Of a stretch of 64,000 bases of DNA, positions 1 to 64,000 are shown piece after piece. Position 1 is the first letter of the stretch. Each line of letters starts with the position of its first letter. The position numbers and the translations under genes are program-made. This stretch comes from a virus, in IMG/VR virus record IMGVR_UViG_3300010397_000045, positions 1 to 64,000 of that record; one strand, written 5' to 3'. A model generated the notes under the pieces. That model saw only the letters and a list, made by a program, of their open reading frames with translations. It did not search any database and was not told where the DNA came from.

Positions 1-259
1 CCGCTTTGCCTCCAGCCCGGGACCACGGGGCGCAGGGAGGGTTGCAATATACAAAATCCACGTAACCAGTATATTCGTTGATGGGCCAGGTTGATGGCTC
101 ACCCACATGCACCGGGATCTTCAAATTCTGCTCGACGGTAGCTACTCCGAATTTCCATTCTTCGAAGTGACACAACACATCGAAATGCCGGCGCACGCCC
201 AGTGAAAATCCACCCGCGTATATGTGGGCGCCGAGCGCCGTCGGTTTCTTCTTGCTCAT
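1..259 (-). CDS. DNA cytosine-5 methyltransferase-like protein, N-terminal part (cut by window edge)
   Basis: Reading leftward from the ATG at 259, the first 86 residues contain AGGFSLGVRRHF, then an acidic E-E pair about 12 residues later, then YCNPPCAPWSRAGG. This follows the order of C5 cytosine methyltransferases: a glycine-rich SAM loop, an acidic residue binding SAM ribose, then the catalytic PPC loop. The catalytic cysteine would be that of NPPC. The target-recognition half lies beyond position 1, so specificity and completeness cannot be judged. The start is one base from the stop of the upstream gene. The likely role is protecting phage DNA from host restriction. An unrelated Rossmann methyltransferase is possible. 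Confidence 0.55.
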   Translation of the reverse strand, partial: MSKKKPTALGAHIYAGGFSLGVRRHFDVLCHFEEWKFGVATVEQNLKIPVHVGEPSTWPINEYTGYVDFVYCNPPCAPWSRAGGKA

Positions 260-260
260 A

Positions 261-500
261 TCATTCTTCCCACGCTTCAAGCGCTTCGTCCGCAGCGCCC
301 TCGGGATCGTTCTCAAAACCCGGGTTGATCCCTTCCTCATGGATCACCTCTAATTCAGCCTCGGCGGCCTCACGCGCCTTCTTTACCGTCCAGTTAGTAT
401 CTGATGACACGGGTCCACCCACATTACCTACCTGGGTCAGGCGCTCCACGATCCGCTCTTTAAAACGGATCTCCCACTCGTCACCTTGTAACTCGCTCAT
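261..500 (-). CDS. Small acidic hypothetical protein
   Basis: 79 residues, rich in Glu and Ala, predicted mostly helical. It begins MSELQGDEWEIRF and ends in an acidic tail. No family recognised. It sits between the helicase gene (6 bases away) and the methyltransferase-like gene (1 base away), so it is part of the same leftward operon. Adaptor or inhibitor roles would be guesses. Confidence 0.7.
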   Translation of the reverse strand: MSELQGDEWEIRFKERIVERLTQVGNVGGPVSSDTNWTVKKAREAAEAELEVIHEEGINPGFENDPEGAADEALEAWEE

Positions 501-506
501 AACAGA

Positions 507-2057
507 TCACTCCTGTCTCAGTGCATCACACAGTTTCTTCTGGCTGCGGTCTTTGCGCGCCAGCACACCTGCCACACGCTCGTCACGGGTATTGCGGGCA
601 ATCAGGTGATACACCAACACCTTGTGTTTCTGCCCTAACCGGTGCACCCGCTTTATCAGCTGGATATAGTGGGTGAGCTTCCAGGTGAGTGAGTGCCAGC
701 ATACGTGGTGGCAGATCTCCTGGAGGTTCAGCCCTTCCATCATCGATGACTGGACGAGCAACGCTGAGTGGCGGCCTTCGTTGAACTCATCCATGTGCCG
801 CATGGCAAGTTGGTTGTTTACGGTGCCGTCGACAAAAGGTGTGTGCTTGCCCAACACCTTCAACAGCCGGTCGCGATCGTGGTGGAACTCGTACGCCACC
901 AGGAGCGGCTTGCCGTTCAGCTCCTCGAGCAGGGACAGCACGGCCTCTGCCTTCTCGTAATGCAGGTGCCACGGATCTTCCGCGGCGCGCTTGAGCCCAC
1001 CGTTGGCCAGCTGACGCAGCTTCAAACCCAGCACGCCTGCATTGGAGGCGTCGACCAACAGCTCCTCGTCGGCTACGTTGCGGGCCAGCGCTATGAAGTT
1101 ACCTTCCAACTCGTCATACACCTGGCGCGCATCGGGCGGCAGGTCGATGTAACGGGGAATCGTGGTCCACGGTTCGAGACCCAGGTCCTTGTCAGAGAAC
1201 CGTAAGCACACATCCTTGATCTTCTTCTCTATCAATACGTCACACTTCGGTTTCGGTACATACACGAAGAAGGTTGGTTTGGGCCGCTTCAACTGCCGGC
1301 CATCTTCCAGAGTTATGATGGGGTTCCACGGATTGCCTTCTGGATCGAGTGTCAGGAAGAACTGCTGACGGAAGTGTGTTATGAACTTTCCCAACCTCTG
1401 ACCAAGATCGAGCAAGTACATTTGCCCGAACAGATCCATATACCCCTCCGCTGCCGGCGTACCTGTAAGAATCGTGCGGCGGCCGAAGCATTGTAGGATA
1501 GACTCAATGTACCGGCTGCGATCGCTCGTCTTGGACTTGAAATGGTGAGACTCATCCACGACAAGCCAGACATTCGCATGGCGTTTACGCAGTAGCTCAA
1601 TCTCAGCTCTAAGGAACTCGATAGACTGGTACGAATTGTTAATGACATAAACATCGTGCGCCTCCCGCACAGACTCCCGGTTTTCGTGCAGGTTGGCTAC
1701 CTTGAACTCGAAACCCCACTTGACGACCTCTGCGGGCCACACTTGGTAGCATGGTTTGAGTGGCGCTACGACGACGAGCGCGTCCACATAACCGCGTTTA
1801 CGCAACAACCAGAAAGCCAACAACACGCACAGAGTCTTCCCTAGGCCGGGGTCCAAGAACAGGGCAGCGTAGGGATGCTCGAGCAACCATCTGACACCCT
1901 TCTCCTGGTACCCCTTTAGTGGAATTTTATCAATCGCAGAGACGTTGGAATGCTTCTGCGACGATGTCCGGGTCGTGCGTGACGATAACAGTCTGCCCGT
2001 ACTTACGCAAGAGTTTGTGGACTTCGAGTTGCCCTGGCGTGGGCTTTTGCTTTTCAT
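507..2057 (-). CDS. SNF2-family DEAD/DEAH-like helicase
   Basis: An ATP-dependent DNA translocase of superfamily 2, expected to remodel replication or recombination forks. Seen: a conserved block KGYQEKGVRWLLEH (about 48-61), Walker A DPGLGKT (69-75), Walker B-like DESH (168-171), motif III TGTP (199-201), and C-terminal motif VI KRVHRLGQ typical of SNF2 proteins. Length fits compact phage members. The start is uncertain. The only in-frame ATG (2057) overlaps the VRR-NUC gene by 128 bases and adds a Ser/Arg-rich tail of about 43 residues unlike the family. The conserved part begins right at the VRR-NUC stop, where the frame has only ATT. VRR-NUC/SNF2 pairs are common in phages and probably act together. 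Confidence 0.92.
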   Translation of the reverse strand: MKSKSPRQGNSKSTNSCVSTGRLLSSRTTRTSSQKHSNVSAIDKIPLKGYQEKGVRWLLEHPYAALFLDPGLGKTLCVLLAFWLLRKRGYVDALVVVAPLKPCYQVWPAEVVKWGFEFKVANLHENRESVREAHDVYVINNSYQSIEFLRAEIELLRKRHANVWLVVDESHHFKSKTSDRSRYIESILQCFGRRTILTGTPAAEGYMDLFGQMYLLDLGQRLGKFITHFRQQFFLTLDPEGNPWNPIITLEDGRQLKRPKPTFFVYVPKPKCDVLIEKKIKDVCLRFSDKDLGLEPWTTIPRYIDLPPDARQVYDELEGNFIALARNVADEELLVDASNAGVLGLKLRQLANGGLKRAAEDPWHLHYEKAEAVLSLLEELNGKPLLVAYEFHHDRDRLLKVLGKHTPFVDGTVNNQLAMRHMDEFNEGRHSALLVQSSMMEGLNLQEICHHVCWHSLTWKLTHYIQLIKRVHRLGQKHKVLVYHLIARNTRDERVAGVLARKDRSQKKLCDALRQE

Positions 2058-2271
2058 CGCGTTTATACTCTACCCAAAGGACTTTTGATACACCCGGTTT
2101 CATGTACATTTTGTCAGGATAACTATTGTAGCCCCAACCGTTTTGCTTTTTGCCGATGCCTCCCAACGCCTTCACGCGGCGATCGCCCGCACGCTCTACA
2201 GATCTCTCGCGCTTTTTCGGAACTGTTCCGGGTCTTTCCGCAGCACTTCCGGACTTTGTATATTTCAACAT
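1930..2271 (-). CDS. VRR-NUC domain nuclease
   Basis: 113 residues. The PD-(D/E)xK core is visible as SYPDKMYM, then VLWVEYKR (catalytic E-x-K), then TPGQLEVHKLL and a G-x-x-V-x-V strand, matching the VRR-NUC fold (FAN1-like, phage structure-specific or Holliday-junction nucleases). I chose the ATG at 2271, which has GGAG eight bases upstream. That ATG lies inside the last genuine codons (Trp-Lys-His-Val) of the HNH gene, so the two genes overlap by about 150 bases. Adjacent to the SNF2 helicase, its usual partner in phage replication modules. Confidence 0.85.
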   Translation of the reverse strand: MLKYTKSGSAAERPGTVPKKRERSVERAGDRRVKALGGIGKKQNGWGYNSYPDKMYMKPGVSKVLWVEYKRDEKQKPTPGQLEVHKLLRKYGQTVIVTHDPDIVAEAFQRLCD

Positions 2272-2776
2272 GCTTCCAACTCCGGCGTTTGCGTATCGCA
2301 TCAACCGCATGGTACGTGACACCATATTCGCGAGCCAACAGTGCGGTGGGTTTATCCGACAACAATATAGTGATTACCTGCATGTGATTCAACCTAGATT
2401 TGTGATGGGCGGAACCATGCACTGGATTTATGGGGCCGGTCAACAAACCCTTGCGTCGCGCATCCTGAGTGTTATTCAACGGAGTACCAAGAAAGAGGTG
2501 CGTAAACTCACAACAAATCTTATTGTCACAACTGTGACAGACCTGCATACCTTCTGGAACCAGCCCGTAGTTGTATTCCCACACGATACAGTGTGCCCCC
2601 TTTGAAGTTCTCTTACCATCTATTGTAATCCTAACCCATCCGTACCCAGATCCAGAATTGTCACGAGAACCCGTAAACTCCAAGCACCCATTTTTAGCAC
2701 GTCTACAACGTCCCATCACACGTATTATCGCCGGTGTGTTGTTAGGAAACCGTACTACGCTTTTGCTGCTTTGCAT
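2123..2776 (-). CDS. HNH homing-type endonuclease
   Basis: Contains an HNH_3-like core: NGCLEFTG near residue 30, GYGWVRI, then MQVCHSCDNKICCEFTHLFL with the paired His/Cys metal site and the N-containing helix. A C-terminal helix-turn-helix, ALLAREYGVTYHAVDAIRKR, ends in WKHV, where such proteins normally stop. The reading frame continues about 47 more residues over the VRR-NUC start; that tail is probably incidental. The ATG at 2776 follows GAGGTG and overlaps the RecB-like gene end by 22 bases. A selfish free-standing endonuclease wedged between two nuclease genes; no intron boundaries seen. Confidence 0.85.
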   Translation of the reverse strand: MQSSKSVVRFPNNTPAIIRVMGRCRRAKNGCLEFTGSRDNSGSGYGWVRITIDGKRTSKGAHCIVWEYNYGLVPEGMQVCHSCDNKICCEFTHLFLGTPLNNTQDARRKGLLTGPINPVHGSAHHKSRLNHMQVITILLSDKPTALLAREYGVTYHAVDAIRKRRSWKHVEIYKVRKCCGKTRNSSEKAREICRACGRSPREGVGRHRQKAKRLGLQ

Positions 2777-3459
2777 GGCCCACCTCGTTTTGAACTGTAG
2801 AAGCAACGGCTACACTTGAACTCAGTAGGCGTAGGAGCGAGCCTGCTGTCGCTGATGACTTTAGCCGCTTCGCCCTCCCAGTATTTCCTGAGCTTTGTTT
2901 TGAGCTTGTTGAACGGCGCCTCGTAGACATGTATTACCCTCGGAAGTTCCTCATGTGACACGTACCACAGCGCGGTCTCGATCGTCCGCGGCAACTGGTG
3001 GGCCGTGAGCAGCTCGGTGAGCACATACAGCTGCAGCTGCTCCTCATCCTTCTCAGGCCGTAGCTTGCCGGTCTTGTAATCGGTAAGCCTGATGGTGTTG
3101 GGAGCCGGAGAGTGGCGCAAGTCGATTTTCATACGCCAGCGCACCTGGGGGTCGAAGTACCCACACTGCTGCCACTTGATATCGAACGCGTATTGCGACT
3201 CGCAGCGCCGCTCCGGGTCCTTGCGGATCTTCGTGAGTTCAGGCCGCAGCGCACCCATTGACGTCGGGTACTTGGGGGGCACCCTGCCTGGGTGGCCCAC
3301 GTAGACCTCGAGCGCCTTGTGCACCCGGTTGCCTTCGTCCATGGCAGGTGTCGAAGGTTGCTTGAGCCCCATGATAGCAGAAAAGCGCAGTTGCGCCGGG
3401 CACCACCTCCAAGTTGATATGCGGGAGTAACTCACGGCCGTGATCTTCTTGTCTGACAT
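2755..3459 (-). CDS. RecB/Cas4-like PD-(D/E)xK exonuclease
   Basis: 234 residues. Starts with SYSRISTWRWCPAQLRF, the usual RecB-family/Cas4 opening with a cysteine; has GNRVHKALE (motif II His), then KIDLRH and LTDYKTGKL (the D...D-x-K core) and a C-terminal cluster FKCSRCFY...GPC. One N-terminal and three C-terminal cysteines fit a 4Fe-4S cluster as in Cas4/AddB-type nucleases. Probably processes DNA ends during phage recombination or packaging. No Cas genes or repeat arrays are nearby, so a phage recombination role is preferred over CRISPR adaptation. Confidence 0.85.
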   Translation of the reverse strand: MSDKKITAVSYSRISTWRWCPAQLRFSAIMGLKQPSTPAMDEGNRVHKALEVYVGHPGRVPPKYPTSMGALRPELTKIRKDPERRCESQYAFDIKWQQCGYFDPQVRWRMKIDLRHSPAPNTIRLTDYKTGKLRPEKDEEQLQLYVLTELLTAHQLPRTIETALWYVSHEELPRVIHVYEAPFNKLKTKLRKYWEGEAAKVISDSRLAPTPTEFKCSRCFYSSKRGGPCKAAKA

Positions 3460-3505
3460 GTTAAATTTACCTTCTGTGGATCTGTCGAATCAACCCACAG
3501 ATACC

Positions 3506-3724
3506 CTATTTGCGCCGCCGCTTCTTTGGTTTTCCAAATATCTTCTTTTCAAACTCTTCCATGTTCACAACACCGCGCAAGGCTTCCTCGGCTCTGCGCA
3601 GGCGCACGTCCGCGAGCTGAGCCCGCAGATCTGTCAGGTGTTCCTTGAGATTGTTGCGTGCCAGCGATGTCATGAGCAACGCCGATTCGCACCAGTCGAG
3701 CTGTGTGACATCTGCGCTGCTCAT
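3506..3724 (-). CDS. Small basic-tailed hypothetical protein
   Basis: 72 residues, helical (RNNLKEHLTDLRAQLADVRL could form a short coiled coil), ending in the very basic KKRRRK. Not recognised. The basic tail suggests nucleic-acid contact. Its start overlaps the upstream gene stop by four bases (ATGA). Confidence 0.7.
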   Translation of the reverse strand: MSSADVTQLDWCESALLMTSLARNNLKEHLTDLRAQLADVRLRRAEEALRGVVNMEEFEKKIFGKPKKRRRK

Positions 3725-3924
3725 CGTTTGGCTTCTTTCGGAACGTGCTGTTCAAAGATGACTCCTGTGTTGGTCTCTCCATTCCACAAGGCCGCCGTGC
3801 CGCCACGTGGAGGCTCAGTGAATTGGTAGGAGTTCTCAGGCACACCGATGGTTGCATGAGGTCCTGAAAGTCCAGCCGCGCGGCAGACCCGACACCACTC
3901 ATTATAATCGGCGTATCGTTTCAT
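3721..3924 (-). CDS. Hypothetical protein with N-terminal CxxC
   Basis: 67 residues, starting MKRYADYNEWCRVCRAAGLSG. The C-x-x-C may be half of a metal site but no second pair is present. ATGA coupling to the downstream gene and the base AGGAG-like sequence ahead of its ATG support expression. No family recognised. Confidence 0.65.
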   Translation of the reverse strand: MKRYADYNEWCRVCRAAGLSGPHATIGVPENSYQFTEPPRGGTAALWNGETNTGVIFEQHVPKEAKR

Positions 3925-3973
3925 TCACCTCTCCTCATCCGGTGCACCGTCACCCGCAGGGCCAGGATCTCGG

Positions 3974-4126
3974 CTATTCATCCGGCGCAGCATCCGTCCA
4001 CCGGCGGTGTTGCGGCCAGCACTCTGGGCTTCCCAGGCTATGTAGCAGATGTCCGTGCAGATCCTTGGCCATGTTGACAAACCGGGTGATCTCTTCCTCG
4101 GTAGGTTCTACACGCATATCGCTCAT
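3974..4126 (-). CDS. 50-residue hypothetical protein
   Basis: A short ORF whose ATG overlaps the stop of the preceding gene (ATGA at 4123-4126), the coupling style used throughout this operon. The product begins MSDMRVEPTEEEITRFVNMA and is helical and acidic at the start. Function unknown. Confidence 0.6.
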   Translation of the reverse strand: MSDMRVEPTEEEITRFVNMAKDLHGHLLHSLGSPECWPQHRRWTDAAPDE

Positions 4127-4329
4127 GTCTTTTCACCCCATTCAACCCAGACGCCCTGTGCGAAGCTGGCGACCGGGTTACGACCGTTGCAGACCCCACC
4201 ATCCCACTCAAGATACACGGTCAGGCAACCGTCGCCCTCCACATGGCAGGTGTACCACTTGTTAGCCCCGTCAGTCCGGAAGTATCGCACCTCTTGATCT
4301 TTCAACACAACGCGGATGGCGTTACTCAT
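4123..4329 (-). CDS. Hypothetical protein
   Basis: 68 residues, beta-rich, many Trp and Val (LTVYLEWDGGVC, QGVWVEWGEKT). Overlaps the polymerase stop by four bases. Not recognised. Confidence 0.7.
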   Translation of the reverse strand: MSNAIRVVLKDQEVRYFRTDGANKWYTCHVEGDGCLTVYLEWDGGVCNGRNPVASFAQGVWVEWGEKT

Positions 4330-6212
4330 ACGTTCACCTTCACCGTCTTAGCCCAACTGCGCCCCGTGGAACCGTCGGACAACATAGGTACTTTGAACTT
4401 AACGTCTGCCATGCACTCGTTGAGGCACTCGTGGGCTGTCATGTGGTTCACGAACTGGGCGAGTGTCAACAGCTCATCATGCACCTGCAGGATCAACGGG
4501 AACTCATCGTCGTAGCCGGCCTCGTAGTAATTCAACATCGCTTTTTTGGTACAGTCGGCCGCGGACCCTTGCACGTACGTGTTGAGCATCTTGTAACCGA
4601 AGTCCATCACGCGGTTGAACTTCTTTACGAACTTCGGCGGCTCGCAGTAGTAGCGCCGGCCACCCCATGTGAAGAGTGGCTCGCCCGACTTCGCGAGCGC
4701 ATCCAACTCTTCCTTGAGCGTCTTCAGCCCCGGCAGCGCCGCCGCATGGGCCCGAAGTAGGATACGCGCCTGTTTCAAGGGCAACCCCAACTTCAAGGCG
4801 AGCTTGGTGATACCCATGCCGTAGATCACGCCGAAGTTGATATCCTTAGTCTGGCGGCGCTCGACTATGATGTGCACCAGTTCCTCGATCAGTTCCTTGA
4901 CGGCTACGTGCGCGTCGATCTTGGGGTTGTCCAAGTACTTGGCGAGGAACGGACCGTTCTCACGATCGGCCAGGATGCGCAACTCCTGCTGGGAGTAGTC
5001 GCGCTTGATGATGCACAACCGACCCGCCTTGAACCTGACGCCGTTCAACTCAACGCCCGGCACAATGTAATCACGTACCACCGGCATGTTGGGGTCGTCC
5101 ACTTTGCGCGGCACATTCTGCAGGTTTGGGGTCATCGACAGGCGCCCCGTCTCGGTACCGACCTGCTTCTTGCTGCTGCCGTGGTAGTCCTGCCGTACCT
5201 GGTTGTAGCGGGCGTAAAACCGGCCGCCGTTCTCACGGCCCTGAATCAGCCACGGCCGCATGAACGTCGATAGGAAGGTCTGTAGCTGGCTACGGCGTTC
5301 GAGCAGACCTATCAGCACCGGGTCGGCCTCGACCTCTCTCAAGCTGTCTATGGAGGTCGAACGCTGGCCCGTAGGGTGCGCCTGCGACGGATCGGTCATA
5401 ATCCACTCTTTTACGGCGCCGACCCGCTCGAGCGCATCTGCCAGGGAGTCTCCCGACCAGGTAAAATCATCCCACTGGGACTTCGGGACCTTCAACCGCT
5501 TCTTGAGTGCCGCCTCCATCTTGTTGAGAGTCTTCTCATACACCGGAATGTCCTTCTCCAACCGGCGCGTCGCCACCGGCACCCCGCGGCGCTCCATACG
5601 AATCATGACCCGTGTCAGGTTGCGCTCGCGATCGTAGGCTCCGACAAGTCTGGGCTCACCCAACACGGTCTTGACATACCGGCGGAACAGACCCGCGGTG
5701 CGCGTGATGTCGCCCTTGGCATAGCGGCCAACGAGGTCGCCGGGTGCACGGGCAATGTAGGCGCCCCATCGCGTCTTTGCCTGGCGGGCCTCGGGCACAT
5801 TCTTGACAATCCAATCACGCAGCTCGTCGCGTTCGGTCGGCGCCTCACCTAAGAGTTTCTCGGCCAACGGCTTCAACGAGAACGTGCTCGAACGGGGGTC
5901 ATCCAAGAACGCCAGGATGAGTGTATCGTGGTGTTCGGTAGGCCACGGCACACCGACGTGTGTCTCCATCACATCTAAGTCGAACCCGGCGTGGTGCCAA
6001 CAGAACACATACCCCTCACGCACCAGCGACTGATAATGGTGTTTGGCATCGGCCATAGATGAGTTGTTGTACGTCGGGTGACCCCATGCGTGGTAGAATG
6101 GCTTGTGCCCGGGTGCCATGATGGCAAGCCCTACGGGCTTAGGCGGATATCGCGGCCGCCCCTCGATGGCCTCGGTCTCGAAGTCGGCAAACGCGACGCG
6201 TTTGAGTTCCAT
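4326..6212 (-). CDS. polA: DNA polymerase I, family A
   Basis: The replicative polymerase. The N-terminal 3'-5' exonuclease shows ADFET (D10, E12), HHAGFDLD (D78) and YAKGD (D168), so proofreading looks intact. The polymerase domain has TETGRLSMTPNLQNVP (353-368), motif A RDYSQQELR with D405, O-helix RRQTKDINFGVIYG (452-464) and motif C LQVHDE (576-580). No 5'-3' exonuclease domain, as usual for phage enzymes of 600-650 residues. Position 2 of the O-helix signature holds Gln. Coupled to the neighbouring MazG-like gene by a TAATG overlap. Confidence 0.97.
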   Translation of the reverse strand: MELKRVAFADFETEAIEGRPRYPPKPVGLAIMAPGHKPFYHAWGHPTYNNSSMADAKHHYQSLVREGYVFCWHHAGFDLDVMETHVGVPWPTEHHDTLILAFLDDPRSSTFSLKPLAEKLLGEAPTERDELRDWIVKNVPEARQAKTRWGAYIARAPGDLVGRYAKGDITRTAGLFRRYVKTVLGEPRLVGAYDRERNLTRVMIRMERRGVPVATRRLEKDIPVYEKTLNKMEAALKKRLKVPKSQWDDFTWSGDSLADALERVGAVKEWIMTDPSQAHPTGQRSTSIDSLREVEADPVLIGLLERRSQLQTFLSTFMRPWLIQGRENGGRFYARYNQVRQDYHGSSKKQVGTETGRLSMTPNLQNVPRKVDDPNMPVVRDYIVPGVELNGVRFKAGRLCIIKRDYSQQELRILADRENGPFLAKYLDNPKIDAHVAVKELIEELVHIIVERRQTKDINFGVIYGMGITKLALKLGLPLKQARILLRAHAAALPGLKTLKEELDALAKSGEPLFTWGGRRYYCEPPKFVKKFNRVMDFGYKMLNTYVQGSAADCTKKAMLNYYEAGYDDEFPLILQVHDELLTLAQFVNHMTAHECLNECMADVKFKVPMLSDGSTGRSWAKTVKVNV

Positions 6213-6637
6213 TACTTGACATCCGTGTGTGGGTGCTGACAGTCATCAGTGATGTTGCCGTGCGCGCAGCGTGTACCCATCTGCGTGGCCAATCCCAACC
6301 TAGCCTTGGCGTTGTGCTTATCGCGTATGTCGTTCTCATGTAGGTGGATACGCTCGAGTTCCGCCGTTGCGCAATGATCCAGGTTAAGGTAGTACGCGCT
6401 GCACAACGCGCTCAAGGTCGTGCAGACGCCACCGACTTCCTGCTCCATGACACCGATGGGACGCGCATAGGCGTATCTCACCATCTGCAATGCTTCGATC
6501 TGCGTCATACCGGCAGCCTGGACCAGCTCAGCCGCTTCCTCCATGAATCTACGGCAGCGTTCGCCTTTGTTGCGCGCCACGTCCTCACCCATCACCCGCT
6601 CGACCCACAACTTGACTTTGACCTGAAAATCTGACAT
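6212..6637 (-). CDS. MazG-like/all-alpha NTP pyrophosphatase family protein
   Basis: 141 residues. All-helical, with RCRRFMEEAAELVQAAG, the E-E-x-x-E helix that binds magnesium in MazG-like pyrophosphatases, followed by a second helix carrying MEQEVGGV. Presumed to hydrolyse (d)NTPs and adjust nucleotide pools for phage replication. The ATG at 6637 follows AGGAG; the longer frame upstream is unlikely. Ends with HGNITDDCQHPH, an unusual His/Cys-rich tail. The overlap with polA fits co-expression. Confidence 0.75.
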   Translation of the reverse strand: MSDFQVKVKLWVERVMGEDVARNKGERCRRFMEEAAELVQAAGMTQIEALQMVRYAYARPIGVMEQEVGGVCTTLSALCSAYYLNLDHCATAELERIHLHENDIRDKHNAKARLGLATQMGTRCAHGNITDDCQHPHTDVK

Positions 6638-6639
6638 GT

Positions 6640-6798
6640 TCACGGTTTCTTCTCCTCTTGCTTTGAGCACAACGGACACGATTTCCAATCCCACACGAGT
6701 GGGCCTAACGTCAATGACGGCGGAGAGGTCTGCGGCGACGCCAAGACCTGCACCATGCCCAACCCCTTGCACATCCTGCACGATCGCGACTCGGTCAT
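6640..6798 (-). CDS. Small zinc-ribbon-like protein
   Basis: 52 residues with two C-x-x-C pairs (SCRMCKGLG and SCPLCSKQE) about 30 residues apart, likely one zinc site. The ATG at 6798 overlaps the upstream stop (ATGA). Resembles DnaJ-type or generic phage zinc-finger miniproteins; no specific function. Confidence 0.7.
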   Translation of the reverse strand: MTESRSCRMCKGLGMVQVLASPQTSPPSLTLGPLVWDWKSCPLCSKQEEKKP

Positions 6799-7103
6799 GA
6801 CACCAACTCCATCTCGTCCTCGCACTCTTTCTGAAAATCGATGCCTAGGTCCTTCCTGGCGCCGATGGGCTCGTGCTGCTGATAGTCGTCGCGCCGCGGG
6901 CGCAGGCAGCAGACGCAGAACACCCACGGCCCCGAAGGAGGTGGTGGCTGCCCCTGGACGTCCACCGCATACACATCTCCACAGGGCGTCATATGACTCA
7001 AACGTTTTTCAGATCCGATGATGACAGCGACATGCTCGCCGCGCGGCATCTCATTAAAGCCGACATTTCTCGCCCACACCGGATCTCCCGGGTTGTACCT
7101 CAT
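6795..7103 (-). CDS. Conserved phage hypothetical protein
   Basis: 102 residues; N-terminal MRYNPGDPVWARN looks like a small beta-barrel opening, and the C-terminal CVCCLRPRRDD resembles a tail seen in many phage small proteins whose function is unknown. Start fixed by GGAGG ahead of the ATG at 7103. Confidence 0.75.
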   Translation of the reverse strand: MRYNPGDPVWARNVGFNEMPRGEHVAVIIGSEKRLSHMTPCGDVYAVDVQGQPPPPSGPWVFCVCCLRPRRDDYQQHEPIGARKDLGIDFQKECEDEMELVS

Positions 7104-7114
7104 AACAGATCCTC

Positions 7115-7303
7115 CTACAACGGTACGTATCGGCGTGCTCCACACGCACAGTGCTCGATACGGTAAGACCATATGACACGTCCATATTTAACGATGGTGC
7201 TGCGGGCAACCCAACCGTGTCGCAAGCAGAAAAGTCCTTGACGACGCGTATCCACGAGCGGGATACAAATCACAATCACAGTCGATCTATTCAGTTCAGC
7301 CAC
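7115..7303 (-). CDS. Small Cys-containing hypothetical protein
   Basis: 62 residues with CLRHGWV and CACGARRYVPL, possibly one metal site. Overlaps the upstream gene end by 13 bases. Not recognised. Confidence 0.55.
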   Translation of the reverse strand: MAELNRSTVIVICIPLVDTRRQGLFCLRHGWVARSTIVKYGRVIWSYRIEHCACGARRYVPL

Positions 7304-7620
7304 TTTGGTACCAACACCGGTAGCTCATCAACAGGTTTCAATGTTGCATCCTGAGGATCAAGCGGTCGCAGCTCGGCCGTGATCTTATGGCCGAACGCGG
7401 CCTCGCGGGAGCGTATCTCCAGTATCGCCCGGTCGCAGTACCAGCGGGTGGCCTCGCGGCAGACCTCGAGTGTGGGATACGGATCGGAGCTGTTGATGAT
7501 GTCGCGAAACGACCCTCCCGGCGCGAGATGCACCAGCCGCCAGCCGTCGAGATAGTGGACGTAGTGCACACGCACCAGCAGCTCGTGCTCCACAGCCTCG
7601 AGCCCGTTGAAATCCATCAT
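7291..7620 (-). CDS. Hypothetical protein
   Basis: 109 residues, mixed alpha/beta, beginning MMDFNGLEAVEHELL. No recognised motif. Overlaps the downstream start by 13 bases and the upstream stop by four; clearly within the operon. Confidence 0.7.
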   Translation of the reverse strand: MMDFNGLEAVEHELLVRVHYVHYLDGWRLVHLAPGGSFRDIINSSDPYPTLEVCREATRWYCDRAILEIRSREAAFGHKITAELRPLDPQDATLKPVDELPVLVPKWLN

Positions 7621-7826
7621 GACGGCCGCGGCAACCGCGCTGCGATCTTGATGGCATCCGCCAGGATCGCGATGGTGTTTTTGTCGTCCGTGTTCTGCAT
7701 GAGGTTCACCTGGCCATCCTGCTCGCTATACCACACCACCGCAACTGCGAGTGGCTCGGCGCCAAGATGCTTCTTCAGCACCTCTGTGATACCCTCAGCC
7801 AGCGCCTGACTGTTTACGTTGCTCAT
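7617..7826 (-). CDS. Hypothetical protein
   Basis: 69 residues starting MSNVNSQALAEGITEVLKKH. The ATG at 7826 overlaps the upstream stop (ATGA), so the longer frame is rejected. Family unknown. Confidence 0.7.
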   Translation of the reverse strand: MSNVNSQALAEGITEVLKKHLGAEPLAVAVVWYSEQDGQVNLMQNTDDKNTIAILADAIKIAARLPRPS

Positions 7827-8026
7827 TTCAACCACTCCAAGAGTGCATCGGCTGCACCCACCGCAACTAACGACAAATCCCACAGCGAACCAGAACGGTT
7901 TGGGTTCGCCATGATGCCTTGCATCTGCATGGATGCCATCAGCTCGCGCTTGGTGAGACCTCCTTCGGCGACGATCACATCACCGACCTTGCGTAGGGTT
8001 GTAAAAGCAGATTCGTTCCCATTCAT
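7823..8026 (-). CDS. Hypothetical protein
   Basis: 67 residues starting MNGNESAFTTLRKVGDVIVA; predicted helical. ATGA-coupled at both ends. Not recognised. Confidence 0.7.
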   Translation of the reverse strand: MNGNESAFTTLRKVGDVIVAEGGLTKRELMASMQMQGIMANPNRSGSLWDLSLVAVGAADALLEWLK

Positions 8027-8613
8027 ACTACCACCTTTGTATTGAACCGGCGCAGCCGGGTATCGTTCGGTAAATACAAGGGGTGCTTGGGTTGACCCGA
8101 AGCAGTTACCCCCAGCGAATATAGTTTCGCCGACCCCATCCAACCTACGACTGTCTGGTTTTGTCCCAGGTAGGACCCGTGATTACCCCAGGCGCAGACC
8201 ACCAGACCGGTATCTAGCGTCATAGTTGCGTTCTCGACTGCCGTCATGTTGTCAACGCCTACCGCTTCGTCCAGGTTCAACCTGAAAAGCTCCTCCGGTA
8301 TGGTAGCTCGGTAGGCAAACAAATTCACTACCTCGAGCCGCTCATATTTCCATCGCCGGGCAAATTCAACGCAGCGCTTGATGGTGGCATCATCGTGTGA
8401 ACCATCCGCCGTGGAGGGGTTCAGCATGACAAATACGCACGACTTGGGATGTCCGAGTGGATTTCCACTGCGATCTAATACCAACGATCTACCGCTGCTT
8501 ACCCAATGCCAGTTTTTCGGATCGTGCGTGCCACGCCACTCGCGCCACAACCGATAGCGGTAGCGGCCGCATTTGGATATGTCGGCGCCGGCGTCTGTGT
8601 ATGTGGGTTTCAT
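8023..8613 (-). CDS. DUF1643 family protein
   Basis: 196 residues. The signature is clear: CVFVMLNPSTAD, then DATIKRCVEFARRW, then LEVVNLFAYRATIPEELF and VVCAWGNHG. DUF1643 proteins occur in bacteria and phages; the biochemical role is not established. The conserved Asn/Asp/Thr residues look like an active site, so an enzymatic role is plausible. Confidence 0.85.
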   Translation of the reverse strand: MKPTYTDAGADISKCGRYRYRLWREWRGTHDPKNWHWVSSGRSLVLDRSGNPLGHPKSCVFVMLNPSTADGSHDDATIKRCVEFARRWKYERLEVVNLFAYRATIPEELFRLNLDEAVGVDNMTAVENATMTLDTGLVVCAWGNHGSYLGQNQTVVGWMGSAKLYSLGVTASGQPKHPLYLPNDTRLRRFNTKVVV

Positions 8614-8628
8614 TACTGCTGCCCAACA

Positions 8629-9363
8629 TCAGTAACGGTATGACACTTCACCGTTCAAACCAAACACCGTTATCGGGCTGATAATGTTGGTTTTCTTATA
8701 CTCCTCATACCTTCGTATGATCTCTGCCTGCGGCATATTCCGATCCAGCTGGTAACAGCAGTCGATGAATGTCGCCGGTATGTTGTATATATTTACGTAC
8801 GATTCTTCTAACACCGGTCTCTTTTGAACCGGTCTCTTTTGAATAGTCGGTTCATTCACGTAACGTAGTCGTTCCCACGGATCGACGCCCGAGGTAGCCG
8901 GAGCCTCTTTGAAAACTTCAGCCACCGCGCGTGCCTGCTCGAGCATTTCCTTGCGGGCCTTCTCCTTCTCACAGATCGCCTGTTGACGCGACTCCTCGCG
9001 CTCGGCGATCTCATCCAACGTCAGCTGGCGCTCAGGCATCTCCCGACGCTGCAAGCTCTTGAGCCATCCTTCTGTCTGCCGCTTGGAATCCATGCCGATA
9101 TCAACAACTTCAGGCGGTGGGGTCTGCTCAGGCGTCCTAGTTGCAAGTGCGCTGATGCCACTTTTATGTATCTTGGCAGCGATGACACGCAGTTGATCCT
9201 TCTCGCAGGTGGACAGCTCCTGCCACCTCTTCTGCAACAAGTCCAAAGCCATCTTGGCAAAGCCGCTCATCGACGGCCCGTCACCACCTTTCCAGTGAAA
9301 ACACAACCCGCACGGTGGGCGCCCACAGAAATCATCCCGCCTAGGCTCGTTTGGAATCCACAC
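8629..9363 (-). CDS. Hypothetical coiled-coil protein
   Basis: 244 residues. N-terminal CGRPPCGLCFHWK holds three cysteines; the centre (about 110-155) is a charged helix rich in Glu, Arg and Lys, probably a coiled coil. Residues near 180 carry a perfect five-residue duplication, QKRPV QKRPV, from a 15-base direct repeat. No family recognised. 15 bases separate it from the DUF1643 gene. Confidence 0.65.
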   Translation of the reverse strand: MWIPNEPRRDDFCGRPPCGLCFHWKGGDGPSMSGFAKMALDLLQKRWQELSTCEKDQLRVIAAKIHKSGISALATRTPEQTPPPEVVDIGMDSKRQTEGWLKSLQRREMPERQLTLDEIAEREESRQQAICEKEKARKEMLEQARAVAEVFKEAPATSGVDPWERLRYVNEPTIQKRPVQKRPVLEESYVNIYNIPATFIDCCYQLDRNMPQAEIIRRYEEYKKTNIISPITVFGLNGEVSYRY

Positions 9364-9366
9364 GAC

Positions 9367-9690
9367 CTAACCCTCCATCGATTCGTCAAACAGCCATCCA
9401 AGCCCATCGGTCTTGAGGATGATCGACAGGTTGGTCCCACCCTTCATACCCAACAGTACGCGCTTCAACTCCGCCGCGCGAGCGTCGACGTCGAGGCGGC
9501 CCAATCGCTGGTTGAGACGGGTGACGATGTTAGGCCGCGGGTTGCCCGACTGCAGCTCGTTCAACATCAGTGCCGCCACCTGCCGCCGCGTAAGTCCTGG
9601 CAGAAGCTTGTTGAGCGTGGGCCAGCTCGAGGCGGCTTCAAACAAATCGACATCGGTCAGGAGCGCAGCACCCCCAGGTTGCTTCTTCAC
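9367..9690 (-). CDS. Hypothetical protein, possible HTH
   Basis: 107 residues. LPGLTRRQVAALMLNELQSG could form a helix-turn-helix, but the match is loose. ATGA overlap with the larger upstream gene suggests linked function. Confidence 0.65.
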   Translation of the reverse strand: MKKQPGGAALLTDVDLFEAASSWPTLNKLLPGLTRRQVAALMLNELQSGNPRPNIVTRLNQRLGRLDVDARAAELKRVLLGMKGGTNLSIILKTDGLGWLFDESMEG

Positions 9691-10574
9691 GCCGCCCTTC
9701 CCCGCGCCGCCTTGCGCTCCTTCTTGAGGTCCTTGACCGAGGCACGCCGGGCGCCGGTCACGGGGCGCTTAGGCGCCGGCTTCTCACCCGGTGCCATGAT
9801 GGTCGGCGGCGCAAGTAGCATTTTGCCTTCTTTCACCTCGCGCATCTTGCGGCCCAGCAGGGTTGATTCCAACCAACCCTCGGACCCGACCTTGACCCCC
9901 TTGGTCGGCGTCAGCCACTCGGGCCGCACGCGGGTGATGAGCCCGCCGAACTTGGGCGTCGCGTACTGGGCGCCCTCGCCCTTGCGGGATGCCTCGGTGT
10001 GCAACTCCGTGCAGACGAGGTAGATGGGTGCGCCGTGGACGCCCGCCACCGCCTTGACGTATAGCGAGAAGGGTCTCAAACCGGCCGGTGAGAACTCGAA
10101 GGAGCCCAACTGCGGATCATCGGATTTGTCATCGGCTAACAGCAACGCAGCGCGGCGGCGGCCCTGACAGGCCCGCGACCAGGCCGACGCGTTGGGGTTG
10201 GTCGAGGTGCCGGGGCGGTTCTGCGGACACGTGGCGCAGGGTCCATCGTGCTGCTTTTTGGGCGCCGTCTCGTGCGGTGCCAGCTCCGTGTCCCGCTCGG
10301 CAAGCGCGAAACACACGGGGGATGACTTGTCATCTGGATCGTATGCGTCCTCGTAATACGCCTGTGTGAATGACGTCGCCAGGATGACGACGCGCAGGGG
10401 TTTTGGTAACTTCTCATCGTTCAACATGAACTCACCGGCCTTCAGGCGAATGATGTTCTGCGTGCCATAGACCGGCTCCGCGGCGACGAGCGCCTTGGCG
10501 GACTCCGCCATGGCGGGGAGCATCTGGCGCTCCAGCTCATCGACGCTGATGGGTAAAGTATTCTTCTTAGCCAT
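9687..10574 (-). CDS. Conserved phage protein, candidate DNA-binding
   Basis: 295 residues. The centre has CATCPQNRPGTS and, about 20 residues later, ACQGRRRAALLL: a C-x-x-C-P-x-N ... C-x-x-R-R pattern found in a widespread phage family placed near replication genes. The C-terminal 40 residues are strongly basic (Lys/Arg/Ala). Position in the replication operon plus the basic tail make nucleic-acid binding, perhaps single-stranded DNA binding, plausible; this is inference. Confidence 0.7.
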   Translation of the reverse strand: MAKKNTLPISVDELERQMLPAMAESAKALVAAEPVYGTQNIIRLKAGEFMLNDEKLPKPLRVVILATSFTQAYYEDAYDPDDKSSPVCFALAERDTELAPHETAPKKQHDGPCATCPQNRPGTSTNPNASAWSRACQGRRRAALLLADDKSDDPQLGSFEFSPAGLRPFSLYVKAVAGVHGAPIYLVCTELHTEASRKGEGAQYATPKFGGLITRVRPEWLTPTKGVKVGSEGWLESTLLGRKMREVKEGKMLLAPPTIMAPGEKPAPKRPVTGARRASVKDLKKERKAARGRAA

Positions 10575-10575
10575 G

Positions 10576-10824
10576 TTAACTCCTAGTTGGTTTCCAGGTC
10601 ATTACCTGGACATGCTCATCATTGAAAGTTGGATCTATCGCACTCTCTGAATCTTCCCCACAAGCCTCCATGAGCTCACGCAGCTCTTGACACTGTTTTA
10701 GATATGCAGTCATGCTTTCGTCTGTGCGCCGCTGCGCCTCCACTACCTCACGCCGTGTAACACGCAAGCCAGTGCGGTGTAGCCCCAAATGATCGCGCAA
10801 CACCCGTTTTACGTAGTCGCTCAT
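10576..10824 (-). CDS. Hypothetical protein
   Basis: 82 residues beginning MSDYVKRVLRDHLGLHRTG, helical. The ATG at 10824 overlaps the upstream stop (ATGA); the longer in-frame extension is a shadow. Not recognised. Confidence 0.7.
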   Translation of the reverse strand: MSDYVKRVLRDHLGLHRTGLRVTRREVVEAQRRTDESMTAYLKQCQELRELMEACGEDSESAIDPTFNDEHVQVMTWKPTRS

Positions 10825-11324
10825 TTGAGCCCCATCGCCCGCAGTTGCTCTCTCACAGATTCGCTGATAGCATCGATCTCCTCGCGCTTCCAGCAATCCT
10901 TGTCGGCACACGGTGGGCCGTCGTGATCGTCGTCGCATTTGACGGCAGGTTTATCCCAGTCGGCTACATGAGCTTGGATGCTGCGCTCCACGTTCGGCCG
11001 CAAGATCTCCATCAACATGGAGCCGGCAGGCATCCCATTCATTTGCCTGGTAAAATCCGTGAGCATCTTCTCAGGATCGCGCGTCTCGGCGTAGTGGCTC
11101 AACACGACAAGGGCCAACAACTCGTTCTGCTGGAGCTGTAATACGTGGGGTGTGAGCGCCTGACAGACCCAGTACATGACAGATGTCATGTTCTTCTCGA
11201 ACATGTCCTCACGCCCGCGTTTGCGTGCCTCGACCAGTATTCCAAGCAACACCATAACGCGTCCCATCAACGGGCCATCAGCCCTGTCAACCTTGCCCGC
11301 GAACATTTCCTCTAATGTACTCAT
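10821..11324 (-). CDS. Hypothetical helical protein
   Basis: 167 residues, almost all helix. The C-terminal third carries CDDDHDGPPCADKDCW, a Cys/Asp/His cluster that could bind a metal. No family recognised. Confidence 0.7.
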   Translation of the reverse strand: MSTLEEMFAGKVDRADGPLMGRVMVLLGILVEARKRGREDMFEKNMTSVMYWVCQALTPHVLQLQQNELLALVVLSHYAETRDPEKMLTDFTRQMNGMPAGSMLMEILRPNVERSIQAHVADWDKPAVKCDDDHDGPPCADKDCWKREEIDAISESVREQLRAMGLK

Positions 11325-11502
11325 GACTGCAGACCTCTCGTGTTGTATTTAAAGAAGGAGCCCGCCCAACGCAGGAAGCCAGCGCTAAATCCGTGGCACA
11401 GAATTCCAACAGCTTATCTGGGTTTCCCCCGTTTTTAACAGGGACAACCTTGCTCACTTTCACCTTGCAGCCTTGCGTCAATTGAACCTTGCGCACTTTC
11501 AC
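11287..11502 (-). CDS. Possible small protein with GTG start
   Basis: 71 residues from a GTG at 11502; the first 18 residues repeat the KV-(R/S)-KV pattern because the DNA carries a 39-base-period direct repeat. It overlaps the next gene by 38 bases and has only a weak ribosome site. May be real or simply an open frame through a repeat. Confidence 0.4.
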   Translation of the reverse strand: MKVRKVQLTQGCKVKVSKVVPVKNGGNPDKLLEFCATDLALASCVGRAPSLNTTREVCSHEYIRGNVRGQG

Positions 11503-11514
11503 CTTTGAGCCTTG
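11446..11514. repeat. Two 30-bp direct repeats, period 39 bp
   Basis: Copies at 11446-11475 and 11485-11514 agree at 27 of 30 positions. They lie between the tRNA-like element and the leftward genes. They could be a protein-binding site or a recent local duplication. Confidence 0.8.
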
Positions 11515-11537
11515 AGCCTCTTAAGTTGGACTTGCCA

Positions 11538-11624
11538 TGGTTGCTTGTGGAGGATTCGAACCTCCGAGCCTTGTTAAGGCAACACCCTTTCGGGCGCCGT
11601 GTCTACCAACTTCACCAACAAGCG
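11538..11624 (-). tRNA. tRNA-Leu-like class II tRNA with abnormal anticodon arm
   Basis: 87 bases. The acceptor stem pairs CGCTTGT with ACAAGCA (six good pairs, C1-A72 unpaired), followed by discriminator A and an encoded CCA. The D arm is GTG-AAGTTGGTAGA-CAC, as in Leu tRNAs, and the T arm is GGAGG-TTCGAAT-CCTCC. A long variable arm GCCTT-AAC-AAGGC marks class II. The anticodon arm is odd: GGCGCCC-GAAA-GGGTGTT makes a seven-pair hairpin with a GNRA tetraloop, so no seven-base loop or U33 exists. It may be a decoy, a processing signal or a decayed tRNA. tRNA-like identity is secure; decoding is doubtful. Confidence 0.7.
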
Positions 11625-11701
11625 TTTGACGACCGCATAACGCCGCGGTCAGCGTTCTGTCTACTTGGATTCTACTCTGCGTGTCGGGCATCGTAAAAAC
11701 T

Positions 11702-12250
11702 CTACTTCAACGTAATCGGCTGGTCTAGCCGACCCTCCAACAAATCCGTCGTCGCATTCACGATCTCCAAGTGCCCATCTATGATCGATGGCTCGCGGCG
11801 ATACAGGTCCAACCGGCGGTCGCGCTCCTCCGGGTCCCAGTGCCGTACGATCTTCACCATCAGCGGATCGGCCCCAGGCGCCAGCTGCACCTGGCCCTCG
11901 CGCCGGTTACCATCACCGATGTCGCCCCACAGCCTCAACGCTAGCGGGGCCAGGTCCTTGCGGCGGTGAATCCACCCGGCAATCGTGTGAGTCACCTGCT
12001 TGCCATCCAGCTCTATCGTGACGTTGGTCAACAAGTTGGTTCGCTGAATCGCCAGGCGCAGATGCAGGATGCGCTTCAGCGTATCCTCATGGCTTTGAGT
12101 CCACTCCCGGATTTTCTGCTTCATGTCTTCGTACTTCGGCGTGTCGGTTGACAGGTTGGCGCAGTTGGCGGCAACCTTGGTCCGCAGGTCCGCCGCCTTT
12201 TCGGCCAGGTCCCGCAACTCTCTCATCGCCTGTATGATCTTCACCTTCAT
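11702..12250 (-). CDS. DIP1984/septicolysin-like helical protein
   Basis: 182 residues. LRDLAEKAADLRTKVAANC, a long helical hairpin, then LAIQRTNLLTNV and IHRRKDLAPLALRLW match the layout of the DIP1984 family (two coiled helices, an I-x-R-T-N turn, an A-x-x-R-R/D helix). Function of that family is unclear despite the toxin-derived name. The C-terminal 70 residues are less familiar. Starts at 12250; the preceding small membrane ORF overlaps it heavily in another frame. Confidence 0.6.
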   Translation of the reverse strand: MKVKIIQAMRELRDLAEKAADLRTKVAANCANLSTDTPKYEDMKQKIREWTQSHEDTLKRILHLRLAIQRTNLLTNVTIELDGKQVTHTIAGWIHRRKDLAPLALRLWGDIGDGNRREGQVQLAPGADPLMVKIVRHWDPEERDRRLDLYRREPSIIDGHLEIVNATTDLLEGRLDQPITLK

Positions 12251-12362
12251 TCTCCTCGGGTTCGAATTGCCGCGGGTTAACCGCGCTTATCAGTATCACC
12301 GCAAACACCAGGATGAGCATCGCCAGTCCAATCACTGGCAGGATGTCAGCCAGTTGTTTCAT
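12087..12362 (-). CDS. Possible small membrane protein overlapping the next gene
   Basis: 91 residues from an ATG at 12362 that overlaps the preceding stop (ATGA). Residues 1-28 form a clear transmembrane segment (VIGLAMLILVFAVILISAV). After about residue 38 the frame overlaps the DIP1984-like gene for 164 bases and looks Arg/Gly-rich, as in a shadow frame. The N-terminal part is convincing; the true end is less so. Confidence 0.5.
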   Translation of the reverse strand: MKQLADILPVIGLAMLILVFAVILISAVNPRQFEPEENEGEDHTGDERVAGPGRKGGGPADQGCRQLRQPVNRHAEVRRHEAENPGVDSKP

Positions 12363-12469
12363 ACCGTGGCGGGGTGCGGCCCGGACGGGCTGGACGGAAG
12401 TGGGTCTGCGTAAACTCCCGGTCCGGCTGGCCGAGTACGCTCGGGGCCGCACCCTACCTTTGAAATCAT
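12359..12469 (-). CDS. 36-residue ORF bridging two genes
   Basis: ATGA overlaps at both ends link it to the flanking genes. The product is Pro/Gly-rich without obvious structure; it may serve only to carry ribosomes onward by translational coupling. Confidence 0.35.
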   Translation of the reverse strand: MISKVGCGPERTRPAGPGVYADPLPSSPSGPHPATV

Positions 12470-12687
12470 GTTGGTATCTCCACCAGATATGCCACACCTG
12501 CGAATGGGTCAGACGTACCGACAGGTACCACGGACCACGTACGGCAATACATAGTACCTCGGATGAGCGACCGCCTCGCACCGTATAACTCGACGAGTCT
12601 GTGACCGGGGTACTTCGTCTGGCACACCTGGTCTGGAGGGTTGTCGTACAGTATCGCGTCCGGGTGGCACAACTCGAGCGTTCTCAT
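12466..12687 (-). CDS. Hypothetical protein
   Basis: 73 residues beginning MRTLELCHPDAILYDNPPDQ. Three cysteines. ATGA-coupled to the Rieske gene. Not recognised. Confidence 0.55.
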   Translation of the reverse strand: MRTLELCHPDAILYDNPPDQVCQTKYPGHRLVELYGARRSLIRGTMYCRTWSVVPVGTSDPFAGVAYLVEIPT

Positions 12688-13298
12688 AACAGCCGCGTTC
12701 TATCGCCAGCAGCAACACGATCATCGCGATCGCTGCGAGTCTGTACATCCACATCGAGAACCCTCCCGGTTGCCTTGTCGAACCTCAATCCATGTGCAGG
12801 GCAGACCAACACGCCGCCAACTTCTTCGTACATCGCCTCCACGGGCGTACCCTTGTGTGGGCAGCGCCCGTTCATAATCGCCTGGCCACAATACCGATCG
12901 CGCAAGCGCACCTGCCACGGCACGATCGCAGGTCTGAGACAGACCATTAGCCGCGGGATGAGCGTGAGATATGGCAGGATATCGGCATCCATGCAGATGC
13001 TCGAGGTCTCGAGCCTGTTCGGACTGCCCAACCGGCGCAACTCACTGCGGTATAAGTCCTCCGGCACGAACTGCCAGTTGATGTGCGCGTGATGGCCTTT
13101 GAAGGCACCCGATGACGTGTTGAAGCTGTTGGGTATGAAACCCTCATCCACCTGGAACTCGTGCAACAACGGCAGCCAACCGTTAAAACCCTGGTAGTCC
13201 CTTAGGATATACGAGCCGCCCGACGGCGTCTGCTTGTCGAGCACCACGTTGAGCTGTAGGCACAACACGTTGTACTGCTTCCCCACTTCGTAACTCAT
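12684..13298 (-). CDS. Rieske-type [2Fe-2S] domain protein
   Basis: 204 residues. The C-terminal third has RCPHKG (C146, H148) and, 17 residues later, VCPAHG (C166, H169), a complete Rieske ligand set C-x-H-x17-C-x2-H, followed by LRFDKATGRVLD as in ferredoxin-type Rieske domains. The N-terminal 130 residues are unfamiliar and lack the mononuclear iron signature of ring-hydroxylating oxygenases. Likely an electron-transfer or iron-sulfur scaffold protein of unknown partner. AAGGAG precedes the ATG. Rieske domains are uncommon in phages. Confidence 0.75.
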   Translation of the reverse strand: MSYEVGKQYNVLCLQLNVVLDKQTPSGGSYILRDYQGFNGWLPLLHEFQVDEGFIPNSFNTSSGAFKGHHAHINWQFVPEDLYRSELRRLGSPNRLETSSICMDADILPYLTLIPRLMVCLRPAIVPWQVRLRDRYCGQAIMNGRCPHKGTPVEAMYEEVGGVLVCPAHGLRFDKATGRVLDVDVQTRSDRDDRVAAGDRTRLL

Positions 13299-13372
13299 CG
13301 CCGCTCCTTACACCACCCACATGTGCAAGCGGGCCGTTTGAGTTGCCACCATAATTTGTCGGCGTTTTTCAT
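13295..13372 (-). CDS. 25-residue Cys-containing micro-ORF
   Basis: Overlaps the upstream stop and the downstream start by ATGA at both ends. The product starts MKNADKLWWQLKRPACTCGW and has a C-x-C-x-x-C run, as in tiny zinc-binding phage peptides. The 70-base gap it fills otherwise contains only the ribosome site of the Rieske gene. Confidence 0.5.
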   Translation of the reverse strand: MKNADKLWWQLKRPACTCGWCKERR

Positions 13373-13773
13373 CGCCGCTTCACCGCTAACAGCGCCAGGC
13401 TCACCTTGGCGAAGACTTCGGTGCCCGGCACGATGATCTTGGATTCCAGGCGCTCACGCCAGGCGTTGAGACCCACGCGCTTCTGCAACAGCTCGAAGGC
13501 TTTGCCTTTCACCATGTAGGCATAGAACTTGTCCCAGTCCGTGACGTTGGGAAAGGCATCCTTAATGGGGTGGTTGTGCACCTCGACCCTGGCAAGCTTG
13601 CCGCTGGCGCCCTCCAGCTTCTGCGCGCCGAACTGCTCGAGTAGGTATTGCTCCAGGCGTGAGTACTCGGCCTTGCACACCTTGGCGGCTGCGGTGTATT
13701 CGGAAGCCTCATCGTCGAGCTTCTTCATGGCGTCGATGATGCCGCCGAGCGTTTTCGGAATTGCCATTCCCAT
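13369..13773 (-). CDS. Conserved phage hypothetical protein
   Basis: 134 residues. First half helical, second half contains FPNVTDWDKFYAYMVKGKAF and LLQKRVGLNAWRERLE, a pattern I associate with a conserved but uncharacterised protein of phage replication regions. GGGAG precedes the ATG at 13773; an in-frame ATG two codons on is an alternative. A good sigma70-like promoter lies just upstream. Confidence 0.75.
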   Translation of the reverse strand: MGMAIPKTLGGIIDAMKKLDDEASEYTAAAKVCKAEYSRLEQYLLEQFGAQKLEGASGKLARVEVHNHPIKDAFPNVTDWDKFYAYMVKGKAFELLQKRVGLNAWRERLESKIIVPGTEVFAKVSLALLAVKRR

Positions 13774-13825
13774 TTTGCCAGCTCCCAGATTAAACGAAAA
13801 TTTTGTTTGCCTTAGCCTGGCGAGC

Positions 13826-13855
13826 CTTATACGCCTAAAAGATCTGTGATGTAAA
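13826..13855 (-). promoter_or_regulatory. Sigma70-like promoter, leftward
   Basis: On the minus strand TTTACA (13855-13850) and TATAAG (13831-13826) are separated by 18 bases, each one mismatch from consensus. It sits in the 85-base gap between two genes and could drive the leftward genes from 13773 on. Confidence 0.55.
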
Positions 13856-13858
13856 GGT

Positions 13859-14227
13859 TTATTTTTGTGTAGTTAGTGAACGCAGCTTTGTTGGAATGAA
13901 GCTATGCTTCCTCGCGATATCCAACAAGCGGTGATACTTCTCGCTGATCGTTCTGATAAACCTGTTGTACTCAACATGTTGGGCTATGACCGTGCAGCGG
14001 TTCAGATCGGCCATAAGCCTATAATTCTCGCACCTTTCGAGCGCCTCGTCGCGCTCACGGTAAGCCTGTTCGAGCAGGACCTTGAGCCCGCCGCAGTTCT
14101 CGCGCAGCTCGAGGAGCCTCCATTTATCGCCCGCCGGGTCGGCGTCCTGCTCGAGGTCCCGCACATAATCCTTCAGCGGCTGTGGCAGTGCATTTATCTG
14201 CTCAGCGAGCGGCTTCCAGGTGATCAT
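13859..14227 (-). CDS. Hypothetical coiled-coil protein
   Basis: 122 residues starting MITWKPLAEQINALPQPLKD. The middle (ELRENCGGLKVLLEQAYRER) is a charged helix. Resembles short phage proteins of unknown role that begin with such a P-L-K-D-Y-I/V-R-D-L helix. ATGA overlap with the DUF3310 gene. Confidence 0.7.
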   Translation of the reverse strand: MITWKPLAEQINALPQPLKDYVRDLEQDADPAGDKWRLLELRENCGGLKVLLEQAYRERDEALERCENYRLMADLNRCTVIAQHVEYNRFIRTISEKYHRLLDIARKHSFIPTKLRSLTTQK

Positions 14228-14616
14228 TTTCCGAACTCTACCTTATTGGCTGCAGCCGACAGCAACCGCGCTTTCATCGCTACGGGTCCATGCTCCTTGC
14301 GCGCAGTCTCTACCTCGATATACTTGGCCAGCCAGTGCTGGGCCTTCTTGAGGTCCTCGAGTCCGTTTTTCGTCTTCCACCGCATCACGTAGTAGAGCAC
14401 CTCGGATTGGAAGACATCGAGGTCGTTCAGGATGCTGACGTCCCACGGCTCGATGCCCATCTTTTTGTAATGATCGCCGCCATGTTGGATGGCGTTGGCG
14501 TCCGCAAGGGTGCGCGGCTGGCCGACGGGCACCCTTTCCGCCGAGCAACCTGGCTTGTGGACGATCAATTGACCGTCGTCGATCGCCCACGCGCCGCAAT
14601 CTGTGCAGGTGTTCAT
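14224..14616 (-). CDS. DUF3310 family protein
   Basis: 130 residues. N-terminal CTDCGAW...C is a small Cys cluster; the body starts IQHGGDHYKKMGIEPWD and ends with LEDLKKAQHWLAKYIE, the DUF3310 signature (sometimes annotated as nucleotide-kinase-like in phages, without firm biochemical proof). The ATG at 14616 follows AGGAG; the longer frame from 14751 overlaps the neighbouring gene and is not favoured. The 91 bases between the two genes hold no other clear gene. Confidence 0.85.
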   Translation of the reverse strand: MNTCTDCGAWAIDDGQLIVHKPGCSAERVPVGQPRTLADANAIQHGGDHYKKMGIEPWDVSILNDLDVFQSEVLYYVMRWKTKNGLEDLKKAQHWLAKYIEVETARKEHGPVAMKARLLSAAANKVEFGK

Positions 14617-14707
14617 GGAATCTCCTCGTACGTATATGGAATCTGGCCTGGCGTAGCAGTAGCCACCCAGGATCTCGACCCGTACCAACTCCGGGTCCGG
14701 GTCGTCG

Positions 14708-15109
14708 CTATCCCGCAGCAGGTTCACGAAACTTGTGCTCAGTGTGCCCATCGCTGCCCAACACGCAGCGTCTGAAGTCGTCGTCTATGAAGTCGCACCG
14801 CAGATGCTGTGGTGGGTCGCATTTACAACGCCCTTGGAAATGCTCGCAACCTTCCTGGAGCTTCTGTGGATGCTGGGTCGCGTAGAGCTTGGCGTCCCAT
14901 GCTTCCTGCCGGACCTGCCGTGGGTAGCTGCCGTGCGAGAGGGCGAAGAGTGGGTGCAGCTCTTTCTGCTCCCGGCGCCACAACAGCTCACGGGCCATGA
15001 TGAGAGTATCACCGAGCACGTCGGGGTATGTGCTTAGTGTGGATGGATCGTCCACATACCCGCGCAGGCGTTGCGTTGGGACGAACTCGACCGGCTTTTC
15101 GTCTGACAT
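14708..15109 (-). CDS. Hypothetical protein with Cys/His clusters
   Basis: 133 residues. The C-terminal half has GCEHFQGRCKCDPPQHLRCD and a CVLGSDGHTEH tail, suggesting one or two metal sites. Not recognised. Confidence 0.7.
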   Translation of the reverse strand: MSDEKPVEFVPTQRLRGYVDDPSTLSTYPDVLGDTLIMARELLWRREQKELHPLFALSHGSYPRQVRQEAWDAKLYATQHPQKLQEGCEHFQGRCKCDPPQHLRCDFIDDDFRRCVLGSDGHTEHKFREPAAG

Positions 15110-15434
15110 GTTTCACCCCTCCCTTATGAGAAGTCCGGCCTCGAGCCGCCTTACCCTTATCCGCAGCTCGGCGATCATCCGGGCCATCATCGCCTCGCGT
15201 GCTCCGGATGTTGATGATCTCCCGTACCGGGAGTAAAGCTCCAGGTCCATCGTTCTCACCTCTGCCTCGATCTCGTCGGCGCTTACTTCTCCTCCAACCG
15301 TATTCATCGTGATACTCCTTGGGCCCACCTATGGGACACCCGCAGGCGAGCCCGCGTTGGTTACGGTGCGGCTTTGCCGTCCAGTACTTCGGGCAACACA
15401 CCCAGCCGTTCAGCGGCATGATCTTAATAGCCAT
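15009..15434 (-). CDS. Possible overlapping ORF
   Basis: 141 residues beginning MAIKIMPLNGWVCCPKYW, with paired cysteines in the first 35 residues. It overlaps two better-supported genes in another frame from about residue 43 onward, where it becomes Arg/Gly-rich. The N-terminus may be a real short protein; the remainder is likely a shadow. Without it, 15308-15440 would be empty. Confidence 0.3.
   Translation of the reverse strand: MAIKIMPLNGWVCCPKYWTAKPHRNQRGLACGCPIGGPKEYHDEYGWRRSKRRRDRGRGENDGPGALLPVREIINIRSTRGDDGPDDRRAADKGKAARGRTSHKGGVKHVRRKAGRVRPNATPARVCGRSIHTKHIPRRAR
15113..15307 (-). CDS. Small helical hypothetical protein
   Basis: 64 residues. AAGGAG seven bases ahead of the ATG at 15307 fixes the start. 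Helical and Arg-rich at the C-terminus (ELRIRVRRLEAGLLIREG). Not recognised. Confidence 0.7.
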   Translation of the reverse strand: MNTVGGEVSADEIEAEVRTMDLELYSRYGRSSTSGAREAMMARMIAELRIRVRRLEAGLLIREG

Positions 15435-15440
15435 ACACGC

Positions 15441-16022
15441 TCACCCGTTCTCCGATGACGCGCCGTGAACCGTGCAGGCCGAATCCCTCACGAGCTTTCC
15501 ATCTTCGCTGTAGTAACAGCCCCAACTGCACTGACCTGTCGGACGCCTAATGCGATCATCGGCGGCTTTGGGTTCCACCAAGTAGGCATCGCCGTTGCTG
15601 TTGTAGGCGACTTTCGGTTGCTCGCTGGCTTTCTGAGCGTTCTGTCTGTTGGCGAATGCATCAGATAGGGCGTTCCAGAAGCGCTCGCCCTTGCCTTCGA
15701 TGACATGGACGCTATGCCACCCGGGCTCTTTCGGTTCCAAGCAAGCGAGGACCTCGGCAAGTGCAGATTCGGCAGCGGCCAATCTGGTCTGTACGTTCAC
15801 GGGGATGGCTACGAACTGACTGGTGCAGTTTGGGCAGATCACCATGTCGTTGTTCGGCTCGCGTGGACCTAGGTTCGTCTCGGGAGCGGGCGATAAGTTC
15901 ATGAGTAGGTCGTACGCGGCGAGCAGATCATCAACGAGCGGATTTGCTGAAGGTATGGAAGCCGCGCGAAGGCGAAGCCGTTCCGCCAAGTCCTTCGCAT
16001 TTGAGGGAAGTTGCTCATTCAT
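15441..16022 (-). CDS. Hypothetical protein with CxxC motif
   Basis: 193 residues from the ATG at 16022. VICPNCTSQF is a single C-x-x-C; a second Cys group (CSWGCYY...C) lies near the C-terminus. N-terminal half helical (DLAERLRLRAASI). Overlaps the upstream gene by eight bases. Resembles general phage proteins that pair a helical start with a zinc ribbon; no function assigned. Confidence 0.65.
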   Translation of the reverse strand: MNEQLPSNAKDLAERLRLRAASIPSANPLVDDLLAAYDLLMNLSPAPETNLGPREPNNDMVICPNCTSQFVAIPVNVQTRLAAAESALAEVLACLEPKEPGWHSVHVIEGKGERFWNALSDAFANRQNAQKASEQPKVAYNSNGDAYLVEPKAADDRIRRPTGQCSWGCYYSEDGKLVRDSACTVHGASSENG

Positions 16023-16215
16023 AAATCCACCGTCCCCAATGCCAGCGAGGCCCATATATTTCGCGCATCGTTAACGACAATTTCCATGATCGATGTCGCG
16101 GGACACTTACTACGTGAACATTCCGTACCGTCCCGTTGATCGGCTTGCCTCGCACGTTGATCAGCTTGCCTCGCACGCTGATAGCGCGCGCTTCCGATGT
16201 CCGAGCGACTGTCAT
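16015..16215 (-). CDS. Small basic protein containing an internal repeat
   Basis: 66 residues from an ATG at 16215 that overlaps the stop of the membrane micro-ORF (ATGA). Residues around 14-28 read VRGKLIN VRGKPIN because of a 21-base tandem repeat. Basic and Trp-rich C-terminus. Function unknown. Confidence 0.55.
   Translation of the reverse strand: MTVARTSEARAISVRGKLINVRGKPINGTVRNVHVVSVPRHRSWKLSLTMREIYGPRWHWGRWIYE
16135..16182. repeat. 21-bp tandem repeat, two copies plus partial
   Basis: Copies at 16135-16155 and 16156-16176 differ at one base, followed by a partial copy. In frame within the small basic protein gene. Confidence 0.85.
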
Positions 16216-16310
16216 AGGCGCCACCTCGATTTGAACCATAGAACAGTTACCACGGCGAAAATTCCCATGCTGATCCAACCGACAATTAGACCTTGATGAT
16301 ATGGAGTCAT
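16212..16310 (-). CDS. 32-residue membrane microprotein
   Basis: ATGA overlaps at both ends. The product MTPYHQGLIVGWISMGIFAV continues into VVTVLWF and a basic tail, a single transmembrane helix with positive-inside topology. Fits the gap exactly, which argues that it is translated. Role unknown. Confidence 0.55.
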   Translation of the reverse strand: MTPYHQGLIVGWISMGIFAVVTVLWFKSRWRL

Positions 16311-16516
16311 GACGACCACGAATGCTCGACTACCCGAGGTGCCCCGCTTGCGAACTTCATTTCTGCAACGACTTTCTCAGCATCGGCGCGAGTCGGGAAT
16401 TGCTCGGCATGGTTGGGATTGCTACACCAATCACCGGGACCGCAATAATACATGGGGGCGAACCGGGCTTCGATCAGCCACCAAGACCCATTTTCAGGTT
16501 GTGTAAATCTACCCAT
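16307..16516 (-). CDS. Small hypothetical protein
   Basis: 69 residues starting MGRFTQPENGSWWLIEARFA, with CGPGDWC and a C-terminal helix FPTRADAEKVVAEMKF. This layout resembles short phage proteins with a DUF-like A-x-x-x-A helix. Start chosen at 16516, after a GGAGAAC ribosome site. Confidence 0.65.
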   Translation of the reverse strand: MGRFTQPENGSWWLIEARFAPMYYCGPGDWCSNPNHAEQFPTRADAEKVVAEMKFASGAPRVVEHSWSS

Positions 16517-16558
16517 AGTTGTTGTTCTCCTGGCAGCATTCAAAATGTGTTTCAGACG

Positions 16559-16798
16559 TCATGAGTTCAACCTCACATTACGTGTTGGCCCGTCATAGTG
16601 AGCCCGGCGCACGGCCCTCAGCATCCGGCGCGCCTCGGAGCCCTCCATGTTGGTGAAGGTGGTTATGCGGCTGCCACCATGGGGCGCCGCTGCCATCACG
16701 AATGCGATGCCGTCCGCGAAGGTGTTGGAGGCGAGCTTTTCGACCGCGGTCGCGAACTCAACCCACTTCTTCTCATCTACCAGCAGTTCATTACCCAT
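16559..16798 (-). CDS. Hypothetical protein
   Basis: 79 residues, alpha/beta, with RRMLRAVRRAHYDGP near the end. Three bases separate it from the primase-helicase gene. Not recognised. Confidence 0.7.
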   Translation of the reverse strand: MGNELLVDEKKWVEFATAVEKLASNTFADGIAFVMAAAPHGGSRITTFTNMEGSEARRMLRAVRRAHYDGPTRNVRLNS

Positions 16799-16801
16799 TA
16801 T

Positions 16802-18805
16802 CTACTCCAGTGTGTTAGTTACAGTTGAGTCCATATGCGCGCTGCGCTCGGCATGGGATGCGCGCTCCCACTTATCGACATTGCGCATGGCGAACAGGAC
16901 GTCGATGACACCCCTCTTGCAGCGTGTTTTGGACAACTGTTTTATGTTGGGGTTACGCCGCAATGCGCGCGCCACTGCCACCAATGAAAACTCGCTTCTA
17001 GGGTTGTGCACCTGTAATAACGAGGTCAACTCTTTTACTGTCCACAGGTCGCGCTTCGACCCCATCACATAACCATCGAAGCCACCAACTAACTCACGCA
17101 CGGCGTAATCGATGAAAGAACCCGAGATGCCGATCATCCACGCTTTGGCGTCGGTCATGGGCGCAGCCCCGCGTGGGTCAAAGCCGTTCGTGTTGATATG
17201 TAACAGGTAGTCGAAGATCGCCGCGGCATTGGTTTTGTTCTTGAACCACGGATCGTAGTTCTGCGTATACCAGGCTTCAGGGTGTATCTGGTCCGATATC
17301 TCCCATACGAACCAGCGGCGGTCCTTGGCGTCGAGCGATAGCGCGTCGGGGTTGTTGGTAGTGAGGTAGATGTTGGCGCAGTCGCGCAGCTCGTATTCCA
17401 CCTGAAACTTCGCATTGATCGTTACATACTCCTGGGTGATGAGGTTGTTGAGGAACGCCACGTCCTCGCGCTTATCGCGCCCGGTTACCTCATCTCCCAG
17501 TATGAACTGCTTGTGCTTGGCCCACTCGTTGAACGAGTCGTGTATGTTCTGCGCTCTTATCCCCTTGAAGTTGTCCCCGTAGATGGGCCGCATCGTCTCG
17601 GCAAGGAGCGACTTGCCGACACCCTGCATGGTGGAGAACATCAACACACCGGTATAGAGCTTGACACCGGGATGTTGTAATGGGTAAGCTAGCCATTGGA
17701 GAAACCATTTGCGGTATCTACCATCTACATCAGCATGAAACACCTGGTCCAGAAGCTCCATGAAAGGGGTAACATCACCTTTTGCAGGTTTAACACCCCA
17801 ACCCTTCCATACGTTGAAAGATCCGTCTGGTGGTGTTTCGGGTTGGCCTGGTGCGTACACCAGTGATTTAGCCGTGCGTTTACCAGGCCACTTGGACCAT
17901 TCTATAAATGTGTTGACCTGCTTCTGTTTGCCGTCCATGTCATACTTAACCATCGTACGATCCCCATAAGCGATCGTGGCAAGTGTCTGGAGCTTCGAAT
18001 ACAACGTACGGCTGGGCAGGTGATACACAGCTACCTTGTCGGTTATAATACACAACTCTTTGTTCAGATTCTCCAAAGCCACCAGATCATCGAACGGAAC
18101 CGGTACCAGTTTATCAAAAGCCTCCCGGCCATTGGCGACCAGGTAGTCGTCGAGCCCGGCCTTCTCACCCGCCTTTAACGATGGCAGTCGTACGGCGAAT
18201 GGATGGCCACCATGATGACGTATTACACGTGCCAGTGCGTGCAGGGCATTATCAACATGGGGGTTGGGTACGGCATCATTGTCGAAACAGATCAGGATGC
18301 GGCGACCGTTCATGAAAGGCACCAGGCTATCAATCAACGTATGTTTCTGTCCTCGAGAGCCCCAACTCCATACACCGCCCAACCCTATACACGGCAGACG
18401 TAGAAACTTGACAGCAGCAGCAGCTTTCTTCTCTCCTTCTGTAATGATGAGGTCAACCTTGGGGTCTGCTTTGACGTCGGCCCAAGTCCATTTACCGGCA
18501 CACAGTGTTGGTGGTGGGAAATAAGCGTGCACCCCTGTGCCCTTGGGTTGGGTGTACTTCCACAATTTACCGGTGCCTTTGTCAACAACCTCATCCGTGA
18601 ATTTGTAGCGTGAAAAACAATTGACTTTACCCGTAAGGTCGAAATAGGGGATCTCGTACCCGGCAGCCTCCTGTTTTACGAGTTTCTTCATGGATGTCGG
18701 GGTCACCGGTCGTACACACATGTGCTTGGCATCCTTGGAATCCAGACCGGACCTGCTTAGATCCTTTAACATGGACTCGTAGACGGCCTGCTCGACGACG
18801 GTCAT
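16802..18805 (-). CDS. Primase-helicase (TOPRIM DUF3854-like plus SF3/DUF5906-like)
   Basis: 667 residues. The N-terminal half has LIITEGEKKA (119-128) and LICFDNDA (171-178), the Glu and D-x-D of a TOPRIM fold as in DUF3854 primases. The C-terminal half has MQGVGKSLLAET with Walker A GVGKS (395-399), FILGDEVTG (Walker B) and LTTNNPDALSLDAKDRRW (sensor and arginine-finger region), typical of SF3-type phage helicases. It should prime and unwind DNA for the family A polymerase. It is the second gene of the leftward operon, close to the putative origin. Confidence 0.92.
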   Translation of the reverse strand: MTVVEQAVYESMLKDLSRSGLDSKDAKHMCVRPVTPTSMKKLVKQEAAGYEIPYFDLTGKVNCFSRYKFTDEVVDKGTGKLWKYTQPKGTGVHAYFPPPTLCAGKWTWADVKADPKVDLIITEGEKKAAAAVKFLRLPCIGLGGVWSWGSRGQKHTLIDSLVPFMNGRRILICFDNDAVPNPHVDNALHALARVIRHHGGHPFAVRLPSLKAGEKAGLDDYLVANGREAFDKLVPVPFDDLVALENLNKELCIITDKVAVYHLPSRTLYSKLQTLATIAYGDRTMVKYDMDGKQKQVNTFIEWSKWPGKRTAKSLVYAPGQPETPPDGSFNVWKGWGVKPAKGDVTPFMELLDQVFHADVDGRYRKWFLQWLAYPLQHPGVKLYTGVLMFSTMQGVGKSLLAETMRPIYGDNFKGIRAQNIHDSFNEWAKHKQFILGDEVTGRDKREDVAFLNNLITQEYVTINAKFQVEYELRDCANIYLTTNNPDALSLDAKDRRWFVWEISDQIHPEAWYTQNYDPWFKNKTNAAAIFDYLLHINTNGFDPRGAAPMTDAKAWMIGISGSFIDYAVRELVGGFDGYVMGSKRDLWTVKELTSLLQVHNPRSEFSLVAVARALRRNPNIKQLSKTRCKRGVIDVLFAMRNVDKWERASHAERSAHMDSTVTNTLE

Positions 18806-19062
18806 TGATAAACCCTCGTCTCATCCTGAGATGCGTTCACAAGAGCTTCACGTATGTCGTCTATTGTTATAGGCGCTTCTGATGCTATCATGCATACCAA
18901 CCCTACAGGAAGCAGCGCCAGGACCATCTGATGTGTGGCGGTGCATTTCTGTTCTTCGACCCATTCACTGATGCATGGGGGACAGTCTTGCGGATCTATA
19001 CGCTCGACACATCGCAGGAGTTCCTGCGGCGTCATTTGCTCGAATACGGTCATGTCAGACAC
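18802..19062 (-). CDS. First leftward gene, hypothetical
   Basis: 86 residues, starting MSDMTVFEQMTPQELLRCVE, with DPQDCPPCISEW and another Cys. The middle (MVLALLPVGLVCMIASEAP) is hydrophobic and could span a membrane. ATGA-coupled to the primase-helicase. As the first gene after the structured leader it may be expressed earliest. Function unknown. Confidence 0.7.
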   Translation of the reverse strand: MSDMTVFEQMTPQELLRCVERIDPQDCPPCISEWVEEQKCTATHQMVLALLPVGLVCMIASEAPITIDDIREALVNASQDETRVYQ

Positions 19063-19087
19063 CCTCGCCGTATGTTGTAGTAGGCGA

Positions 19088-19178
19088 CGCGAGGGCCTGT
19101 TGCTGTTTCAAGAGGTAGGGCTTCCAGATGGTGAGGGACACCACCTGGTACCAGGAAACCCAACGCGAAGCCCTCGCG
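19088..19178 (-). promoter_or_regulatory. Structured leader RNA of the leftward operon
   Basis: On the minus strand a nine-base perfect inverted repeat (19170-19178 with 19088-19096) encloses a ten-pair hairpin (19139-19148 with 19124-19133, five-base loop, one G-U on the minus RNA). The 5' arm can alternatively pair AGGGCTT (19174-19168) with AAGCCCT (19123-19117). The two pairings share bases and exclude each other, as in attenuators or riboswitch-like leaders. It ends 26 bases before the first leftward ATG. No known riboswitch consensus recognised. Confidence 0.55.
19144..19155. repeat. 12-bp perfect palindrome
   Basis: CCTGGTACCAGG inside the leader; it could be an operator on DNA or a further alternative hairpin in the RNA. 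Confidence 0.7.
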
Positions 19179-19204
19179 CCAGTCCGAACCCTAGCAAAAA
19201 ATCT

Positions 19205-19565
19205 AAGTGAAGTAAATAGTTAGAGTGTTTTCGTCATCGACTTAAAACAAAAGTTTAACTTTAATAAAATAGTTTAAGCTGTGTTGCGTGTGTCGAATTC
19301 GGCCTCCCCTTACTTATATAGGCTACTAAACTTTATTTTCTTATCTTTAACTCTCCTATTAGTCCTAGAAAAAGGAACCACAACACACAAACGATAGATT
19401 AGATCTATAAATATCGGCGTTTGCTCTGTGTGTTCATTTTTTAAAAACGCCTAAAAAGAACCCACAACACACCCCCTAAAACGCTGTTTCGTGCGGTAAA
19501 TACCGGTATTTCGCCCCCGAAAAACTCGTCCCACAACATCGTTGATAACTCAACTATTAGTTTAA
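19205..19565. other. AT-rich divergent control region, candidate origin/operators
   Basis: About 360 bases without a gene, markedly more AT-rich than the rest. It holds CCACAACA at 19379, 19462 and 19531 on the plus strand, related inverted copies (GTGTTGCGTG at 19281; TGTGTGTT at 19427), repeated AGTTTAA words, and a 14-base palindrome. It separates the leftward and rightward operons and lies next to the primase-helicase operon. Iteron-like repeats plus AT richness suggest an origin or regulator-binding array; neither is proved. Confidence 0.5.
19498..19511. promoter_or_regulatory. 14-bp perfect palindrome, candidate operator
   Basis: AAATACCGGTATTT reads identically on both strands, the size of a dimeric HTH-protein site, about 60 bases upstream of the rightward promoter. 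No repressor gene was found in the window. Confidence 0.45.
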
Positions 19566-19568
19566 GTT

Positions 19569-19597
19569 TTGCAAAGCAGCCCGATGCGTGCTAGAGT
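19569..19597 (+). promoter_or_regulatory. Rightward sigma70-like promoter
   Basis: TTGCAA (19569-19574), 17-base spacer, TAGAGT (19592-19597) with an extended TG one base ahead of the -10. Best candidate for the start of the rightward transcript. Confidence 0.5.
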
Positions 19598-19619
19598 GGC
19601 TCCCGCAGATACCCCCGTT

Positions 19620-19652
19620 ACGGGCGGCCTCGAGAGGGGTTGCCCGTTTTTT
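19620..19652 (+). terminator. Rho-independent terminator/attenuator in the rightward leader
   Basis: ACGGGC (19620-19625) pairs with GCCCGT (19642-19647); an inner CCTC/GAGG extends the hairpin; TTTTTT follows. It lies between the promoter and the ATG at 19666, with the ribosome site directly after the U tract, so transcription of the virion operon would need read-through. Confidence 0.7.
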
Positions 19653-19665
19653 CGATGGAGTTGAA

Positions 19666-20112
19666 ATGGGTAGGGGCAATCCGGTCACGGCAACGTTGGA
19701 TGCGTTGTCAGGTTTCAAAGTTCGTGGGAGTCTACCAGCGGACCTAATACCAACTGACAGAATAATTCAACGTTGGTATGTGTCAGTTACAGGGTTTCTG
19801 CCATCGGAGCGTTGGGATGAAGCGCGCAAAGCAAAGCTATCACCACTCAATGATACGCTGTCTATCATTGTTGATCAGATAATAGCCAGGGCTCCCGAAC
19901 GCAGGAATGAAATTATCTGGGCCTGGTACGGAACGCCTGCCCCAACGCGCATCATTGCCGAGGAACTCGGGGTATCGTCCTCGATGTTGAAGCTCGAGCT
20001 TCACAGTACTTTGCAGTATATGTTGCTGAAATTCAAGACAAATGGGCACCCGGAGCTGCTGCGGCTCCTCCTGGTGCATGCGCGGGAGGCTTTACAGGAG
20101 CCTGGCCGTTAG
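19666..20112 (+). CDS. HTH protein, candidate late regulator/antiterminator
   Basis: 148 residues. The ATG at 19666 follows GGAG; the longer frame would read through the terminator. C-terminal WYGTPAPTRIIAEELGVSSS then MLKLELHSTLQYML is a sigma-region-4-like helix-turn-helix. Phage late regulators (Q-like, ArpU/RinA-like) often have this layout and precede the small terminase, as here. A role in passing the terminator upstream is attractive but inferred. Confidence 0.65.
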   Translation: MGRGNPVTATLDALSGFKVRGSLPADLIPTDRIIQRWYVSVTGFLPSERWDEARKAKLSPLNDTLSIIVDQIIARAPERRNEIIWAWYGTPAPTRIIAEELGVSSSMLKLELHSTLQYMLLKFKTNGHPELLRLLLVHAREALQEPGR

Positions 20113-20190
20113 GGTATAAACCTGCGGCAAGATGCCCCATCCGTGCGTGTTGGGGAATGAAGCAACACATTTCACGAGTGGAATCATTAC

Positions 20191-20646
20191 GTGCCGAGAG
20201 CCAACACCAACGCAACACCACCTGTTAGTATGCGGGTTCCATTGACCTATCGACAGTCGGAGGCGGCGCGAAGGGCGATCAAAGCGGGAGCATTGATTCG
20301 ACGACTTCAATCGTTCGCGCTCAACGAAATGGTCATGGCAACCAACGGCAACGGGCGAGGCCGTGGTAAGTTGGTTCCTGTTGACATGAGCGCTGAGCAG
20401 GTTCGCGCGGCGTTTGGTTTGCTCGCGAAAGTTTTGCCCGACGTCAACCGTGTTGAATTGGCTGGCGGCGAGGACATCGGCAAGAACGCTGCCGCGATCG
20501 ATGCCACGCAGCGCATTGTTGATATGTTTGACAACACGATGTCCCCCGTGCAGGCATCAATGGAATATCAACGGCTGATGCACGAAGCCGCGCCGCTCGA
20601 GCAAGCAAAGCTCCCGGCGCCGCCGCTCGAGGGAGAGTTGGTTTGA
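20191..20646 (+). CDS. terS: Terminase small subunit (probable)
   Basis: 151 residues. N-terminal VPLTYRQSEAARRAIKAGAL could be a DNA-binding helix pair, followed by a long helical oligomerisation region and a Pro-rich end, as in small terminases. Position just before the large subunit supports the call. GTG start at 20191; an ATG at 20230 is the alternative. DNA recognition specificity cannot be read. Confidence 0.65.
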   Translation: MPRANTNATPPVSMRVPLTYRQSEAARRAIKAGALIRRLQSFALNEMVMATNGNGRGRGKLVPVDMSAEQVRAAFGLLAKVLPDVNRVELAGGEDIGKNAAAIDATQRIVDMFDNTMSPVQASMEYQRLMHEAAPLEQAKLPAPPLEGELV

Positions 20647-20714
20647 ACGTCGACAAAGTGTTGTATTGGCTGTTGTTGATCCTAGCCGCCGTTTACATTG
20701 GTATGATTATTTGA
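20643..20714 (+). CDS. 23-residue transmembrane microprotein, TTG start
   Basis: TTG overlaps the small-terminase stop (TTGA). After three polar residues the product is one hydrophobic helix, KVLYWLLLILAAVYIGMII. The exact fit between stops suggests translation by termination-reinitiation. Confidence 0.45.
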   Translation: MNVDKVLYWLLLILAAVYIGMII

Positions 20715-20791
20715 ACGCCGTGAAGCCCCGCTACCGCTTCATTGCGAGATATAACATGTGGCTGCTTGCGCTGAGCGCTACTGATGAGTGA
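20711..20791 (+). CDS. 26-residue micro-ORF, TTG start
   Basis: Again a TTGA overlap with the previous micro-ORF and an eight-base overlap with the next gene. The product has a basic start (KPRYRFIARYN) and a hydrophobic end (MWLLALSATDE). Confidence 0.4.
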   Translation: MNAVKPRYRFIARYNMWLLALSATDE

Positions 20792-20978
20792 TCGGTGCCC
20801 GCGTTGTGGCGATTGGGTTATGGCGAAAGACCAGCGCGATCACTCATGCCGAACGGCGGAGGGAAAGAGCGTATTCACGAGCCAGCCGCTGGGTCCGGGG
20901 TACGTTTCGCCGGACGACTACGATGAATGGATCAAGCGATATATGCGAGGAGAGGCGAATGGCGAAACGAGGGGTTGA
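20784..20978 (+). CDS. Small zinc-finger-like protein
   Basis: 64 residues beginning MSDRCPRCGDWVMAKDQRDH, with a following SC: a C-x-x-C-x12-H-x-C site. Common miniprotein type in phages; may bind nucleic acid or another protein. Confidence 0.7.
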   Translation: MSDRCPRCGDWVMAKDQRDHSCRTAEGKSVFTSQPLGPGYVSPDDYDEWIKRYMRGEANGETRG

Positions 20979-21126
20979 ACTAGCACGTTGGATTGATTTG
21001 CACACCGGCGGCTCGGGGTTACACGGTGACGTGCTCGAAGCCTCTTGGGCCGTGGCGCGTGAGTTCCGAGTTCCCGGGCCTGGCGGACGTCATACCCCTT
21101 TGCCTATGTGGCTTAGACCTGGATGA
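20959..21126 (+). CDS. Hypothetical protein
   Basis: 55 residues starting MAKRGVELARWIDLHTGGSG. GAGGAGAGG precedes the ATG at 20959. Overlaps the previous gene by 20 bases and TerL by four. Not recognised. Confidence 0.65.
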   Translation: MAKRGVELARWIDLHTGGSGLHGDVLEASWAVAREFRVPGPGGRHTPLPMWLRPG

Positions 21127-22862
21127 ACGCCGCGGTACGCTTCCACACTGTTGAATCGACCAAAACCCACATCAAGGGCCAGGCGCGCACCGTCTATCTT
21201 CCCTTCGAGTTTGATTGGAAGAAGCCTGATTACAACGCGGTGTTCGAATGGCGGGTGCGCAAGCTGCTGCAGTTGCGCAAGGACCCCAAGCGCTTCACGG
21301 CGCTGCGCAACTGGTATGGCAACAACCCGGCACAGTTCATTGTTGATTGGGGTTGTACCTACGATCCACGCAACATAGAGCGTGGGTTGCCGGCGCTGTT
21401 ACCCTTCATCCTGTTCCCCAAACAGATCGAGTGGATCGACTGGGCGCTCGAGCGCTGGCGTGCGTCCGAGCCTGGACTCACGGAGAAGTCGCGTGACTGT
21501 GGCGTGAGCTGGTTGTTTATGGCGATGTCGTGCCATCTGTGCATTTATATTCCAGGCATGGCGATCGGTGTTGGAAGTGCCAAGGCTGATAAGGTGGATC
21601 GTTCAGATGATCCCGACTCGCTGTTCTTCAAGGCGCGGTTCTTCATGGATAACCTGCCACCTGAATTGCGTGGTGGGTACGATCCCAACAAGCACACCTC
21701 GTACATGCGAATGCGTTGGCCCAACACTAACGCCACGCTCACGGGTGAGGCGGGAGACAACATCGGGCGCGGCGGCCGCAAGTCGATCTATGGCATTGAT
21801 GAGGCAGCACACCTCGAGCACCCTGCGCTCGTCGAGTCGTCGCTGTTGTCTACAGCTAACTGTCGGCTTGACTTCTCGAGCGTCGCCGGCATGGCCAACC
21901 CCTTCGCGCAGAAGCGGCATTTAGGTAAGGTCAAGTTCTTCACCTTCCACTGGCGCGACGACCCGCGCAAGGACCAGGCGTGGTACGACAAGCTCGCAGC
22001 TTCCTCTGACTCCGTGGCCCTTGCTCAGGATGTTGACATCAACTATATGGCCTCCACAGCCGGCGCAGTCTTGCCTGCCGAGTGGGTCAACGCTGCCGTG
22101 GGTGCGGCCGAGCGGTTGGGTTACACACCTTCTGGAGTTAAGCGCGCAGGGCTTGATATCGCTGACCAAGGTCCGGCACTGAATGCGCTTGCTACCCGCC
22201 ATGGCTCGAGCCTGACACATCTGCGCCAATGGCCTGGCAGGCAGTCTGACATTTATCAGACTGCAGTCAACACGTTCAACTACTGCGATGATGATGGCGT
22301 CGCGCAGTTCTTCTACGATGCCGACGGTGTTGGTGCTGGCATGCGTGGTGATGCGCGTGTCATTAACGAGTCGCGCAGGTCCACGGGCGCGATCAACATC
22401 GAGGATTGCCCCTTCCATGGAGGCGCGGGTGTCGACGATCCCGAGGGTAAGATCACGGCAGGTGCCACGAGCGATCGCGGCGAGAGGACTAACAAGGAGT
22501 TCTTCCTCAACCTCAAGGCGCAGAGTTGGTGGACTATACGTAGGCGGTTGGGTAACACATTCAGGGCGGTTACAGGTTATGTATCAGGCAAAGGATCAGT
22601 GGACTTGGAACGTGGACAATACCGGTCGTTTGATGACCTGCTCGTTGTCGACCTGGATGACTGCCTATTCATATCTCCTGACCTTGATCTGTTACCTCAG
22701 CTATTGATGGAGTTGGTGCAACCGACCTACTCGCGCAACACCAACGGCAAGATCGTGATAGACAAGGCACCTGATGGCTCGGCATCTCCCAACCTGGCGG
22801 ACGCCGTTATGATCGCGTTCAACCCGTTGTTGGCGGTGTTGGATACATGGGGTAAGTTGTGA
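21123..22862 (+). CDS. terL: Terminase large subunit
   Basis: 579 residues. The motor domain has a Walker A variant EKSRDCGVSW (121-130; the lysine lies early, as in many phage terminases) and Walker B SIYGIDEAAHLEHP (221-234). The C-terminal RNaseH-like nuclease shows KRAGLDIADQG, FFYDADGVGAG and SPNLADAVMIAF with the catalytic aspartates. It translocates DNA into proheads through the portal and cuts the concatemer. Starts with an ATGA overlap. Confidence 0.95.
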   Translation: MNAAVRFHTVESTKTHIKGQARTVYLPFEFDWKKPDYNAVFEWRVRKLLQLRKDPKRFTALRNWYGNNPAQFIVDWGCTYDPRNIERGLPALLPFILFPKQIEWIDWALERWRASEPGLTEKSRDCGVSWLFMAMSCHLCIYIPGMAIGVGSAKADKVDRSDDPDSLFFKARFFMDNLPPELRGGYDPNKHTSYMRMRWPNTNATLTGEAGDNIGRGGRKSIYGIDEAAHLEHPALVESSLLSTANCRLDFSSVAGMANPFAQKRHLGKVKFFTFHWRDDPRKDQAWYDKLAASSDSVALAQDVDINYMASTAGAVLPAEWVNAAVGAAERLGYTPSGVKRAGLDIADQGPALNALATRHGSSLTHLRQWPGRQSDIYQTAVNTFNYCDDDGVAQFFYDADGVGAGMRGDARVINESRRSTGAINIEDCPFHGGAGVDDPEGKITAGATSDRGERTNKEFFLNLKAQSWWTIRRRLGNTFRAVTGYVSGKGSVDLERGQYRSFDDLLVVDLDDCLFISPDLDLLPQLLMELVQPTYSRNTNGKIVIDKAPDGSASPNLADAVMIAFNPLLAVLDTWGKL

Positions 22863-22963
22863 GTTGCTTTATTGTTGGTTTCGTAGGTGCTTTCACTGGT
22901 GTTGTTCTTGGGTTCATAACACCGTATATCTGGAGTAAGGTGAAAAGTGTGGTGAAGTTATGA
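22859..22963 (+). CDS. 34-residue membrane microprotein
   Basis: GTG start overlapping the TerL stop (GTGA), ATGA overlap at its end. CFIVGFVGAFTGVVLGFITP is a transmembrane helix followed by a basic tail. Role unknown. Confidence 0.5.
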   Translation: MSCFIVGFVGAFTGVVLGFITPYIWSKVKSVVKL

Positions 22964-23160
22964 TCAGTCGAAAGAGTTCGCGCAGACCGAGAGGTCCGAT
23001 AGTCGTGTTGCCTGATGGTTTCACGGCCCGCGGTTTGACGGAGCCGCAGATGGATGAGTTCTTTGCCACGGTCGACGCCATGCGCCGACGACGTACTGAG
23101 CGCGCAATAACGAGGTATCATCATGATCAGGGGTGTGCGACGTCACATGGAAGGCCCTAA
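22960..23160 (+). CDS. Small protein, first of a tandem pair
   Basis: 66 residues. Basic start, then ARGLTEPQMDEFFATVDAMR and RRRTERA. The next gene carries a related segment, so the two look like a local duplication. Function unknown. Confidence 0.6.
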   Translation: MISRKSSRRPRGPIVVLPDGFTARGLTEPQMDEFFATVDAMRRRRTERAITRYHHDQGCATSHGRP

Positions 23161-23293
23161 GTACACGGTTACACATACCGAGTTGCGTGGGCTTACGGAG
23201 AGGCAGATGGAAGAGTTCAGAGACGCGATAGAGCGGGCGCGCAGGCGTAAACTGCTCGAGCTGTTTGAGACCGTTGTGGTGACTTGGGTATGA
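23123..23293 (+). CDS. Small protein, second of a tandem pair
   Basis: 56 residues with LRGLTERQMEEFRDAIERAR and RRKLLELFE, parallel to the preceding product over about 25 residues. Overlaps the preceding gene by 38 bases and the next by four. Confidence 0.6.
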   Translation: MIRGVRRHMEGPKYTVTHTELRGLTERQMEEFRDAIERARRRKLLELFETVVVTWV

Positions 23294-23541
23294 ACAGGCC
23301 ACGTGGTTGGGACCATAGATATCGTATGCCGCCCGAGTCAGATTCAGTGATCTATGTCAATAGTTTTGGTTACGCCTCGTTCAAGCGGCCGTCGTTCATC
23401 GATCCCGTGAAGTACGCCTGGAACCACATGCACCCTGACATCGTGATGCCCAAACACCTGGGCGGCATCGAGGCCGGGATGCCCGGCATGCCACGGCCCA
23501 ACAAGAAGGTTGCCGATTACCAGAGGTATTCAACACTATGA
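23290..23541 (+). CDS. Hypothetical protein
   Basis: 83 residues starting MNRPRGWDHRYRMPPESDSV; ATGA overlap with the preceding gene fixes the start. Pro-rich C-terminus. Not recognised. Confidence 0.65.
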   Translation: MNRPRGWDHRYRMPPESDSVIYVNSFGYASFKRPSFIDPVKYAWNHMHPDIVMPKHLGGIEAGMPGMPRPNKKVADYQRYSTL

Positions 23542-23708
23542 ACATTCTTCCCCTGGCGTTGCAGATCGCGGCGTTGGTTTGCTTCGCTATCTCCTTCTTC
23601 AATGCCCTGCCGAGGTACAACTGGATGGTGGGCGGCTTCTTCTGCCTGCTGTTATCATGGATGGTTGGTCCCGGCGCGCACATCCCGCTGCACACCGTGG
23701 GACCGTGA
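23538..23708 (+). CDS. Small two-helix membrane protein
   Basis: 56 residues. Two hydrophobic stretches, LALQIAALVCFAISFF and MVGGFFCLLLSWMVGP, joined by PRYNW. ATGA and GTGA overlaps at both ends. Could be a holin-like or superinfection-exclusion protein; no specific evidence. Confidence 0.65.
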   Translation: MNILPLALQIAALVCFAISFFNALPRYNWMVGGFFCLLLSWMVGPGAHIPLHTVGP

Positions 23709-23920
23709 TTGTGACAGACGAACAAATCAGATACATGGTAAACCGCTTTCTGGGTTGGCGGCTGCCGGATAATTTCAGCCCCGATGCTGGGATCAGCTTC
23801 AAGGCTTTGTTTAACGAACACACGTCGCACCCCATGGTGCATCGGCCTATCGGAACCAACCTCTTTGATGCCACGCAGGCGGAAGCCATGGTTCGCCACA
23901 TGGTGGAGGGAATGCCGTGA
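23705..23920 (+). CDS. Conserved phage hypothetical protein
   Basis: 71 residues from a GTG overlapping the prior stop. VTDEQIRYMVNRFLGWRLPD then FSPDAGISF is a pattern seen in several phage proteins of unknown function. Confidence 0.7.
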   Translation: MIVTDEQIRYMVNRFLGWRLPDNFSPDAGISFKALFNEHTSHPMVHRPIGTNLFDATQAEAMVRHMVEGMP

Positions 23921-24231
23921 CTACCAACACGCTGCTGCGCGTCGAGCCCGGCAAGCTGCCGCAGGCGGTTGATGGCCAGGCGCTCGACTCCAACTCACTG
24001 CATGACTGGCTTGCGCTGCCTGTGCAACACTTCATCGACCGGCATCCTGAGAAGTCCAGGCAACAGTTGATCAATGAGGTGACCGAGGTCGTGGCTGAGT
24101 TGATTGGCTCCTCGACATCCGAGTGGCGCGATGCCTTGCGCATGACCGACAGGGCTAAGCGGCACCTCGAGGAGCAGGTTGGTCGCAAGTGGCGGACGTT
24201 TGTGCAGCTGAGGGCCAACGGCGGTTTGTAG
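23917..24231 (+). CDS. Hypothetical helical protein
   Basis: 104 residues, helical after residue 25 (QQLINEVTEVVAELIGSS). Not recognised. ATGA overlap with the preceding gene. Confidence 0.65.
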   Translation: MTTNTLLRVEPGKLPQAVDGQALDSNSLHDWLALPVQHFIDRHPEKSRQQLINEVTEVVAELIGSSTSEWRDALRMTDRAKRHLEEQVGRKWRTFVQLRANGGL

Positions 24232-24258
24232 AGTTGTAACCAACAAAGGGGTTCTGTG

Positions 24259-24516
24259 ATGGGTACATTCAGGGTCGATGTTCAGGCAGTTGGTGGCCAC
24301 GGTTGCCAGCGCGATGTGAAGGACGGCGAGGTGGTGCAAGGTTGTGGTAAACCTAACTGCCCTGATTGCATAGTGCGCGAATTCGTCGGCAAGCTCAAAG
24401 CCATCAGCGTGTTCAGCTACGGCGTGGAATGTCACGCGAAACTCATACATTGGCCTGGTCAGCCCAACGAGGTGGTGGACGATCTGCTCACTGGTATCCG
24501 CAAGGGGAATTTCTGA
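24259..24516 (+). CDS. Conserved phage protein with Cys motif
   Basis: 85 residues: MGTFRVDVQAVGGHGCQRDV, then CGKPNCPDC and IVREFVGKLKA, ending in LIHWPG and a charged tail. This matches a small family found in many phages (G-G-H-G-C-x-R plus C-x-x-C) with unknown function. ATG at 24259 after AAAGGGG. Confidence 0.75.
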   Translation: MGTFRVDVQAVGGHGCQRDVKDGEVVQGCGKPNCPDCIVREFVGKLKAISVFSYGVECHAKLIHWPGQPNEVVDDLLTGIRKGNF

Positions 24517-24517
24517 C

Positions 24518-24712
24518 GTGGTAGCCAAGAAGCCCATAAACGTCGAGTTGGAGCTGATGCGCAAGGAGCGGGACGATGCGTTGAAGGAGCGCGATGAGGC
24601 GTTGGTAATTCTGAGTCTGATTTTTCCAGATACGTACCTATCGCCGTCTGAGAGTGTCGAGTTGAAGTTGCGTACCTATCGCAACATGGTGAAGGGCAAA
24701 GCACGTGTTTAG
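24518..24712 (+). CDS. Short coiled-coil protein
   Basis: 64 residues from GTG. ELMRKERDDALKERDEALV is a heptad-like charged helix. Unknown function. Confidence 0.6.
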   Translation: MVAKKPINVELELMRKERDDALKERDEALVILSLIFPDTYLSPSESVELKLRTYRNMVKGKARV

Positions 24713-24875
24713 TCTGCACGAGCCTTGTGACGCGGCCGTGCGCCGCCGCGAAGCGCTCGACCGCCGCGAGCACGATGAGGCGTTGGCCTACATGCGTACC
24801 GAGGAGTTCCAGCGGTTGATACGCCCACTCGTGTTGGAAGCCATGCGCGGCGTTGCGAGGAGGCGCGGACCATGA
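24705..24875 (+). CDS. 56-residue Arg-rich protein
   Basis: GTG start overlapping the previous stop region by eight bases; ends with an ATGA overlap on the portal gene. Charged helix (VRRREALDRREHDEALAYMR) with a basic end. Function unknown. Confidence 0.55.
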   Translation: MFSLHEPCDAAVRRREALDRREHDEALAYMRTEEFQRLIRPLVLEAMRGVARRRGP

Positions 24876-26806
24876 GCGAGGACCTGGGACCGTTGACCCG
24901 CCCGCAAGACGTCAAGCCCCGCGTGCGTTTACAACCTGACGGCTCGATGTTGCAGATGCGGGGTGGCAAGCTCTTTACCAACGACTCGTTTGAGAACTTC
25001 CTCACCCGCACCGGGATCAACCAGGGGAATGTGTCGTCGGGCGGCACCTACGGATTCAACCCCATCACCCGGCTGCACACGCGCCTCGAGTGGGCGTACC
25101 GCGGTAGTTGGATCGTCGGCACCATCGTCGATTGCATCGCCGAAGATATGACCCGCGACGGTGTTGAGTTTAAGTCGGATGCGACCCCAGAGGATGTGGC
25201 CGACTTTGAGCAGACCCAGATCGAGGACCTCCAGGTGTGGACGTGCATGTGCGAGGTTGCCAAATGGGCACGCCTCTACGGTGGCGCCCTTGCCTTCATC
25301 ATGATCGACGGGCAAAAGCCCGATAGCCCGCTCGACCCTGACACTGTTGGCAAAGATCAATTTAAAGGCATATTCCCCCTCGACCGCTGGGCCGTGCAGC
25401 CCAGCCTCCAGGAACTCGTGACCGATGCCGGACCGGACTTGGGGAATCCCAAGTACTATGAGGTGATATCTGACATCGGCAACGGCTTACCTGCCATGAA
25501 GATACATTACACCCGTGTGGTCCGCATGGAGGGCGTCAGGTTGCCGTACTGGCAGCGCATCACTGAGAATGGTTGGGGAATGTCGGTTGTCGAGCGGCTG
25601 TTCGATCGCCTGGTTGCGTTCGACTCTGCCACCCAGGGAGCCGCGCAGTTGGTATACAAGGCGCACCTGCGGACTTACAAGGTCAAGGACCTGCGCAAAA
25701 TCATAGCAGCCGGCGGCGCGGCGCTCGACGGTCTGCTCAAGCAGATGGACTTCATACGTAAGTACCAATCGTCTGAGGGTATGACCCTCATGGATGTGGA
25801 AGATGAATTCGAAGTACACCCGTACTCGTTCGAGGGGCTCGATGACATACTGCTGCAGTTCGGCCAACAACTCTCCGGCGCCTGTCAGATACCATTGGTT
25901 CGACTCTTCGGTCAGTCTCCAGCTGGTCTCAACTCAACAGGTGAGTCTGATCTACGTACCTACTACGACGGCGTCAAGCGCCAACAGGTGAGTTTGTTGG
26001 CCCGCGGCGTCCGCCGCATATACCACTGCGCTTGGCGCTCGGAGCATGGCTCTGATCCTCCCAACGGGTGGAAAGTGCCGTTCAAGTCACTGTACCAGAT
26101 GGACGAGGGCGAGCGCGCAGAGGTTGCATCCAAGACCACCGACTCGATCATGAAGCCATATGAGGCGGGGTTGGTGCCGGAGTCTGTCACGTTGAAGGAC
26201 CTCAAGGAGTCGTCGCGCGTCACGGGCATACACACCAGTATCACTGATGAGATGATCGCGAAGGCCGAGAAGGAGGACAAGGGTGAGGTTCCAGAGCCGG
26301 AGTTGGAACCTGATAGCGGCGGCCCCGGTGATGTAATGAATGGCGAAGGCGGACCTAACGTCGGACCCGACTCAGACCCCAAGGACGGGGTGCACCCAAC
26401 CGACACAAGCATATCGCTCGACGCTGCCGGGTGGGAGGAAGGTAAGCATCCGCGCGATAACGGCGGTGAGTTTGCATCTGGCGGCGGTGGGGGAGGAGCC
26501 GGGGAAGAAAGCAAACCCAAAAGCAACAAATCGAATCCCAAGCTTCCTCGATTTCGACCCGACGGTGGAACGATCGTAGATACTCCACCTAAAGGCAGTT
26601 CGGCCGAAAAGAAAGGTTTGAAGGTGGGTCACGATGTGTCAGGTAACTACCATGACGTAGACCGCAAATTCATGAAAGTGACCGGTAAGGTAATCGGGTT
26701 CGTACACAACAAGCGCGGGTCGCGACACGGCGACGTCGCGATCTACGACGAGAAGGGTGGGACGCTCTACTTCGTAGATAGCAAGAATGTTTACAGGCAA
26801 CGTTGA
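24872..26806 (+). CDS. Portal protein (DUF1073/HI1409-like) with C-terminal extension
   Basis: 644 residues. The first ~460 residues match DUF1073 portals: an N-terminal wing (TRLEWAYRGSWIVGTIVDCI), RLYGGALAFIMIDG, IHYTRVVRMEG and IPLVRLFGQSPAGLNSTGES. It forms the dodecameric DNA gate to which TerL docks. After an acidic Pro/Gly linker comes GKHPRDNGGEFASGGGGGG and an ~85-residue domain with many short strands and a Lys-rich surface (VTGKVIGFVHNKRGSRHGDV). The H-P-R-D-x-x-G-x-F element often joins extra domains to phage head proteins. The extension is not recognised. Confidence 0.9.
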   Translation: MSEDLGPLTRPQDVKPRVRLQPDGSMLQMRGGKLFTNDSFENFLTRTGINQGNVSSGGTYGFNPITRLHTRLEWAYRGSWIVGTIVDCIAEDMTRDGVEFKSDATPEDVADFEQTQIEDLQVWTCMCEVAKWARLYGGALAFIMIDGQKPDSPLDPDTVGKDQFKGIFPLDRWAVQPSLQELVTDAGPDLGNPKYYEVISDIGNGLPAMKIHYTRVVRMEGVRLPYWQRITENGWGMSVVERLFDRLVAFDSATQGAAQLVYKAHLRTYKVKDLRKIIAAGGAALDGLLKQMDFIRKYQSSEGMTLMDVEDEFEVHPYSFEGLDDILLQFGQQLSGACQIPLVRLFGQSPAGLNSTGESDLRTYYDGVKRQQVSLLARGVRRIYHCAWRSEHGSDPPNGWKVPFKSLYQMDEGERAEVASKTTDSIMKPYEAGLVPESVTLKDLKESSRVTGIHTSITDEMIAKAEKEDKGEVPEPELEPDSGGPGDVMNGEGGPNVGPDSDPKDGVHPTDTSISLDAAGWEEGKHPRDNGGEFASGGGGGGAGEESKPKSNKSNPKLPRFRPDGGTIVDTPPKGSSAEKKGLKVGHDVSGNYHDVDRKFMKVTGKVIGFVHNKRGSRHGDVAIYDEKGGTLYFVDSKNVYRQR

Positions 26807-27494
26807 TGCCGCCTCGAGGGTTGTCCGGCCGCGCCTGCAGGCGACCCAGGCCGAAAAGCGGTATGGCCGGGCACTTGAGGCGCTCGCATCCAATGTTGGG
26901 AAGCTCGCCGAGCAGGTTGATCCCGATGACCTCCCGCGTATGATGCAGGCATACGCAGACGCATTGCGGCCGTGGGCGACCCGGGTCGCGACCAAGATGG
27001 TGGCCGAGGTCGATGCGCGCAACGTGGCCGCGCTGTCGAAGCTGGACGTGTCCTCACGTCTGCGCCGTGACCTGCGCGACGTCGATGTTGACTTTGCAGG
27101 TTTACAACTCATTGAGCGCCAGGTTGAGTTCATACTCGACATTCCGCGCAGGGCGGCCGAGCGCGCGAGTGAGGATTACGACCCGGTGGCGGCCGCGCGT
27201 TCGAGTGCCCGGCGGGTTGCGCGGCTCGCGGTATCTGAAGCCTCCACCGTGCTTACCAAGGCGCGTGCAACCTCGGTTGGCTCGACACACTACGTATGGC
27301 GCACAGCCCGCGACTCGAAGGTGCGCGAATCCCATCGACGCATGGAAGGTGCGGTGTGTGAGTGGGCCAACCCGCCGGCGGTGCCAGGCGAAGGCAACCA
27401 CCATGCGGGTGAGATATGGGGTTGCCGCTGCAGAGCGGAGCCTATCATTAATGACCCGTACGCACCCGCGGTGCGCGGCAAACGAAGGAGGTAA
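26787..27494 (+). CDS. Mu gpF-like minor head/morphogenesis protein
   Basis: 235 residues. The C-terminal half has VWRTARDSKVRESHRRMEG, a Pro-rich turn, PGEGNHHAGEIWGCRCRAEP, the Phage_Mu_F signature with conserved Cys/His. It probably sits on the portal inside the prohead. Overlaps the portal gene by 20 bases in another frame. Confidence 0.9.
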   Translation: MFTGNVDAASRVVRPRLQATQAEKRYGRALEALASNVGKLAEQVDPDDLPRMMQAYADALRPWATRVATKMVAEVDARNVAALSKLDVSSRLRRDLRDVDVDFAGLQLIERQVEFILDIPRRAAERASEDYDPVAAARSSARRVARLAVSEASTVLTKARATSVGSTHYVWRTARDSKVRESHRRMEGAVCEWANPPAVPGEGNHHAGEIWGCRCRAEPIINDPYAPAVRGKRRR

Positions 27495-27499
27495 AATCA

Positions 27500-28048
27500 A
27501 TGGCTGATACACCTATATCGCCTGGTACAGGCTCTTTGGCAATTGCGACGTTGGCCGCAGTCGCATTGCTGCGGACCGTCACGGCGATAACACCCACGGT
27601 TGGTGCTGTAACGGCTGCCGGCGTTGCCCCGACGGTATCAAAACCAACAGTTACGGCGATGGTTCCGACCGTGGGTGCGATCGCCGTGGCAGGCGTGGCC
27701 TCTACGGTGGCGCAGTCGATCGGGCCCGTGGTCAGTGTTGGGGTGCCGTTCGAGTCGGCGACCATCACGTGGCCCTCGATGCCGAACGGGTTGGCTGGCT
27801 CGATCCACCCACCCATGCGGTACCGCACCGCTTCGTTCCAGGTGTTTGGCGTCTTTGGCGCCGGCGGTTCCATAAAGTTGCAGGGCTCTAACGACGGCGC
27901 CAACTGGGCGGACCTGACACCAACGGCACTCACGGGTGCCGGGTGGTTTGCTGCTTTGGGTGCGAGTGAGAGGCCCAAATACATCCGGCCCAACTGTACG
28001 GCCGGCGATGCCACGACCGCTCTCACGGTCGTTGGTTGGTTTTCATAA
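27500..28048 (+). CDS. Virion protein with two 22-residue-type repeats
   Basis: 182 residues; AAGGAGGT precedes the ATG. Residues about 30-70 have ITPTVGAVTAAGVAPTV and MVPTVGAIAVAGVASTV, the repeat that forms long arrays in two later genes. The C-terminal ~100 residues form a beta-sandwich-like domain (IKLQGSNDGANWADLTP) as in phage or cell-surface binding modules. Probably a head decoration. Confidence 0.7.
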   Translation: MADTPISPGTGSLAIATLAAVALLRTVTAITPTVGAVTAAGVAPTVSKPTVTAMVPTVGAIAVAGVASTVAQSIGPVVSVGVPFESATITWPSMPNGLAGSIHPPMRYRTASFQVFGVFGAGGSIKLQGSNDGANWADLTPTALTGAGWFAALGASERPKYIRPNCTAGDATTALTVVGWFS

Positions 28049-28062
28049 AGGATTAGGAGGCC

Positions 28063-28395
28063 ATGCGATTAGATATCTACATACACATCGTTAACGACGA
28101 TGCGACACAACATTCGATACTTGAAAAGGTGACCCAAATGGCTGTTGATATGACCAAACTTGTGGCTGCCGTCGCAGCCGAGAAGACCGTCCTCGATTCG
28201 GCGATCGCTTTCATCAATGGTGTTCCGGCGCTGGTGGCCGCGACTGTCAAGCAGGCGCTCCTCGACGAGGGCGTTGCAGATGCCGCGGCACAGGCTGCCG
28301 CAGACCAGGCTCAGGCTGACATCGAGGCAGAGACCGCCTCCGTGCAGGCTGCTCTGACAGCCACCCCGACACCTCCGGTGACGCCAACACCGTGA
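28063..28395 (+). CDS. Helical virion-associated protein
   Basis: 110 residues, start after AGGAGG. Ala/Gln-rich helix from about 30 to 95 (AAVAAEKTVLDSAIAFINGV) and a Thr/Pro tail. This type of small helical protein between head genes is common; role unknown. Confidence 0.7.
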   Translation: MRLDIYIHIVNDDATQHSILEKVTQMAVDMTKLVAAVAAEKTVLDSAIAFINGVPALVAATVKQALLDEGVADAAAQAAADQAQADIEAETASVQAALTATPTPPVTPTP

Positions 28396-28721
28396 GTTTC
28401 TTTTTGTTCGTAAAAAGGGTGCTGGACTTGGCCGGCACCCGCAACATACCAAGCGCTTGCGACGAACCGGCATTTGGCGGTATTGGACGCGTGGCGCACG
28501 ACATCCGAGGAGAATGCAACATGTTTTCAGGCGACGCAGGATTCTTGTCAGATCCACCCGTGCTCACCGTCAAGGAGAACCGCACGCACTGCGAGGCGTG
28601 CGGTGCGAAGCTCGAGCCCAACGTCATGCACAAATGCGCAGGCAACGAGGAGTGGAAACCCCAAACCATCACCTCTCAGGATGTCGGTAGTATCGATGAT
28701 GTACTGGGGGTGGCGAAATGA
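28392..28721 (+). CDS. Small Cys-motif protein, start uncertain
   Basis: 109 residues from a GTG overlapping the prior stop, or 66 residues from the ATG at 28521, which has a strong GAGGAGA site. CEACGAKLEPNVMHKC is a likely zinc site. The 28392-28520 part contains a GGGTGC/GCACCC hairpin and may be untranslated leader. ATGA overlap with the next large gene. Confidence 0.6.
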   Translation: MSFFLFVKRVLDLAGTRNIPSACDEPAFGGIGRVAHDIRGECNMFSGDAGFLSDPPVLTVKENRTHCEACGAKLEPNVMHKCAGNEEWKPQTITSQDVGSIDDVLGVAK

Positions 28722-30691
28722 ACGCCGCCATCGAGCGTGACGAATTGGAGCGGCGATATCAGGGACGGCGTCAGCCGCAAGACGCCTCGTGCCACCTGAT
28801 CTGGCAAGAGGGTGCGGCCGAGCTGTGGGTTGGCAACAAGGAGGCTTCGCAGACGTTTACCGGCAACGTGTTGTGTGTGCTTGAATACCCGCACTGTTGG
28901 CGTGCGGATGGTACGACGCACATACACATCATGTACGATAACATGGCGCTGCGCTCACAGTTGGATGCGGCTGCCGAATTCATAACCCAGCACATGAAGG
29001 TCGGGTCCAGGCTCCTCGTACACTGCGCGGCTGGCATGGAGCGCTCGCCGCTCACGGTTGCCTGGTGGTTGGTGAAGACCGGACGTTGCCCGGACCTCGA
29101 TGCGGCATACGTCACGTTGCGCGCGGCGCGTCCCATCGTCGCCGATCGGCGGAATTGGATCGAGCCTGACATACAGCCTAAGGAACTCGAGGAGCTGACC
29201 GAGCAGGGCAAGTACGAGTTGATGTGGAAGTACCCACAGTATCGTCGCGTGGCTCCAGGCGCGCAGGTGGCTGAGCAGTTCCTCAGGCTCGCTCAACCGC
29301 GAACCGGCAGCACCGTGATTGACTTCGGTGCCGGCACGGGCCAGGGCGCGATGTGCATGGCGCTCGCGGCGGACCTCCTCTACCGCCAGCCGGTCAAGGT
29401 GCACATGTTGGACTTCGCACGCAACTGTCTCGACGACGAGGTGCGCGATGCAGTCGCAGCGCAGCCGTTGCTCGAGTTCACCCAACATGACCTGACGAAG
29501 CCTGCGCCCCTCTCGGCGCCTTATGGATTCTGCACGGACGTCATGGAGCACATCCCACCGGACCAGGTGGACCTGGTGTTGCAGAACATACTGGCTGCGG
29601 CCCAGCATGTGTTCTTCCAGATCAGTTGCACCGACGACTCGTGCGGAACGTTGATAGGCGAGAAGTTACACCTGTCCGTGCACCCGCCGGCCTGGTGGAA
29701 GGAGAAGTTGGAGAAGTTTCAGTGCGTCTTCCACTACTGGCACGCGGCTGATGATGGGTCAACATGCATCGCGTACGTATCGGCCTGGGCCGACGGCCAG
29801 GAGGTTGTCGACAAAGGTGAACTTAACACCGAGGAGGAGACCATCCGCGCCAACGTGCGGGCCAACCTCTTAGCCGGGTGGAAGCAGGTACGGCCATACG
29901 AGCCACAGCATACCGAGGTGATGATCCTGGGTGGAGGTCCATCGCTCAACGGACAGCTTGACACCATCCGGCGCATGTCGGCTGAGGGTGTCAAGATCGT
30001 GACCCTGAACGGCGCGTACAACTGGGCGCTCGAGCACGGGTTGCAGGTGGGTTCGCAGGTCGTCGTCGATGCGCGCCCGTTCAACGCTCGCTTCACGAAG
30101 CCGGTGGACCCGAAAACCAACTACCTGATTGGATCGCAATGCGACCCCAGTGTGCTCGAGGGTTTGCCGAAGGAGCGCACGTTCCTGTGGCATACGACCG
30201 CGGAAGCGATCCGTGACATTCTAGTGGAGCTGTCACCCGACGATGCGCAGGGCCGGCCAACCTGGTTCGGCATCCCTGGCGGTACCACGGTGTTGCTGCG
30301 TGCGATCCCGCTCCTCAAAATGTTGGGTTATCGGAAGTTCCACCTGTTCGGGTGTGACTCGTGCGTGGTGCACAAGGATACGTGCTCGGATGACAACTCT
30401 GATTTCTGGAATCATCACGCCTACCAACAGGTTGAGAACGACGGTGTGCCACTCTACCCCGCTGTGGTTGGCGGGCGCACATTTCGCTGCACCGCCTGGC
30501 AGATCGCCCAGGCACAAGAGTTCATTTCACTTATCAAGCATATGGGCGATATGTTCGAGCTGGAGGTGTACGGTGACGGCCTGTTGCGTTGGATACTGCA
30601 GCACGGCGCGGACATGTGCGACGAGATGGATGCCCATCGAACTGATGAGGCTCTTGGGATCGAAACTCCCGGCGCCCCGTGGGGAATGTGA
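28718..30691 (+). CDS. Three-domain enzyme: dual-specificity phosphatase, SAM methyltransferase, DUF115
   Basis: 657 residues. Domain 1 (about 25-150) ends in LLVHCAAGMERSP, the Cys-x5-Arg loop of tyrosine/dual-specificity phosphatases (C103, R109), with D74 a possible general acid. Domain 2 (about 165-360) has VIDFGAGTGQGAM (200-212) and DVMEHIPPDQVDLV, a class I methyltransferase. Domain 3 (about 395-620) has MILGGGPSLNGQLDTI and VTLNGAYNWALEHGL, the DUF115/MptE-like pattern of enzymes tied to glycan or pterin chemistry. No break or frameshift is seen. It lies among head genes; substrates unknown, glycan or nucleotide-sugar modification is inferred. Confidence 0.85.
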   Translation: MNAAIERDELERRYQGRRQPQDASCHLIWQEGAAELWVGNKEASQTFTGNVLCVLEYPHCWRADGTTHIHIMYDNMALRSQLDAAAEFITQHMKVGSRLLVHCAAGMERSPLTVAWWLVKTGRCPDLDAAYVTLRAARPIVADRRNWIEPDIQPKELEELTEQGKYELMWKYPQYRRVAPGAQVAEQFLRLAQPRTGSTVIDFGAGTGQGAMCMALAADLLYRQPVKVHMLDFARNCLDDEVRDAVAAQPLLEFTQHDLTKPAPLSAPYGFCTDVMEHIPPDQVDLVLQNILAAAQHVFFQISCTDDSCGTLIGEKLHLSVHPPAWWKEKLEKFQCVFHYWHAADDGSTCIAYVSAWADGQEVVDKGELNTEEETIRANVRANLLAGWKQVRPYEPQHTEVMILGGGPSLNGQLDTIRRMSAEGVKIVTLNGAYNWALEHGLQVGSQVVVDARPFNARFTKPVDPKTNYLIGSQCDPSVLEGLPKERTFLWHTTAEAIRDILVELSPDDAQGRPTWFGIPGGTTVLLRAIPLLKMLGYRKFHLFGCDSCVVHKDTCSDDNSDFWNHHAYQQVENDGVPLYPAVVGGRTFRCTAWQIAQAQEFISLIKHMGDMFELEVYGDGLLRWILQHGADMCDEMDAHRTDEALGIETPGAPWGM

Positions 30692-30846
30692 TGAGTAACA
30701 AGGGATCGTCTCAGCAACCTGCCCGCGCGTCCGAACGGTTGTTCGGGCACGCGGCTTTCGAGACACGTGATTTTGCACTTGCGCGCAACCGGCGGCGCAA
30801 GGCTAACAAGGCTGCGAAGGCGGCCAAGCGTAAGAACCGCCGGTAG
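30691..30846 (+). CDS. Small basic protein
   Basis: 51 residues, its ATG overlapping the previous stop by one base. The last 25 residues are almost wholly Lys, Arg, Ala and Asn (RRRKANKAAKAAKRKNRR). Could bind DNA or RNA; unknown. Confidence 0.6.
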   Translation: MSNKGSSQQPARASERLFGHAAFETRDFALARNRRRKANKAAKAAKRKNRR

Positions 30847-30876
30847 TTTCAATTCAAACACTCGAGGTAATTCAAC

Positions 30877-31356
30877 ATGGCAGCTGGTGCATGGAAAATT
30901 TACACCCGCGCAAAGCGGTATCTTGGGGCCGGTTCCGGCACCATCACGCTCGGCGCGGGTGTGTTCAAGATGGCCCTACACAGGACGTCGGCGTCAGCCA
31001 ACATCCTGAAGGTATCGAACGGTGGCATCTCCACGTGGGGATCGATCGGTTCGGAAATCTCGGCGACGGGCGGATATGCCGCCAACGGCAGGAACCTGCC
31101 GCCGGCCACGGGCAAGTGGACGGTGGGTGCCTCGACGAAGCAGATGAAGTTCACGTACACGACCGCGGGCCTGGTGTTCACGGCCAACGGCGCGAACCTG
31201 AACAACATCCGTTACGCCGTCATCCGCAACTCGACGGGCGCGGGCGCAGGCAAGGCCCTGTGCTTCTGCACACTGTCGACGGCAGCCTTCACCATCACCT
31301 CGCCCAATACGCTGACGATATCGCCGGCGGCCACGGGCGTGTTCACGATGGCGTGA
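30877..31356 (+). CDS. Conserved phage structural protein
   Basis: 159 residues, beta-rich, Gly/Ala/Thr-rich (WKIYTRAKRYLGAGSGTI, ISTWGSIGSEIS). A conserved phage protein type usually found among head or decoration genes. Role not established. Confidence 0.75.
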   Translation: MAAGAWKIYTRAKRYLGAGSGTITLGAGVFKMALHRTSASANILKVSNGGISTWGSIGSEISATGGYAANGRNLPPATGKWTVGASTKQMKFTYTTAGLVFTANGANLNNIRYAVIRNSTGAGAGKALCFCTLSTAAFTITSPNTLTISPAATGVFTMA

Positions 31357-31399
31357 GGTCCGTCGTTCGTGAGTACCAACTGCGCGCTGGGGTCTGACG

Positions 31400-33421
31400 G
31401 TGGGAACTAACATTGTCTTCACCCCAGCGCTGCAGGCGCCTATCGGACTCATGCCATCTACGGGCGCGGTTGCCTGCGTTGGCAACTCATCTGGAGGTGG
31501 GGCCTTTGCGGCTGTGCAACCGCCGCAGGGTGCCTTGTTGTTTGTGACCGCCGCGCCGTCGATGGCGTTGGGCGTAGGCACGCAGGCGGGTGCCGTTGGG
31601 TTGGCGGGTCAGCAGGCTGCGGTCACGCAGCGTGCGGCAACATTGCGTAACCCCGCAGTCGGAGGCGTGGGCCTAGCTGGGCAGGCGCCTGTCGTTGCAG
31701 TGACTACAAGTCAGTTGAGTGCCAACCTGATTTACTCGGATAACGTCAAGGGGCCTAACTGGCAGGGCGACGCGTCGTTCGGTACTGGGAGTGCCGTCAA
31801 CTATCAGGATACGACCCACCCACAGAGTGGCCATACGTACTCCATAGCGGTGCCGGCCAACACAGTCTGGCAGCCGCAGAGTACCAATTGGGACGGCTCC
31901 CTGGGGGGTGGGTTCGGCGCTGACATCTCGCCTTATGTTGGGTTGCAATTCGATCTTTGGACGGCGAACCCGACCCACCAGTTCGACATGCAGGCGCACT
32001 ACGATGGCATCGTGGTGTCGGGTGGTCAGCCGGTCGTGGCGCCGACATACCTGGATAACATCACGGAGGTCGTTGGTACCCTCGCCGGCAGTGGGTGGAA
32101 CACTAAGTTGTTCATACCGAGCGTTGTGTTGGGTCAGCTCGGCAATGTGGTCGGGTATCAGTTCTACATACGCGACAACAATGTCGGTACGGTGTACCTT
32201 GACAACGTTCAGTGGGTGGCCGGCCCCTTTAGTTGGATCTACTCGGGAGGACAGGCGCGGACCTGGAACGGGAGTTCCTACACGCGCGACCCCTCCACCC
32301 CATTCAATGGTTGGTCCGATGCCAGCAGCAATGCGTCGACTAACTACGCGCAGGACCCCAGTGGTCTATCGGTCAAGTGTGGACCTACGGGCTTGCAGAA
32401 TCCGAGCGGTACGGTTGCTCCGGTGATAACGGATCTGTGGGTGGCGTATCAGGGTCAGACCGCGCCGGGGCAGGCAACCATCGGAGGTACCAACAACAGT
32501 TCGTTGTTCGGCTCGGTGGATTCGATGACGCTGGCATGGACTTCGCAACCTGGGTCGTTCCCCATATCCGGTTACAACATCTACCGCAGTGAGGATCTGT
32601 TTGTAACCCGTGTCAAGCTCAACTCCAGTCTGATTCCGGCTGGTACGACGAATTACCAGGACAACACGGCCGTCAACTGCGTCGCCACCTTCTGCGGCGG
32701 TTCGACCAACCCACAATCGGGTGCCCCGGCGCTGTGGTGGCCTGCGCGTAACTACCGTTACAAAGTTGAGGCGGTGGATTCGCAGGGTACGGTAGGTCCG
32801 CTCAGCGCCACGCAGAAGATGTACGTTTACAACTTCAACTCCGGCGGTCAGAACAACCCTACGATCAATGGGAATCCCGCCGGTGGCATGAAGTGGGGTG
32901 GAGACCTCGGTGGTGGCTTCGAGCTGTCGTACAACGACACTGGACCTAACGAGACAGGTCGCGCGATCCTGGTAGGTGACAACGCGGGCTACTGGTTGCC
33001 TACTTCGGGTTATATCTATCCGCAGTGGGCGAAACAGGTGGGAGGCACCGATTACTTTTACATCGATATCAACTTCGCGATCGTTGGCGGCCTGACGTTG
33101 CATGCTGAGTTGAATCCCAACGATCATAAGATCGATTTGTTGGCCTCGGCGCACGCGGCCCCAGGCAACGCCCCGGGTAACCCGTCGTTGGATCTGACGG
33201 CGTACTGCTACGCGGTCAACGGCGTGGTCGATTCCCGTTGGCCCAACATGCCGATGTCCGCCATCCCCACCGGCGTCTACTGTACGTTTAAGGTGCCGCG
33301 CACGCACTACATGACCGATGCGGGTACGTTGCAAAACTGTGTGTACAAATGGTTGATCAACAAGTGGGGTGGATCGATTGGCAACGGAACTCGGTTCGAC
33401 AAGATCTTCTACGGACCTTAG
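31400..33421 (+). CDS. Virion adhesin: repeats, CBM-like domains and a fibronectin III-like domain
   Basis: 673 residues, GTG start. Residues 1-95 hold about four degenerate repeats (MPSTGAVACVG, GAVGLAGQQAAV, VGGVGLAGQAPVV). Next, a jelly-roll module (IYSDNVKGPNWQ ... VYLDNVQWVAGPF) looks like a carbohydrate-binding domain. About 325-460 contains GYNIYRSEDL and YRYKVEAVDSQGTVGPL, a fibronectin III-like fold. The C-terminal 190 residues form a second beta-rich module with W and Y clusters. Probably displayed on the particle to bind glycans. Confidence 0.65.
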   Translation: MGTNIVFTPALQAPIGLMPSTGAVACVGNSSGGGAFAAVQPPQGALLFVTAAPSMALGVGTQAGAVGLAGQQAAVTQRAATLRNPAVGGVGLAGQAPVVAVTTSQLSANLIYSDNVKGPNWQGDASFGTGSAVNYQDTTHPQSGHTYSIAVPANTVWQPQSTNWDGSLGGGFGADISPYVGLQFDLWTANPTHQFDMQAHYDGIVVSGGQPVVAPTYLDNITEVVGTLAGSGWNTKLFIPSVVLGQLGNVVGYQFYIRDNNVGTVYLDNVQWVAGPFSWIYSGGQARTWNGSSYTRDPSTPFNGWSDASSNASTNYAQDPSGLSVKCGPTGLQNPSGTVAPVITDLWVAYQGQTAPGQATIGGTNNSSLFGSVDSMTLAWTSQPGSFPISGYNIYRSEDLFVTRVKLNSSLIPAGTTNYQDNTAVNCVATFCGGSTNPQSGAPALWWPARNYRYKVEAVDSQGTVGPLSATQKMYVYNFNSGGQNNPTINGNPAGGMKWGGDLGGGFELSYNDTGPNETGRAILVGDNAGYWLPTSGYIYPQWAKQVGGTDYFYIDINFAIVGGLTLHAELNPNDHKIDLLASAHAAPGNAPGNPSLDLTAYCYAVNGVVDSRWPNMPMSAIPTGVYCTFKVPRTHYMTDAGTLQNCVYKWLINKWGGSIGNGTRFDKIFYGP

Positions 33422-34822
33422 ATGGCTATCACTGCGCCCTGCCCCGTCGCCAAAGTAACTGTCACCGCTGCAGGTGGTATGTGGCGTTGCAACCATGCCG
33501 GGTTCAACACGACGTTGTATGGATACTTCACGTTCTCGGCATTGCCAACGCAGGCGGGTTACAAGTATCTGGTGCAGTTCTACAACACGAGCGGCGCCGC
33601 GGTAGGCGTGGCGGTCGATCCGTCCTCTTACACGCACCACGACCACGGCATCGGGTCGGCCAATTGGACAGTATACTCCATACCATTGTCGGCGTTCGGC
33701 AGCATCGGGACGGTAGGCGGCGTTAGCATCAAAGACAACAGCGGCGCCGCATCTAACACGTTCTACCTGTCGGCTGTTGGGTTCTGGGGCAGCCCGGCCA
33801 GCGGCTTCAGGTTCGCACCTGGGCACTATGCGCATAGCCGGTTTGGTTATCACTTCGACACGCAGACCGTCTTCGACGGCATCATCAGTGATCTGCAGAC
33901 ATTGCCCGTGCCGTTCCGTGGTGTGTCCATCAACGCCTACTACGGTAATTTCGATAGGGGTACGAGCAGTGCCGACTTCAGTCAGGGTATAACCAACGTC
34001 CGTACCGTGTTGGACGCGGCCCTGGCGGCTGGCAAGTTCGTGGGGTTACATTTCAGTGAGCAGAACTTCACCAGCTCGGCGTTCCCCAATTCACCGACCT
34101 ATCCGACGTGGTGGAACTCCGGGTGGTGCAAGACTGGCAGCGTTCCGCAGATCTACGCCGATCTGACGCAGACGGCCGTAGTCAACACCATCACGGCGCA
34201 GATCCAGGCTTATGGCGCAGCGTTCAAGGATCACCCGGCGCTCGCGTGGTTCAGCCCGTTTGACGACTCGTCGATTAGCACGACCAACTTTGATGGGACC
34301 ACGTACTACGCGAACCGGGTGTCACTGTTCCAAGTGGCAAGAAACGCCTTCCCTCGGACGATGATACGAGGCTACTGGAGTTTCACCAATCAGGCAGCCG
34401 CGCAGTACCAGGCGTTGATTCAAAGTTGCTTCAACTTGGGGGGCTTCCTGTTGGCGTCTCCCGACCCGCCGCTCGTCGGGCCTCTTCAGTCTAACATCAA
34501 TCGGGACATTACCGGGTACCGCGTCTACAGGGGTGACATAGGCACGGTTGATTTCAGGCCCAACTATCGCGTGGCTGCTGAGGTCCAGGACATCGGGCTG
34601 AGTGTGTCGCAGAATAACCTCTCCACACCTTCGAATATATTCACGTACCTGACGTCGACCAGCCAGATCAACCCATCGTTCATGATCTGGCAACAGGAGA
34701 GTGACGGCAACGCGCAGACCAGCTGGTCGGCTATCAAGACCTACGTGGCAGGTCTCGGTGGTCCCAATTATGGTATCCGGGTAACCTCGCCTAACGACGG
34801 GTTTGCATATCAACTCCTATGA
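33422..34822 (+). CDS. Putative virion-associated glycoside hydrolase-like protein with CBM-like domain
   Basis: 466 residues. The first ~115 residues form a beta-sandwich whose end, VYSIPLSAFGSIGTVGGVSI then FYLSAVGFWG, parallels a domain in the preceding protein. Residues ~120-440 alternate helices and strands like a (beta/alpha)8 barrel, with VSINAYYGNF, GKFVGLHFSEQN, LAWFSPFDDSS, FLLASPDPP and FMIWQQESDG at likely strand ends; acidic residues there could be catalytic. A depolymerase or glycan-binding barrel is inferred; no GH family is assigned. Confidence 0.55.
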   Translation: MAITAPCPVAKVTVTAAGGMWRCNHAGFNTTLYGYFTFSALPTQAGYKYLVQFYNTSGAAVGVAVDPSSYTHHDHGIGSANWTVYSIPLSAFGSIGTVGGVSIKDNSGAASNTFYLSAVGFWGSPASGFRFAPGHYAHSRFGYHFDTQTVFDGIISDLQTLPVPFRGVSINAYYGNFDRGTSSADFSQGITNVRTVLDAALAAGKFVGLHFSEQNFTSSAFPNSPTYPTWWNSGWCKTGSVPQIYADLTQTAVVNTITAQIQAYGAAFKDHPALAWFSPFDDSSISTTNFDGTTYYANRVSLFQVARNAFPRTMIRGYWSFTNQAAAQYQALIQSCFNLGGFLLASPDPPLVGPLQSNINRDITGYRVYRGDIGTVDFRPNYRVAAEVQDIGLSVSQNNLSTPSNIFTYLTSTSQINPSFMIWQQESDGNAQTSWSAIKTYVAGLGGPNYGIRVTSPNDGFAYQLL

Positions 34823-35562
34823 CGTTCGCACTCAGATCAAAAACTGGATTAGTACCTAACGGGCCGTCGTCGTTCCCGGCGGGCGTGACGCCGGGTGACC
34901 TGTTGGTTGGGTTTACGGCGACTGATGGCAACGGTCAGACGTTTACCACGCCCAACCCAGGCGGTACGCAACCGTGGGTCAGGCTGGGTACGGCTGTCAA
35001 TGCGACCTCCGTGTGTGTCATTGCGCGTTTCTACCAGGCAGGTGACACGGTGCCGCCGTTCGTGTGGTCCGGTGGCAATGTCGAGGCTGACATTGCGGCG
35101 TTCTCGGGCGGCACGTACACCGACCTGGCGACCATCGTCGATCAGTATTCGGACCGCGCTTCTACGAGCACCACGCTGATAGTGTTGAATGGTGGATCAT
35201 TAGCGCCCACGAAAGACAACGGCTTGGCTATCATGGGTGGCCGGATACGCAAGACCAGCGTGTCTGACGCTGCGACGTTCAGCGCCATGCCGACTGGTTT
35301 TACCAAGCTCTCGAGTGCAAATCCAAACGGCAACAATCAGGCGACGGTCTGGATGTATTCCATCCAGGGCGCCAAGGCTACGATCGCACTCCAGCAGACT
35401 GTTGCGATGAACGTGCCAGAGAGTGCGGGCCAGAACACCCAGGGGTTGGGGATGGTGCTGTTCGTCGGTACGGCCGTACCTTCTGGGGCTGTCGCGCTGG
35501 CTGGAGGCAACCCGAACGTCATACGTGCGCTCAATTCCGTACTCACACCGGTGACTGCCTAA
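34819..35562 (+). CDS. Virion beta-sandwich protein
   Basis: 247 residues, beta-rich. AGVTPGDLLVGFTATDGNGQ is a typical opening of a jelly-roll seen in phage decoration or adhesion proteins. The C-terminus (VPSGAVALAGGNPNVIRAL) is a single copy of the repeat that begins the array-bearing genes. ATGA overlap with the hydrolase-like gene. Confidence 0.6.
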   Translation: MTFALRSKTGLVPNGPSSFPAGVTPGDLLVGFTATDGNGQTFTTPNPGGTQPWVRLGTAVNATSVCVIARFYQAGDTVPPFVWSGGNVEADIAAFSGGTYTDLATIVDQYSDRASTSTTLIVLNGGSLAPTKDNGLAIMGGRIRKTSVSDAATFSAMPTGFTKLSSANPNGNNQATVWMYSIQGAKATIALQQTVAMNVPESAGQNTQGLGMVLFVGTAVPSGAVALAGGNPNVIRALNSVLTPVTA

Positions 35563-38259
35563 ATGCCAGGCTCAATACGCCAGAAAGTCACGCTGGACCC
35601 GACGCCGTCCGACATGGATATGATGTTCGGCACGCCTGAGGCCATGTGGGCGGCATTCCCACTGGCTACGTTGCCGGGTAGCACCATCCTGGCGATGACG
35701 CAGATCGCCAACCTGTCCAGTAACACCATCACGGCTTTTTCCGATACCGTCAATGGCTCCTGGCCATCGGCGTTGCGACGCCTGAGTAATCCGTCCTTCG
35801 GCAGTGACAACGCCTTGTGGTGTCTGCAGAACGCAGCGTCTATCCCTGCCGGGGCGTTCGGCCGGGCGACTTCGGCTGGCACCAAGACCACACTGACGGA
35901 CAACAATAACACGTGGACTACCAACCAATGGGCGGGCGCTTTCTTCCGCAGCGTCAACCAGGCGTTCGAGACGACCGTGCTGTCCAACACGGCGCACACG
36001 CTCACGTTGAGTTCGTCACTGCCTGCGGCGGTTGCCAACGGTGAGACGTATGTCGTAGGTGGGTGGTTGAAGGCGACAGCCAGTGGCTTCGATGACTTCA
36101 ACGCGTTCACTATAGTCGAGGTGCAGGGAGTGGCGGCATCGTCACTCATCGACCACAACGCCGCGGTCACTACTACGTCCACTCCTGGCACTAACGATAT
36201 CTCGACGGGCTCCATAGCGGGAGGCTCGGCGCCGGCGACCATCGTGTGCTTCGGTGTCAACGATGTTGATAATCACACGACGTACGTGCCATTGGCGGAC
36301 ACGACGGCGACGGATGACGGTACGGCCTGGTCGTGGAGCCTCGGCCAGCCGATCATGCGCATTCAGCATTACAACAAGACCAACCCAGGTACGTTCACGG
36401 GTCACTTCAGCTCGCAGGCCACGGGTGGAGACCATTACCAGTCGTTCATAGTCGGTCTACGGGACGCGACCAACGCCCCGACGGCAGGCAGTATCGCGCT
36501 GACCGGTCTCGGGCCGGTCATGAATATTGGCATTAAGGTCTCCACGGCATCCTTGGGGTTGACTGGAGTTGCATCGGCCGTATTGCCTGGTGTTGCCCCA
36601 CAGATGTTGCAGGGTGTGCTGCAGCTTGTTGGATTGGCACCGCAACTCGCTCTCGGCATCATACTGACAGGCGGTGGAAACCTGGGGTTGACAGGCAACG
36701 CTCCGGTTCTGTCCACCGGCAATACGACTCTGATACCCGGTACCGGAAGCGCGCAGATCACAGGCGCCGCCCCTGGACTGCTCCCCAAGGTTATACCGAC
36801 CGCAGGCGCGCTCGGGTTGGTGGGAGCGGCTCCGCAGTTGGGCCTGAACATCGTCATGGGTGGTGTCACCACAGGGGCATTGAGCCTGGCGTCGAGCGGC
36901 CCCAGCATCGGTCCCGGGATCGTACCTCCGGCCGGGACCATCGTATTGACGGCCGTCGGGTTGCGTGCGCCTAACATAGCCCCTTCTGCCGGTAGCCTGA
37001 CACTGACCGGACTGGCTCCGACACCCAACCAGGGCTCACCCATAGCGGTGCCGGCTGCGGTTGCGATTTCCATGCAGGGGGTGGCGCCCAACCTGACTTT
37101 GAGCGTGCCAGCTCCGCCTACCGCCAACCTGGTGCTGGGTGGGTACGCTCCGCAGTTGTTCTTCCAGTATTTCCTGACGCCGGGCACAGGTGCCCTATCT
37201 GTGGTTGGCAACCTTCTTGGGGGGCAGGTCACCAACGTCCAGTTGGGTACGACGCCGGGCCAGGTGCTCATCTCTGGTGCGGCGCCTGCACTGGGTATAA
37301 GGCTCAACACGGCGGCCGGCGCGTTGGTTGTCGCGGGTCAGGCACCCGTGATTGTTGCCGGTACAGTGTTGGTACCGAGTACGGCGGCGTTGCAATTCTC
37401 GGGGGCGGCTCCCGCGTTTGCCGGCGGGCTCGGGTTGGCACCGAGCGCCGGAAGCCTGTCACTCGCCGGCACGGCGCCGGTGGTGACGCGGACGAACGTC
37501 ATACCCGCGGGCTCTGTGGCCATCGCGGGGCAGGCACCGAAGTTGGGTCTGACGATAGCCCCGTCGGTTGGCAACCTGGCATTCGCGGGTGCGGCGGGTA
37601 CGGTCAACGGCCAGACCATCATCGTACCATCCGTAGGCGCGTTGTCGTTCTCCGGCTCTGTTCCGACGCAGAATTACTTCAGGACGCCTTCGCCGGGTGC
37701 GGTGGCCCTCGCGACGGCACCCCCGGTACTCAATCTCGGCATGACTCCAGCCGTCGGGTCGTTGGCTGTGTTGGGTGGCGCGGCATCTGTGTCACAGGCA
37801 GGTTTGCCACTTCCGCAGACTGGCGTGATCGCCGTGACGGGCGCGGCGCCTCGGATGGACCTACGTATTGCGGTGCCGGCGGGTGGGCTCGCGCTGTCGA
37901 GCGCCCTACCTTTGGTCAACTCGCTTACGACGTTGACACCTGCGGCGGGGTCAATTACTTTTGCGTCTGTTGGTTCAGGTGTTTTACACGTGGGTGTCAT
38001 CGTCCCACCATCTGGCCGGGTCGGGTTCTCGAGCGATCCGTCGCAGATGTCGCGGCAGGGGTTCGCGGCACCAGGTACGGTCAGGATCAGCATCAACGGC
38101 GGCGTCCCGATCGTATACCAGACTACCAACGGATTCATCATCCCGGGCACCGCAAGCCTGAGCATGGTTGGTCAGCCGGCTATCAACTCGCTGTACACCA
38201 TGGACGATCCGCTGATAGTCATCTTGCCGGGTCCCGTGGACTACATAGTCATACTGTAA
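35563..38259 (+). CDS. Large repeat protein with N-terminal beta-sandwich
   Basis: 898 residues. The first ~310 residues match the product at 45317-46333 (shared LPGSTILA/AGSTILV, ANLS, VNG, DD-Y/F-N landmarks), so the genes are paralogues. From about 310 to 880 there are roughly two dozen degenerate repeats of about 22 residues, e.g. PSAGSLTLTGLAP and PTAGALGLVGAAPQLGLNI. Regular G-x-L-x-L-x-G-x-A-P turns suggest a beta-solenoid. The end, ILPGPVDYIVIL, is distinct. Possible fibre or shell decoration; role inferred. Confidence 0.65.
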   Translation: MPGSIRQKVTLDPTPSDMDMMFGTPEAMWAAFPLATLPGSTILAMTQIANLSSNTITAFSDTVNGSWPSALRRLSNPSFGSDNALWCLQNAASIPAGAFGRATSAGTKTTLTDNNNTWTTNQWAGAFFRSVNQAFETTVLSNTAHTLTLSSSLPAAVANGETYVVGGWLKATASGFDDFNAFTIVEVQGVAASSLIDHNAAVTTTSTPGTNDISTGSIAGGSAPATIVCFGVNDVDNHTTYVPLADTTATDDGTAWSWSLGQPIMRIQHYNKTNPGTFTGHFSSQATGGDHYQSFIVGLRDATNAPTAGSIALTGLGPVMNIGIKVSTASLGLTGVASAVLPGVAPQMLQGVLQLVGLAPQLALGIILTGGGNLGLTGNAPVLSTGNTTLIPGTGSAQITGAAPGLLPKVIPTAGALGLVGAAPQLGLNIVMGGVTTGALSLASSGPSIGPGIVPPAGTIVLTAVGLRAPNIAPSAGSLTLTGLAPTPNQGSPIAVPAAVAISMQGVAPNLTLSVPAPPTANLVLGGYAPQLFFQYFLTPGTGALSVVGNLLGGQVTNVQLGTTPGQVLISGAAPALGIRLNTAAGALVVAGQAPVIVAGTVLVPSTAALQFSGAAPAFAGGLGLAPSAGSLSLAGTAPVVTRTNVIPAGSVAIAGQAPKLGLTIAPSVGNLAFAGAAGTVNGQTIIVPSVGALSFSGSVPTQNYFRTPSPGAVALATAPPVLNLGMTPAVGSLAVLGGAASVSQAGLPLPQTGVIAVTGAAPRMDLRIAVPAGGLALSSALPLVNSLTTLTPAAGSITFASVGSGVLHVGVIVPPSGRVGFSSDPSQMSRQGFAAPGTVRISINGGVPIVYQTTNGFIIPGTASLSMVGQPAINSLYTMDDPLIVILPGPVDYIVIL

Positions 38260-38269
38260 GGGTGCATCG

Positions 38270-38590
38270 ATGCTTCAATTTCCAGACATAGACCCAGATG
38301 CGATCAGAGTCCTGGCGTTTGACGCCAGCAACCAGTTGCGGCCGGATGAAGTGTTGATGGGTGGGGTTACGATCCTGGCGTTGATATGCACGGCCGGGTT
38401 GGACCCGAACCCCAACGGCATGGTCATCGGCCCGACCTCATACGACCCTGCCGGGCGGCAGATGCTGGTTCCGGTGGCTCCCACCCTGCTTCGCAACGGT
38501 AACGATTACGAGATCGAGGTCGCATCTGCCACGAACCAACCCCCGAAGTTGATCGTGGGCCGCGCGCTACTGTCTGTCAGGATATCATAG
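38270..38590 (+). CDS. Small structural protein
   Basis: 106 residues, beta-rich: AFDASNQLRPDEVLMGGVTI and LVGRALLSVRIS-like ends resemble phage virion proteins built on a strand-rich adaptor fold. GGTGCATCG spacing to the previous gene is short. Function unknown. Confidence 0.6.
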   Translation: MLQFPDIDPDAIRVLAFDASNQLRPDEVLMGGVTILALICTAGLDPNPNGMVIGPTSYDPAGRQMLVPVAPTLLRNGNDYEIEVASATNQPPKLIVGRALLSVRIS

Positions 38591-38592
38591 CT

Positions 38593-40497
38593 ATGCCTAT
38601 CCACAAAACATCGGGTGGTTGGCAGTGGGGTAATAACGGTCACGTGTACCCCAACCGCGAGGGTGCCGAGAAGCAGGCGGCCGCGGCGCACGCGCATGGT
38701 TTTACCGGAGACGCCAACGCCGCAGGCGTCGCCCTGCGTTCGCCCCAAGGCCGTCTGCTGTTCCTCAAACGCAGCGACGCCGGCGATCACCCTGGTGAGT
38801 GGTGCTTTCCCGGTGGGAAGATCGAGGCGGGCGAGGATTCACTGGCTGCGGCGTTGCGTGAGACCCGTGAAGAGACGGGACACAACGTCAAAGAGACGAC
38901 GCCGGTTGAGTCACGCAACGGATTTGCGACGTTTGCGGAAGCGGTCGAGCAAGAGTTCGTCCCGGCCTTGAACGAGGAACACACGGCCTACGCCTGGGCG
39001 AACCCGTGGGACGCGCCAGAGCCGTTGCATCCGGGCGTCAAGGAGACTTTGAGCATGCTGTCGTCAAACCGCATACACGATGCTGACACGTTGGATTTTG
39101 CCGGGTACTACGCGCCCGAGAAGATCCGGGGCACGGAGAAGCGTCGCATAACCCCGGAAGGGTTTATGGTCATCGAGGGTAATCCGATCGCCCGCATAGG
39201 TGAGCAGGTCTACAACTCGCGCGAGATCAACAAGGATGTGTCCACCGATGACCCGAAATACATCAAGCCCAACGGCTCCGGCGTCATCGTAGTCGAGCGC
39301 CTCGAGGAAGAGGTGTTCCACCCGGAGACGCTCGCCTCCTTCGAAGGCAAGGATCTGACCATCGAACACCCTCCAGAGGGTGTTGATATCACCAACTGGA
39401 AAAATATGACCGTGGGGCATGTGCAGAACGTGCGCCGCGGGACTGGCATCGAAGACGACCTGGTGCTCGCCGACATCATAGTCAAAGATCCGATGGCGAT
39501 CGAGCACATCAACAAATACCTCCCGGAAATCTCGGCCGGTTACCGTGCCGATTACGAGCCGGTCGAGCCTGGGAGGGCTATTCAGCGCAACATTATCGGC
39601 AATCATGTGGCCGGGGTAAAAGCCGGGCGCGCAGGTGCCCGGGTTGCAATCCGTGACCATGCAATAGATACAGGAGACATAGATATGCCCACGCCAAACC
39701 GGACGTCAGTGTTGCGCGCAGTGCTCGCAGCAATTGGGGTCAAGACGGAAGACGTTGCCCGAGTCGAGTCGGCCGTGAGTGCGGTCGACACTATCGACGA
39801 GTCCAGCAACGAGAAGGAGACCGCGAAGAAGATGCACGAGATTTCGAATGACATGAAGGCCGTCAAGGACTGGATGGCTGCACGCGATGCCGAGCGCGAG
39901 GAGGAGAAGAAGATTGCGAAGGAGGCGCTCGACAAGAAGACGCGCGATGCTGAGAAGGAGGAGACCGAGAAGGCTGCGGCAGCCAAGGAGTTGGCTGAGA
40001 AAGAAGCTGTCGGTGACACCATCATCGAGGCCGAGGGCACCGGTAGCGCGGTCAACCTGGGCAAGACCTGGAAAGGGTCGATGACGGGCGACGCAGCCGC
40101 CGAGGAGCCGATCCTCTCGGCGATCAACGCCCGCGCGGAGATCCTGGCACCGGGAGCTCCTAAGCTCACGGCGGACTCTATCAAGGGCAATCAGGGGCGT
40201 GCTCTCGCGGCACATCTGCGTTACGTGTTGACGCAGCATGCCACCACTCCCACCGGCCGCGTCAATGTGCAGCAGTTTCTCGTTGGTGATTCGATTGAGA
40301 AATTGAGTGGCACCAAGCTGGTAGGTGTGTTCAACGGTGCCGCGGCGTTGGCCCGTGCCAAGAACAACCAGTTGTCGTTGGTGACGGCGCGTCGCGCGAC
40401 TTCTGATGGAGTTAGCAAGGCGCCACGTACCGCGGCCGAGATCAATGCTGCCAACCGTGAGTATTGGGCAAAACGTAACGGCGGGGCGTCTTCGTAA
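38593..40497 (+). CDS. Nudix hydrolase-DUF2213 prohead protease-scaffold fusion
   Basis: 634 residues in three parts. About 1-160: N-terminal segment GGWQWGNNGHVY, then a Nudix fold with the box GKIEAGEDSLAAALRETREE (75-94; G75, E81, R89, E90, E93, E94 all present). About 175-355: DUF2213, a phage head maturation protease family, with DLTIEHPPEG and LPEISAGYRADY holding plausible His and Ser catalytic residues. About 365-634: charged coiled coil (REEEKKIAKEALDKKTRDAE) plus a C-terminal helix region, typical of scaffolds. It should shape and mature the prohead; the Nudix domain is an extra activity. Confidence 0.88.
   Translation: MPIHKTSGGWQWGNNGHVYPNREGAEKQAAAAHAHGFTGDANAAGVALRSPQGRLLFLKRSDAGDHPGEWCFPGGKIEAGEDSLAAALRETREETGHNVKETTPVESRNGFATFAEAVEQEFVPALNEEHTAYAWANPWDAPEPLHPGVKETLSMLSSNRIHDADTLDFAGYYAPEKIRGTEKRRITPEGFMVIEGNPIARIGEQVYNSREINKDVSTDDPKYIKPNGSGVIVVERLEEEVFHPETLASFEGKDLTIEHPPEGVDITNWKNMTVGHVQNVRRGTGIEDDLVLADIIVKDPMAIEHINKYLPEISAGYRADYEPVEPGRAIQRNIIGNHVAGVKAGRAGARVAIRDHAIDTGDIDMPTPNRTSVLRAVLAAIGVKTEDVARVESAVSAVDTIDESSNEKETAKKMHEISNDMKAVKDWMAARDAEREEEKKIAKEALDKKTRDAEKEETEKAAAAKELAEKEAVGDTIIEAEGTGSAVNLGKTWKGSMTGDAAAEEPILSAINARAEILAPGAPKLTADSIKGNQGRALAAHLRYVLTQHATTPTGRVNVQQFLVGDSIEKLSGTKLVGVFNGAAALARAKNNQLSLVTARRATSDGVSKAPRTAAEINAANREYWAKRNGGASS
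39685..40497 (+). CDS. Nested scaffold protein from an internal start
   Basis: An in-frame ATG at 39685 (residue 365 of the fusion) is preceded by AGGAGA seven bases away, a strong ribosome site inside coding sequence. The predicted 270-residue product would be scaffold without protease, the arrangement of lambda C/Nu3 and related phages. The start sits right at the protease-scaffold boundary, which supports the idea. Confidence 0.65.
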   Translation: MPTPNRTSVLRAVLAAIGVKTEDVARVESAVSAVDTIDESSNEKETAKKMHEISNDMKAVKDWMAARDAEREEEKKIAKEALDKKTRDAEKEETEKAAAAKELAEKEAVGDTIIEAEGTGSAVNLGKTWKGSMTGDAAAEEPILSAINARAEILAPGAPKLTADSIKGNQGRALAAHLRYVLTQHATTPTGRVNVQQFLVGDSIEKLSGTKLVGVFNGAAALARAKNNQLSLVTARRATSDGVSKAPRTAAEINAANREYWAKRNGGASS

Positions 40498-40530
40498 AAC
40501 CCTGGCCATTTCATAGAAAGAGGATACAAC

Positions 40531-41034
40531 ATGTCTGTTATCACATTTCGGATGCCTTTCGGTGTCCAGGGTGACATTACCCGCCCTTCACAGGCGCACG
40601 TCGAGTCACTGGTTTTGGGTGCAACGGCGTTCGCACAGTTCGGGCTCCCGGGTAAGGTCTCCGGCAACAAGTTCATCCCGGTGGCTGCCAACAACGATGT
40701 TATATACGGATTCCTGGCACGTCCGTTTCCAATTACTGGAGCGAGCGCGTCGGACCCGCTCGGAACTTCGGTTCCTCCCGCCACGGGCATTGCCAACGTT
40801 CTGAAGCGCGGTTACATATCGGCACTCGTGCAGCTGAACGCCGCGACCTGTGCGTTGGGGTCTGGTGTGTTCGTGCGGTATCAGAACCCGTCAGGCAGTC
40901 AGATTATCGCAGGTGTCGAAGGTGCGACCACCGGCAACAACTACCAGATCCTGACGGCGACCGCCGCCCAGAACACCTATTTCACTGGCCCGGCGGATGC
41001 CAACAACCTGGCTGAAGTCGCTTTTAACATCTGA
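40531..41034 (+). CDS. Capsid cement/decoration protein (gp24-like)
   Basis: 167 residues. Begins MSVITFRMPFGVQGDITRPS and has IYGFLARPFP, LKRGYISALV and GSGVFVRYQN, the strand pattern of gp24-like structural cement proteins that lie directly before DUF2184 capsid genes. AGAGGA precedes the ATG. Confidence 0.8.
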   Translation: MSVITFRMPFGVQGDITRPSQAHVESLVLGATAFAQFGLPGKVSGNKFIPVAANNDVIYGFLARPFPITGASASDPLGTSVPPATGIANVLKRGYISALVQLNAATCALGSGVFVRYQNPSGSQIIAGVEGATTGNNYQILTATAAQNTYFTGPADANNLAEVAFNI

Positions 41035-41069
41035 GGCTGGAGCCCAGAGTCAATTTGAGGTAAAACAAA

Positions 41070-42179
41070 ATGATCCATGTAGCGTCAGCCTCGCACAAGC
41101 GAGGAATCACGTTGCCTTTGACTGTAGTCAAAGACACCAACACCCCGTTGTTTCGGCGCCGGAGCGTCAGCGTGCCGGAGGCTGCGCGCATGCTGCGCAA
41201 CGTCGATACACGGGATTCGTTCACATTCGATGCCGCCACCGCGGATGCCGCCGGCGTGTTCCTGGTGGGAGAATTGGAGCGGCTCGACCAACGGTTGCAC
41301 ATGCCACTGGCATCGGTGACCTGGAGCCGGGACATCGATCTGCGCGAAGATGTTACCATCGCAGATGAGCGTTCCAGCTATACCAACAGCCAGTTCGGCC
41401 AGGTTCCGGGCGTGGCTGGTTCCAACAAGGCGTGGGTCGGCAAGGAAGCCAACGCCATCGTCAACGTGTCGCTCGACATCGGCAAGACAACCCAGCCGCT
41501 AGAGCTGTGGGCGACGACACTGTCGTGGACGATCCCCGAGCTGGCGTCCGCGCAGCAGGTCGGCCGCCCAGTGGACGACCAGAAGCATATGGCGATGCAG
41601 TTGAAGCATCAGATGGACTGCGACGAGCAGGTCTACGTGGGTGATGCTGCGTTGTCTATGCCCGGCCTCCTCAACCATACGCTGCTGACCAACGTCGGCA
41701 ACGCGGTCACGGGCAGCTGGGCAGGTGCGACGCCGGCGCAGATCCTGGCCGATGTCAACTCACTGCTCAACAGCGTGTGGGCTGCGGCGGCGTGGGCGGT
41801 GATTCCGAATCGCCTGCTTCTGTCTCCGACCGAGTATTCGATCATCGTGTCTACGTTGATCAGCTCAGCAGGTAACATCTCAATCAAGAAGTTCCTCGAG
41901 ATGAACAACCTGGCGTCGGCGAACGGTCAGCCGCTCGAGATCCAGCCTGTCAAATGGCTGCTCGGCACCAACAACTCCAACACCTTGGGCGTCGCCGCGA
42001 CCAACTCCATGTTTGCGTACGTGAAGGACCCGTTGCGGGTGCGGTGGCCGTATGTACCGCTGCAGCGAACCCCCCTCGAGTGGCGGTCTATATGGCAGAT
42101 GGTGACCTACTACGGACGTCTGGGTGTCATGGAGATGGTGTACCCAGAGGTGTGCGGACGTCGGTCTAATCTGGGTTGA
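41070..42179 (+). CDS. Major capsid protein (DUF2184 family)
   Basis: 369 residues. IDLREDVTIADERSSYTNSQ, YVGDAALSMPGLLNH and WAVIPNRLLLSPTEYSII match DUF2184 capsid proteins, expected HK97 fold. It is preceded by the cement gene and followed by connector genes as in related myoviruses. The first ~45 residues may be removed or held by the prohead protease; no cleavage site can be read. Confidence 0.9.
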   Translation: MIHVASASHKRGITLPLTVVKDTNTPLFRRRSVSVPEAARMLRNVDTRDSFTFDAATADAAGVFLVGELERLDQRLHMPLASVTWSRDIDLREDVTIADERSSYTNSQFGQVPGVAGSNKAWVGKEANAIVNVSLDIGKTTQPLELWATTLSWTIPELASAQQVGRPVDDQKHMAMQLKHQMDCDEQVYVGDAALSMPGLLNHTLLTNVGNAVTGSWAGATPAQILADVNSLLNSVWAAAAWAVIPNRLLLSPTEYSIIVSTLISSAGNISIKKFLEMNNLASANGQPLEIQPVKWLLGTNNSNTLGVAATNSMFAYVKDPLRVRWPYVPLQRTPLEWRSIWQMVTYYGRLGVMEMVYPEVCGRRSNLG

Positions 42180-42196
42180 GGTTCTGTCACTCAGTA

Positions 42197-42219
42197 CCCC
42201 CGGGTTTCCGGGCCGGGGG
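42197..42219 (+). terminator. Stable hairpin after the capsid gene
   Basis: CCCCCGG pairs with CCGGGGG around a nine-base loop, in the 68-base gap after the major capsid gene. No run of T follows (TTGATCTT), so it may be an mRNA-stabilising or weak terminator structure that tunes expression downstream. Confidence 0.45.
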
Positions 42220-42247
42220 TTGATCTTCCGATAAAGGAGCATTGCAA

Positions 42248-42790
42248 ATGAAAGTAGTATTGTTGAGACCGTTCGTGTACTCGCACAGGCCGACCAGCGG
42301 CTCGCGGTTGACGACAGAGACGAAGTTCCTTCCCGACATGAACAAGCAGACCAAGGCGTGGGAGCCGACTGAGACCACCATTCCAGATGACATCTGGAGT
42401 GACCCGTGGGTTTCAGAGCAGTACGCGGATGGCGCCATCGAGCGCCTGGAGGTGACGAAGAACCGCATGCAGATGGCTCACGACAGACTTCAAGAAGAGC
42501 TAGAGGCCAACGCGAAGATCGTGCAGCAGGCAGAGGCGGCGTTCGCGCGGGCGCAGGGTGCGGCGAACGTGAAGCAGCAGCGCGAGAACACGGTTGCCGA
42601 CGAACTTAACACACCAGTCAACCAGTTGAAGAACCAACAGGGGGCTGACATCGGCGGCGCAGACAGGGCTGCGCTGGATCGGGAGTTGAACACACCCGTC
42701 AACGTTCTGCAACAGCGGCAGTCTGGGTCACTCGAGGAGCCCACGCAACCTGAGATCGACGAGCCCAAGAAAGGTCGCAAAGGTAAGTAA
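42248..42790 (+). CDS. Hypothetical head-associated protein
   Basis: 180 residues from the ATG at 42248 after AAGGAG. Helical centre (KNRMQMAHDRLQEELEAN), then two copies of ELNTPVN-(Q/V)-L about 30 residues apart, and a basic tail. Located directly after the capsid gene; function unknown. Confidence 0.7.
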   Translation: MKVVLLRPFVYSHRPTSGSRLTTETKFLPDMNKQTKAWEPTETTIPDDIWSDPWVSEQYADGAIERLEVTKNRMQMAHDRLQEELEANAKIVQQAEAAFARAQGAANVKQQRENTVADELNTPVNQLKNQQGADIGGADRAALDRELNTPVNVLQQRQSGSLEEPTQPEIDEPKKGRKGK

Positions 42791-42792
42791 CC

Positions 42793-43272
42793 ATGGCCGT
42801 CACCCCCCAGTCGTTCAGGCAGACGTTCCGGATGTTCAAGAATCCGGACGTTGCGCCGGACGACGCCATCGTGTACTACACCACCCTTGCCATGAACGCC
42901 CTGGCAGGCTCGACAATGGGTACCCGGTTCGATGCCATCTCGCTTGACAGGGCTGTGAGTCTGTACGTGGCACACAGCCTAACCCTCGATGCTCGTGATA
43001 TAGACGCCATCGGGGGCGGACAGAATCAGACTCCTACTGGGGCGGTACCGGGTGAGATCAAGGGGCCGGCAACCACCAAGACGGTCGACAAGGTGTCGGT
43101 GAGTTTCGACACCAAAGCCGTCAGTTGGGAAGATGAGGCATACTGGAATCAGACACGCTTTGGTGTCGAGCTTGTAAACATGATCAGGATGTTCGGAGCG
43201 GGTGGTATCCAACTGGGAACTCCGGGAGCTGGCGACGTTGATTCTGTTGGCTGGGGTGTGGGTTGGTGGTGA
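42793..43272 (+). CDS. Head-tail connector (DUF4054 family)
   Basis: 159 residues. MAVTPQSFRQTFRMFKNPDV, a long helix (AVSLYVAHSLTLDA) and EDEAYWNQTRFGVELVNMIR match DUF4054 connectors that extend the portal. A Gly/Trp-rich end follows. Confidence 0.85.
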   Translation: MAVTPQSFRQTFRMFKNPDVAPDDAIVYYTTLAMNALAGSTMGTRFDAISLDRAVSLYVAHSLTLDARDIDAIGGGQNQTPTGAVPGEIKGPATTKTVDKVSVSFDTKAVSWEDEAYWNQTRFGVELVNMIRMFGAGGIQLGTPGAGDVDSVGWGVGWW

Positions 43273-43276
43273 TACC

Positions 43277-43903
43277 GTGGCGATAGATATCATAAGGAAT
43301 GACCGGGTGCGTGGGATGTTGCAATCCATCTACGTGCTCACGGGCGAGCAGCTGGTCATCGGCATACCCGAGAACAACTCGCCTAGATCCGACAGTGGGT
43401 TGACCAATGCCGAGCTGGGTTATATCCACGAGCGCGGCGCGCCCGGTGCCAACATACCGGCGCGGCCGTTCCTGGTCCCAGGCGTGCGCAAGGCCGTGCC
43501 GTTCATGCTGCCACATTTGAAACGGGCGTGTAACTTCGCGTTGGATATGAATTACGTCAAGGCGCACAAGGCGCTCGAGCAAGCGGGCTCCGTGGCGGAG
43601 AGGTTCGTCAAGCGTGAGATCATGACTGGCAACTTCGCGCCGCTGCAGCCAAGTACGATCGCCAACCGGTTCCGCGGCCGCGGCGTGTCAGGTCCGTCGC
43701 GCGGTGAGAGACGATATCTGACGCTCATCGGGTTGGGGGCGTCCCCACAGTTGGCGCAGGACGCCGTCGGGATACACCCGCTCATCAACAGCCGCCAGCT
43801 GTATAACTCGATCGGTTATGCTGTGCGGCGGGTATTCCAGGATCGTTGGGTTGACAAGGTCGTGCGTGCTATCAATCAGGTCATTAACGTCAAGGGTAAG
43901 TAA
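43277..43903 (+). CDS. Neck/virion morphogenesis protein (gpG/gp10-like)
   Basis: 208 residues from the GTG at 43277; the longer frame overlaps the DUF4054 gene. TNAELGYIHERGAPGANIPA then RPFLVPGVRKA is the signature of tail-completion or neck proteins, followed by helices and GRQL-like LINSRQLYNSIGYAVR. Joins head to tail. Confidence 0.8.
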   Translation: MAIDIIRNDRVRGMLQSIYVLTGEQLVIGIPENNSPRSDSGLTNAELGYIHERGAPGANIPARPFLVPGVRKAVPFMLPHLKRACNFALDMNYVKAHKALEQAGSVAERFVKREIMTGNFAPLQPSTIANRFRGRGVSGPSRGERRYLTLIGLGASPQLAQDAVGIHPLINSRQLYNSIGYAVRRVFQDRWVDKVVRAINQVINVKGK

Positions 43904-44275
43904 ATGCCACGCCTGGACGTATCCGATGTGTTGACCGACTCTAACTTCTGCGATGCGACGCTCAGGTGCGAGCGGTACAACATCAGCATCAACCCGCAGG
44001 GACGCTCGGTGACGGTTCAGACGCTGCTGGGGTTCGCAGGCGTGATTACCAGCGACTCAGGTGAAAGGTTGAATCGCGGCATCATAGGTGAGCACGCTAC
44101 CGACACCATCACAGTAATCACGCGTTTCAGGCTGCGCGATGCCGGGTCCGGGGCCACAGCCGACATCGTGCAATGGAACGGCAACCGGTACACGGTGGTG
44201 TCGGTCAACGACTACAGCACGTACGGCGTCGGGTTCACAGAAAACATATGCGAAATGGTACCACTGGCAGGATGA
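43904..44275 (+). CDS. Head-tail adaptor
   Basis: 123 residues, beta-barrel type: VTVQTLLGFAGVITSDSGER, IVQWNGNRYTVVSVNDYSTY. Such small proteins follow the gp10-like neck protein in related phages. Confidence 0.75.
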   Translation: MPRLDVSDVLTDSNFCDATLRCERYNISINPQGRSVTVQTLLGFAGVITSDSGERLNRGIIGEHATDTITVITRFRLRDAGSGATADIVQWNGNRYTVVSVNDYSTYGVGFTENICEMVPLAG

Positions 44276-44282
44276 ATCAAAC

Positions 44283-45311
44283 ATGCTACTTCTAACGTCG
44301 ACCAGTGATCTTGTCCAGGTTATAACCGGATCTTCTGGCGCTATAGCTGTACACGAGAGTCATGTTGACAACAATGCTGGCACCATAACACCGGGACGCG
44401 CTAACACGGCGTCGATCACCACGAACACTACGACGACGGTGGTAGCCTCTCCTGGCGCGAGCGTACAGCGTAACGTCAAGACGTTATTCATTTTCAACAC
44501 GCATGCTAGTGTGTCGAATCTGATCACGGTCAAGCATACGGATGGGACCAACGCCGAGCAGCTTTGGAGTGGCACGCTGCTGGCCGGCGAATCAGTTGTC
44601 ATGGACGAGGCCGGGTGCTGGTGGAAGTACTCTGCCAATGGCCAGTTGCAGACTGTCGGCTTGCCGGTCACGACCAAGGGCGACGTCGTTGTGTTTGACA
44701 CCACACCGAACCGGTTGGGGGTGGGCTCTGATAGCCAAGTGTTGATGGCGGCGGCGTCGGCCACGTCTGGGTTGAAGTATGCCAATGTGGTGCAATCCAA
44801 CCGATCCACCAGCACGGTGAGTGCCGGATATGCCACTGATACTTACCTCGCAGGCTCGAGTATTACCATCCCAGCAGGTGGACCTCGTGTAGGCACGGTA
44901 TACCGCTGCAAATTTGACATGGTCAAGACGGCGGCGGGTACAGCCGCCTTTACGATCAACGTGCGTTATGGAACAGCCGGCACGACCTCGGACGCCTCTA
45001 TCCTATCCTTTGCTTTTACGGCCGGCACTGGTGTCGCCGACACAGGTGAGTTTGAGATTGAGTTGCACTTCCGCACAGTAGGCTCGGGTACGAGCGCCGT
45101 GGTGGTCGGGTTATGCAAGTGTGACCACCAGTTGGCTGCCACAGGGCTCACCGCCCAGGGCGCAGCCGGTTACGCGCAGATTACGACCGTGTCGAGCGGA
45201 TTTAACAGCACGCCGGCTGGATCGATCCTGGGGCTTTCGGTTAACGGCGGCGCCTCGTTCTCGGGCACCAACACAATCGTTCAGACTGAGACGTTTAACC
45301 TGGATATCTGA
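44283..45311 (+). CDS. Virion beta-rich protein, unassigned
   Basis: 342 residues from the ATG at 44283 (AGGATG-type site). N-terminal half beta-rich (TLFIFNTHASVSNLITVKHT), then VQSNRSTSTVSAGYATDTYL and a second sandwich of about 160 residues ending in TETFNLDI. Resembles fibre or decoration modules; no specific family. Inserted between neck genes. Confidence 0.65.
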   Translation: MLLLTSTSDLVQVITGSSGAIAVHESHVDNNAGTITPGRANTASITTNTTTTVVASPGASVQRNVKTLFIFNTHASVSNLITVKHTDGTNAEQLWSGTLLAGESVVMDEAGCWWKYSANGQLQTVGLPVTTKGDVVVFDTTPNRLGVGSDSQVLMAAASATSGLKYANVVQSNRSTSTVSAGYATDTYLAGSSITIPAGGPRVGTVYRCKFDMVKTAAGTAAFTINVRYGTAGTTSDASILSFAFTAGTGVADTGEFEIELHFRTVGSGTSAVVVGLCKCDHQLAATGLTAQGAAGYAQITTVSSGFNSTPAGSILGLSVNGGASFSGTNTIVQTETFNLDI

Positions 45312-45316
45312 TTGAC

Positions 45317-46333
45317 ATGGCCGGCTCCAGACGACAACAGATGTTCAACGACCCGAACCCGTCTAACCTGGGTAACGTCGCGGGCATCCCGCCGTTCTTG
45401 GTTATGACGACGCTGACGCCTACGCTGGCCGGCAGTACGATCCTCGTGCATGCATGTGTTGCGAACCTCTCAGGTAACTTTGTTGACAAGGTTAAAGACA
45501 GCGTCAATGGGTTCTACACGCCGGCGCGACGCATCGACAATCCTACTAATGGACTCTCCAATGGATTGTGGTACAAGCAGAACGCCGCCGCCTTGGGGGT
45601 TGGTGATCACGGCAGCGTGACGAGCGGCACGTCCACGTCACTTACCGATACGAGCAAGAATTGGACAGGGGTCAACTTTACTGGCAAGACGGTGCTCGAA
45701 TACAGCTCTGGCAACTCATGGACGGTAACCTCCAACACGGCCACGGTTCTAAACTTCTCGGCTGGTGCCACGCCCGTGGCTGGGAATCTGTACGTGGTCG
45801 GTGATTACATCTCGGTCATCATGTCCAACTCGGACGACTACAATGCAGGACATGCCGAGGAATGGACCGGTGTCGCGGCGAACTCGGTCGTCGACCACAA
45901 CATGACCGCGACGGACATCCCCGTATCTGGCGGTGTGGTTGGACCGAACTGTGTGACGACCGGGTTGATCGTATTAGGACCCGATCCGTGCACGCTGATT
46001 GGTCATTGTACGAACGACGTGGATGGCGGCTCGACGCCGTTCGTGCCGACCATCGGGCAGGGACTCGGTTACAGTGATGATGGCACGATGTGGATCTTCG
46101 ACGTAGGCGCCCCCATCGCGCGTTTGCAGAGCGTGTACATACCCAACCCACTGGCTCTGCCGTCACTGACGCTCGACATGAAGTTTACCGCGCAGCACCC
46201 GGACAACTTCCAGGCGAATGTAATCGCTTTGCGGGACGCGCCGGTGGCTACCTCCCAGGTGGGACCCAGCAATCGCTGGCGGCGGCGCTGGAGCGGTGAG
46301 TCGATGGGGTTGAACATCAAGGAGTGGTGGTGA
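45317..46333 (+). CDS. Virion beta-sandwich protein, paralogue of the 35563 gene N-terminus
   Basis: 338 residues. AGSTILVHACVANLSGNFVD, then DSVNG and LWYKQNAAALG align with the start of the 35563 product, and the ends both carry a Phe/Ile-V-I-A/G-L-R-D-A strand. This copy lacks a repeat array, but the next gene supplies one, so the pair together mirror the single large gene. A short basic tail (RWRRRWSGE) ends the protein. Confidence 0.65.
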   Translation: MAGSRRQQMFNDPNPSNLGNVAGIPPFLVMTTLTPTLAGSTILVHACVANLSGNFVDKVKDSVNGFYTPARRIDNPTNGLSNGLWYKQNAAALGVGDHGSVTSGTSTSLTDTSKNWTGVNFTGKTVLEYSSGNSWTVTSNTATVLNFSAGATPVAGNLYVVGDYISVIMSNSDDYNAGHAEEWTGVAANSVVDHNMTATDIPVSGGVVGPNCVTTGLIVLGPDPCTLIGHCTNDVDGGSTPFVPTIGQGLGYSDDGTMWIFDVGAPIARLQSVYIPNPLALPSLTLDMKFTAQHPDNFQANVIALRDAPVATSQVGPSNRWRRRWSGESMGLNIKEWW

Positions 46334-46334
46334 G

Positions 46335-47699
46335 ATGAGCGAAGACCTCATCATCCAGAAATGGTTCGACCTGGACGTGCTGCAGCCGACGGGTGGCAGC
46401 AACACGACCATAACGCCAGCTGTTGGGGCCATTGCTTTAGCCGGCGTGGGTTCTATTCTCAATCTGGGTGTTACACCCCTGGTCGGTGCCATCACGATTG
46501 CAGGCGTGGCGTCCGGAATCGTGCGTGGTACGGTCATCACTCCAACCGTCGGTGCCATCACACTGGCAGGGGTGGCGCCGGGTATCGTTCTAGGCTTTGT
46601 GCTCATACCCCCCGTAGGGTCTATTACACTTGGTGGGGTTGCTCCAGGCATTACGTTAGGTACGGTCATTACCCCCACTGTGGGGTCGATTACTCTGACC
46701 GGCGTGGCGCCGGGCATCGTTCGCGGCACCGCGCTGACGCCTACCATAGGCTCGATCACAATCAACGGAGTTGCCCCCGGCATCGCGCTGGGTACGGTGA
46801 TGACGCCCACCGTGGGAGCCATCACACTGACAGGCGTCGCGCCAACCGTCATACGTGGCACGGTGATAACACCCACCGTGGGAGCCGTCACATTGGCGGG
46901 CGTTGCGCCTGCGCTCATTCAGGGTACCGTCATAACCCCATCGGCGGGCGCGATAACGCTGGCGGGTGTCGCATCCACGATTGTGCGGGGCACCGTCATA
47001 ACTCCTTCGGTGGGTTCGGTAACTCTGGCGGGTGTTGCTGGTGTTATGAATATCGGGATCGCGCCACCAACGGGTGCGATCGTGTTGGGTGGGGTGGCTC
47101 CCAACGTCTTCAGTGGTTTGACTCCGGCGGTAGGTGCGATCACGCTGAACGGAGTTGCGGTTACACTCAAGCTGGGTGTTGCGCCGCTTCCAGGGTCGAT
47201 CACGCTAGGCGGGGTGGCGCCGGGCGTCATCCAGGGCACGGTGCTGCAACCGGGTGCAGGAGGGCTCACTCTCAGTGGGGTGGCACCCGGACTTGTCCGG
47301 GGAACCGTCATAGGGCCGCCCGCAGCCGTTCTGGGGCTCTCCGGGGCTGCCTTGCGGCTGGGTTTGGGGATAACGGCACCCGTAAGCCCTATGGCGCTTC
47401 TAGGGGGCTTCCCAAGCCTCGGATTAGGGCTTCAGGGCCTAACCGGCGTCCTTTCCTTGGCTGGGGCGGCCCCCGTCTTCGGACAGGTCCGCATCATACC
47501 TGGTACGGGCGCTCTGGGGCTCGCAGGGGCGGCTGGAGCAGTCGGTATATCCATCACACCTCCTACGGGCGTCCTCGCGATCGAGGGTGGCCGGGTGAAT
47601 CCGATCAATGGTTATTCATGGACGCGCTACCTGTTACCTGCGCAGGGGCGGGTTCTGCAAGTCGAGCACGGAAACTACCTGTTACCGGTTGAATCATGA
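46335..47699 (+). CDS. 22-residue repeat protein
   Basis: 454 residues. After 30 residues it is made of about 19 repeats, the central ones exactly 22 residues, e.g. TPTVGAITLAGVAPGIVRGT, drifting toward the C-terminus, then a 30-residue end (YSWTRYLLPAQGRVL). The pattern T-P-x-x-G-(A/S)-I-T-L-x-G-V-A-P suggests a beta-solenoid with one turn per repeat. Directly after the beta-sandwich paralogue; probably one surface structure. The repeated DNA keeps other frames open, which are not genes. Confidence 0.7.
   Translation: MSEDLIIQKWFDLDVLQPTGGSNTTITPAVGAIALAGVGSILNLGVTPLVGAITIAGVASGIVRGTVITPTVGAITLAGVAPGIVLGFVLIPPVGSITLGGVAPGITLGTVITPTVGSITLTGVAPGIVRGTALTPTIGSITINGVAPGIALGTVMTPTVGAITLTGVAPTVIRGTVITPTVGAVTLAGVAPALIQGTVITPSAGAITLAGVASTIVRGTVITPSVGSVTLAGVAGVMNIGIAPPTGAIVLGGVAPNVFSGLTPAVGAITLNGVAVTLKLGVAPLPGSITLGGVAPGVIQGTVLQPGAGGLTLSGVAPGLVRGTVIGPPAAVLGLSGAALRLGLGITAPVSPMALLGGFPSLGLGLQGLTGVLSLAGAAPVFGQVRIIPGTGALGLAGAAGAVGISITPPTGVLAIEGGRVNPINGYSWTRYLLPAQGRVLQVEHGNYLLPVES
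46402..47290. repeat. 66-bp tandem repeat array
   Basis: In-frame coding repeat of period 66 bases, most regular from about 46470 to 47030, with shorter or diverged units at both ends. Codons vary at third positions between units, so the array is old or under mixed selection. Confidence 0.8.
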
Positions 47700-48286
47700 C
47701 AACAGCACCCTTCTACGTCCCCACGGCCCCCCTCGAGGATGATGAACTCGACACGGCGCTGCAGCAGATGGTCGTCGGCATCACCGGCATGGACCCAACG
47801 TTGGTGCGCCCGCGGTGGCAACCAACGGTACAGAAGCAGCCGGAGCCTACTGTCGATTGGTGCTCGATCGGTGTCACTACCTCCAAGCCCGATACTAACG
47901 CGTCCATACAGCATCTGTTCGGTGATGACATAACAGCACCGGCAGGTGACCTCGAGCAGGTGCACGAGGAGTTGGAGGTGGCTGTCAGCTTTCTGGGTCC
48001 GCACGCGAAGACGAACCTGGGTGTGCTACGTGACGGCCTTAAGATCATGCAGAACCTGGACCCGATCAAGTTGGTCGGGCTGTACTTCAAGGAGATAGGG
48101 CCGGCGCAGGTAGCGCCTGACTTTATAAATCAACAATGGATTCGACGTTGGGATACCACCATGGTATTCAGGCGCATGGTCGCCAGGGTGTATGGTATCA
48201 ACAATATCGAATCGGCGGAGATCGATCTGCAGGACGATTCCAGCCACGTCAACCGTGTCATAAAAGCTCCGCCATCTGGGCGATAA
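47696..48286 (+). CDS. Neck/tail terminator-like protein (gp12-like)
   Basis: 196 residues. LEDDELDTALQQMVVGITGM, then RPRWQP, VDWCSIGVT and LEVAVSFLGPHAK match the LIC_12616-type family that caps the tail or closes the neck in such myoviruses. ATGA overlap with the repeat gene. Confidence 0.75.
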   Translation: MTTAPFYVPTAPLEDDELDTALQQMVVGITGMDPTLVRPRWQPTVQKQPEPTVDWCSIGVTTSKPDTNASIQHLFGDDITAPAGDLEQVHEELEVAVSFLGPHAKTNLGVLRDGLKIMQNLDPIKLVGLYFKEIGPAQVAPDFINQQWIRRWDTTMVFRRMVARVYGINNIESAEIDLQDDSSHVNRVIKAPPSGR

Positions 48287-48304
48287 CTTTTGGAGTAATC
48301 AAAC

Positions 48305-49801
48305 ATGCCAGTGTCAGTCGGTCTTTCAGTCAACGACATCGTACAAGTCGATGTACAGATGACACCCCTGGCGTCGCCACTCAGGAACTTCGGTAGCGCG
48401 TTGATCCTGGGCGACTCGGATGTCATCGACGTGTTCACCCGCTATCGGTTGTATACGTCGCTCACGGCCATCGGTACCGACTTCGGCGTAACGGCGCCGG
48501 AGTACAAGGCGGCGCAACTGTTCTTCGGGCAGTCGCCGTCGCCCGCCCAGTGTTATGTTGGAGCCTGGGCTGCCAACAATACCAGCGGCCGGTTGATAGG
48601 AGCGGCGCTGACCGCGACCCAACAGCTAATGAGTAACTTCACCGCTATACTCAACGGCGGTGTTAACTTCACGGTAGATGGGGTGGCCAGGAACCTCAGC
48701 GGCCTCAACTTCTCGCTGCAGACCAACCTCAATGGGGTAGCTTCTGTCATACAGTCGGCGTTCTCGGGTTCCGCAACCGTAGTGTGGAACGCGGCGTACG
48801 GCCGCTTCGAGGTCCGGAGCAGCACCAACGGTACGTCCTCCGCCGTCTCGTTCGCCACGGCGGGCAGTGGTGTCGACATTTCGAGCCTGCTCAGACTCAC
48901 GTCCACGCAGGGCGGTTACACGGTAGCCGGCGTCTTGGCGGAAAGCATCTCGTCTGCCGTCAACACGTTCGTCGGTCTTACCAATGCCTGGTACGGGCTC
49001 GCACTGGGTGCTGCCACGCCGGTATCCAACAACGACATCATCAGCGTGGCTGGCATCATAGAAGCCACGGGTAGTTCCGGCAGTCGCATCTTCGGCGTCA
49101 CGACGCAGGAGCCGGCCGCGCTCCTGGCGAACTCGACCACGGATCTTGCCGCTTTGTTGAACGCCGGCAACTTCAGCCGTACGTTCTGCCAGTACTCCTC
49201 GAGCAGTCCGTACGTCGCAGCATCGGTCCTGGGCCGTGCGTTCTCGGTCAACTTCCAGGCATCCAATTCCACCATCACGCTCAAATTCAAACAAGAGCCC
49301 ATCGTGGCGGCGGAGATCCTCACCGAGACGCAGTACGCGGCGCTCGCCGGTAAGAACTGCAACGCGTTCACGGTGTTCAACAACAACACCTCCATCCTGC
49401 AGGAAGGCAAGATGGCCAACGGATTCTTTTTTGACGAGGTGCACGGAGCTGACTGGCTGCAGAACCAGATACAAACCGATGTGTACAACCTGTTGTATAC
49501 ATCGCCCACTAAGATTCCACAGACCGATGCCGGCATCAACCAAATCGCCGCCGTGGTGACGCAGGATTTGCAACTAGCGGTCAACAACGGTTACGTGGCC
49601 CCCGGTGTGTGGACGGGACCCAATATAGGGGCGCTGGTCAGCGGTCAGTTTCTCACGACTGGGTACTACGTATTCCAACCGCCCATCGCATTACAGTCGC
49701 AGGCCGACCGCCAAGCCCGCAAAGCACCCCCGATTCAGGCGGCCATCAAGCTCGCAGGCGCGGTGCATTTCGCCGACGTCATCGTATCAGTCAACAGGTA
49801 A
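48305..49801 (+). CDS. Tail sheath protein (DUF3383 family)
   Basis: 498 residues. N-terminal VNDIVQVDVQMTPLASPLRN and FGSALILGDSDVID, ALTA..., and C-terminal LQNQIQTDVYNLLYTSPTKI and IALQSQADRQARKAPPIQAA are typical of DUF3383 sheaths. It contracts around the tube during infection. Confidence 0.92.
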   Translation: MPVSVGLSVNDIVQVDVQMTPLASPLRNFGSALILGDSDVIDVFTRYRLYTSLTAIGTDFGVTAPEYKAAQLFFGQSPSPAQCYVGAWAANNTSGRLIGAALTATQQLMSNFTAILNGGVNFTVDGVARNLSGLNFSLQTNLNGVASVIQSAFSGSATVVWNAAYGRFEVRSSTNGTSSAVSFATAGSGVDISSLLRLTSTQGGYTVAGVLAESISSAVNTFVGLTNAWYGLALGAATPVSNNDIISVAGIIEATGSSGSRIFGVTTQEPAALLANSTTDLAALLNAGNFSRTFCQYSSSSPYVAASVLGRAFSVNFQASNSTITLKFKQEPIVAAEILTETQYAALAGKNCNAFTVFNNNTSILQEGKMANGFFFDEVHGADWLQNQIQTDVYNLLYTSPTKIPQTDAGINQIAAVVTQDLQLAVNNGYVAPGVWTGPNIGALVSGQFLTTGYYVFQPPIALQSQADRQARKAPPIQAAIKLAGAVHFADVIVSVNR

Positions 49802-49807
49802 CAACAC

Positions 49808-50257
49808 ATGGCAACTTACGCATTCAACGATGTTGTGGCGGTCATAACAGGCCCCACGGGATCGGCAGACCTCGCTTACGGCGCGCAGGCAGCCGAGGAA
49901 GGTATCACATTCGAGCCGGTGGGAGACAAGAATACCATGACGGTGGGTGCGGACGGATCTGTCATGCATTCACTGCATGCAGATAAGTCTGGGCGGGTGA
50001 TCATACGCCTGCTCAAGACGAGCCCGACCAACGCGATCCTGCAGCGCATGTACGATATACAGACGACATCAGCGTCGCTGCACGGACAGAACACCATTCT
50101 GTGTCAACAGAAAGCAGCTGGTGATGTTACTACTGCCCGGCAGTGTGCGTTCAAGCGCAAGCCACCCATTAATTATCAGAAGGAGGGTGGGCTAATGGAA
50201 TGGGAACTGGACGCGGGCCTGCTTGACACGGTGTTGGGTACCTACCCAACGGCGTGA
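49808..50257 (+). CDS. Tail tube protein (DUF3277 family)
   Basis: 149 residues: YAFNDVVAVITGPTGSADL, MTVGADGSVMHSLHADKSGR, VTTARQCAFKRKPPINYQKE, WELDAGLLDTVLG, as in DUF3277 tubes that follow DUF3383 sheaths. Confidence 0.92.
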   Translation: MATYAFNDVVAVITGPTGSADLAYGAQAAEEGITFEPVGDKNTMTVGADGSVMHSLHADKSGRVIIRLLKTSPTNAILQRMYDIQTTSASLHGQNTILCQQKAAGDVTTARQCAFKRKPPINYQKEGGLMEWELDAGLLDTVLGTYPTA

Positions 50258-50463
50258 TCCTTATGACAATGATCGACGTAGACGCCGCCGGTTTGGAACT
50301 GTTGCGCAACCACGCCTTGCGGGTGGGAACCTTAGAGCTTTGGTCTGAGGTTGCGATTGAGTGGGCCAAGGCGGCTGAAGCCGAGATTGCAAAGTTACGA
50401 GCACAGATATCAACAATACAGGCTGATACTTCCGGGAGAGATTCAGATGGAATTCGAACATGA
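50254..50463 (+). CDS. Small helical protein between tube and chaperone
   Basis: 69 residues from a GTG overlapping the tube stop, or about 66 from the ATG at 50263. C-terminal helix (AEIAKLRAQISTIQA). Overlaps the next gene by 17 bases. Unknown. Confidence 0.55.
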   Translation: MILMTMIDVDAAGLELLRNHALRVGTLELWSEVAIEWAKAAEAEIAKLRAQISTIQADTSGRDSDGIRT

Positions 50464-50932
50464 TGGATATAAGTTCAGCGTCGATAAGCTGAACGCTTTC
50501 GGCCAGCTGCACCTGGGACGCAAGTTGGCGCCGTTGGTGCCCACTCTGGCGCCGGTACTCTTCAGGTACATGAGTATGAAGAAGGGCGACATCTTGAGTG
50601 CAAAGATACTCGAGGTGGCTGAACTGGCCGAGCCTTTCTGTGAAGCGTTGGCTGCGATGAGGACTGAGGACGCCGAACTTGTGGTGACGACGGCGTTGTC
50701 TTCGGTCAAGGTGTTGACCGATGCGAAGACTAACACCTGGTTGCCGTTTATGGTACCTGGCACGCATCGCACCTCGATCATGGAGTTGGACGACTTGGGT
50801 AAGATGTTGCCGGTTGTCATCAAAGTCATTTCGTTCAATTTGGGAAATTTTATATCCGCACTCCTTACACGCCACGGGGAGGCCAATCAGGACTCAAGTG
50901 GCGATCGCTTCCAGGCGGGGAAGATTGGCTGA
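50447..50932 (+). CDS. Tail assembly chaperone, first ORF
   Basis: 161 residues from the ATG at 50447 after GGGAGAG. EFEHDGYKFSVDKLNAFGQL, LAPVLF, and LPFMVPGTHRTSIMELDDLG fit chaperones that coat the tape measure. The next ORF follows with a one-base stop/start overlap. Confidence 0.8.
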   Translation: MEFEHDGYKFSVDKLNAFGQLHLGRKLAPLVPTLAPVLFRYMSMKKGDILSAKILEVAELAEPFCEALAAMRTEDAELVVTTALSSVKVLTDAKTNTWLPFMVPGTHRTSIMELDDLGKMLPVVIKVISFNLGNFISALLTRHGEANQDSSGDRFQAGKIG

Positions 50933-51096
50933 TGCTTCCGACTACGAGCAACCCTCCCATGTGTACGCTCAAGGAGTTGAAGGATGGCACCTACGATCTT
51001 GCGGACATCGCCATGATGAACGACTGGTTGCTGGTGTGTGCCGATAATCAGTTGATTGCGAAAGAGGCCGCGGAGGCTGAGAGAAATGGCCGCTGA
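50932..51096 (+). CDS. Tail assembly chaperone, second ORF
   Basis: 54 residues. CTLKELKDGTYDLADIAMMN then DWLLVCADNQLIAKEAAE is the second-half pattern of the chaperone pair in related phages (often DUF6889-like). Here it has its own ATG in a TGATG overlap; no convincing slippery heptamer was found. Overlaps the tape measure start by 11 bases. Confidence 0.75.
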   Translation: MLPTTSNPPMCTLKELKDGTYDLADIAMMNDWLLVCADNQLIAKEAAEAERNGR

Positions 51097-52639
51097 AACC
51101 ATACGGGAATTCCTGATCGCGCTCGGCTTCAAGGTCGATCAGCCGACCTTGAAGAAGTTCGAGGATGCCATCACAGGTGCGACTTTCAAAGCGGGTGTGT
51201 TGGCTCAGGCTTTCGTCGGCATGGCCAAGGCATTGGCTGAGAGTTTACAGAACGCCACCAAGGACCTGAGCAACCTCTACTACACTTCCGTGCGGGTGGG
51301 CTCATCAGCGACCAACCTGAAGGCACTCACCCAGGCGAGTCAAGATTTCGGTGTATCGGCTGAGGAGGCGCTAGGTAACATCGAGAGTTTGGCTCAGCTG
51401 CTGCGGACCAGCCCGGGTAAGGAGGCTTTCATTAACAGCCTCGGCGTTCAGACCCGGGACGCCAACGGTGCGCTGCGCGATACAGTCGCTATCGCCAATG
51501 ACCTGGGTAAGGTGTTAGCCCAGCGCCCGGATTACATGGCCCAGCAGTTAGCCGACGTCATTGGACTCACGTATAAGTTCAGGAAGGCCATCCAAGATCC
51601 CGGATGGCTCGCAGATCTCGAGAAGCACCAACGACTGTTGGAGCACAGCGGGTACGACAAGGCCGCGCGAGATGCCGCGCTCCTAGAGCAGCAGTTCCGC
51701 GAGCTGGGCGACCGCTGGGACACGCTCAAGATGAAGTTCGCTGTCAACGTGTTCGAGCCTGTCATCGAGGGTCTCGAGGAGTTCACGAATTGGCTGGACA
51801 AGAACACTCCCGGGATGATGGCCCAGTTCGAGAATTTGACCAACGCGATGGGGGCTTTCGCCAAGGCAGCCAAAGTGGCTTTGGACCCACTATTGAGTAA
51901 GTTGGAATCCATCAGTGAGGCTATTGAAAGAAAGATACCCCTCACGAAGTGGGTCAATAACCTCAACGATTGGATTGGTACCGGTCTCAAAGGTGACCTC
52001 GATTTCGTACTGGATAAGTTGGGTGTGCGCGATCAGTTCTACAAAGAGCTGAACAATACTCATCCACCCGATGGCACCCGCCGCGGCCCCAGCTCCTCCC
52101 GTGGGGTCCGCACACACAACCCTGGGAACCTCGAGTATGCCGGGCAGCCGGGCGCCGTGCGCGCAGGCGGAGGACCTGATGAGCAACGCTTCGCGGCTTT
52201 CCGTACCGACCGGGAGGGGCTCGGTGCGATGGCCAATCAGCTCGAATTGGATTTCCAGCGAGGCCGCAAGACGATCGAGGCACTGGTCGCCAAGTACGCA
52301 CCCCCTGAGGAAAACGACACGGTCGCATACATCGCGGATGTCGCGCGCCAGATGCACGTAGGTTCGCGCACCGCACTGAACTTGAAGGACCCGGCGGTGC
52401 TGGAGTCGATGATGAATGCGATGATAGCCCATGAGAATATGAACAACCCATATCGGCCCGGGCTCGTGCGCGACGCGGCCAACGCGGCCGTGCGGGGCGG
52501 TGCCAATAACGTGACGCTGAATTCCACCATCAATATAGATGGCTCCAAGGACGTGACTGCCACGAAACGCGCCGTCAATGAGGCATTGACCGAATCGTTC
52601 CGTAAAGCAACCCGTAACCTACAGCCGACAGCACAATGA
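51086..52639 (+). CDS. Tape measure protein with C-terminal lysozyme-like domain
   Basis: 517 residues. Helical first ~325 residues (MAKALAESLQNATKDLSNLY...), with TNLKALTQASQDFGVS, the usual tape-measure opening. About 345-450: GVRTHNPGNLEYAGQPGA, RFAAFRTDREGLGAMANQLE and TIEALVAKYAPPEENDTVAY match the P5-like murein transglycosylase domain that helps the tail cross peptidoglycan. By length the tail should be short. Start at 51086. Confidence 0.88.
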   Translation: MAAETIREFLIALGFKVDQPTLKKFEDAITGATFKAGVLAQAFVGMAKALAESLQNATKDLSNLYYTSVRVGSSATNLKALTQASQDFGVSAEEALGNIESLAQLLRTSPGKEAFINSLGVQTRDANGALRDTVAIANDLGKVLAQRPDYMAQQLADVIGLTYKFRKAIQDPGWLADLEKHQRLLEHSGYDKAARDAALLEQQFRELGDRWDTLKMKFAVNVFEPVIEGLEEFTNWLDKNTPGMMAQFENLTNAMGAFAKAAKVALDPLLSKLESISEAIERKIPLTKWVNNLNDWIGTGLKGDLDFVLDKLGVRDQFYKELNNTHPPDGTRRGPSSSRGVRTHNPGNLEYAGQPGAVRAGGGPDEQRFAAFRTDREGLGAMANQLELDFQRGRKTIEALVAKYAPPEENDTVAYIADVARQMHVGSRTALNLKDPAVLESMMNAMIAHENMNNPYRPGLVRDAANAAVRGGANNVTLNSTINIDGSKDVTATKRAVNEALTESFRKATRNLQPTAQ

Positions 52640-53367
52640 GCGCCAACCTAGCCGAGATCGCCCTCATCGGGCCACTGAACGAACTGCTTAACCTGCAAGT
52701 GGTAAACCAGATAGGTGGGGTGCAGATCGACACGACTATCGAAGAGTTTTATGAAGACGCTGTTGAGATCACGGAGCACCCGGTGCAGCGCGGTGCCCAG
52801 ATCGCGGACCACAGCTTCAAGCGTCCTATGGAGTTGATACTCACCTGCGGCTGGTCCAACTCGAGCCCGTCAGGATTTCTGGGGTCGTTCGGGTCCGCCG
52901 CATTGAGCGCGTTCTCACCGACACTCTCTGGGATCGTCGGCGTGGCGGCCGGCATCTCGAATTTGTTCAATCCGAGCGCCGGCACGAGCGGGTCATTCTC
53001 AGGCGGCGCCATGGCGGCTTCCGACTACGTGGCCGGCATCTACTCGCAGTTGCTGCAGATCCAGGAGGCTCGGCAGCCGATTGCCGTCACGTCCGGCTTG
53101 CGCATCTACAACAACATGTTGCTGACGTCGCTGCGTGTCAGGAGAGATGAGAAAACCCGGTTCGTCGTCATCGCCCAGGCGCATCTGCGGCAGATAATTC
53201 TGGTTGATACGCAGACCACCACCCTGCCATCGCAGAGTTCGCAGGCGAACCCAGCCAGTACGGCCGATACCGTGAATGCCGGGCCACAGCAGTTGCAGTT
53301 GCAACCAACCATATCACCACTCATCTCGATTCTGCCGCCGGTGCAGGGGATAACCGGAGGAGGTTGA
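52636..53367 (+). CDS. Dit-like distal tail/baseplate protein
   Basis: 243 residues. IEEFYEDAVEITEHPVQRGA then QIADHSFKRPMELILTCGW is the Dit_N-type beta-sandwich start; a Gly/Ser/Ala-rich linker and a C-terminal strand set (LLTSLRVRRDEKTRFVVIAQ) follow. Attaches tube to baseplate. Confidence 0.82.
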   Translation: MSANLAEIALIGPLNELLNLQVVNQIGGVQIDTTIEEFYEDAVEITEHPVQRGAQIADHSFKRPMELILTCGWSNSSPSGFLGSFGSAALSAFSPTLSGIVGVAAGISNLFNPSAGTSGSFSGGAMAASDYVAGIYSQLLQIQEARQPIAVTSGLRIYNNMLLTSLRVRRDEKTRFVVIAQAHLRQIILVDTQTTTLPSQSSQANPASTADTVNAGPQQLQLQPTISPLISILPPVQGITGGG

Positions 53368-53368
53368 C

Positions 53369-53689
53369 GTGGCGAATCAGTACATCATACCGTTACAAGT
53401 TGGGGTACCACAGAAACTGTCTGTGCAGTTGAACGGCGTGACGTATCAATTCACGATCCTATACCGCAACGATTCTGTGATCCCGCAGTGGACGTTGGAT
53501 ATCGCGGACGTCGCCGGCAACCCCCTCATTCGGGGCATACCGTTGGTGACGGGCGCCGACCTGCTGGCGCAATACAAGCACATCATATCCGGTGGCCTGC
53601 TGGTGGTTCAGCCCGCGGATGGCACCAACCAGACGCCGACGTTCGACAACCTGGGTAAGGACACCCAGCTGTGCTGGGTTACCCCATGA
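53369..53689 (+). CDS. Baseplate plug protein (DUF6983-like)
   Basis: 106 residues, GTG start. IPLQVGVPQKLSVQLNGVTY then FTILYRNDSVIPQWTLDIAD fits the small plug proteins between Dit-like and hub genes. Confidence 0.8.
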   Translation: MANQYIIPLQVGVPQKLSVQLNGVTYQFTILYRNDSVIPQWTLDIADVAGNPLIRGIPLVTGADLLAQYKHIISGGLLVVQPADGTNQTPTFDNLGKDTQLCWVTP

Positions 53690-54714
53690 GCCTGCAGTAT
53701 CTTCGCAACGTGTCTTTGATCGTAGGAACCGCAGGTGGTCAGGGGTTGCAACTGGGTAACCTGCGGATCGTGTTCGAGGTCAAGCGTGGCGACCTCGAGA
53801 CGCCCAACACCTGCGACGTGCGCGTGTACAACCTGTCAGACACCACGGCCAACCAGCTGCGCTCTGGGCAGAATGGCCTGCCCGAGTTCACGCAGTTGCA
53901 GTTGAGCACCTCTTATGGCGTGCAACCCCTGGCGCAGATCTTCTGGGGGTCCATCGTCCAGGTGCGCAGTGGGCGCGAAGACCAACGCAACTCGTATGTT
54001 GATATCACGGCAGCCGATGGGGATGAACCGTACAACTTTGCAGTCAGCGCGTTCTCGCTCAACTCAGGATCACAGGCTTTCACTCCTATACAGAGGATAC
54101 TCGCTGACATGGCGCGGTGGTCGTTCGGAGACCCCACGCAGACCAGCTCTAATGGTCAGGGGGTGTCGATGGGGTATGTACCGCCTGACGTGCAGAACAA
54201 CACCAACAGGTCGATTCGGGGGCGTGTGTACTTCGGTGACTGCCGCAGGGAGATGAGGCAGCTGGCCAAGAACCAGGACTGCCAATGGTCCATACAAGAC
54301 CACCAGCTCACGTTTATCCCTAACACGGGGTACATACCCGAGCCGCCCATACTGATCACCCCTGGTACCGGGCTGATAGGTACACCCGAGCAGACGCAGA
54401 GTGGGCTCAAGGTCCGGGTGCTGCTGAACCCATCTATCAAGATAGGCCGTACCATCAAGCTCGATTTCAGCAACATCAACCAGTTGCGTTACGGGCAGGA
54501 GGTTGGATCACCCGCAACCAACTTGCAACTGCAGGACAGCGTGACGAAGATGAACGCCCAGGGTCTGTACTATGTGATGCGTGCCGAACACACGGGCGAC
54601 TCACGCGGCGTTCCGTGGTACACCGACCTCACGTGCCTGGCCGTGGACGCCACGAACATACCTGCCAATGTGACAGCCAGCACGACCGTCTCCGGTGTTA
54701 TTAACAGGTACTGA
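53686..54714 (+). CDS. Baseplate hub protein (gpD/gp44-like)
   Basis: 343 residues from the ATG at 53686 (ATGA overlap). LRIVFEVKRGDLETPNTCDV and RVYNLSDTTANQL then IFWGSIVQVRSGRED are the usual hub domain I; later RYGQEVGSPA and GLYYVMRAEHTGDSRGVPWY. Receives the spike in the tail tip. Confidence 0.88.
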   Translation: MSLQYLRNVSLIVGTAGGQGLQLGNLRIVFEVKRGDLETPNTCDVRVYNLSDTTANQLRSGQNGLPEFTQLQLSTSYGVQPLAQIFWGSIVQVRSGREDQRNSYVDITAADGDEPYNFAVSAFSLNSGSQAFTPIQRILADMARWSFGDPTQTSSNGQGVSMGYVPPDVQNNTNRSIRGRVYFGDCRREMRQLAKNQDCQWSIQDHQLTFIPNTGYIPEPPILITPGTGLIGTPEQTQSGLKVRVLLNPSIKIGRTIKLDFSNINQLRYGQEVGSPATNLQLQDSVTKMNAQGLYYVMRAEHTGDSRGVPWYTDLTCLAVDATNIPANVTASTTVSGVINRY

Positions 54715-54719
54715 GCAAC

Positions 54720-55448
54720 ATGGAACGCCGCGAACGGGTATTCGATCTGGAGGAAACGTTGATATCGGCGTTCGAGTCGCTGGTGTCGGGTGTGTGGACC
54801 GCGCTCCCGGGGGTGTTTCAGGCGTTCACGAACAACTACAACACCTGTGAGGTACAGTGTCCGATCAATGGCCGCGCCCGGCAACCGAACGGTATCTATA
54901 AGGCCATCCAGATGCCCAAGTTCGTGGACGTACAACTCTGCTGGATGGGTGGGGGCGGCGCCACCTGGACGTTTCCGCTCAAGCAGGGTGATGAGGGGTT
55001 GTTGGTGTTCTCGAGCAGGTGCATAGATCAATGGTGGAAATACGGATTTCAGCAGCCGACGGGGTTGGTTGATGCGGCCGGTAACCCCTACAACCCGGCG
55101 AACAACCCGCCTGAGTTCCGCATGCATAACCTCTCTGATGGATTCTTCATCCCCGGGGTGCGTAGTCTGCCACGGGCGTTCGCCAGCTTCGATGTCAGTA
55201 CGGCGCGCCTGCGGACTGATGATGACACATGCTACTTCGAATTCGACCCGGTAAACAAGCGGGTGAAGATCGTCGCCAGTGGTGGGATCACCATGAACAC
55301 CGTGACGATTGACAACTCAGGTAACCTGGTGTCGCCGGCCACGATAACGGGACAGACTGAAGTCGTGGCGAAGACCGGCGGCAGCGCGGTGCACCTGAGC
55401 AGCCACACGCACCCGGGTAACAACCAACCACCGACGCCAGGATCATGA
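54720..55448 (+). CDS. Baseplate spike protein (Gp138_N-like)
   Basis: 242 residues. CEVQCPINGRAR, KAIQMPKFVDVQLCWMGGGG and FPLKQGDEGLLVFSSRCIDQ fit the Gp138 OB-type domain; then a repeated beta-strand spike and SHTHPGN at the end, an H-x-H iron-binding tip pattern. Pierces the outer membrane. Confidence 0.88.
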   Translation: MERRERVFDLEETLISAFESLVSGVWTALPGVFQAFTNNYNTCEVQCPINGRARQPNGIYKAIQMPKFVDVQLCWMGGGGATWTFPLKQGDEGLLVFSSRCIDQWWKYGFQQPTGLVDAAGNPYNPANNPPEFRMHNLSDGFFIPGVRSLPRAFASFDVSTARLRTDDDTCYFEFDPVNKRVKIVASGGITMNTVTIDNSGNLVSPATITGQTEVVAKTGGSAVHLSSHTHPGNNQPPTPGS

Positions 55449-55825
55449 GATACAGACAACTCTCGCCTACGGGCGATTACACACTGGGCAAGTCTACGTG
55501 GCTTGTCAACTCACCCGCTACCGTGGAGCAGGCGATCAAGACGCGGCTCAAATTGTGGCTGGGAGAATGGTTTGTAGACCTCACCGACGGCACGCCGTAT
55601 CCGACCCAGGTGTTGGGTGAACGTTACGGTAAGTCACCGGATGCAGCCATCAAGGCGCGCATCCTGGGAACCCCCGGAGTCACGCAATTGATATCCTACA
55701 GTAGCAGTTTCAACGCGCCCTCGGACGGCGTGCGGAGAACGTTGACAGTGAACGCAACAGTGCAGAGCCTCTATAGCGTGACGCCGGTGTCGGTGTCACT
55801 ACCGCTGACGGTAGGTGTGCCGTGA
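55445..55825 (+). CDS. Baseplate wedge protein (gp25/gpW-like)
   Basis: 126 residues. VEQAIKTRLKLWLGEWFVDL then GTPYPTQVLGE is the conserved core of gp25-like wedges that begins sheath assembly. Confidence 0.87.
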   Translation: MRYRQLSPTGDYTLGKSTWLVNSPATVEQAIKTRLKLWLGEWFVDLTDGTPYPTQVLGERYGKSPDAAIKARILGTPGVTQLISYSSSFNAPSDGVRRTLTVNATVQSLYSVTPVSVSLPLTVGVP

Positions 55826-56994
55826 CGTCTCCAGTCGCCGCTACCATCGATGCGACGGGTATCTCGGCGCCGTCATACGCGCAGATTCTGGCGTACTACA
55901 TCGGACAGTTTCAACTCATTAACGGTGCAGACTCTTACCTGGGCAACGACAGCCAGGACGGTCAACTGCTAGGTATCTTCGCCCAGGGCATCAGCGATTG
56001 TAACTCCGCCATCATCGCGGCGTACAACTCGTTTTCGCCCACTACAGCCCTCGATGCCGCCCTATCGTCCAACGTCAAACTGAATGGGTTGGCACGCATC
56101 CTGGGGTCGTTCTCGAGCGCTGCGTTGACCGTCGTAGGTCAAGCCAACACAGTCATCACCAACGGCCAGGCGCAGGATCAGAATGGCAACCTGTGGGCCA
56201 TACCGTCTCCGACGACGATTCCCGTAGGTGGGTCCATCGTGGTGGTAGGCGTGTGCACCACCCTCGGTGCCATCGCTGCGCCGGCAAACACGATCAACAT
56301 TATCGGTACTCCTACACTGGGTTGGCAGACCGTCAACAATGCCGCTCCTGCCACACCTGGTAACCCAGTAGAGAACAACGCGCAGCTGCGCATACGCCAG
56401 GCAAGCTCGGTTGCGCTGCCGTCCGTCACGGTTTTCTCCGGGATCGTAGCAGCCATCAGGCAGGTGCCTGGCGTCACCAGGATCACCCCCTACGAGAACA
56501 ACACCAACTCTACGGACGGAAACGGCATACCCAAGACCACGTTGTGCTTCGTGATAGAAGGCGGTGCGCAGTCGGCCATCATCAACGCGATCGCCTCCAA
56601 GATGCCGCCCGGCACGGCCACGTTTGGCAACGTGTCTGGATCATACACGGATAGTTCGGGTGTCACCCGTCTGATCAACTATCAGACGCCTTCACCCGTT
56701 TCCAGCTTCGCCGCCACCATCGGGGTGCACACCCTCAACGGTTGGGCCGATAGTACGATCGTGCTCATACAGGCGGCGGTTTCGAGTTACCTCACGACGC
56801 TACCAATAGGCGGTGTTGTCAACATAGCGGCCATCACGGCCATCGCTCAGCTGTTGGGCACGTTGCAGGCGCCGACGTTCCTGGTTAAAACCGTGCAGGT
56901 ATCCAAGAACGGGGGTGGTCTGCAGAGTACCGATTTCACGCTCGGGTTCAGTGAATCCGCCAACCCGGGAACCCACACGGTTAACAAGGTATGA
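55822..56994 (+). CDS. Baseplate J-like protein
   Basis: 390 residues, GTG start with ATGA-type overlap. QLLGIFAQGISDCNSAIIAA, LRIRQASSVALPSVTVFSGI and QVPGVTRITPYENNTNSTDG are the Baseplate_J motifs. Confidence 0.92.
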   Translation: MTSPVAATIDATGISAPSYAQILAYYIGQFQLINGADSYLGNDSQDGQLLGIFAQGISDCNSAIIAAYNSFSPTTALDAALSSNVKLNGLARILGSFSSAALTVVGQANTVITNGQAQDQNGNLWAIPSPTTIPVGGSIVVVGVCTTLGAIAAPANTINIIGTPTLGWQTVNNAAPATPGNPVENNAQLRIRQASSVALPSVTVFSGIVAAIRQVPGVTRITPYENNTNSTDGNGIPKTTLCFVIEGGAQSAIINAIASKMPPGTATFGNVSGSYTDSSGVTRLINYQTPSPVSSFAATIGVHTLNGWADSTIVLIQAAVSSYLTTLPIGGVVNIAAITAIAQLLGTLQAPTFLVKTVQVSKNGGGLQSTDFTLGFSESANPGTHTVNKV

Positions 56995-58058
56995 CCGACT
57001 ACACGACGCTCATCACGAGCGAGCACAACCAACAACCGGGCTTCGTCGCGACGGTTGACCTGCTGGCCAATGGCGTCGGGAGTATCACCGCGCTTGCGCA
57101 GCTGTTGCCAGCGCTGTTCGATTTCGACAACGCCACCAACGCTCAGCTGGATGTCGATGGGCAGTGGATCGGACTTGCACGCACGGTGGGTGGCGTATTC
57201 CTTATCAACTTCTTTGGTTTTGCCGACGATGGTACTGCGCTGGGTTTTGGCGAGCTGGGTAATCCAAGCGTGGGCGGTCGCTTCGTAGAGCTGGGTGAGG
57301 ACATCTCGAGCACGGCGACGTTGCACGACCCGGAGTACAGGACCGTGCTGCGGGCCAAGATCCTGCAGAACAGTTGGGATGGTGGGCTCGCGAAGTTCGA
57401 GGCCGCCTTGGCGGAAGTCCTGGGGGGTGCGACCTGCACCGTGATCGATCCCGGCAACAACGTGGTCATGTTTAAACCTAACTCGGCGCTCGACCTGGTG
57501 TTGCAGCAGTTGTTGACTGGGTATGACCTCATACCCCGCGCTGCCGGTATCCGCTATCAGTTCGTGTTCGTGCAGACCTCCTATGCCTGGACGTTCGCAG
57601 GCACCGCGACCTCGCCAGTGCTCCAGACCGTGCAGAAGAACTCCGGTAGTAACGCCTGGGACTCGGCCGCCTGGGTGGCAAGCCCGGCGCAACACATCTG
57701 GTTGCAATGGACCGTGCCCACGACCTCTGGCGCCATGATGGGCGGTCTGGCGGCTAACCCATCCGGCTCACCCAACTACCCAACACTCAACTTTGGCCTG
57801 GAGACCACCAATGGAGGCATCCAGGTGTGGGAGGCGGGCGTGCAACAGAACGGCCCGTTCCCGGGCGGCAACTGGGGCAGTTACTTGGCGGGCGACGCTT
57901 TCGCCGTCTATTGGGATGGCAAGTCTGGGGTGTACCTGCATAACGGCGTGCCATTCAAGGTGACGACGCCGGCTGTATCTCCGGGCTCACTGGCCCCGAT
58001 GTTCTCGATATTCTCGGTAGGCGATCAGGCCAACAACATCTACATCTCCGCGAGTTAA
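56991..58058 (+). CDS. DUF2612 (gpI-like) baseplate protein with lectin-like C-terminus
   Basis: 355 residues. First ~200: LLPALFDFDNATNAQLDVDG and LRAKILQNSWDGGLAKFEAA, typical DUF2612. The last ~155 residues add AWTFAGTATSPVLQTVQKNS, W-rich strands and AVYWDGKSGVYLHNGV, a concanavalin/SPRY-like sandwich. That makes the wedge protein also a probable receptor contact. Confidence 0.82.
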   Translation: MTDYTTLITSEHNQQPGFVATVDLLANGVGSITALAQLLPALFDFDNATNAQLDVDGQWIGLARTVGGVFLINFFGFADDGTALGFGELGNPSVGGRFVELGEDISSTATLHDPEYRTVLRAKILQNSWDGGLAKFEAALAEVLGGATCTVIDPGNNVVMFKPNSALDLVLQQLLTGYDLIPRAAGIRYQFVFVQTSYAWTFAGTATSPVLQTVQKNSGSNAWDSAAWVASPAQHIWLQWTVPTTSGAMMGGLAANPSGSPNYPTLNFGLETTNGGIQVWEAGVQQNGPFPGGNWGSYLAGDAFAVYWDGKSGVYLHNGVPFKVTTPAVSPGSLAPMFSIFSVGDQANNIYISAS

Positions 58059-58064
58059 ACACAC

Positions 58065-59222
58065 ATGACGTATACGAAACCAACTGTACGTAGGGCGTGG
58101 GGAGAGACGGCCACTGGTGCCGATCTGACCGACCCAGGCGACATCTACGCGTCAGCCGGGTGGCCCCTCGGTCAGAAACCACCACGCCAATATTTCAACT
58201 GGGTGCTGAATTACACATTTGCGGCCGTGCGGTACTTCTGTCAGACTGGTGTGCCTGCGTGGGATGCCGCGGAGACGTATCCGATCAACGCCGTGGTCGT
58301 GACCTCCAACGGTTATCTGATGCGGTCGTTGCAAGATAATAACATCAACCACGTTCCTGATTCTGGCGCCTCGATCGGAGTTTGGTGGAACCCACCTAAG
58401 ACGGTTACGCCCCTGGCAGCTAACGCGAATGATTTTACGATACCTAACACCGCCTGGGTTCACTCCAATTTCCTGGCAGTCGGTTCGGCGTTCTCGGCCA
58501 TCAGCGGTTCCATCCAGAACGCCCAGGTGCCGTCCAGCGCCGTGACGCAATGGCAAGGCGCCCTGTCGATTGCGGGTAGCCAGATCACCGGTTCGGTGGC
58601 GTTGGCTGTCAAGGTCTCGATGGGCAACGGCAACTACTCCGCTCTCAATTTTGACAGCCAGAGCGGACAACCCAGCCGGGTGTTCGGCAGTAATAGCGGG
58701 AATAACGACACCATACATGGGTGGGACCCTAATAATTTCTCGGTGGCAAATTCGCAACAGTTGGCCGGGTTTAACCCGTCGATCAGCACGGGTGGAAACA
58801 CCATCGCCTTGCGTGATTCCAACGGATACCTGTTCGCTCAGTATTTCAATCAGCCCAGCCCCAACAACGAGAACTCGTCCATCAGCCAGGTGATGACGAC
58901 CCAGGGAAGTGATAATTTTATACGTAAGAGCAGCCTGGTACAACTACGGGCATCCATGGGGGTGTTCACCCTCTCGGATTTCCCCAGCGGCAACGGCTGG
59001 TTCAAACTCCCGAACGGCAAGATAGTTCAATGGGGTATAGCGTCGATCAGCGGCACGACCTTCGTGGGGTTCCCCATAGCTTTCCCCAGCGCGTGCCAGA
59101 GTTTCGTGATGTCCCCTATCGGGAGTAGCAACCAGTTCTTCATGAGCGGTGGTCCCGGTACTACGGGGGTCACGGTGACGAATGGTACAGCATCCATATG
59201 TTGGGTCGCAACCGGGGTTTAA
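58065..59222 (+). CDS. Tail fibre protein
   Basis: 385 residues. Baseplate-attachment start, then WNPPKTVTPLAANANDFT, repetitive Ser/Asn-rich shaft and a C-terminal tip GWFKLPNGKIVQWGIASISG, as in gp53-like fibre ends. Likely binds the host receptor. Confidence 0.85.
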   Translation: MTYTKPTVRRAWGETATGADLTDPGDIYASAGWPLGQKPPRQYFNWVLNYTFAAVRYFCQTGVPAWDAAETYPINAVVVTSNGYLMRSLQDNNINHVPDSGASIGVWWNPPKTVTPLAANANDFTIPNTAWVHSNFLAVGSAFSAISGSIQNAQVPSSAVTQWQGALSIAGSQITGSVALAVKVSMGNGNYSALNFDSQSGQPSRVFGSNSGNNDTIHGWDPNNFSVANSQQLAGFNPSISTGGNTIALRDSNGYLFAQYFNQPSPNNENSSISQVMTTQGSDNFIRKSSLVQLRASMGVFTLSDFPSGNGWFKLPNGKIVQWGIASISGTTFVGFPIAFPSACQSFVMSPIGSSNQFFMSGGPGTTGVTVTNGTASICWVATGV

Positions 59223-59226
59223 AATC

Positions 59227-59643
59227 ATGACCAAATATTACTACAGCCCGACGACTGGCGCGTTCTATACGCCGGAGGTGCACGGCCTGGTGGATCGGAT
59301 GCCCGGGGACATAACCGAGATAACCGAGGCAGAGTGGCAAAAGCTGTTGGCCGCGCAATCTTCCGGCAAACAGATCGTCGCCGGAACCCACGGCAAACCG
59401 ATCGCGGTCAAGTACCGGCACACTGATGAGGAGTTGGCCGCAGAGTTGCGTCGAGTCCGCAACCTGGCGCTGGCCGAGACGGACGGCTTGGTGGCGCGGC
59501 ACCGCGACGAGCTTGACATGGGGTTGGCTACGTCGATCGAAACCGAGAACTATCGCAGGCTCGTCAAGTGGCGCCAGGCTCTGCGCGACATAACCAAACA
59601 TCCGAAGTTCCCACAGGTCCGACTTCCCGAGAGACCTGTTTGA
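59227..59643 (+). CDS. Tail fibre assembly-like protein
   Basis: 138 residues from 59227. YYYSPTTGAFYTPEVHG, ITEAEWQKLLAAQSSGKQIV and ALAETDGLVARHRDEL then WRQALRDITKHP are standard fibre-assembly chaperone (Caudo_TAP-like) features. Confidence 0.85.
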   Translation: MTKYYYSPTTGAFYTPEVHGLVDRMPGDITEITEAEWQKLLAAQSSGKQIVAGTHGKPIAVKYRHTDEELAAELRRVRNLALAETDGLVARHRDELDMGLATSIETENYRRLVKWRQALRDITKHPKFPQVRLPERPV

Positions 59644-59718
59644 GTAGGGGGTCCTCACGACGCGCTGTGTTGGTAAAGAATAAACCACCGCAGTCGCGAT
59701 GTTTTCCCCGGAAGTTGG

Positions 59719-59747
59719 CGGGGTCGGCTTTCGGCCCCGTCCTTTTT
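59719..59747 (+). terminator. Rho-independent terminator after the tail genes
   Basis: CGGGGTCG (59719-59726) pairs with CGGCCCCG (59732-59739; one G-T) around a five-base loop, then TCCTTTTT. Ends the virion operon before the lysis genes, though read-through is possible. Confidence 0.75.
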
Positions 59748-59773
59748 AATCTAACTGAAAGGAGAAACATGCG

Positions 59774-60163
59774 ATGTTTCGCACAGTCGTGGAAATGGTA
59801 ATGGGCACACTATCACCCGAACAGAGGACACTAATCATGCGCTCAGCGTGGGTTTCTATAGTCTCATTTCACATGGTGTGGGTCTGCGGCTGGGTCGGGT
59901 TCACCGGGCTGGAGGCTCCGTTCGCCCGAGCTGTGGACCTGAAACAGAATAATGATCAGCTCACTAGCATAGCTTCACAGTTACAAGATGACCGCATCGA
60001 ACGCCTGGAGTTGGCCATACAGACCGTCCGTGGGCAGCAGTGCCGCACAGCGACGGACTCACCCGCCAGACAGAATTACACCGACCGCCTCAACGACCTG
60101 TACGTCAAGTACTGGAAGATTGCCAAACGGGAACCTCATGTTCCAAGGTGTGATGAAACATGA
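59774..60163 (+). CDS. Membrane protein of the lysis region
   Basis: 129 residues. One transmembrane helix (SIVSFHMVWVCGWVGFTGLE), then a coiled coil and a charged tail. AAGGAG lies nine bases ahead of the ATG. Holin or lysis-control protein possible. Confidence 0.65.
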   Translation: MFRTVVEMVMGTLSPEQRTLIMRSAWVSIVSFHMVWVCGWVGFTGLEAPFARAVDLKQNNDQLTSIASQLQDDRIERLELAIQTVRGQQCRTATDSPARQNYTDRLNDLYVKYWKIAKREPHVPRCDET

Positions 60164-60435
60164 ATATAGGAGACCTCGCCCAGATACTCACCCCCATAGG
60201 CGTGCTTGTGACGGCGTGGGTGTCTTGGGACAACAAGCGCATCCTACGGAAGCAGAACCAGGAACAAGCGCGTCAGTCAGAGAATATCCAGAAGATCGAG
60301 ATTGCGACCAACTCCATGAAAGATCAACTGGTAGCAGCAACAGCCGTGGCCGCAGAGCTGGTGGGGCGCGCCAAAGGTGTCACGGAAGGCATCAAGCAGG
60401 AACAGGATAACCCAACCGTAGGTAGGCAACCATGA
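60160..60435 (+). CDS. Holin-like small membrane protein
   Basis: 91 residues: LAQILTPIGVLVTAWVSWDN is one transmembrane helix, followed by a long charged helix. ATGA overlaps to both neighbours, immediately before the endolysin. Candidate holin or antiholin. Confidence 0.6.
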   Translation: MNIGDLAQILTPIGVLVTAWVSWDNKRILRKQNQEQARQSENIQKIEIATNSMKDQLVAATAVAAELVGRAKGVTEGIKQEQDNPTVGRQP

Positions 60436-60878
60436 AACTGAGCCCACTGGCACTGGCCATCCTCGAGTTCGCCGAAGAGTTGAAACTCGTGGCGTACCAG
60501 GATCAACACGGCGTATGGACGTGCGGTTACGGACATACCGGCCCGGACGTAGTACAGGGAACCACCTGCACGATGGACGGTGCTGCTGCGTGGCTCGCGC
60601 ACGACGTGGCGCACGCCGAGGATGCAGTCACTCATACCGTCAAGGTTCCCCTGTCGCAGCGGCAGTTCGATGCGTTCGTGTTGCTGACGTATAACATCGG
60701 GGCGGCCGCCTTCGCCGGTTCCTCCCTGCTACGCCTGTTCCACGGCGGCAACACGAGTGCCGCGGCGAACGAGTTCCTGGTATGGAACCACGTACAGGGC
60801 GCACCCAACACGGGGTTGACCCGGCGGCGTCGTCTGGAAAGATCTTTGTTCCTGGATAACTCGGAGTTCCTACCATGA
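60432..60878 (+). CDS. Endolysin, GH24 lysozyme
   Basis: 148 residues. The GH24 triad E15-x8-D24-x5-T30 is present, followed by CGYGHTGPDV; QRQFDAFVLLTYNIGAAAF and RRRRLERSLF are typical later motifs. No clear signal sequence, so release should need a holin. Cleaves peptidoglycan glycan strands. Confidence 0.93.
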   Translation: MKLSPLALAILEFAEELKLVAYQDQHGVWTCGYGHTGPDVVQGTTCTMDGAAAWLAHDVAHAEDAVTHTVKVPLSQRQFDAFVLLTYNIGAAAFAGSSLLRLFHGGNTSAAANEFLVWNHVQGAPNTGLTRRRRLERSLFLDNSEFLP

Positions 60879-61180
60879 AGAGTCTGTGGATATGGTTCAA
60901 AAACAAGTTCGGTCGGGTGGTGACTGCGCTCGGCGGTGTCCTGATGACCCTGGATGCGGTGAGCCTGGACCCGATGCGCCCGTTTCTGAATGAGTACTTT
61001 GGTGAGAAAAAGGCGACCCGGGTCGTGGTGGTGACGGCGGCTTTCTTCTTCCTGCTCTCGTATATCCGCCACCAGATCGTCGCCAACCGGCACCCGGAAG
61101 ATACTGCCGTACTGCCACCGCCGGCTCCCGGAACTGTCAGTAGCTCGGACGTAGCTTATGGGAAGCGTGATCCGGTATGA
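60875..61180 (+). CDS. Putative holin
   Basis: 101 residues. A hydrophobic N-terminal stretch (VVTALGGVLMTLDAVSL) and a strong transmembrane helix TRVVVVTAAFFFLLSYI, then a Pro-rich tail. ATGA overlap with the endolysin. Topology fits a class II holin; direct proof lacking. Confidence 0.55.
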   Translation: MKSLWIWFKNKFGRVVTALGGVLMTLDAVSLDPMRPFLNEYFGEKKATRVVVVTAAFFFLLSYIRHQIVANRHPEDTAVLPPPAPGTVSSSDVAYGKRDPV

Positions 61181-61190
61181 ACAACATAAC

Positions 61191-61631
61191 ATGGCGATAT
61201 CAAGCGTGATTAACAAACTCGAGATATACGGCATCGCGTTGGTCGTGGCCATACTCTGTGCCTGCGCTGCATACATCAAGGGGCGCTTCGATGAGAAGGC
61301 GGCCATCGTGCGGAAAACCAACGCTGACAACACCGTGGCCATGCAGCGGTGGGTTGAGACCGCGCAACAGCGCTCCCAGGCGGACGACCTCGCACGCCAG
61401 CGCACGCAGGACTTCATCAATACTGTGACCCAAGGAATCGATCATGTCAACGCGAAGTTCGCGAGGCTCCCCACCGTCGTGGTGGATGCGCGCGGTTGTG
61501 AGCGCCTTACCACTGCTGCCCGGATGCGTTGGAACGCCGTCGAGCTTCTGTCCGCCGGACAAGCTGACGCACCCGCCGGAAGCGCGGCTCCTGACGCCGT
61601 GCCGGCAGGCAGTGTGCCTGCTACCCGATAG
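61191..61631 (+). CDS. Inner-membrane spanin (Rz-like)
   Basis: 146 residues from 61191 (an ATG at 61158 is the alternative). One N-terminal transmembrane anchor (IYGIALVVAILCACAAYIKG), then a charged coiled coil across the periplasm, ending in a Pro/Ala tail. Encodes the outer spanin in another frame. Confidence 0.8.
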   Translation: MAISSVINKLEIYGIALVVAILCACAAYIKGRFDEKAAIVRKTNADNTVAMQRWVETAQQRSQADDLARQRTQDFINTVTQGIDHVNAKFARLPTVVVDARGCERLTTAARMRWNAVELLSAGQADAPAGSAAPDAVPAGSVPATR

Positions 61632-61776
61632 CTTCGACGGATCGTCACTCACGGACCAGGCCAGCCAGGTCGAAGCCTGCCATGAGGAACGCGTGAAGGC
61701 ATACCTGGCCTGCGCCGCCAAGGACAGGGAGCTGGTCGAGTGGGTTCAACACAGAGTAGAGGAGCAGGTCAAATGA
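61486..61776 (+). CDS. Outer-membrane spanin lipoprotein (Rz1-like)
   Basis: 96 residues from the ATG at 61486, out of frame inside the Rz-like gene. MRAVVSALPLLPGC carries a lipobox (LPGC) directly followed by a Pro-rich linker; 146 bases overlap the Rz-like gene. With it, fuses inner and outer membranes at lysis. Confidence 0.8.
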   Translation: MRAVVSALPLLPGCVGTPSSFCPPDKLTHPPEARLLTPCRQAVCLLPDSFDGSSLTDQASQVEACHEERVKAYLACAAKDRELVEWVQHRVEEQVK

Positions 61777-62213
61777 ACGTGTTAGGTTGGATATGGTTCG
61801 CGATCGTGCAGCTCGTAGCGCTCGCGTTCACCGTGGTCGGATGGCTCCTGCTGATACCCTTCGCCTGGAGCCGCGCATGGGTGGTGAGACGATCGCGCGT
61901 GGCAGACTTCGACGGGCGCCAGGTAACCGCCTGGCGTGGCGGCTGGCTTACGTGGCCGTGGGGTAACGAGGAGGACGGTGTAACCGGCGCCGATTTCTAC
62001 CGGGAGCGGTTCAAGGACGAGCGCCGGTGTGCCTACCTGTGGAGCGCCTGGAGGAACCCCGCCAACAACCTCCGGTTTGTATTTCGTTGGCGGGGTGGGC
62101 CGTTCAAACGATGGGAGTGGACCTGGACCCTGCGCGGGGCTTCGCATCCGTTGTACTTCCAGCTCGGGTGGTACCCGAACGGTTACCCGGTACTATCCGG
62201 TGGCAAGCGTTGA
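61773..62213 (+). CDS. Membrane protein, DUF7338-like
   Basis: 146 residues from 61773 (ATGA overlap). An N-terminal hydrophobic hairpin region (IVQLVALAFTVVGWLLLIPF), then WSAWRNPANNLRFVFRW, a Trp-rich pattern I associate with a small phage membrane family. Last rightward gene. Confidence 0.65.
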   Translation: MNVLGWIWFAIVQLVALAFTVVGWLLLIPFAWSRAWVVRRSRVADFDGRQVTAWRGGWLTWPWGNEEDGVTGADFYRERFKDERRCAYLWSAWRNPANNLRFVFRWRGGPFKRWEWTWTLRGASHPLYFQLGWYPNGYPVLSGGKR

Positions 62214-62337
62214 CTACCCAGATCCAGGCGCGCTCGCACCAGGTGTTGTTTGTGATAACCTGTTCACGCACACCACAGCACACACAACGCCCCTGCCAGT
62301 ATCCAACATCACAGTCACAATTGGGTTGGGTATACAT
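62104..62337 (-). CDS. Cys-rich small protein, convergent overlap
   Basis: 77 residues. AAGGGAG lies seven bases ahead of the ATG at 62337. The first 40 residues (MYTQPNCDCDVGYWQGRCVC, then CGVREQ) hold six cysteines; the rest lies opposite the end of the rightward membrane gene for 110 bases. The N-terminal part looks real; the end is uncertain. Confidence 0.5.
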   Translation of the reverse strand: MYTQPNCDCDVGYWQGRCVCCGVREQVITNNTWCERAWIWVVNACHRIVPGNRSGTTRAGSTTDAKPRAGSRSTPIV

Positions 62338-62350
62338 AACACATCTCCCT

Positions 62351-62635
62351 TTAACAGATCGAGTTGACAAGCTTGGCCCGCACGGCCTCAGGTGGCATAC
62401 CCCGCGCGAGGTCGTTCTGCACTGTCGCAACAGCGTTCTCGAGTTGGGCAGCCCGCCTAGCCAGTGATATGTTAGCCCGTACCAGTTGTGCGCAGCGCTT
62501 GTCGACGCACGTGATGTCAGCTTGATATTGTGCCCCTAAGATTTCCACCATTTTACGCATCCGCCGGTAGTGGAGATACGTTATGAGGAAGCAGAACAGG
62601 AACGCTGTGATAAAACCAGCTGTGAAAGTATTCAT
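62351..62635 (-). CDS. Small membrane-anchored coiled-coil protein
   Basis: 94 residues from 62635 (ATGA overlap with thyX). FTAGFITAFLFCFLITYLHY is a transmembrane helix, then a helical tail with SLARRAAQLENAVATVQNDL. Unknown role. Confidence 0.7.
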   Translation of the reverse strand: MNTFTAGFITAFLFCFLITYLHYRRMRKMVEILGAQYQADITCVDKRCAQLVRANISLARRAAQLENAVATVQNDLARGMPPEAVRAKLVNSIC

Positions 62636-63435
62636 ATGCGTCTGCTCCTGAATTCCAGCCACTCTTTGAACAGCTCCCGCTCGTGTTGGAACAACCCGTA
62701 GGTGCGGGGGAAATGCTCCTCTACCAACACCCCCACCGCACGCGCGCACTCGCGTGTCTCGTGCATCACCCCTTCCTCGTCTCGTAGCGTGAGGAATGCC
62801 AACCAGTTGCGAAGGTTGGCCGAGGCGCGCATCCTCGAGTAGTGGCCTACCGGCATCCCCATGCGGGCCAGCTCTTTGGGGATTCCCAACTTCAATCCCA
62901 GTTGGTAGAACTCCTCGTCGTGCTCGTACTTGTGCATGAGGGCATCGTGCCATGCCACAATCTGCTCGTCTGTCGGCGGCGTCTGGTTCTTGACCAACCC
63001 CTGCAACTGCTTGTTGTGCGTCGCGGCGGCCTCGTGCGAGCGGCGCCGGATGAGTTCAAAGTCCGGCAGGTAGTATTCCTCGGGCAGTGGCGCATAGCGG
63101 GCTGACATCTCGTTGTAGCTCTGCGTGCGGTGCCGATGCCACTCACGGAACACCGCAATTGGCGCCTGGACCTCGACGATCATGCCGGCGAACTCAAAAG
63201 GGCCCGCGTGCTTCGGGTGACTGTTGAACAGGGTTTTCAATAACAGCTCATCCAGGGTCCACCCACGGAACGAGCCCTGCGTCGATTGACGTGCGGCCTC
63301 GATGATCCCGCATTCGTAATCAGCTTTAGAAAAGGTGGCGGGATCGCTGACCCATTCCGAGATACCGGCCTTACCGGTACCCCACGACTCAATGAACTTG
63401 ACGTAACCTTTCCCATCCAGAAGTTGGATATTCAT
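62632..63435 (-). CDS. thyX: Flavin-dependent thymidylate synthase
   Basis: 267 residues. The ThyX signature RHRTQSYNEMSARY is at 101-114; upstream HPKHAGPFEF (73-82) and downstream MRASANLRNWLAFLTLR are also conserved. Makes dTMP from dUMP with FAD and folate, supplying phage DNA synthesis. Coupled to both neighbours by ATGA overlaps. Confidence 0.95.
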   Translation of the reverse strand: MNIQLLDGKGYVKFIESWGTGKAGISEWVSDPATFSKADYECGIIEAARQSTQGSFRGWTLDELLLKTLFNSHPKHAGPFEFAGMIVEVQAPIAVFREWHRHRTQSYNEMSARYAPLPEEYYLPDFELIRRRSHEAAATHNKQLQGLVKNQTPPTDEQIVAWHDALMHKYEHDEEFYQLGLKLGIPKELARMGMPVGHYSRMRASANLRNWLAFLTLRDEEGVMHETRECARAVGVLVEEHFPRTYGLFQHERELFKEWLEFRSRRI

Positions 63436-63959
63436 TTTTCATACTCCCATAAATCAACATGTTTACTACGACATTCGAACCATATGATCCCACTTATCTG
63501 ATGTACTCCCATCTGCTTGGTAGTTATGACAACCCGCTGTTGACATTCCACCAAGGTGTCATAAACGAAGTCTTCGTTTTCCACGCACAGGTTAGGCGTG
63601 CATGTGAACATGGCGTAGATCCTGTGCTCACCCGGGGCGGCCGCAAAAACCTCCAATGTAAGAAGGGCCAGCAGGATCGCAGAACACAATACCAACCAGC
63701 CTCGCGGTGACACCCGAAGCTTTTTAAGCTGTAGCTTAGCCGCACCCCGTCCTACCCCAGCCTTCGTGACCGCAAACGGCTCGCCGGTAGCCCAGTGGCT
63801 CTCCAATCGGGCCTTCCGTAAAGCCTTCCAGGCGCGCCTGGTCGCCAACCCTTCTGCGACCTGCCAGAGGGCTACCGCAAGGATGATTAGAACGACGATC
63901 AGGAGCAATCCCGCCTGCGACCAGCTGAGGTGCTCTTGCCACCCCCATAAGGCGCTCAT
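63432..63959 (-). CDS. Membrane protein with two hydrophobic segments
   Basis: 175 residues. Helices at SQAGLLLIVVLIILAVALWQ (14-33) and WLVLCSAILLALLTLEVFAA (88-107), separated by a basic cytoplasmic loop, then a Cys-containing outer domain. The second helix resembles a signal sequence, so a separate internal start is possible. Function unknown. Confidence 0.65.
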   Translation of the reverse strand: MSALWGWQEHLSWSQAGLLLIVVLIILAVALWQVAEGLATRRAWKALRKARLESHWATGEPFAVTKAGVGRGAAKLQLKKLRVSPRGWLVLCSAILLALLTLEVFAAAPGEHRIYAMFTCTPNLCVENEDFVYDTLVECQQRVVITTKQMGVHQISGIIWFECRSKHVDLWEYEK

Positions 63960-64000
63960 GATTCGTCCACCAGCATGGTACGAGCCACATCTATGACCAT
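63956..64000 (-). CDS. C-terminal end of a leftward gene (cut by window edge)
   Basis: Fourteen residues ending VARTMLVDES before a stop that overlaps the next ATG. An ATG happens to lie at the last window base, so true length is unknown. Confidence 0.5.
   Translation of the reverse strand: MVIDVARTMLVDES

Follow-up and report, generated by a model that had tools for sequence, protein, structure and literature searches.

Does a protein that joins a dual-specificity phosphatase (DSP), a class I methyltransferase (MT) and a DUF115/MptE-like domain among the structural genes of a phage form a natural unit, and what might it modify? The question is raised by a stretch of 64,000 nucleotides, positions 1 to 64,000 of the IMG/VR virus record IMGVR_UViG_3300010397_000045 (hereafter the window), in which a preliminary description had recognized the three domains in one frame. 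The frame proved to be as described: ORF 28718-30691 opens with ATG at 28718, closes with a stop ending at 30691 and encodes 657 amino acids without interruption, with HCAAGMERS at residue 102, DFGAGTGQG at 202 and GGGPSLN at 405. Pfam matches exceeded the cut-off for the DSP (DSPc, PF00782, residues 74-146, E 6.7e-11, 42.6 bits against 33.5) and for DUF115 (PF01973, residues 396-550, E 1.9e-13, 51 bits against 34.6), with the MT just below it (Methyltransf_23, residues 183-329, E 8.8e-6, 26 bits against 27). The MT of relatives exceeds this cut-off, and phrog_24759, annotated as "methyltransferase", matched the window MT at 7e-12; the relative L035 scores 83.4 bits against PF01973. Judged by sequence comparison, these domain matches go beyond chance motif hits.

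The virion-operon setting was likewise borne out. The gene lies inside the structural block, preceded by terminase, portal and head-morphogenesis genes and followed by DUF2213, major capsid, DUF3383, tape-measure-like, Dit and baseplate genes. Its start and stop both overlap the adjoining ORFs (Table 1), which makes it part of a tight operon, and the first gene of at least 90 amino acids after it encodes a phrog_644 protein. A role in DNA modification was set aside, as the gene sits with structural genes and has no DNA-modification neighbour among the annotated window genes. Elsewhere, the window encodes a 634-aa structural-block protein joining a NUDIX domain to DUF2213 (38593-40497), a protein of 204 aa that matches Rieske-type [2Fe-2S] (2.9e-7) and, weakly, Trm112p, but may instead be a zinc ribbon (12684-13298), and a 466-aa fibre-region protein lacking a Pfam match, which by eye resembles a glycoside-hydrolase-type module (33422-34822). 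A tRNA-like gene to which ARAGORN gave no amino acid lies at 11538-11624.

Table 1. Features of the DSP-MT-DUF115 gene and its immediate neighbours in the window.
Feature	Position	Strand	Basis or remark
109-aa ORF, zinc-ribbon-like THCEACG...HKC motif	28392..28721	+	Stop overlaps start of the DSP-MT-DUF115 gene (ATGA); sequence comparison
DSP-MT-DUF115 protein, 657 aa	28718..30691	+	ORF; Pfam and PHROGs matches
N-terminal dual-specificity phosphatase region, residues 1-160	28718..29197	+	Pfam DSPc
PTP loop HCAAGMERS, residues 102-110	29021-29047	+	Sequence motif
Class I SAM methyltransferase domain, residues about 161-360	29198..29797	+	Methyltransf_23, phrog_24759
DUF115/MptE-like/Maf_flag10-type domain, residues about 366-638	29813..30631	+	PF01973; AF2 model
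55-aa Lys/Arg-rich ORF	30691..30858	+	Overlaps stop of the DSP-MT-DUF115 gene (TGATG); junction sequence
phrog_644 protein, 159 aa, 22% Ser+Thr	30877..31356	+	phrog_644, 8.3e-7; putative candidate acceptor

The phosphatase was examined for its catalytic residues and its distribution. The loop Cys103-X5-Arg109-Ser110 is intact and follows the C-X5-R-S/T pattern. In DSPs, the general acid Asp is expected about 30 residues ahead of the catalytic Cys; Asp74, 29 residues before Cys103, lies outside the aligned stretch 76-149 and has no homologues for comparison, so that the earlier statement that all key residues are kept holds for the loop and, at this position, yields a candidate. The best PDB sequence match is DUSP10 (3.6e-7), and the best solved matches are protein phosphatases, with the glycan phosphatase LSF2 among the weaker ones. 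The three-domain arrangement was seen once among about 250 loci, namely in the window itself. DSPc was absent from 31 related virus contigs, a DSP-only search of viral contigs confirmed none of five candidate stretches, the exact HCAAGMERS pattern had no match across all viral contigs, and isolated phages offered nothing beyond one weak match (E 1), a phosphatase from a Sulfolobales virus. Within the retrieved loci, the phosphatase-loop motif recurred in just two other ORFs, both short and unlike a phosphatase. The trio, for which no described phage system had been known at the outset, was thus found nowhere else in the sequences searched, and the proposed search for the same domain order in other phages led back to the window alone.

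The nearest relative (L001, 66% identity) has no DSP. There, two zinc-ribbon-like motifs precede the MT, the second being homologous to the window ORF 28392-28721 and fused to the MT N-terminus. Since this segment adjoins the MT directly in the relative, the DSP is read as an insertion in the window: it appears to have entered between the zinc-ribbon segment and the MT, so that an ancestral gene was split and the overlapping start arose. The DSP would then be a lineage-specific addition, represented by a single case. It may even act independently of the other two domains, as a phosphatase of proteins or lipids with a phosphoprotein of the host or the virion as its target, and share their frame only for the sake of co-expression. 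Its absence from the nearest relative and from the 31 related contigs, together with its kinship to protein phosphatases such as DUSP10, makes this a serious contender, compatible with a glycan role for the remaining pair; we nevertheless hold it to be somewhat doubtful, given the in-frame fusion to the pair and the occurrence of LSF2 among the matches.

The natural unit is not the trio: the conserved core is MT plus DUF115, which viruses commonly encode as a pair. Scanning viral contigs returned 230 stretches encoding relatives, and nearly all of the 80 that were kept match residues 160-640 alone; further scans gave 416 MT-like and at least 572 DUF115-like stretches. The layouts among about 250 loci comprised DUF115 followed by phrog_644 (79), MT-DUF115 with phrog_644 on both sides (71), MT alone (32), the reversed order DUF115-MT (30) and MT-DUF115 followed by phrog_644 (16). 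The reversed class is usually located 3' of the major capsid and decoration-type genes (L087, 7935-9263, and about 29 other loci). Fusion in both orders implies a joint function. The MT residues D202, G204, G206 and D232, representing the DxGxGxG SAM-binding motif and the downstream acidic residue, are near-invariant in 171 relatives, in line with the original claim; a further MT motif, FCTDVMEH, is found at residue 271.

Where the MT stands alone, a sialyltransferase-like or DUF115 partner was found, fused or within 3 kb, in 30 of 36 loci. Part of this count depends on profiles derived from the very neighbours being scored; the matches to PHROGs and Pfam do not depend on these profiles. Among the other loci are two on cellular contigs and several truncated where the contig stops. 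Several partners independently match phrog_4603, "alpha-2,3-sialyltransferase", and the MT is fused to a phrog_4603 sialyltransferase-like domain in L101 and, by profile, also in L102 and L106. The phrog_4603 genes beside or fused to this MT family (L101, L109, L110, L112) resemble the MT-DUF115 protein in combining a sialyltransferase-type enzyme with an FCTDVMEH-type methyltransferase in head modules; they differ in having a divergent transferase, often separate genes, some sulfotransferase neighbours and no DSP. A sulfotransferase-type neighbour occurs in 10 of the 36 loci, with a Pfam match for two, and L109 also encodes a phrog_1962 glycosyltransferase. A search of 32 virus records for the sulfotransferase family gave one sub-threshold match, so these enzymes are confined to a subset of loci. 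In several head modules (L107, L109, L110, L113 and others), genes for this MT, a sulfotransferase and a sialyltransferase-like protein lie side by side.

The MT family also extends to cells. A relative in a Rhodospirillales MAG (L089) belongs to a flagellar gene cluster, beside FlgE, FlgK and a flagellin-type gene; a TPR/glycosyltransferase-like gene is also close (L089, 7327-16195). This relative, together with the published report that the N-terminal domain of Maf shows weak motifs of methyltransferase type (PMC11339370), renders incomplete the earlier statement that each family is separate in bacteria.

The structure prediction suggested in the preliminary description was run for the DUF115 domain. 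The AlphaFold2 model (14 sequences; pLDDT 84, pTM 0.82) matched both the Maf and MptE folds: Foldseek placed Maf (5mu5, E 3.7e-8, TMq 0.62) first among PDB entries and MptE/HPPK (8sd5, E 1.5e-6, TMq 0.46) second, followed by human sialyltransferases, some CMP-bound. The TM-scores are moderate, and MptE is near behind Maf in this fold search; the profile comparison separates them further, with 5.1e-10 over 180 residues for Maf against 0.0057 for MptE. The Maf alignment takes in the SQ..DP, G.TV, FG.D and HH stretches and is confined to residues 249-428 of the 5mu5 chain. Marked positions in the window protein are GGGPS (405-409), N431, D451, S473, G545-D547-S548, H567, Q571 and N574; from N431 onward, all are near-invariant in 217 DUF115 relatives, as had been claimed. 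The His pair around H567 aligns with that of Maf, suggesting H567 as a candidate catalytic base.

Maf is the known system closest to the phage domain. It O-glycosylates Ser/Thr residues of a structural surface protein, flagellin, with nonulosonic acids, and its central domain has been likened to the sialyltransferase Cst-II (PMC11339370). Maf belongs to the same Pfam family, PF01973, through its Maf_flag10 domain, and its reported succession of a weakly methyltransferase-like and a Cst-II-like domain resembles the phage MT-DUF115 protein. The phage protein differs from Maf in that its SAM-binding methyltransferase domain is intact, its gene lies in a virion module and, here, a DSP is present; the remaining N- and C-terminal domains of Maf are unmatched and a flagellar gene setting is lacking. 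Given this partial architecture and the phage head module, the DUF115 domain is Maf-like, not a Maf. The closest viral fold matches (TMq 0.68-0.77) are uncultured Caudovirales proteins, A0A6J5PVH5 and A0A6J7XC21 ("6-hydroxymethylpterin diphosphokinase MptE-like") and A0A6J7X5Q0 ("Methyltransferase domain containing protein"); compared by the DUF115 fold only, they are 685-714 aa long, with room for further domains. A search of isolated phages with the DUF115 part returned no relatives, and a literature search on DUF115 or MptE-like proteins in phages found no relevant report.

A constant neighbour of MT-DUF115 is phrog_644. It is the next gene of at least 90 amino acids after DUF115 in all nine MT-DUF115 clusters (60% identity), usually after a gap of a few bases, and its members average about 25% Ser+Thr. 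No phrog_644 gene lies downstream of the reversed DUF115-MT genes, and mycobacteriophages also carry phrog_644, after minor tail genes; in the single mycobacteriophage record inspected, it had neither a DUF115 nor an MT neighbour. Absent from the one and present in the other, phrog_644 need not be the acceptor. A structural model of phrog_644 (pLDDT 78) had no meaningful PDB match. A second paralogue of phrog_644, divergent in sequence, is encoded upstream of MT-DUF115 in about 70 loci besides L035, where it lies at 7479-7931.

From these observations, we propose, with a probability of roughly 0.5, that a phage enzyme of Maf/sialyltransferase-like type, fused to a domain that methylates sugars, decorates a protein of the virion, perhaps the one encoded by phrog_644, and that a phosphatase was added in the window lineage. 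The glycan reading is supported by the fold kinship of DUF115, the conserved putative active sites, the recurrent coupling of the MT to sialyltransferase-type enzymes, the position among head genes and the fixed phrog_644 neighbourhood. The gene would be expressed with the virion genes as a glycan-modification enzyme. Its DUF115 domain may transfer an activated sugar, perhaps a CMP-sugar of nonulosonic or sialic type supplied by the host, to Ser/Thr residues in a protein of the virion, with the Ser/Thr-rich product of the neighbouring phrog_644 gene as the leading candidate acceptor. A search of 32 virus records for CMP-sugar synthetases (PF02348) found none, so the donor would come from the host. 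The MT domain, as its coupling to the transferase suggests, could then O- or N-methylate the transferred sugar. That the DSP takes a phosphate off the sugar, the acceptor or a precursor is conjecture from one case: a glycan-type theme is likely, as the stepwise modification first envisaged implied, and its phosphatase step is conjectural because relatives have no DSP. Modification of a host signalling molecule, likewise envisaged, found no support in this analysis. To our knowledge, the virion glycosylation of mycobacteriophages has no DUF115 or phosphatase link. Its likeness to the present case lies in phage-encoded glycosyltransferases aimed at a capsid protein, as proposed, for example, in the Maravista announcement (PMC11256854).

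The same enzyme could instead modify the host envelope, acting on lipopolysaccharide, capsule or another surface glycan, for example to prevent superinfection or to facilitate release. A set of sialyltransferase-like, methyltransferase and sulfotransferase genes would suit envelope glycans equally well, but phages that differ greatly from one another carry these genes within the head module, beside those for capsid, adaptor and phrog_644 proteins, and expression at so late a stage would do little to exclude superinfecting phages; we regard envelope modification as unlikely. Still less probable is that DUF115 is a true MptE-like pyrophosphokinase making a modified pterin or another small molecule such as a nucleotide. 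Although the Pfam family is named for MptE and 8sd5 ranks second in the fold search, the Maf sequence match is far stronger and covers more of the domain, and the neighbours are sulfotransferase, glycosyltransferase and structural genes with no pterin context; of the two roles initially allowed for DUF115, glycan transfer is favoured and pterin metabolism recedes. Finally, an assembly artefact at the DSP-MT join of the metagenome contig is very improbable: the join is known from one contig, with no independent copy in the viral-contig searches, but the frame is continuous, the ATGA overlap involves a homologous zinc-ribbon ORF, and the three parts have similar third-position GC (0.75 in the DSP, 0.74 in DUF115), which speaks against misassembly or a recent splice of foreign DNA without excluding either.

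Together, the MT-DUF115 pair is of more interest than the singleton trio. Somewhat more tentatively than the reading of the gene itself, we suggest that it marks a virion-modification system that is widespread in uncultured phages and so far undescribed, in which an enzyme of Maf/sialyltransferase-like type, together with its own sugar methyltransferase, in some cases a sulfotransferase and here a phosphatase, would build a capped O-glycan on phrog_644 or another capsid-associated protein. If this is true, hundreds of proteins labelled "MptE-like" or "methyltransferase" would gain a testable function with a named candidate acceptor, and the lone DSP fusion would offer a natural way to probe whether the pathway includes a phosphate step. 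Glycosylation and methylation of phage particles would then be far commoner than described, carried as a compact, mobile gene pair of the head module.
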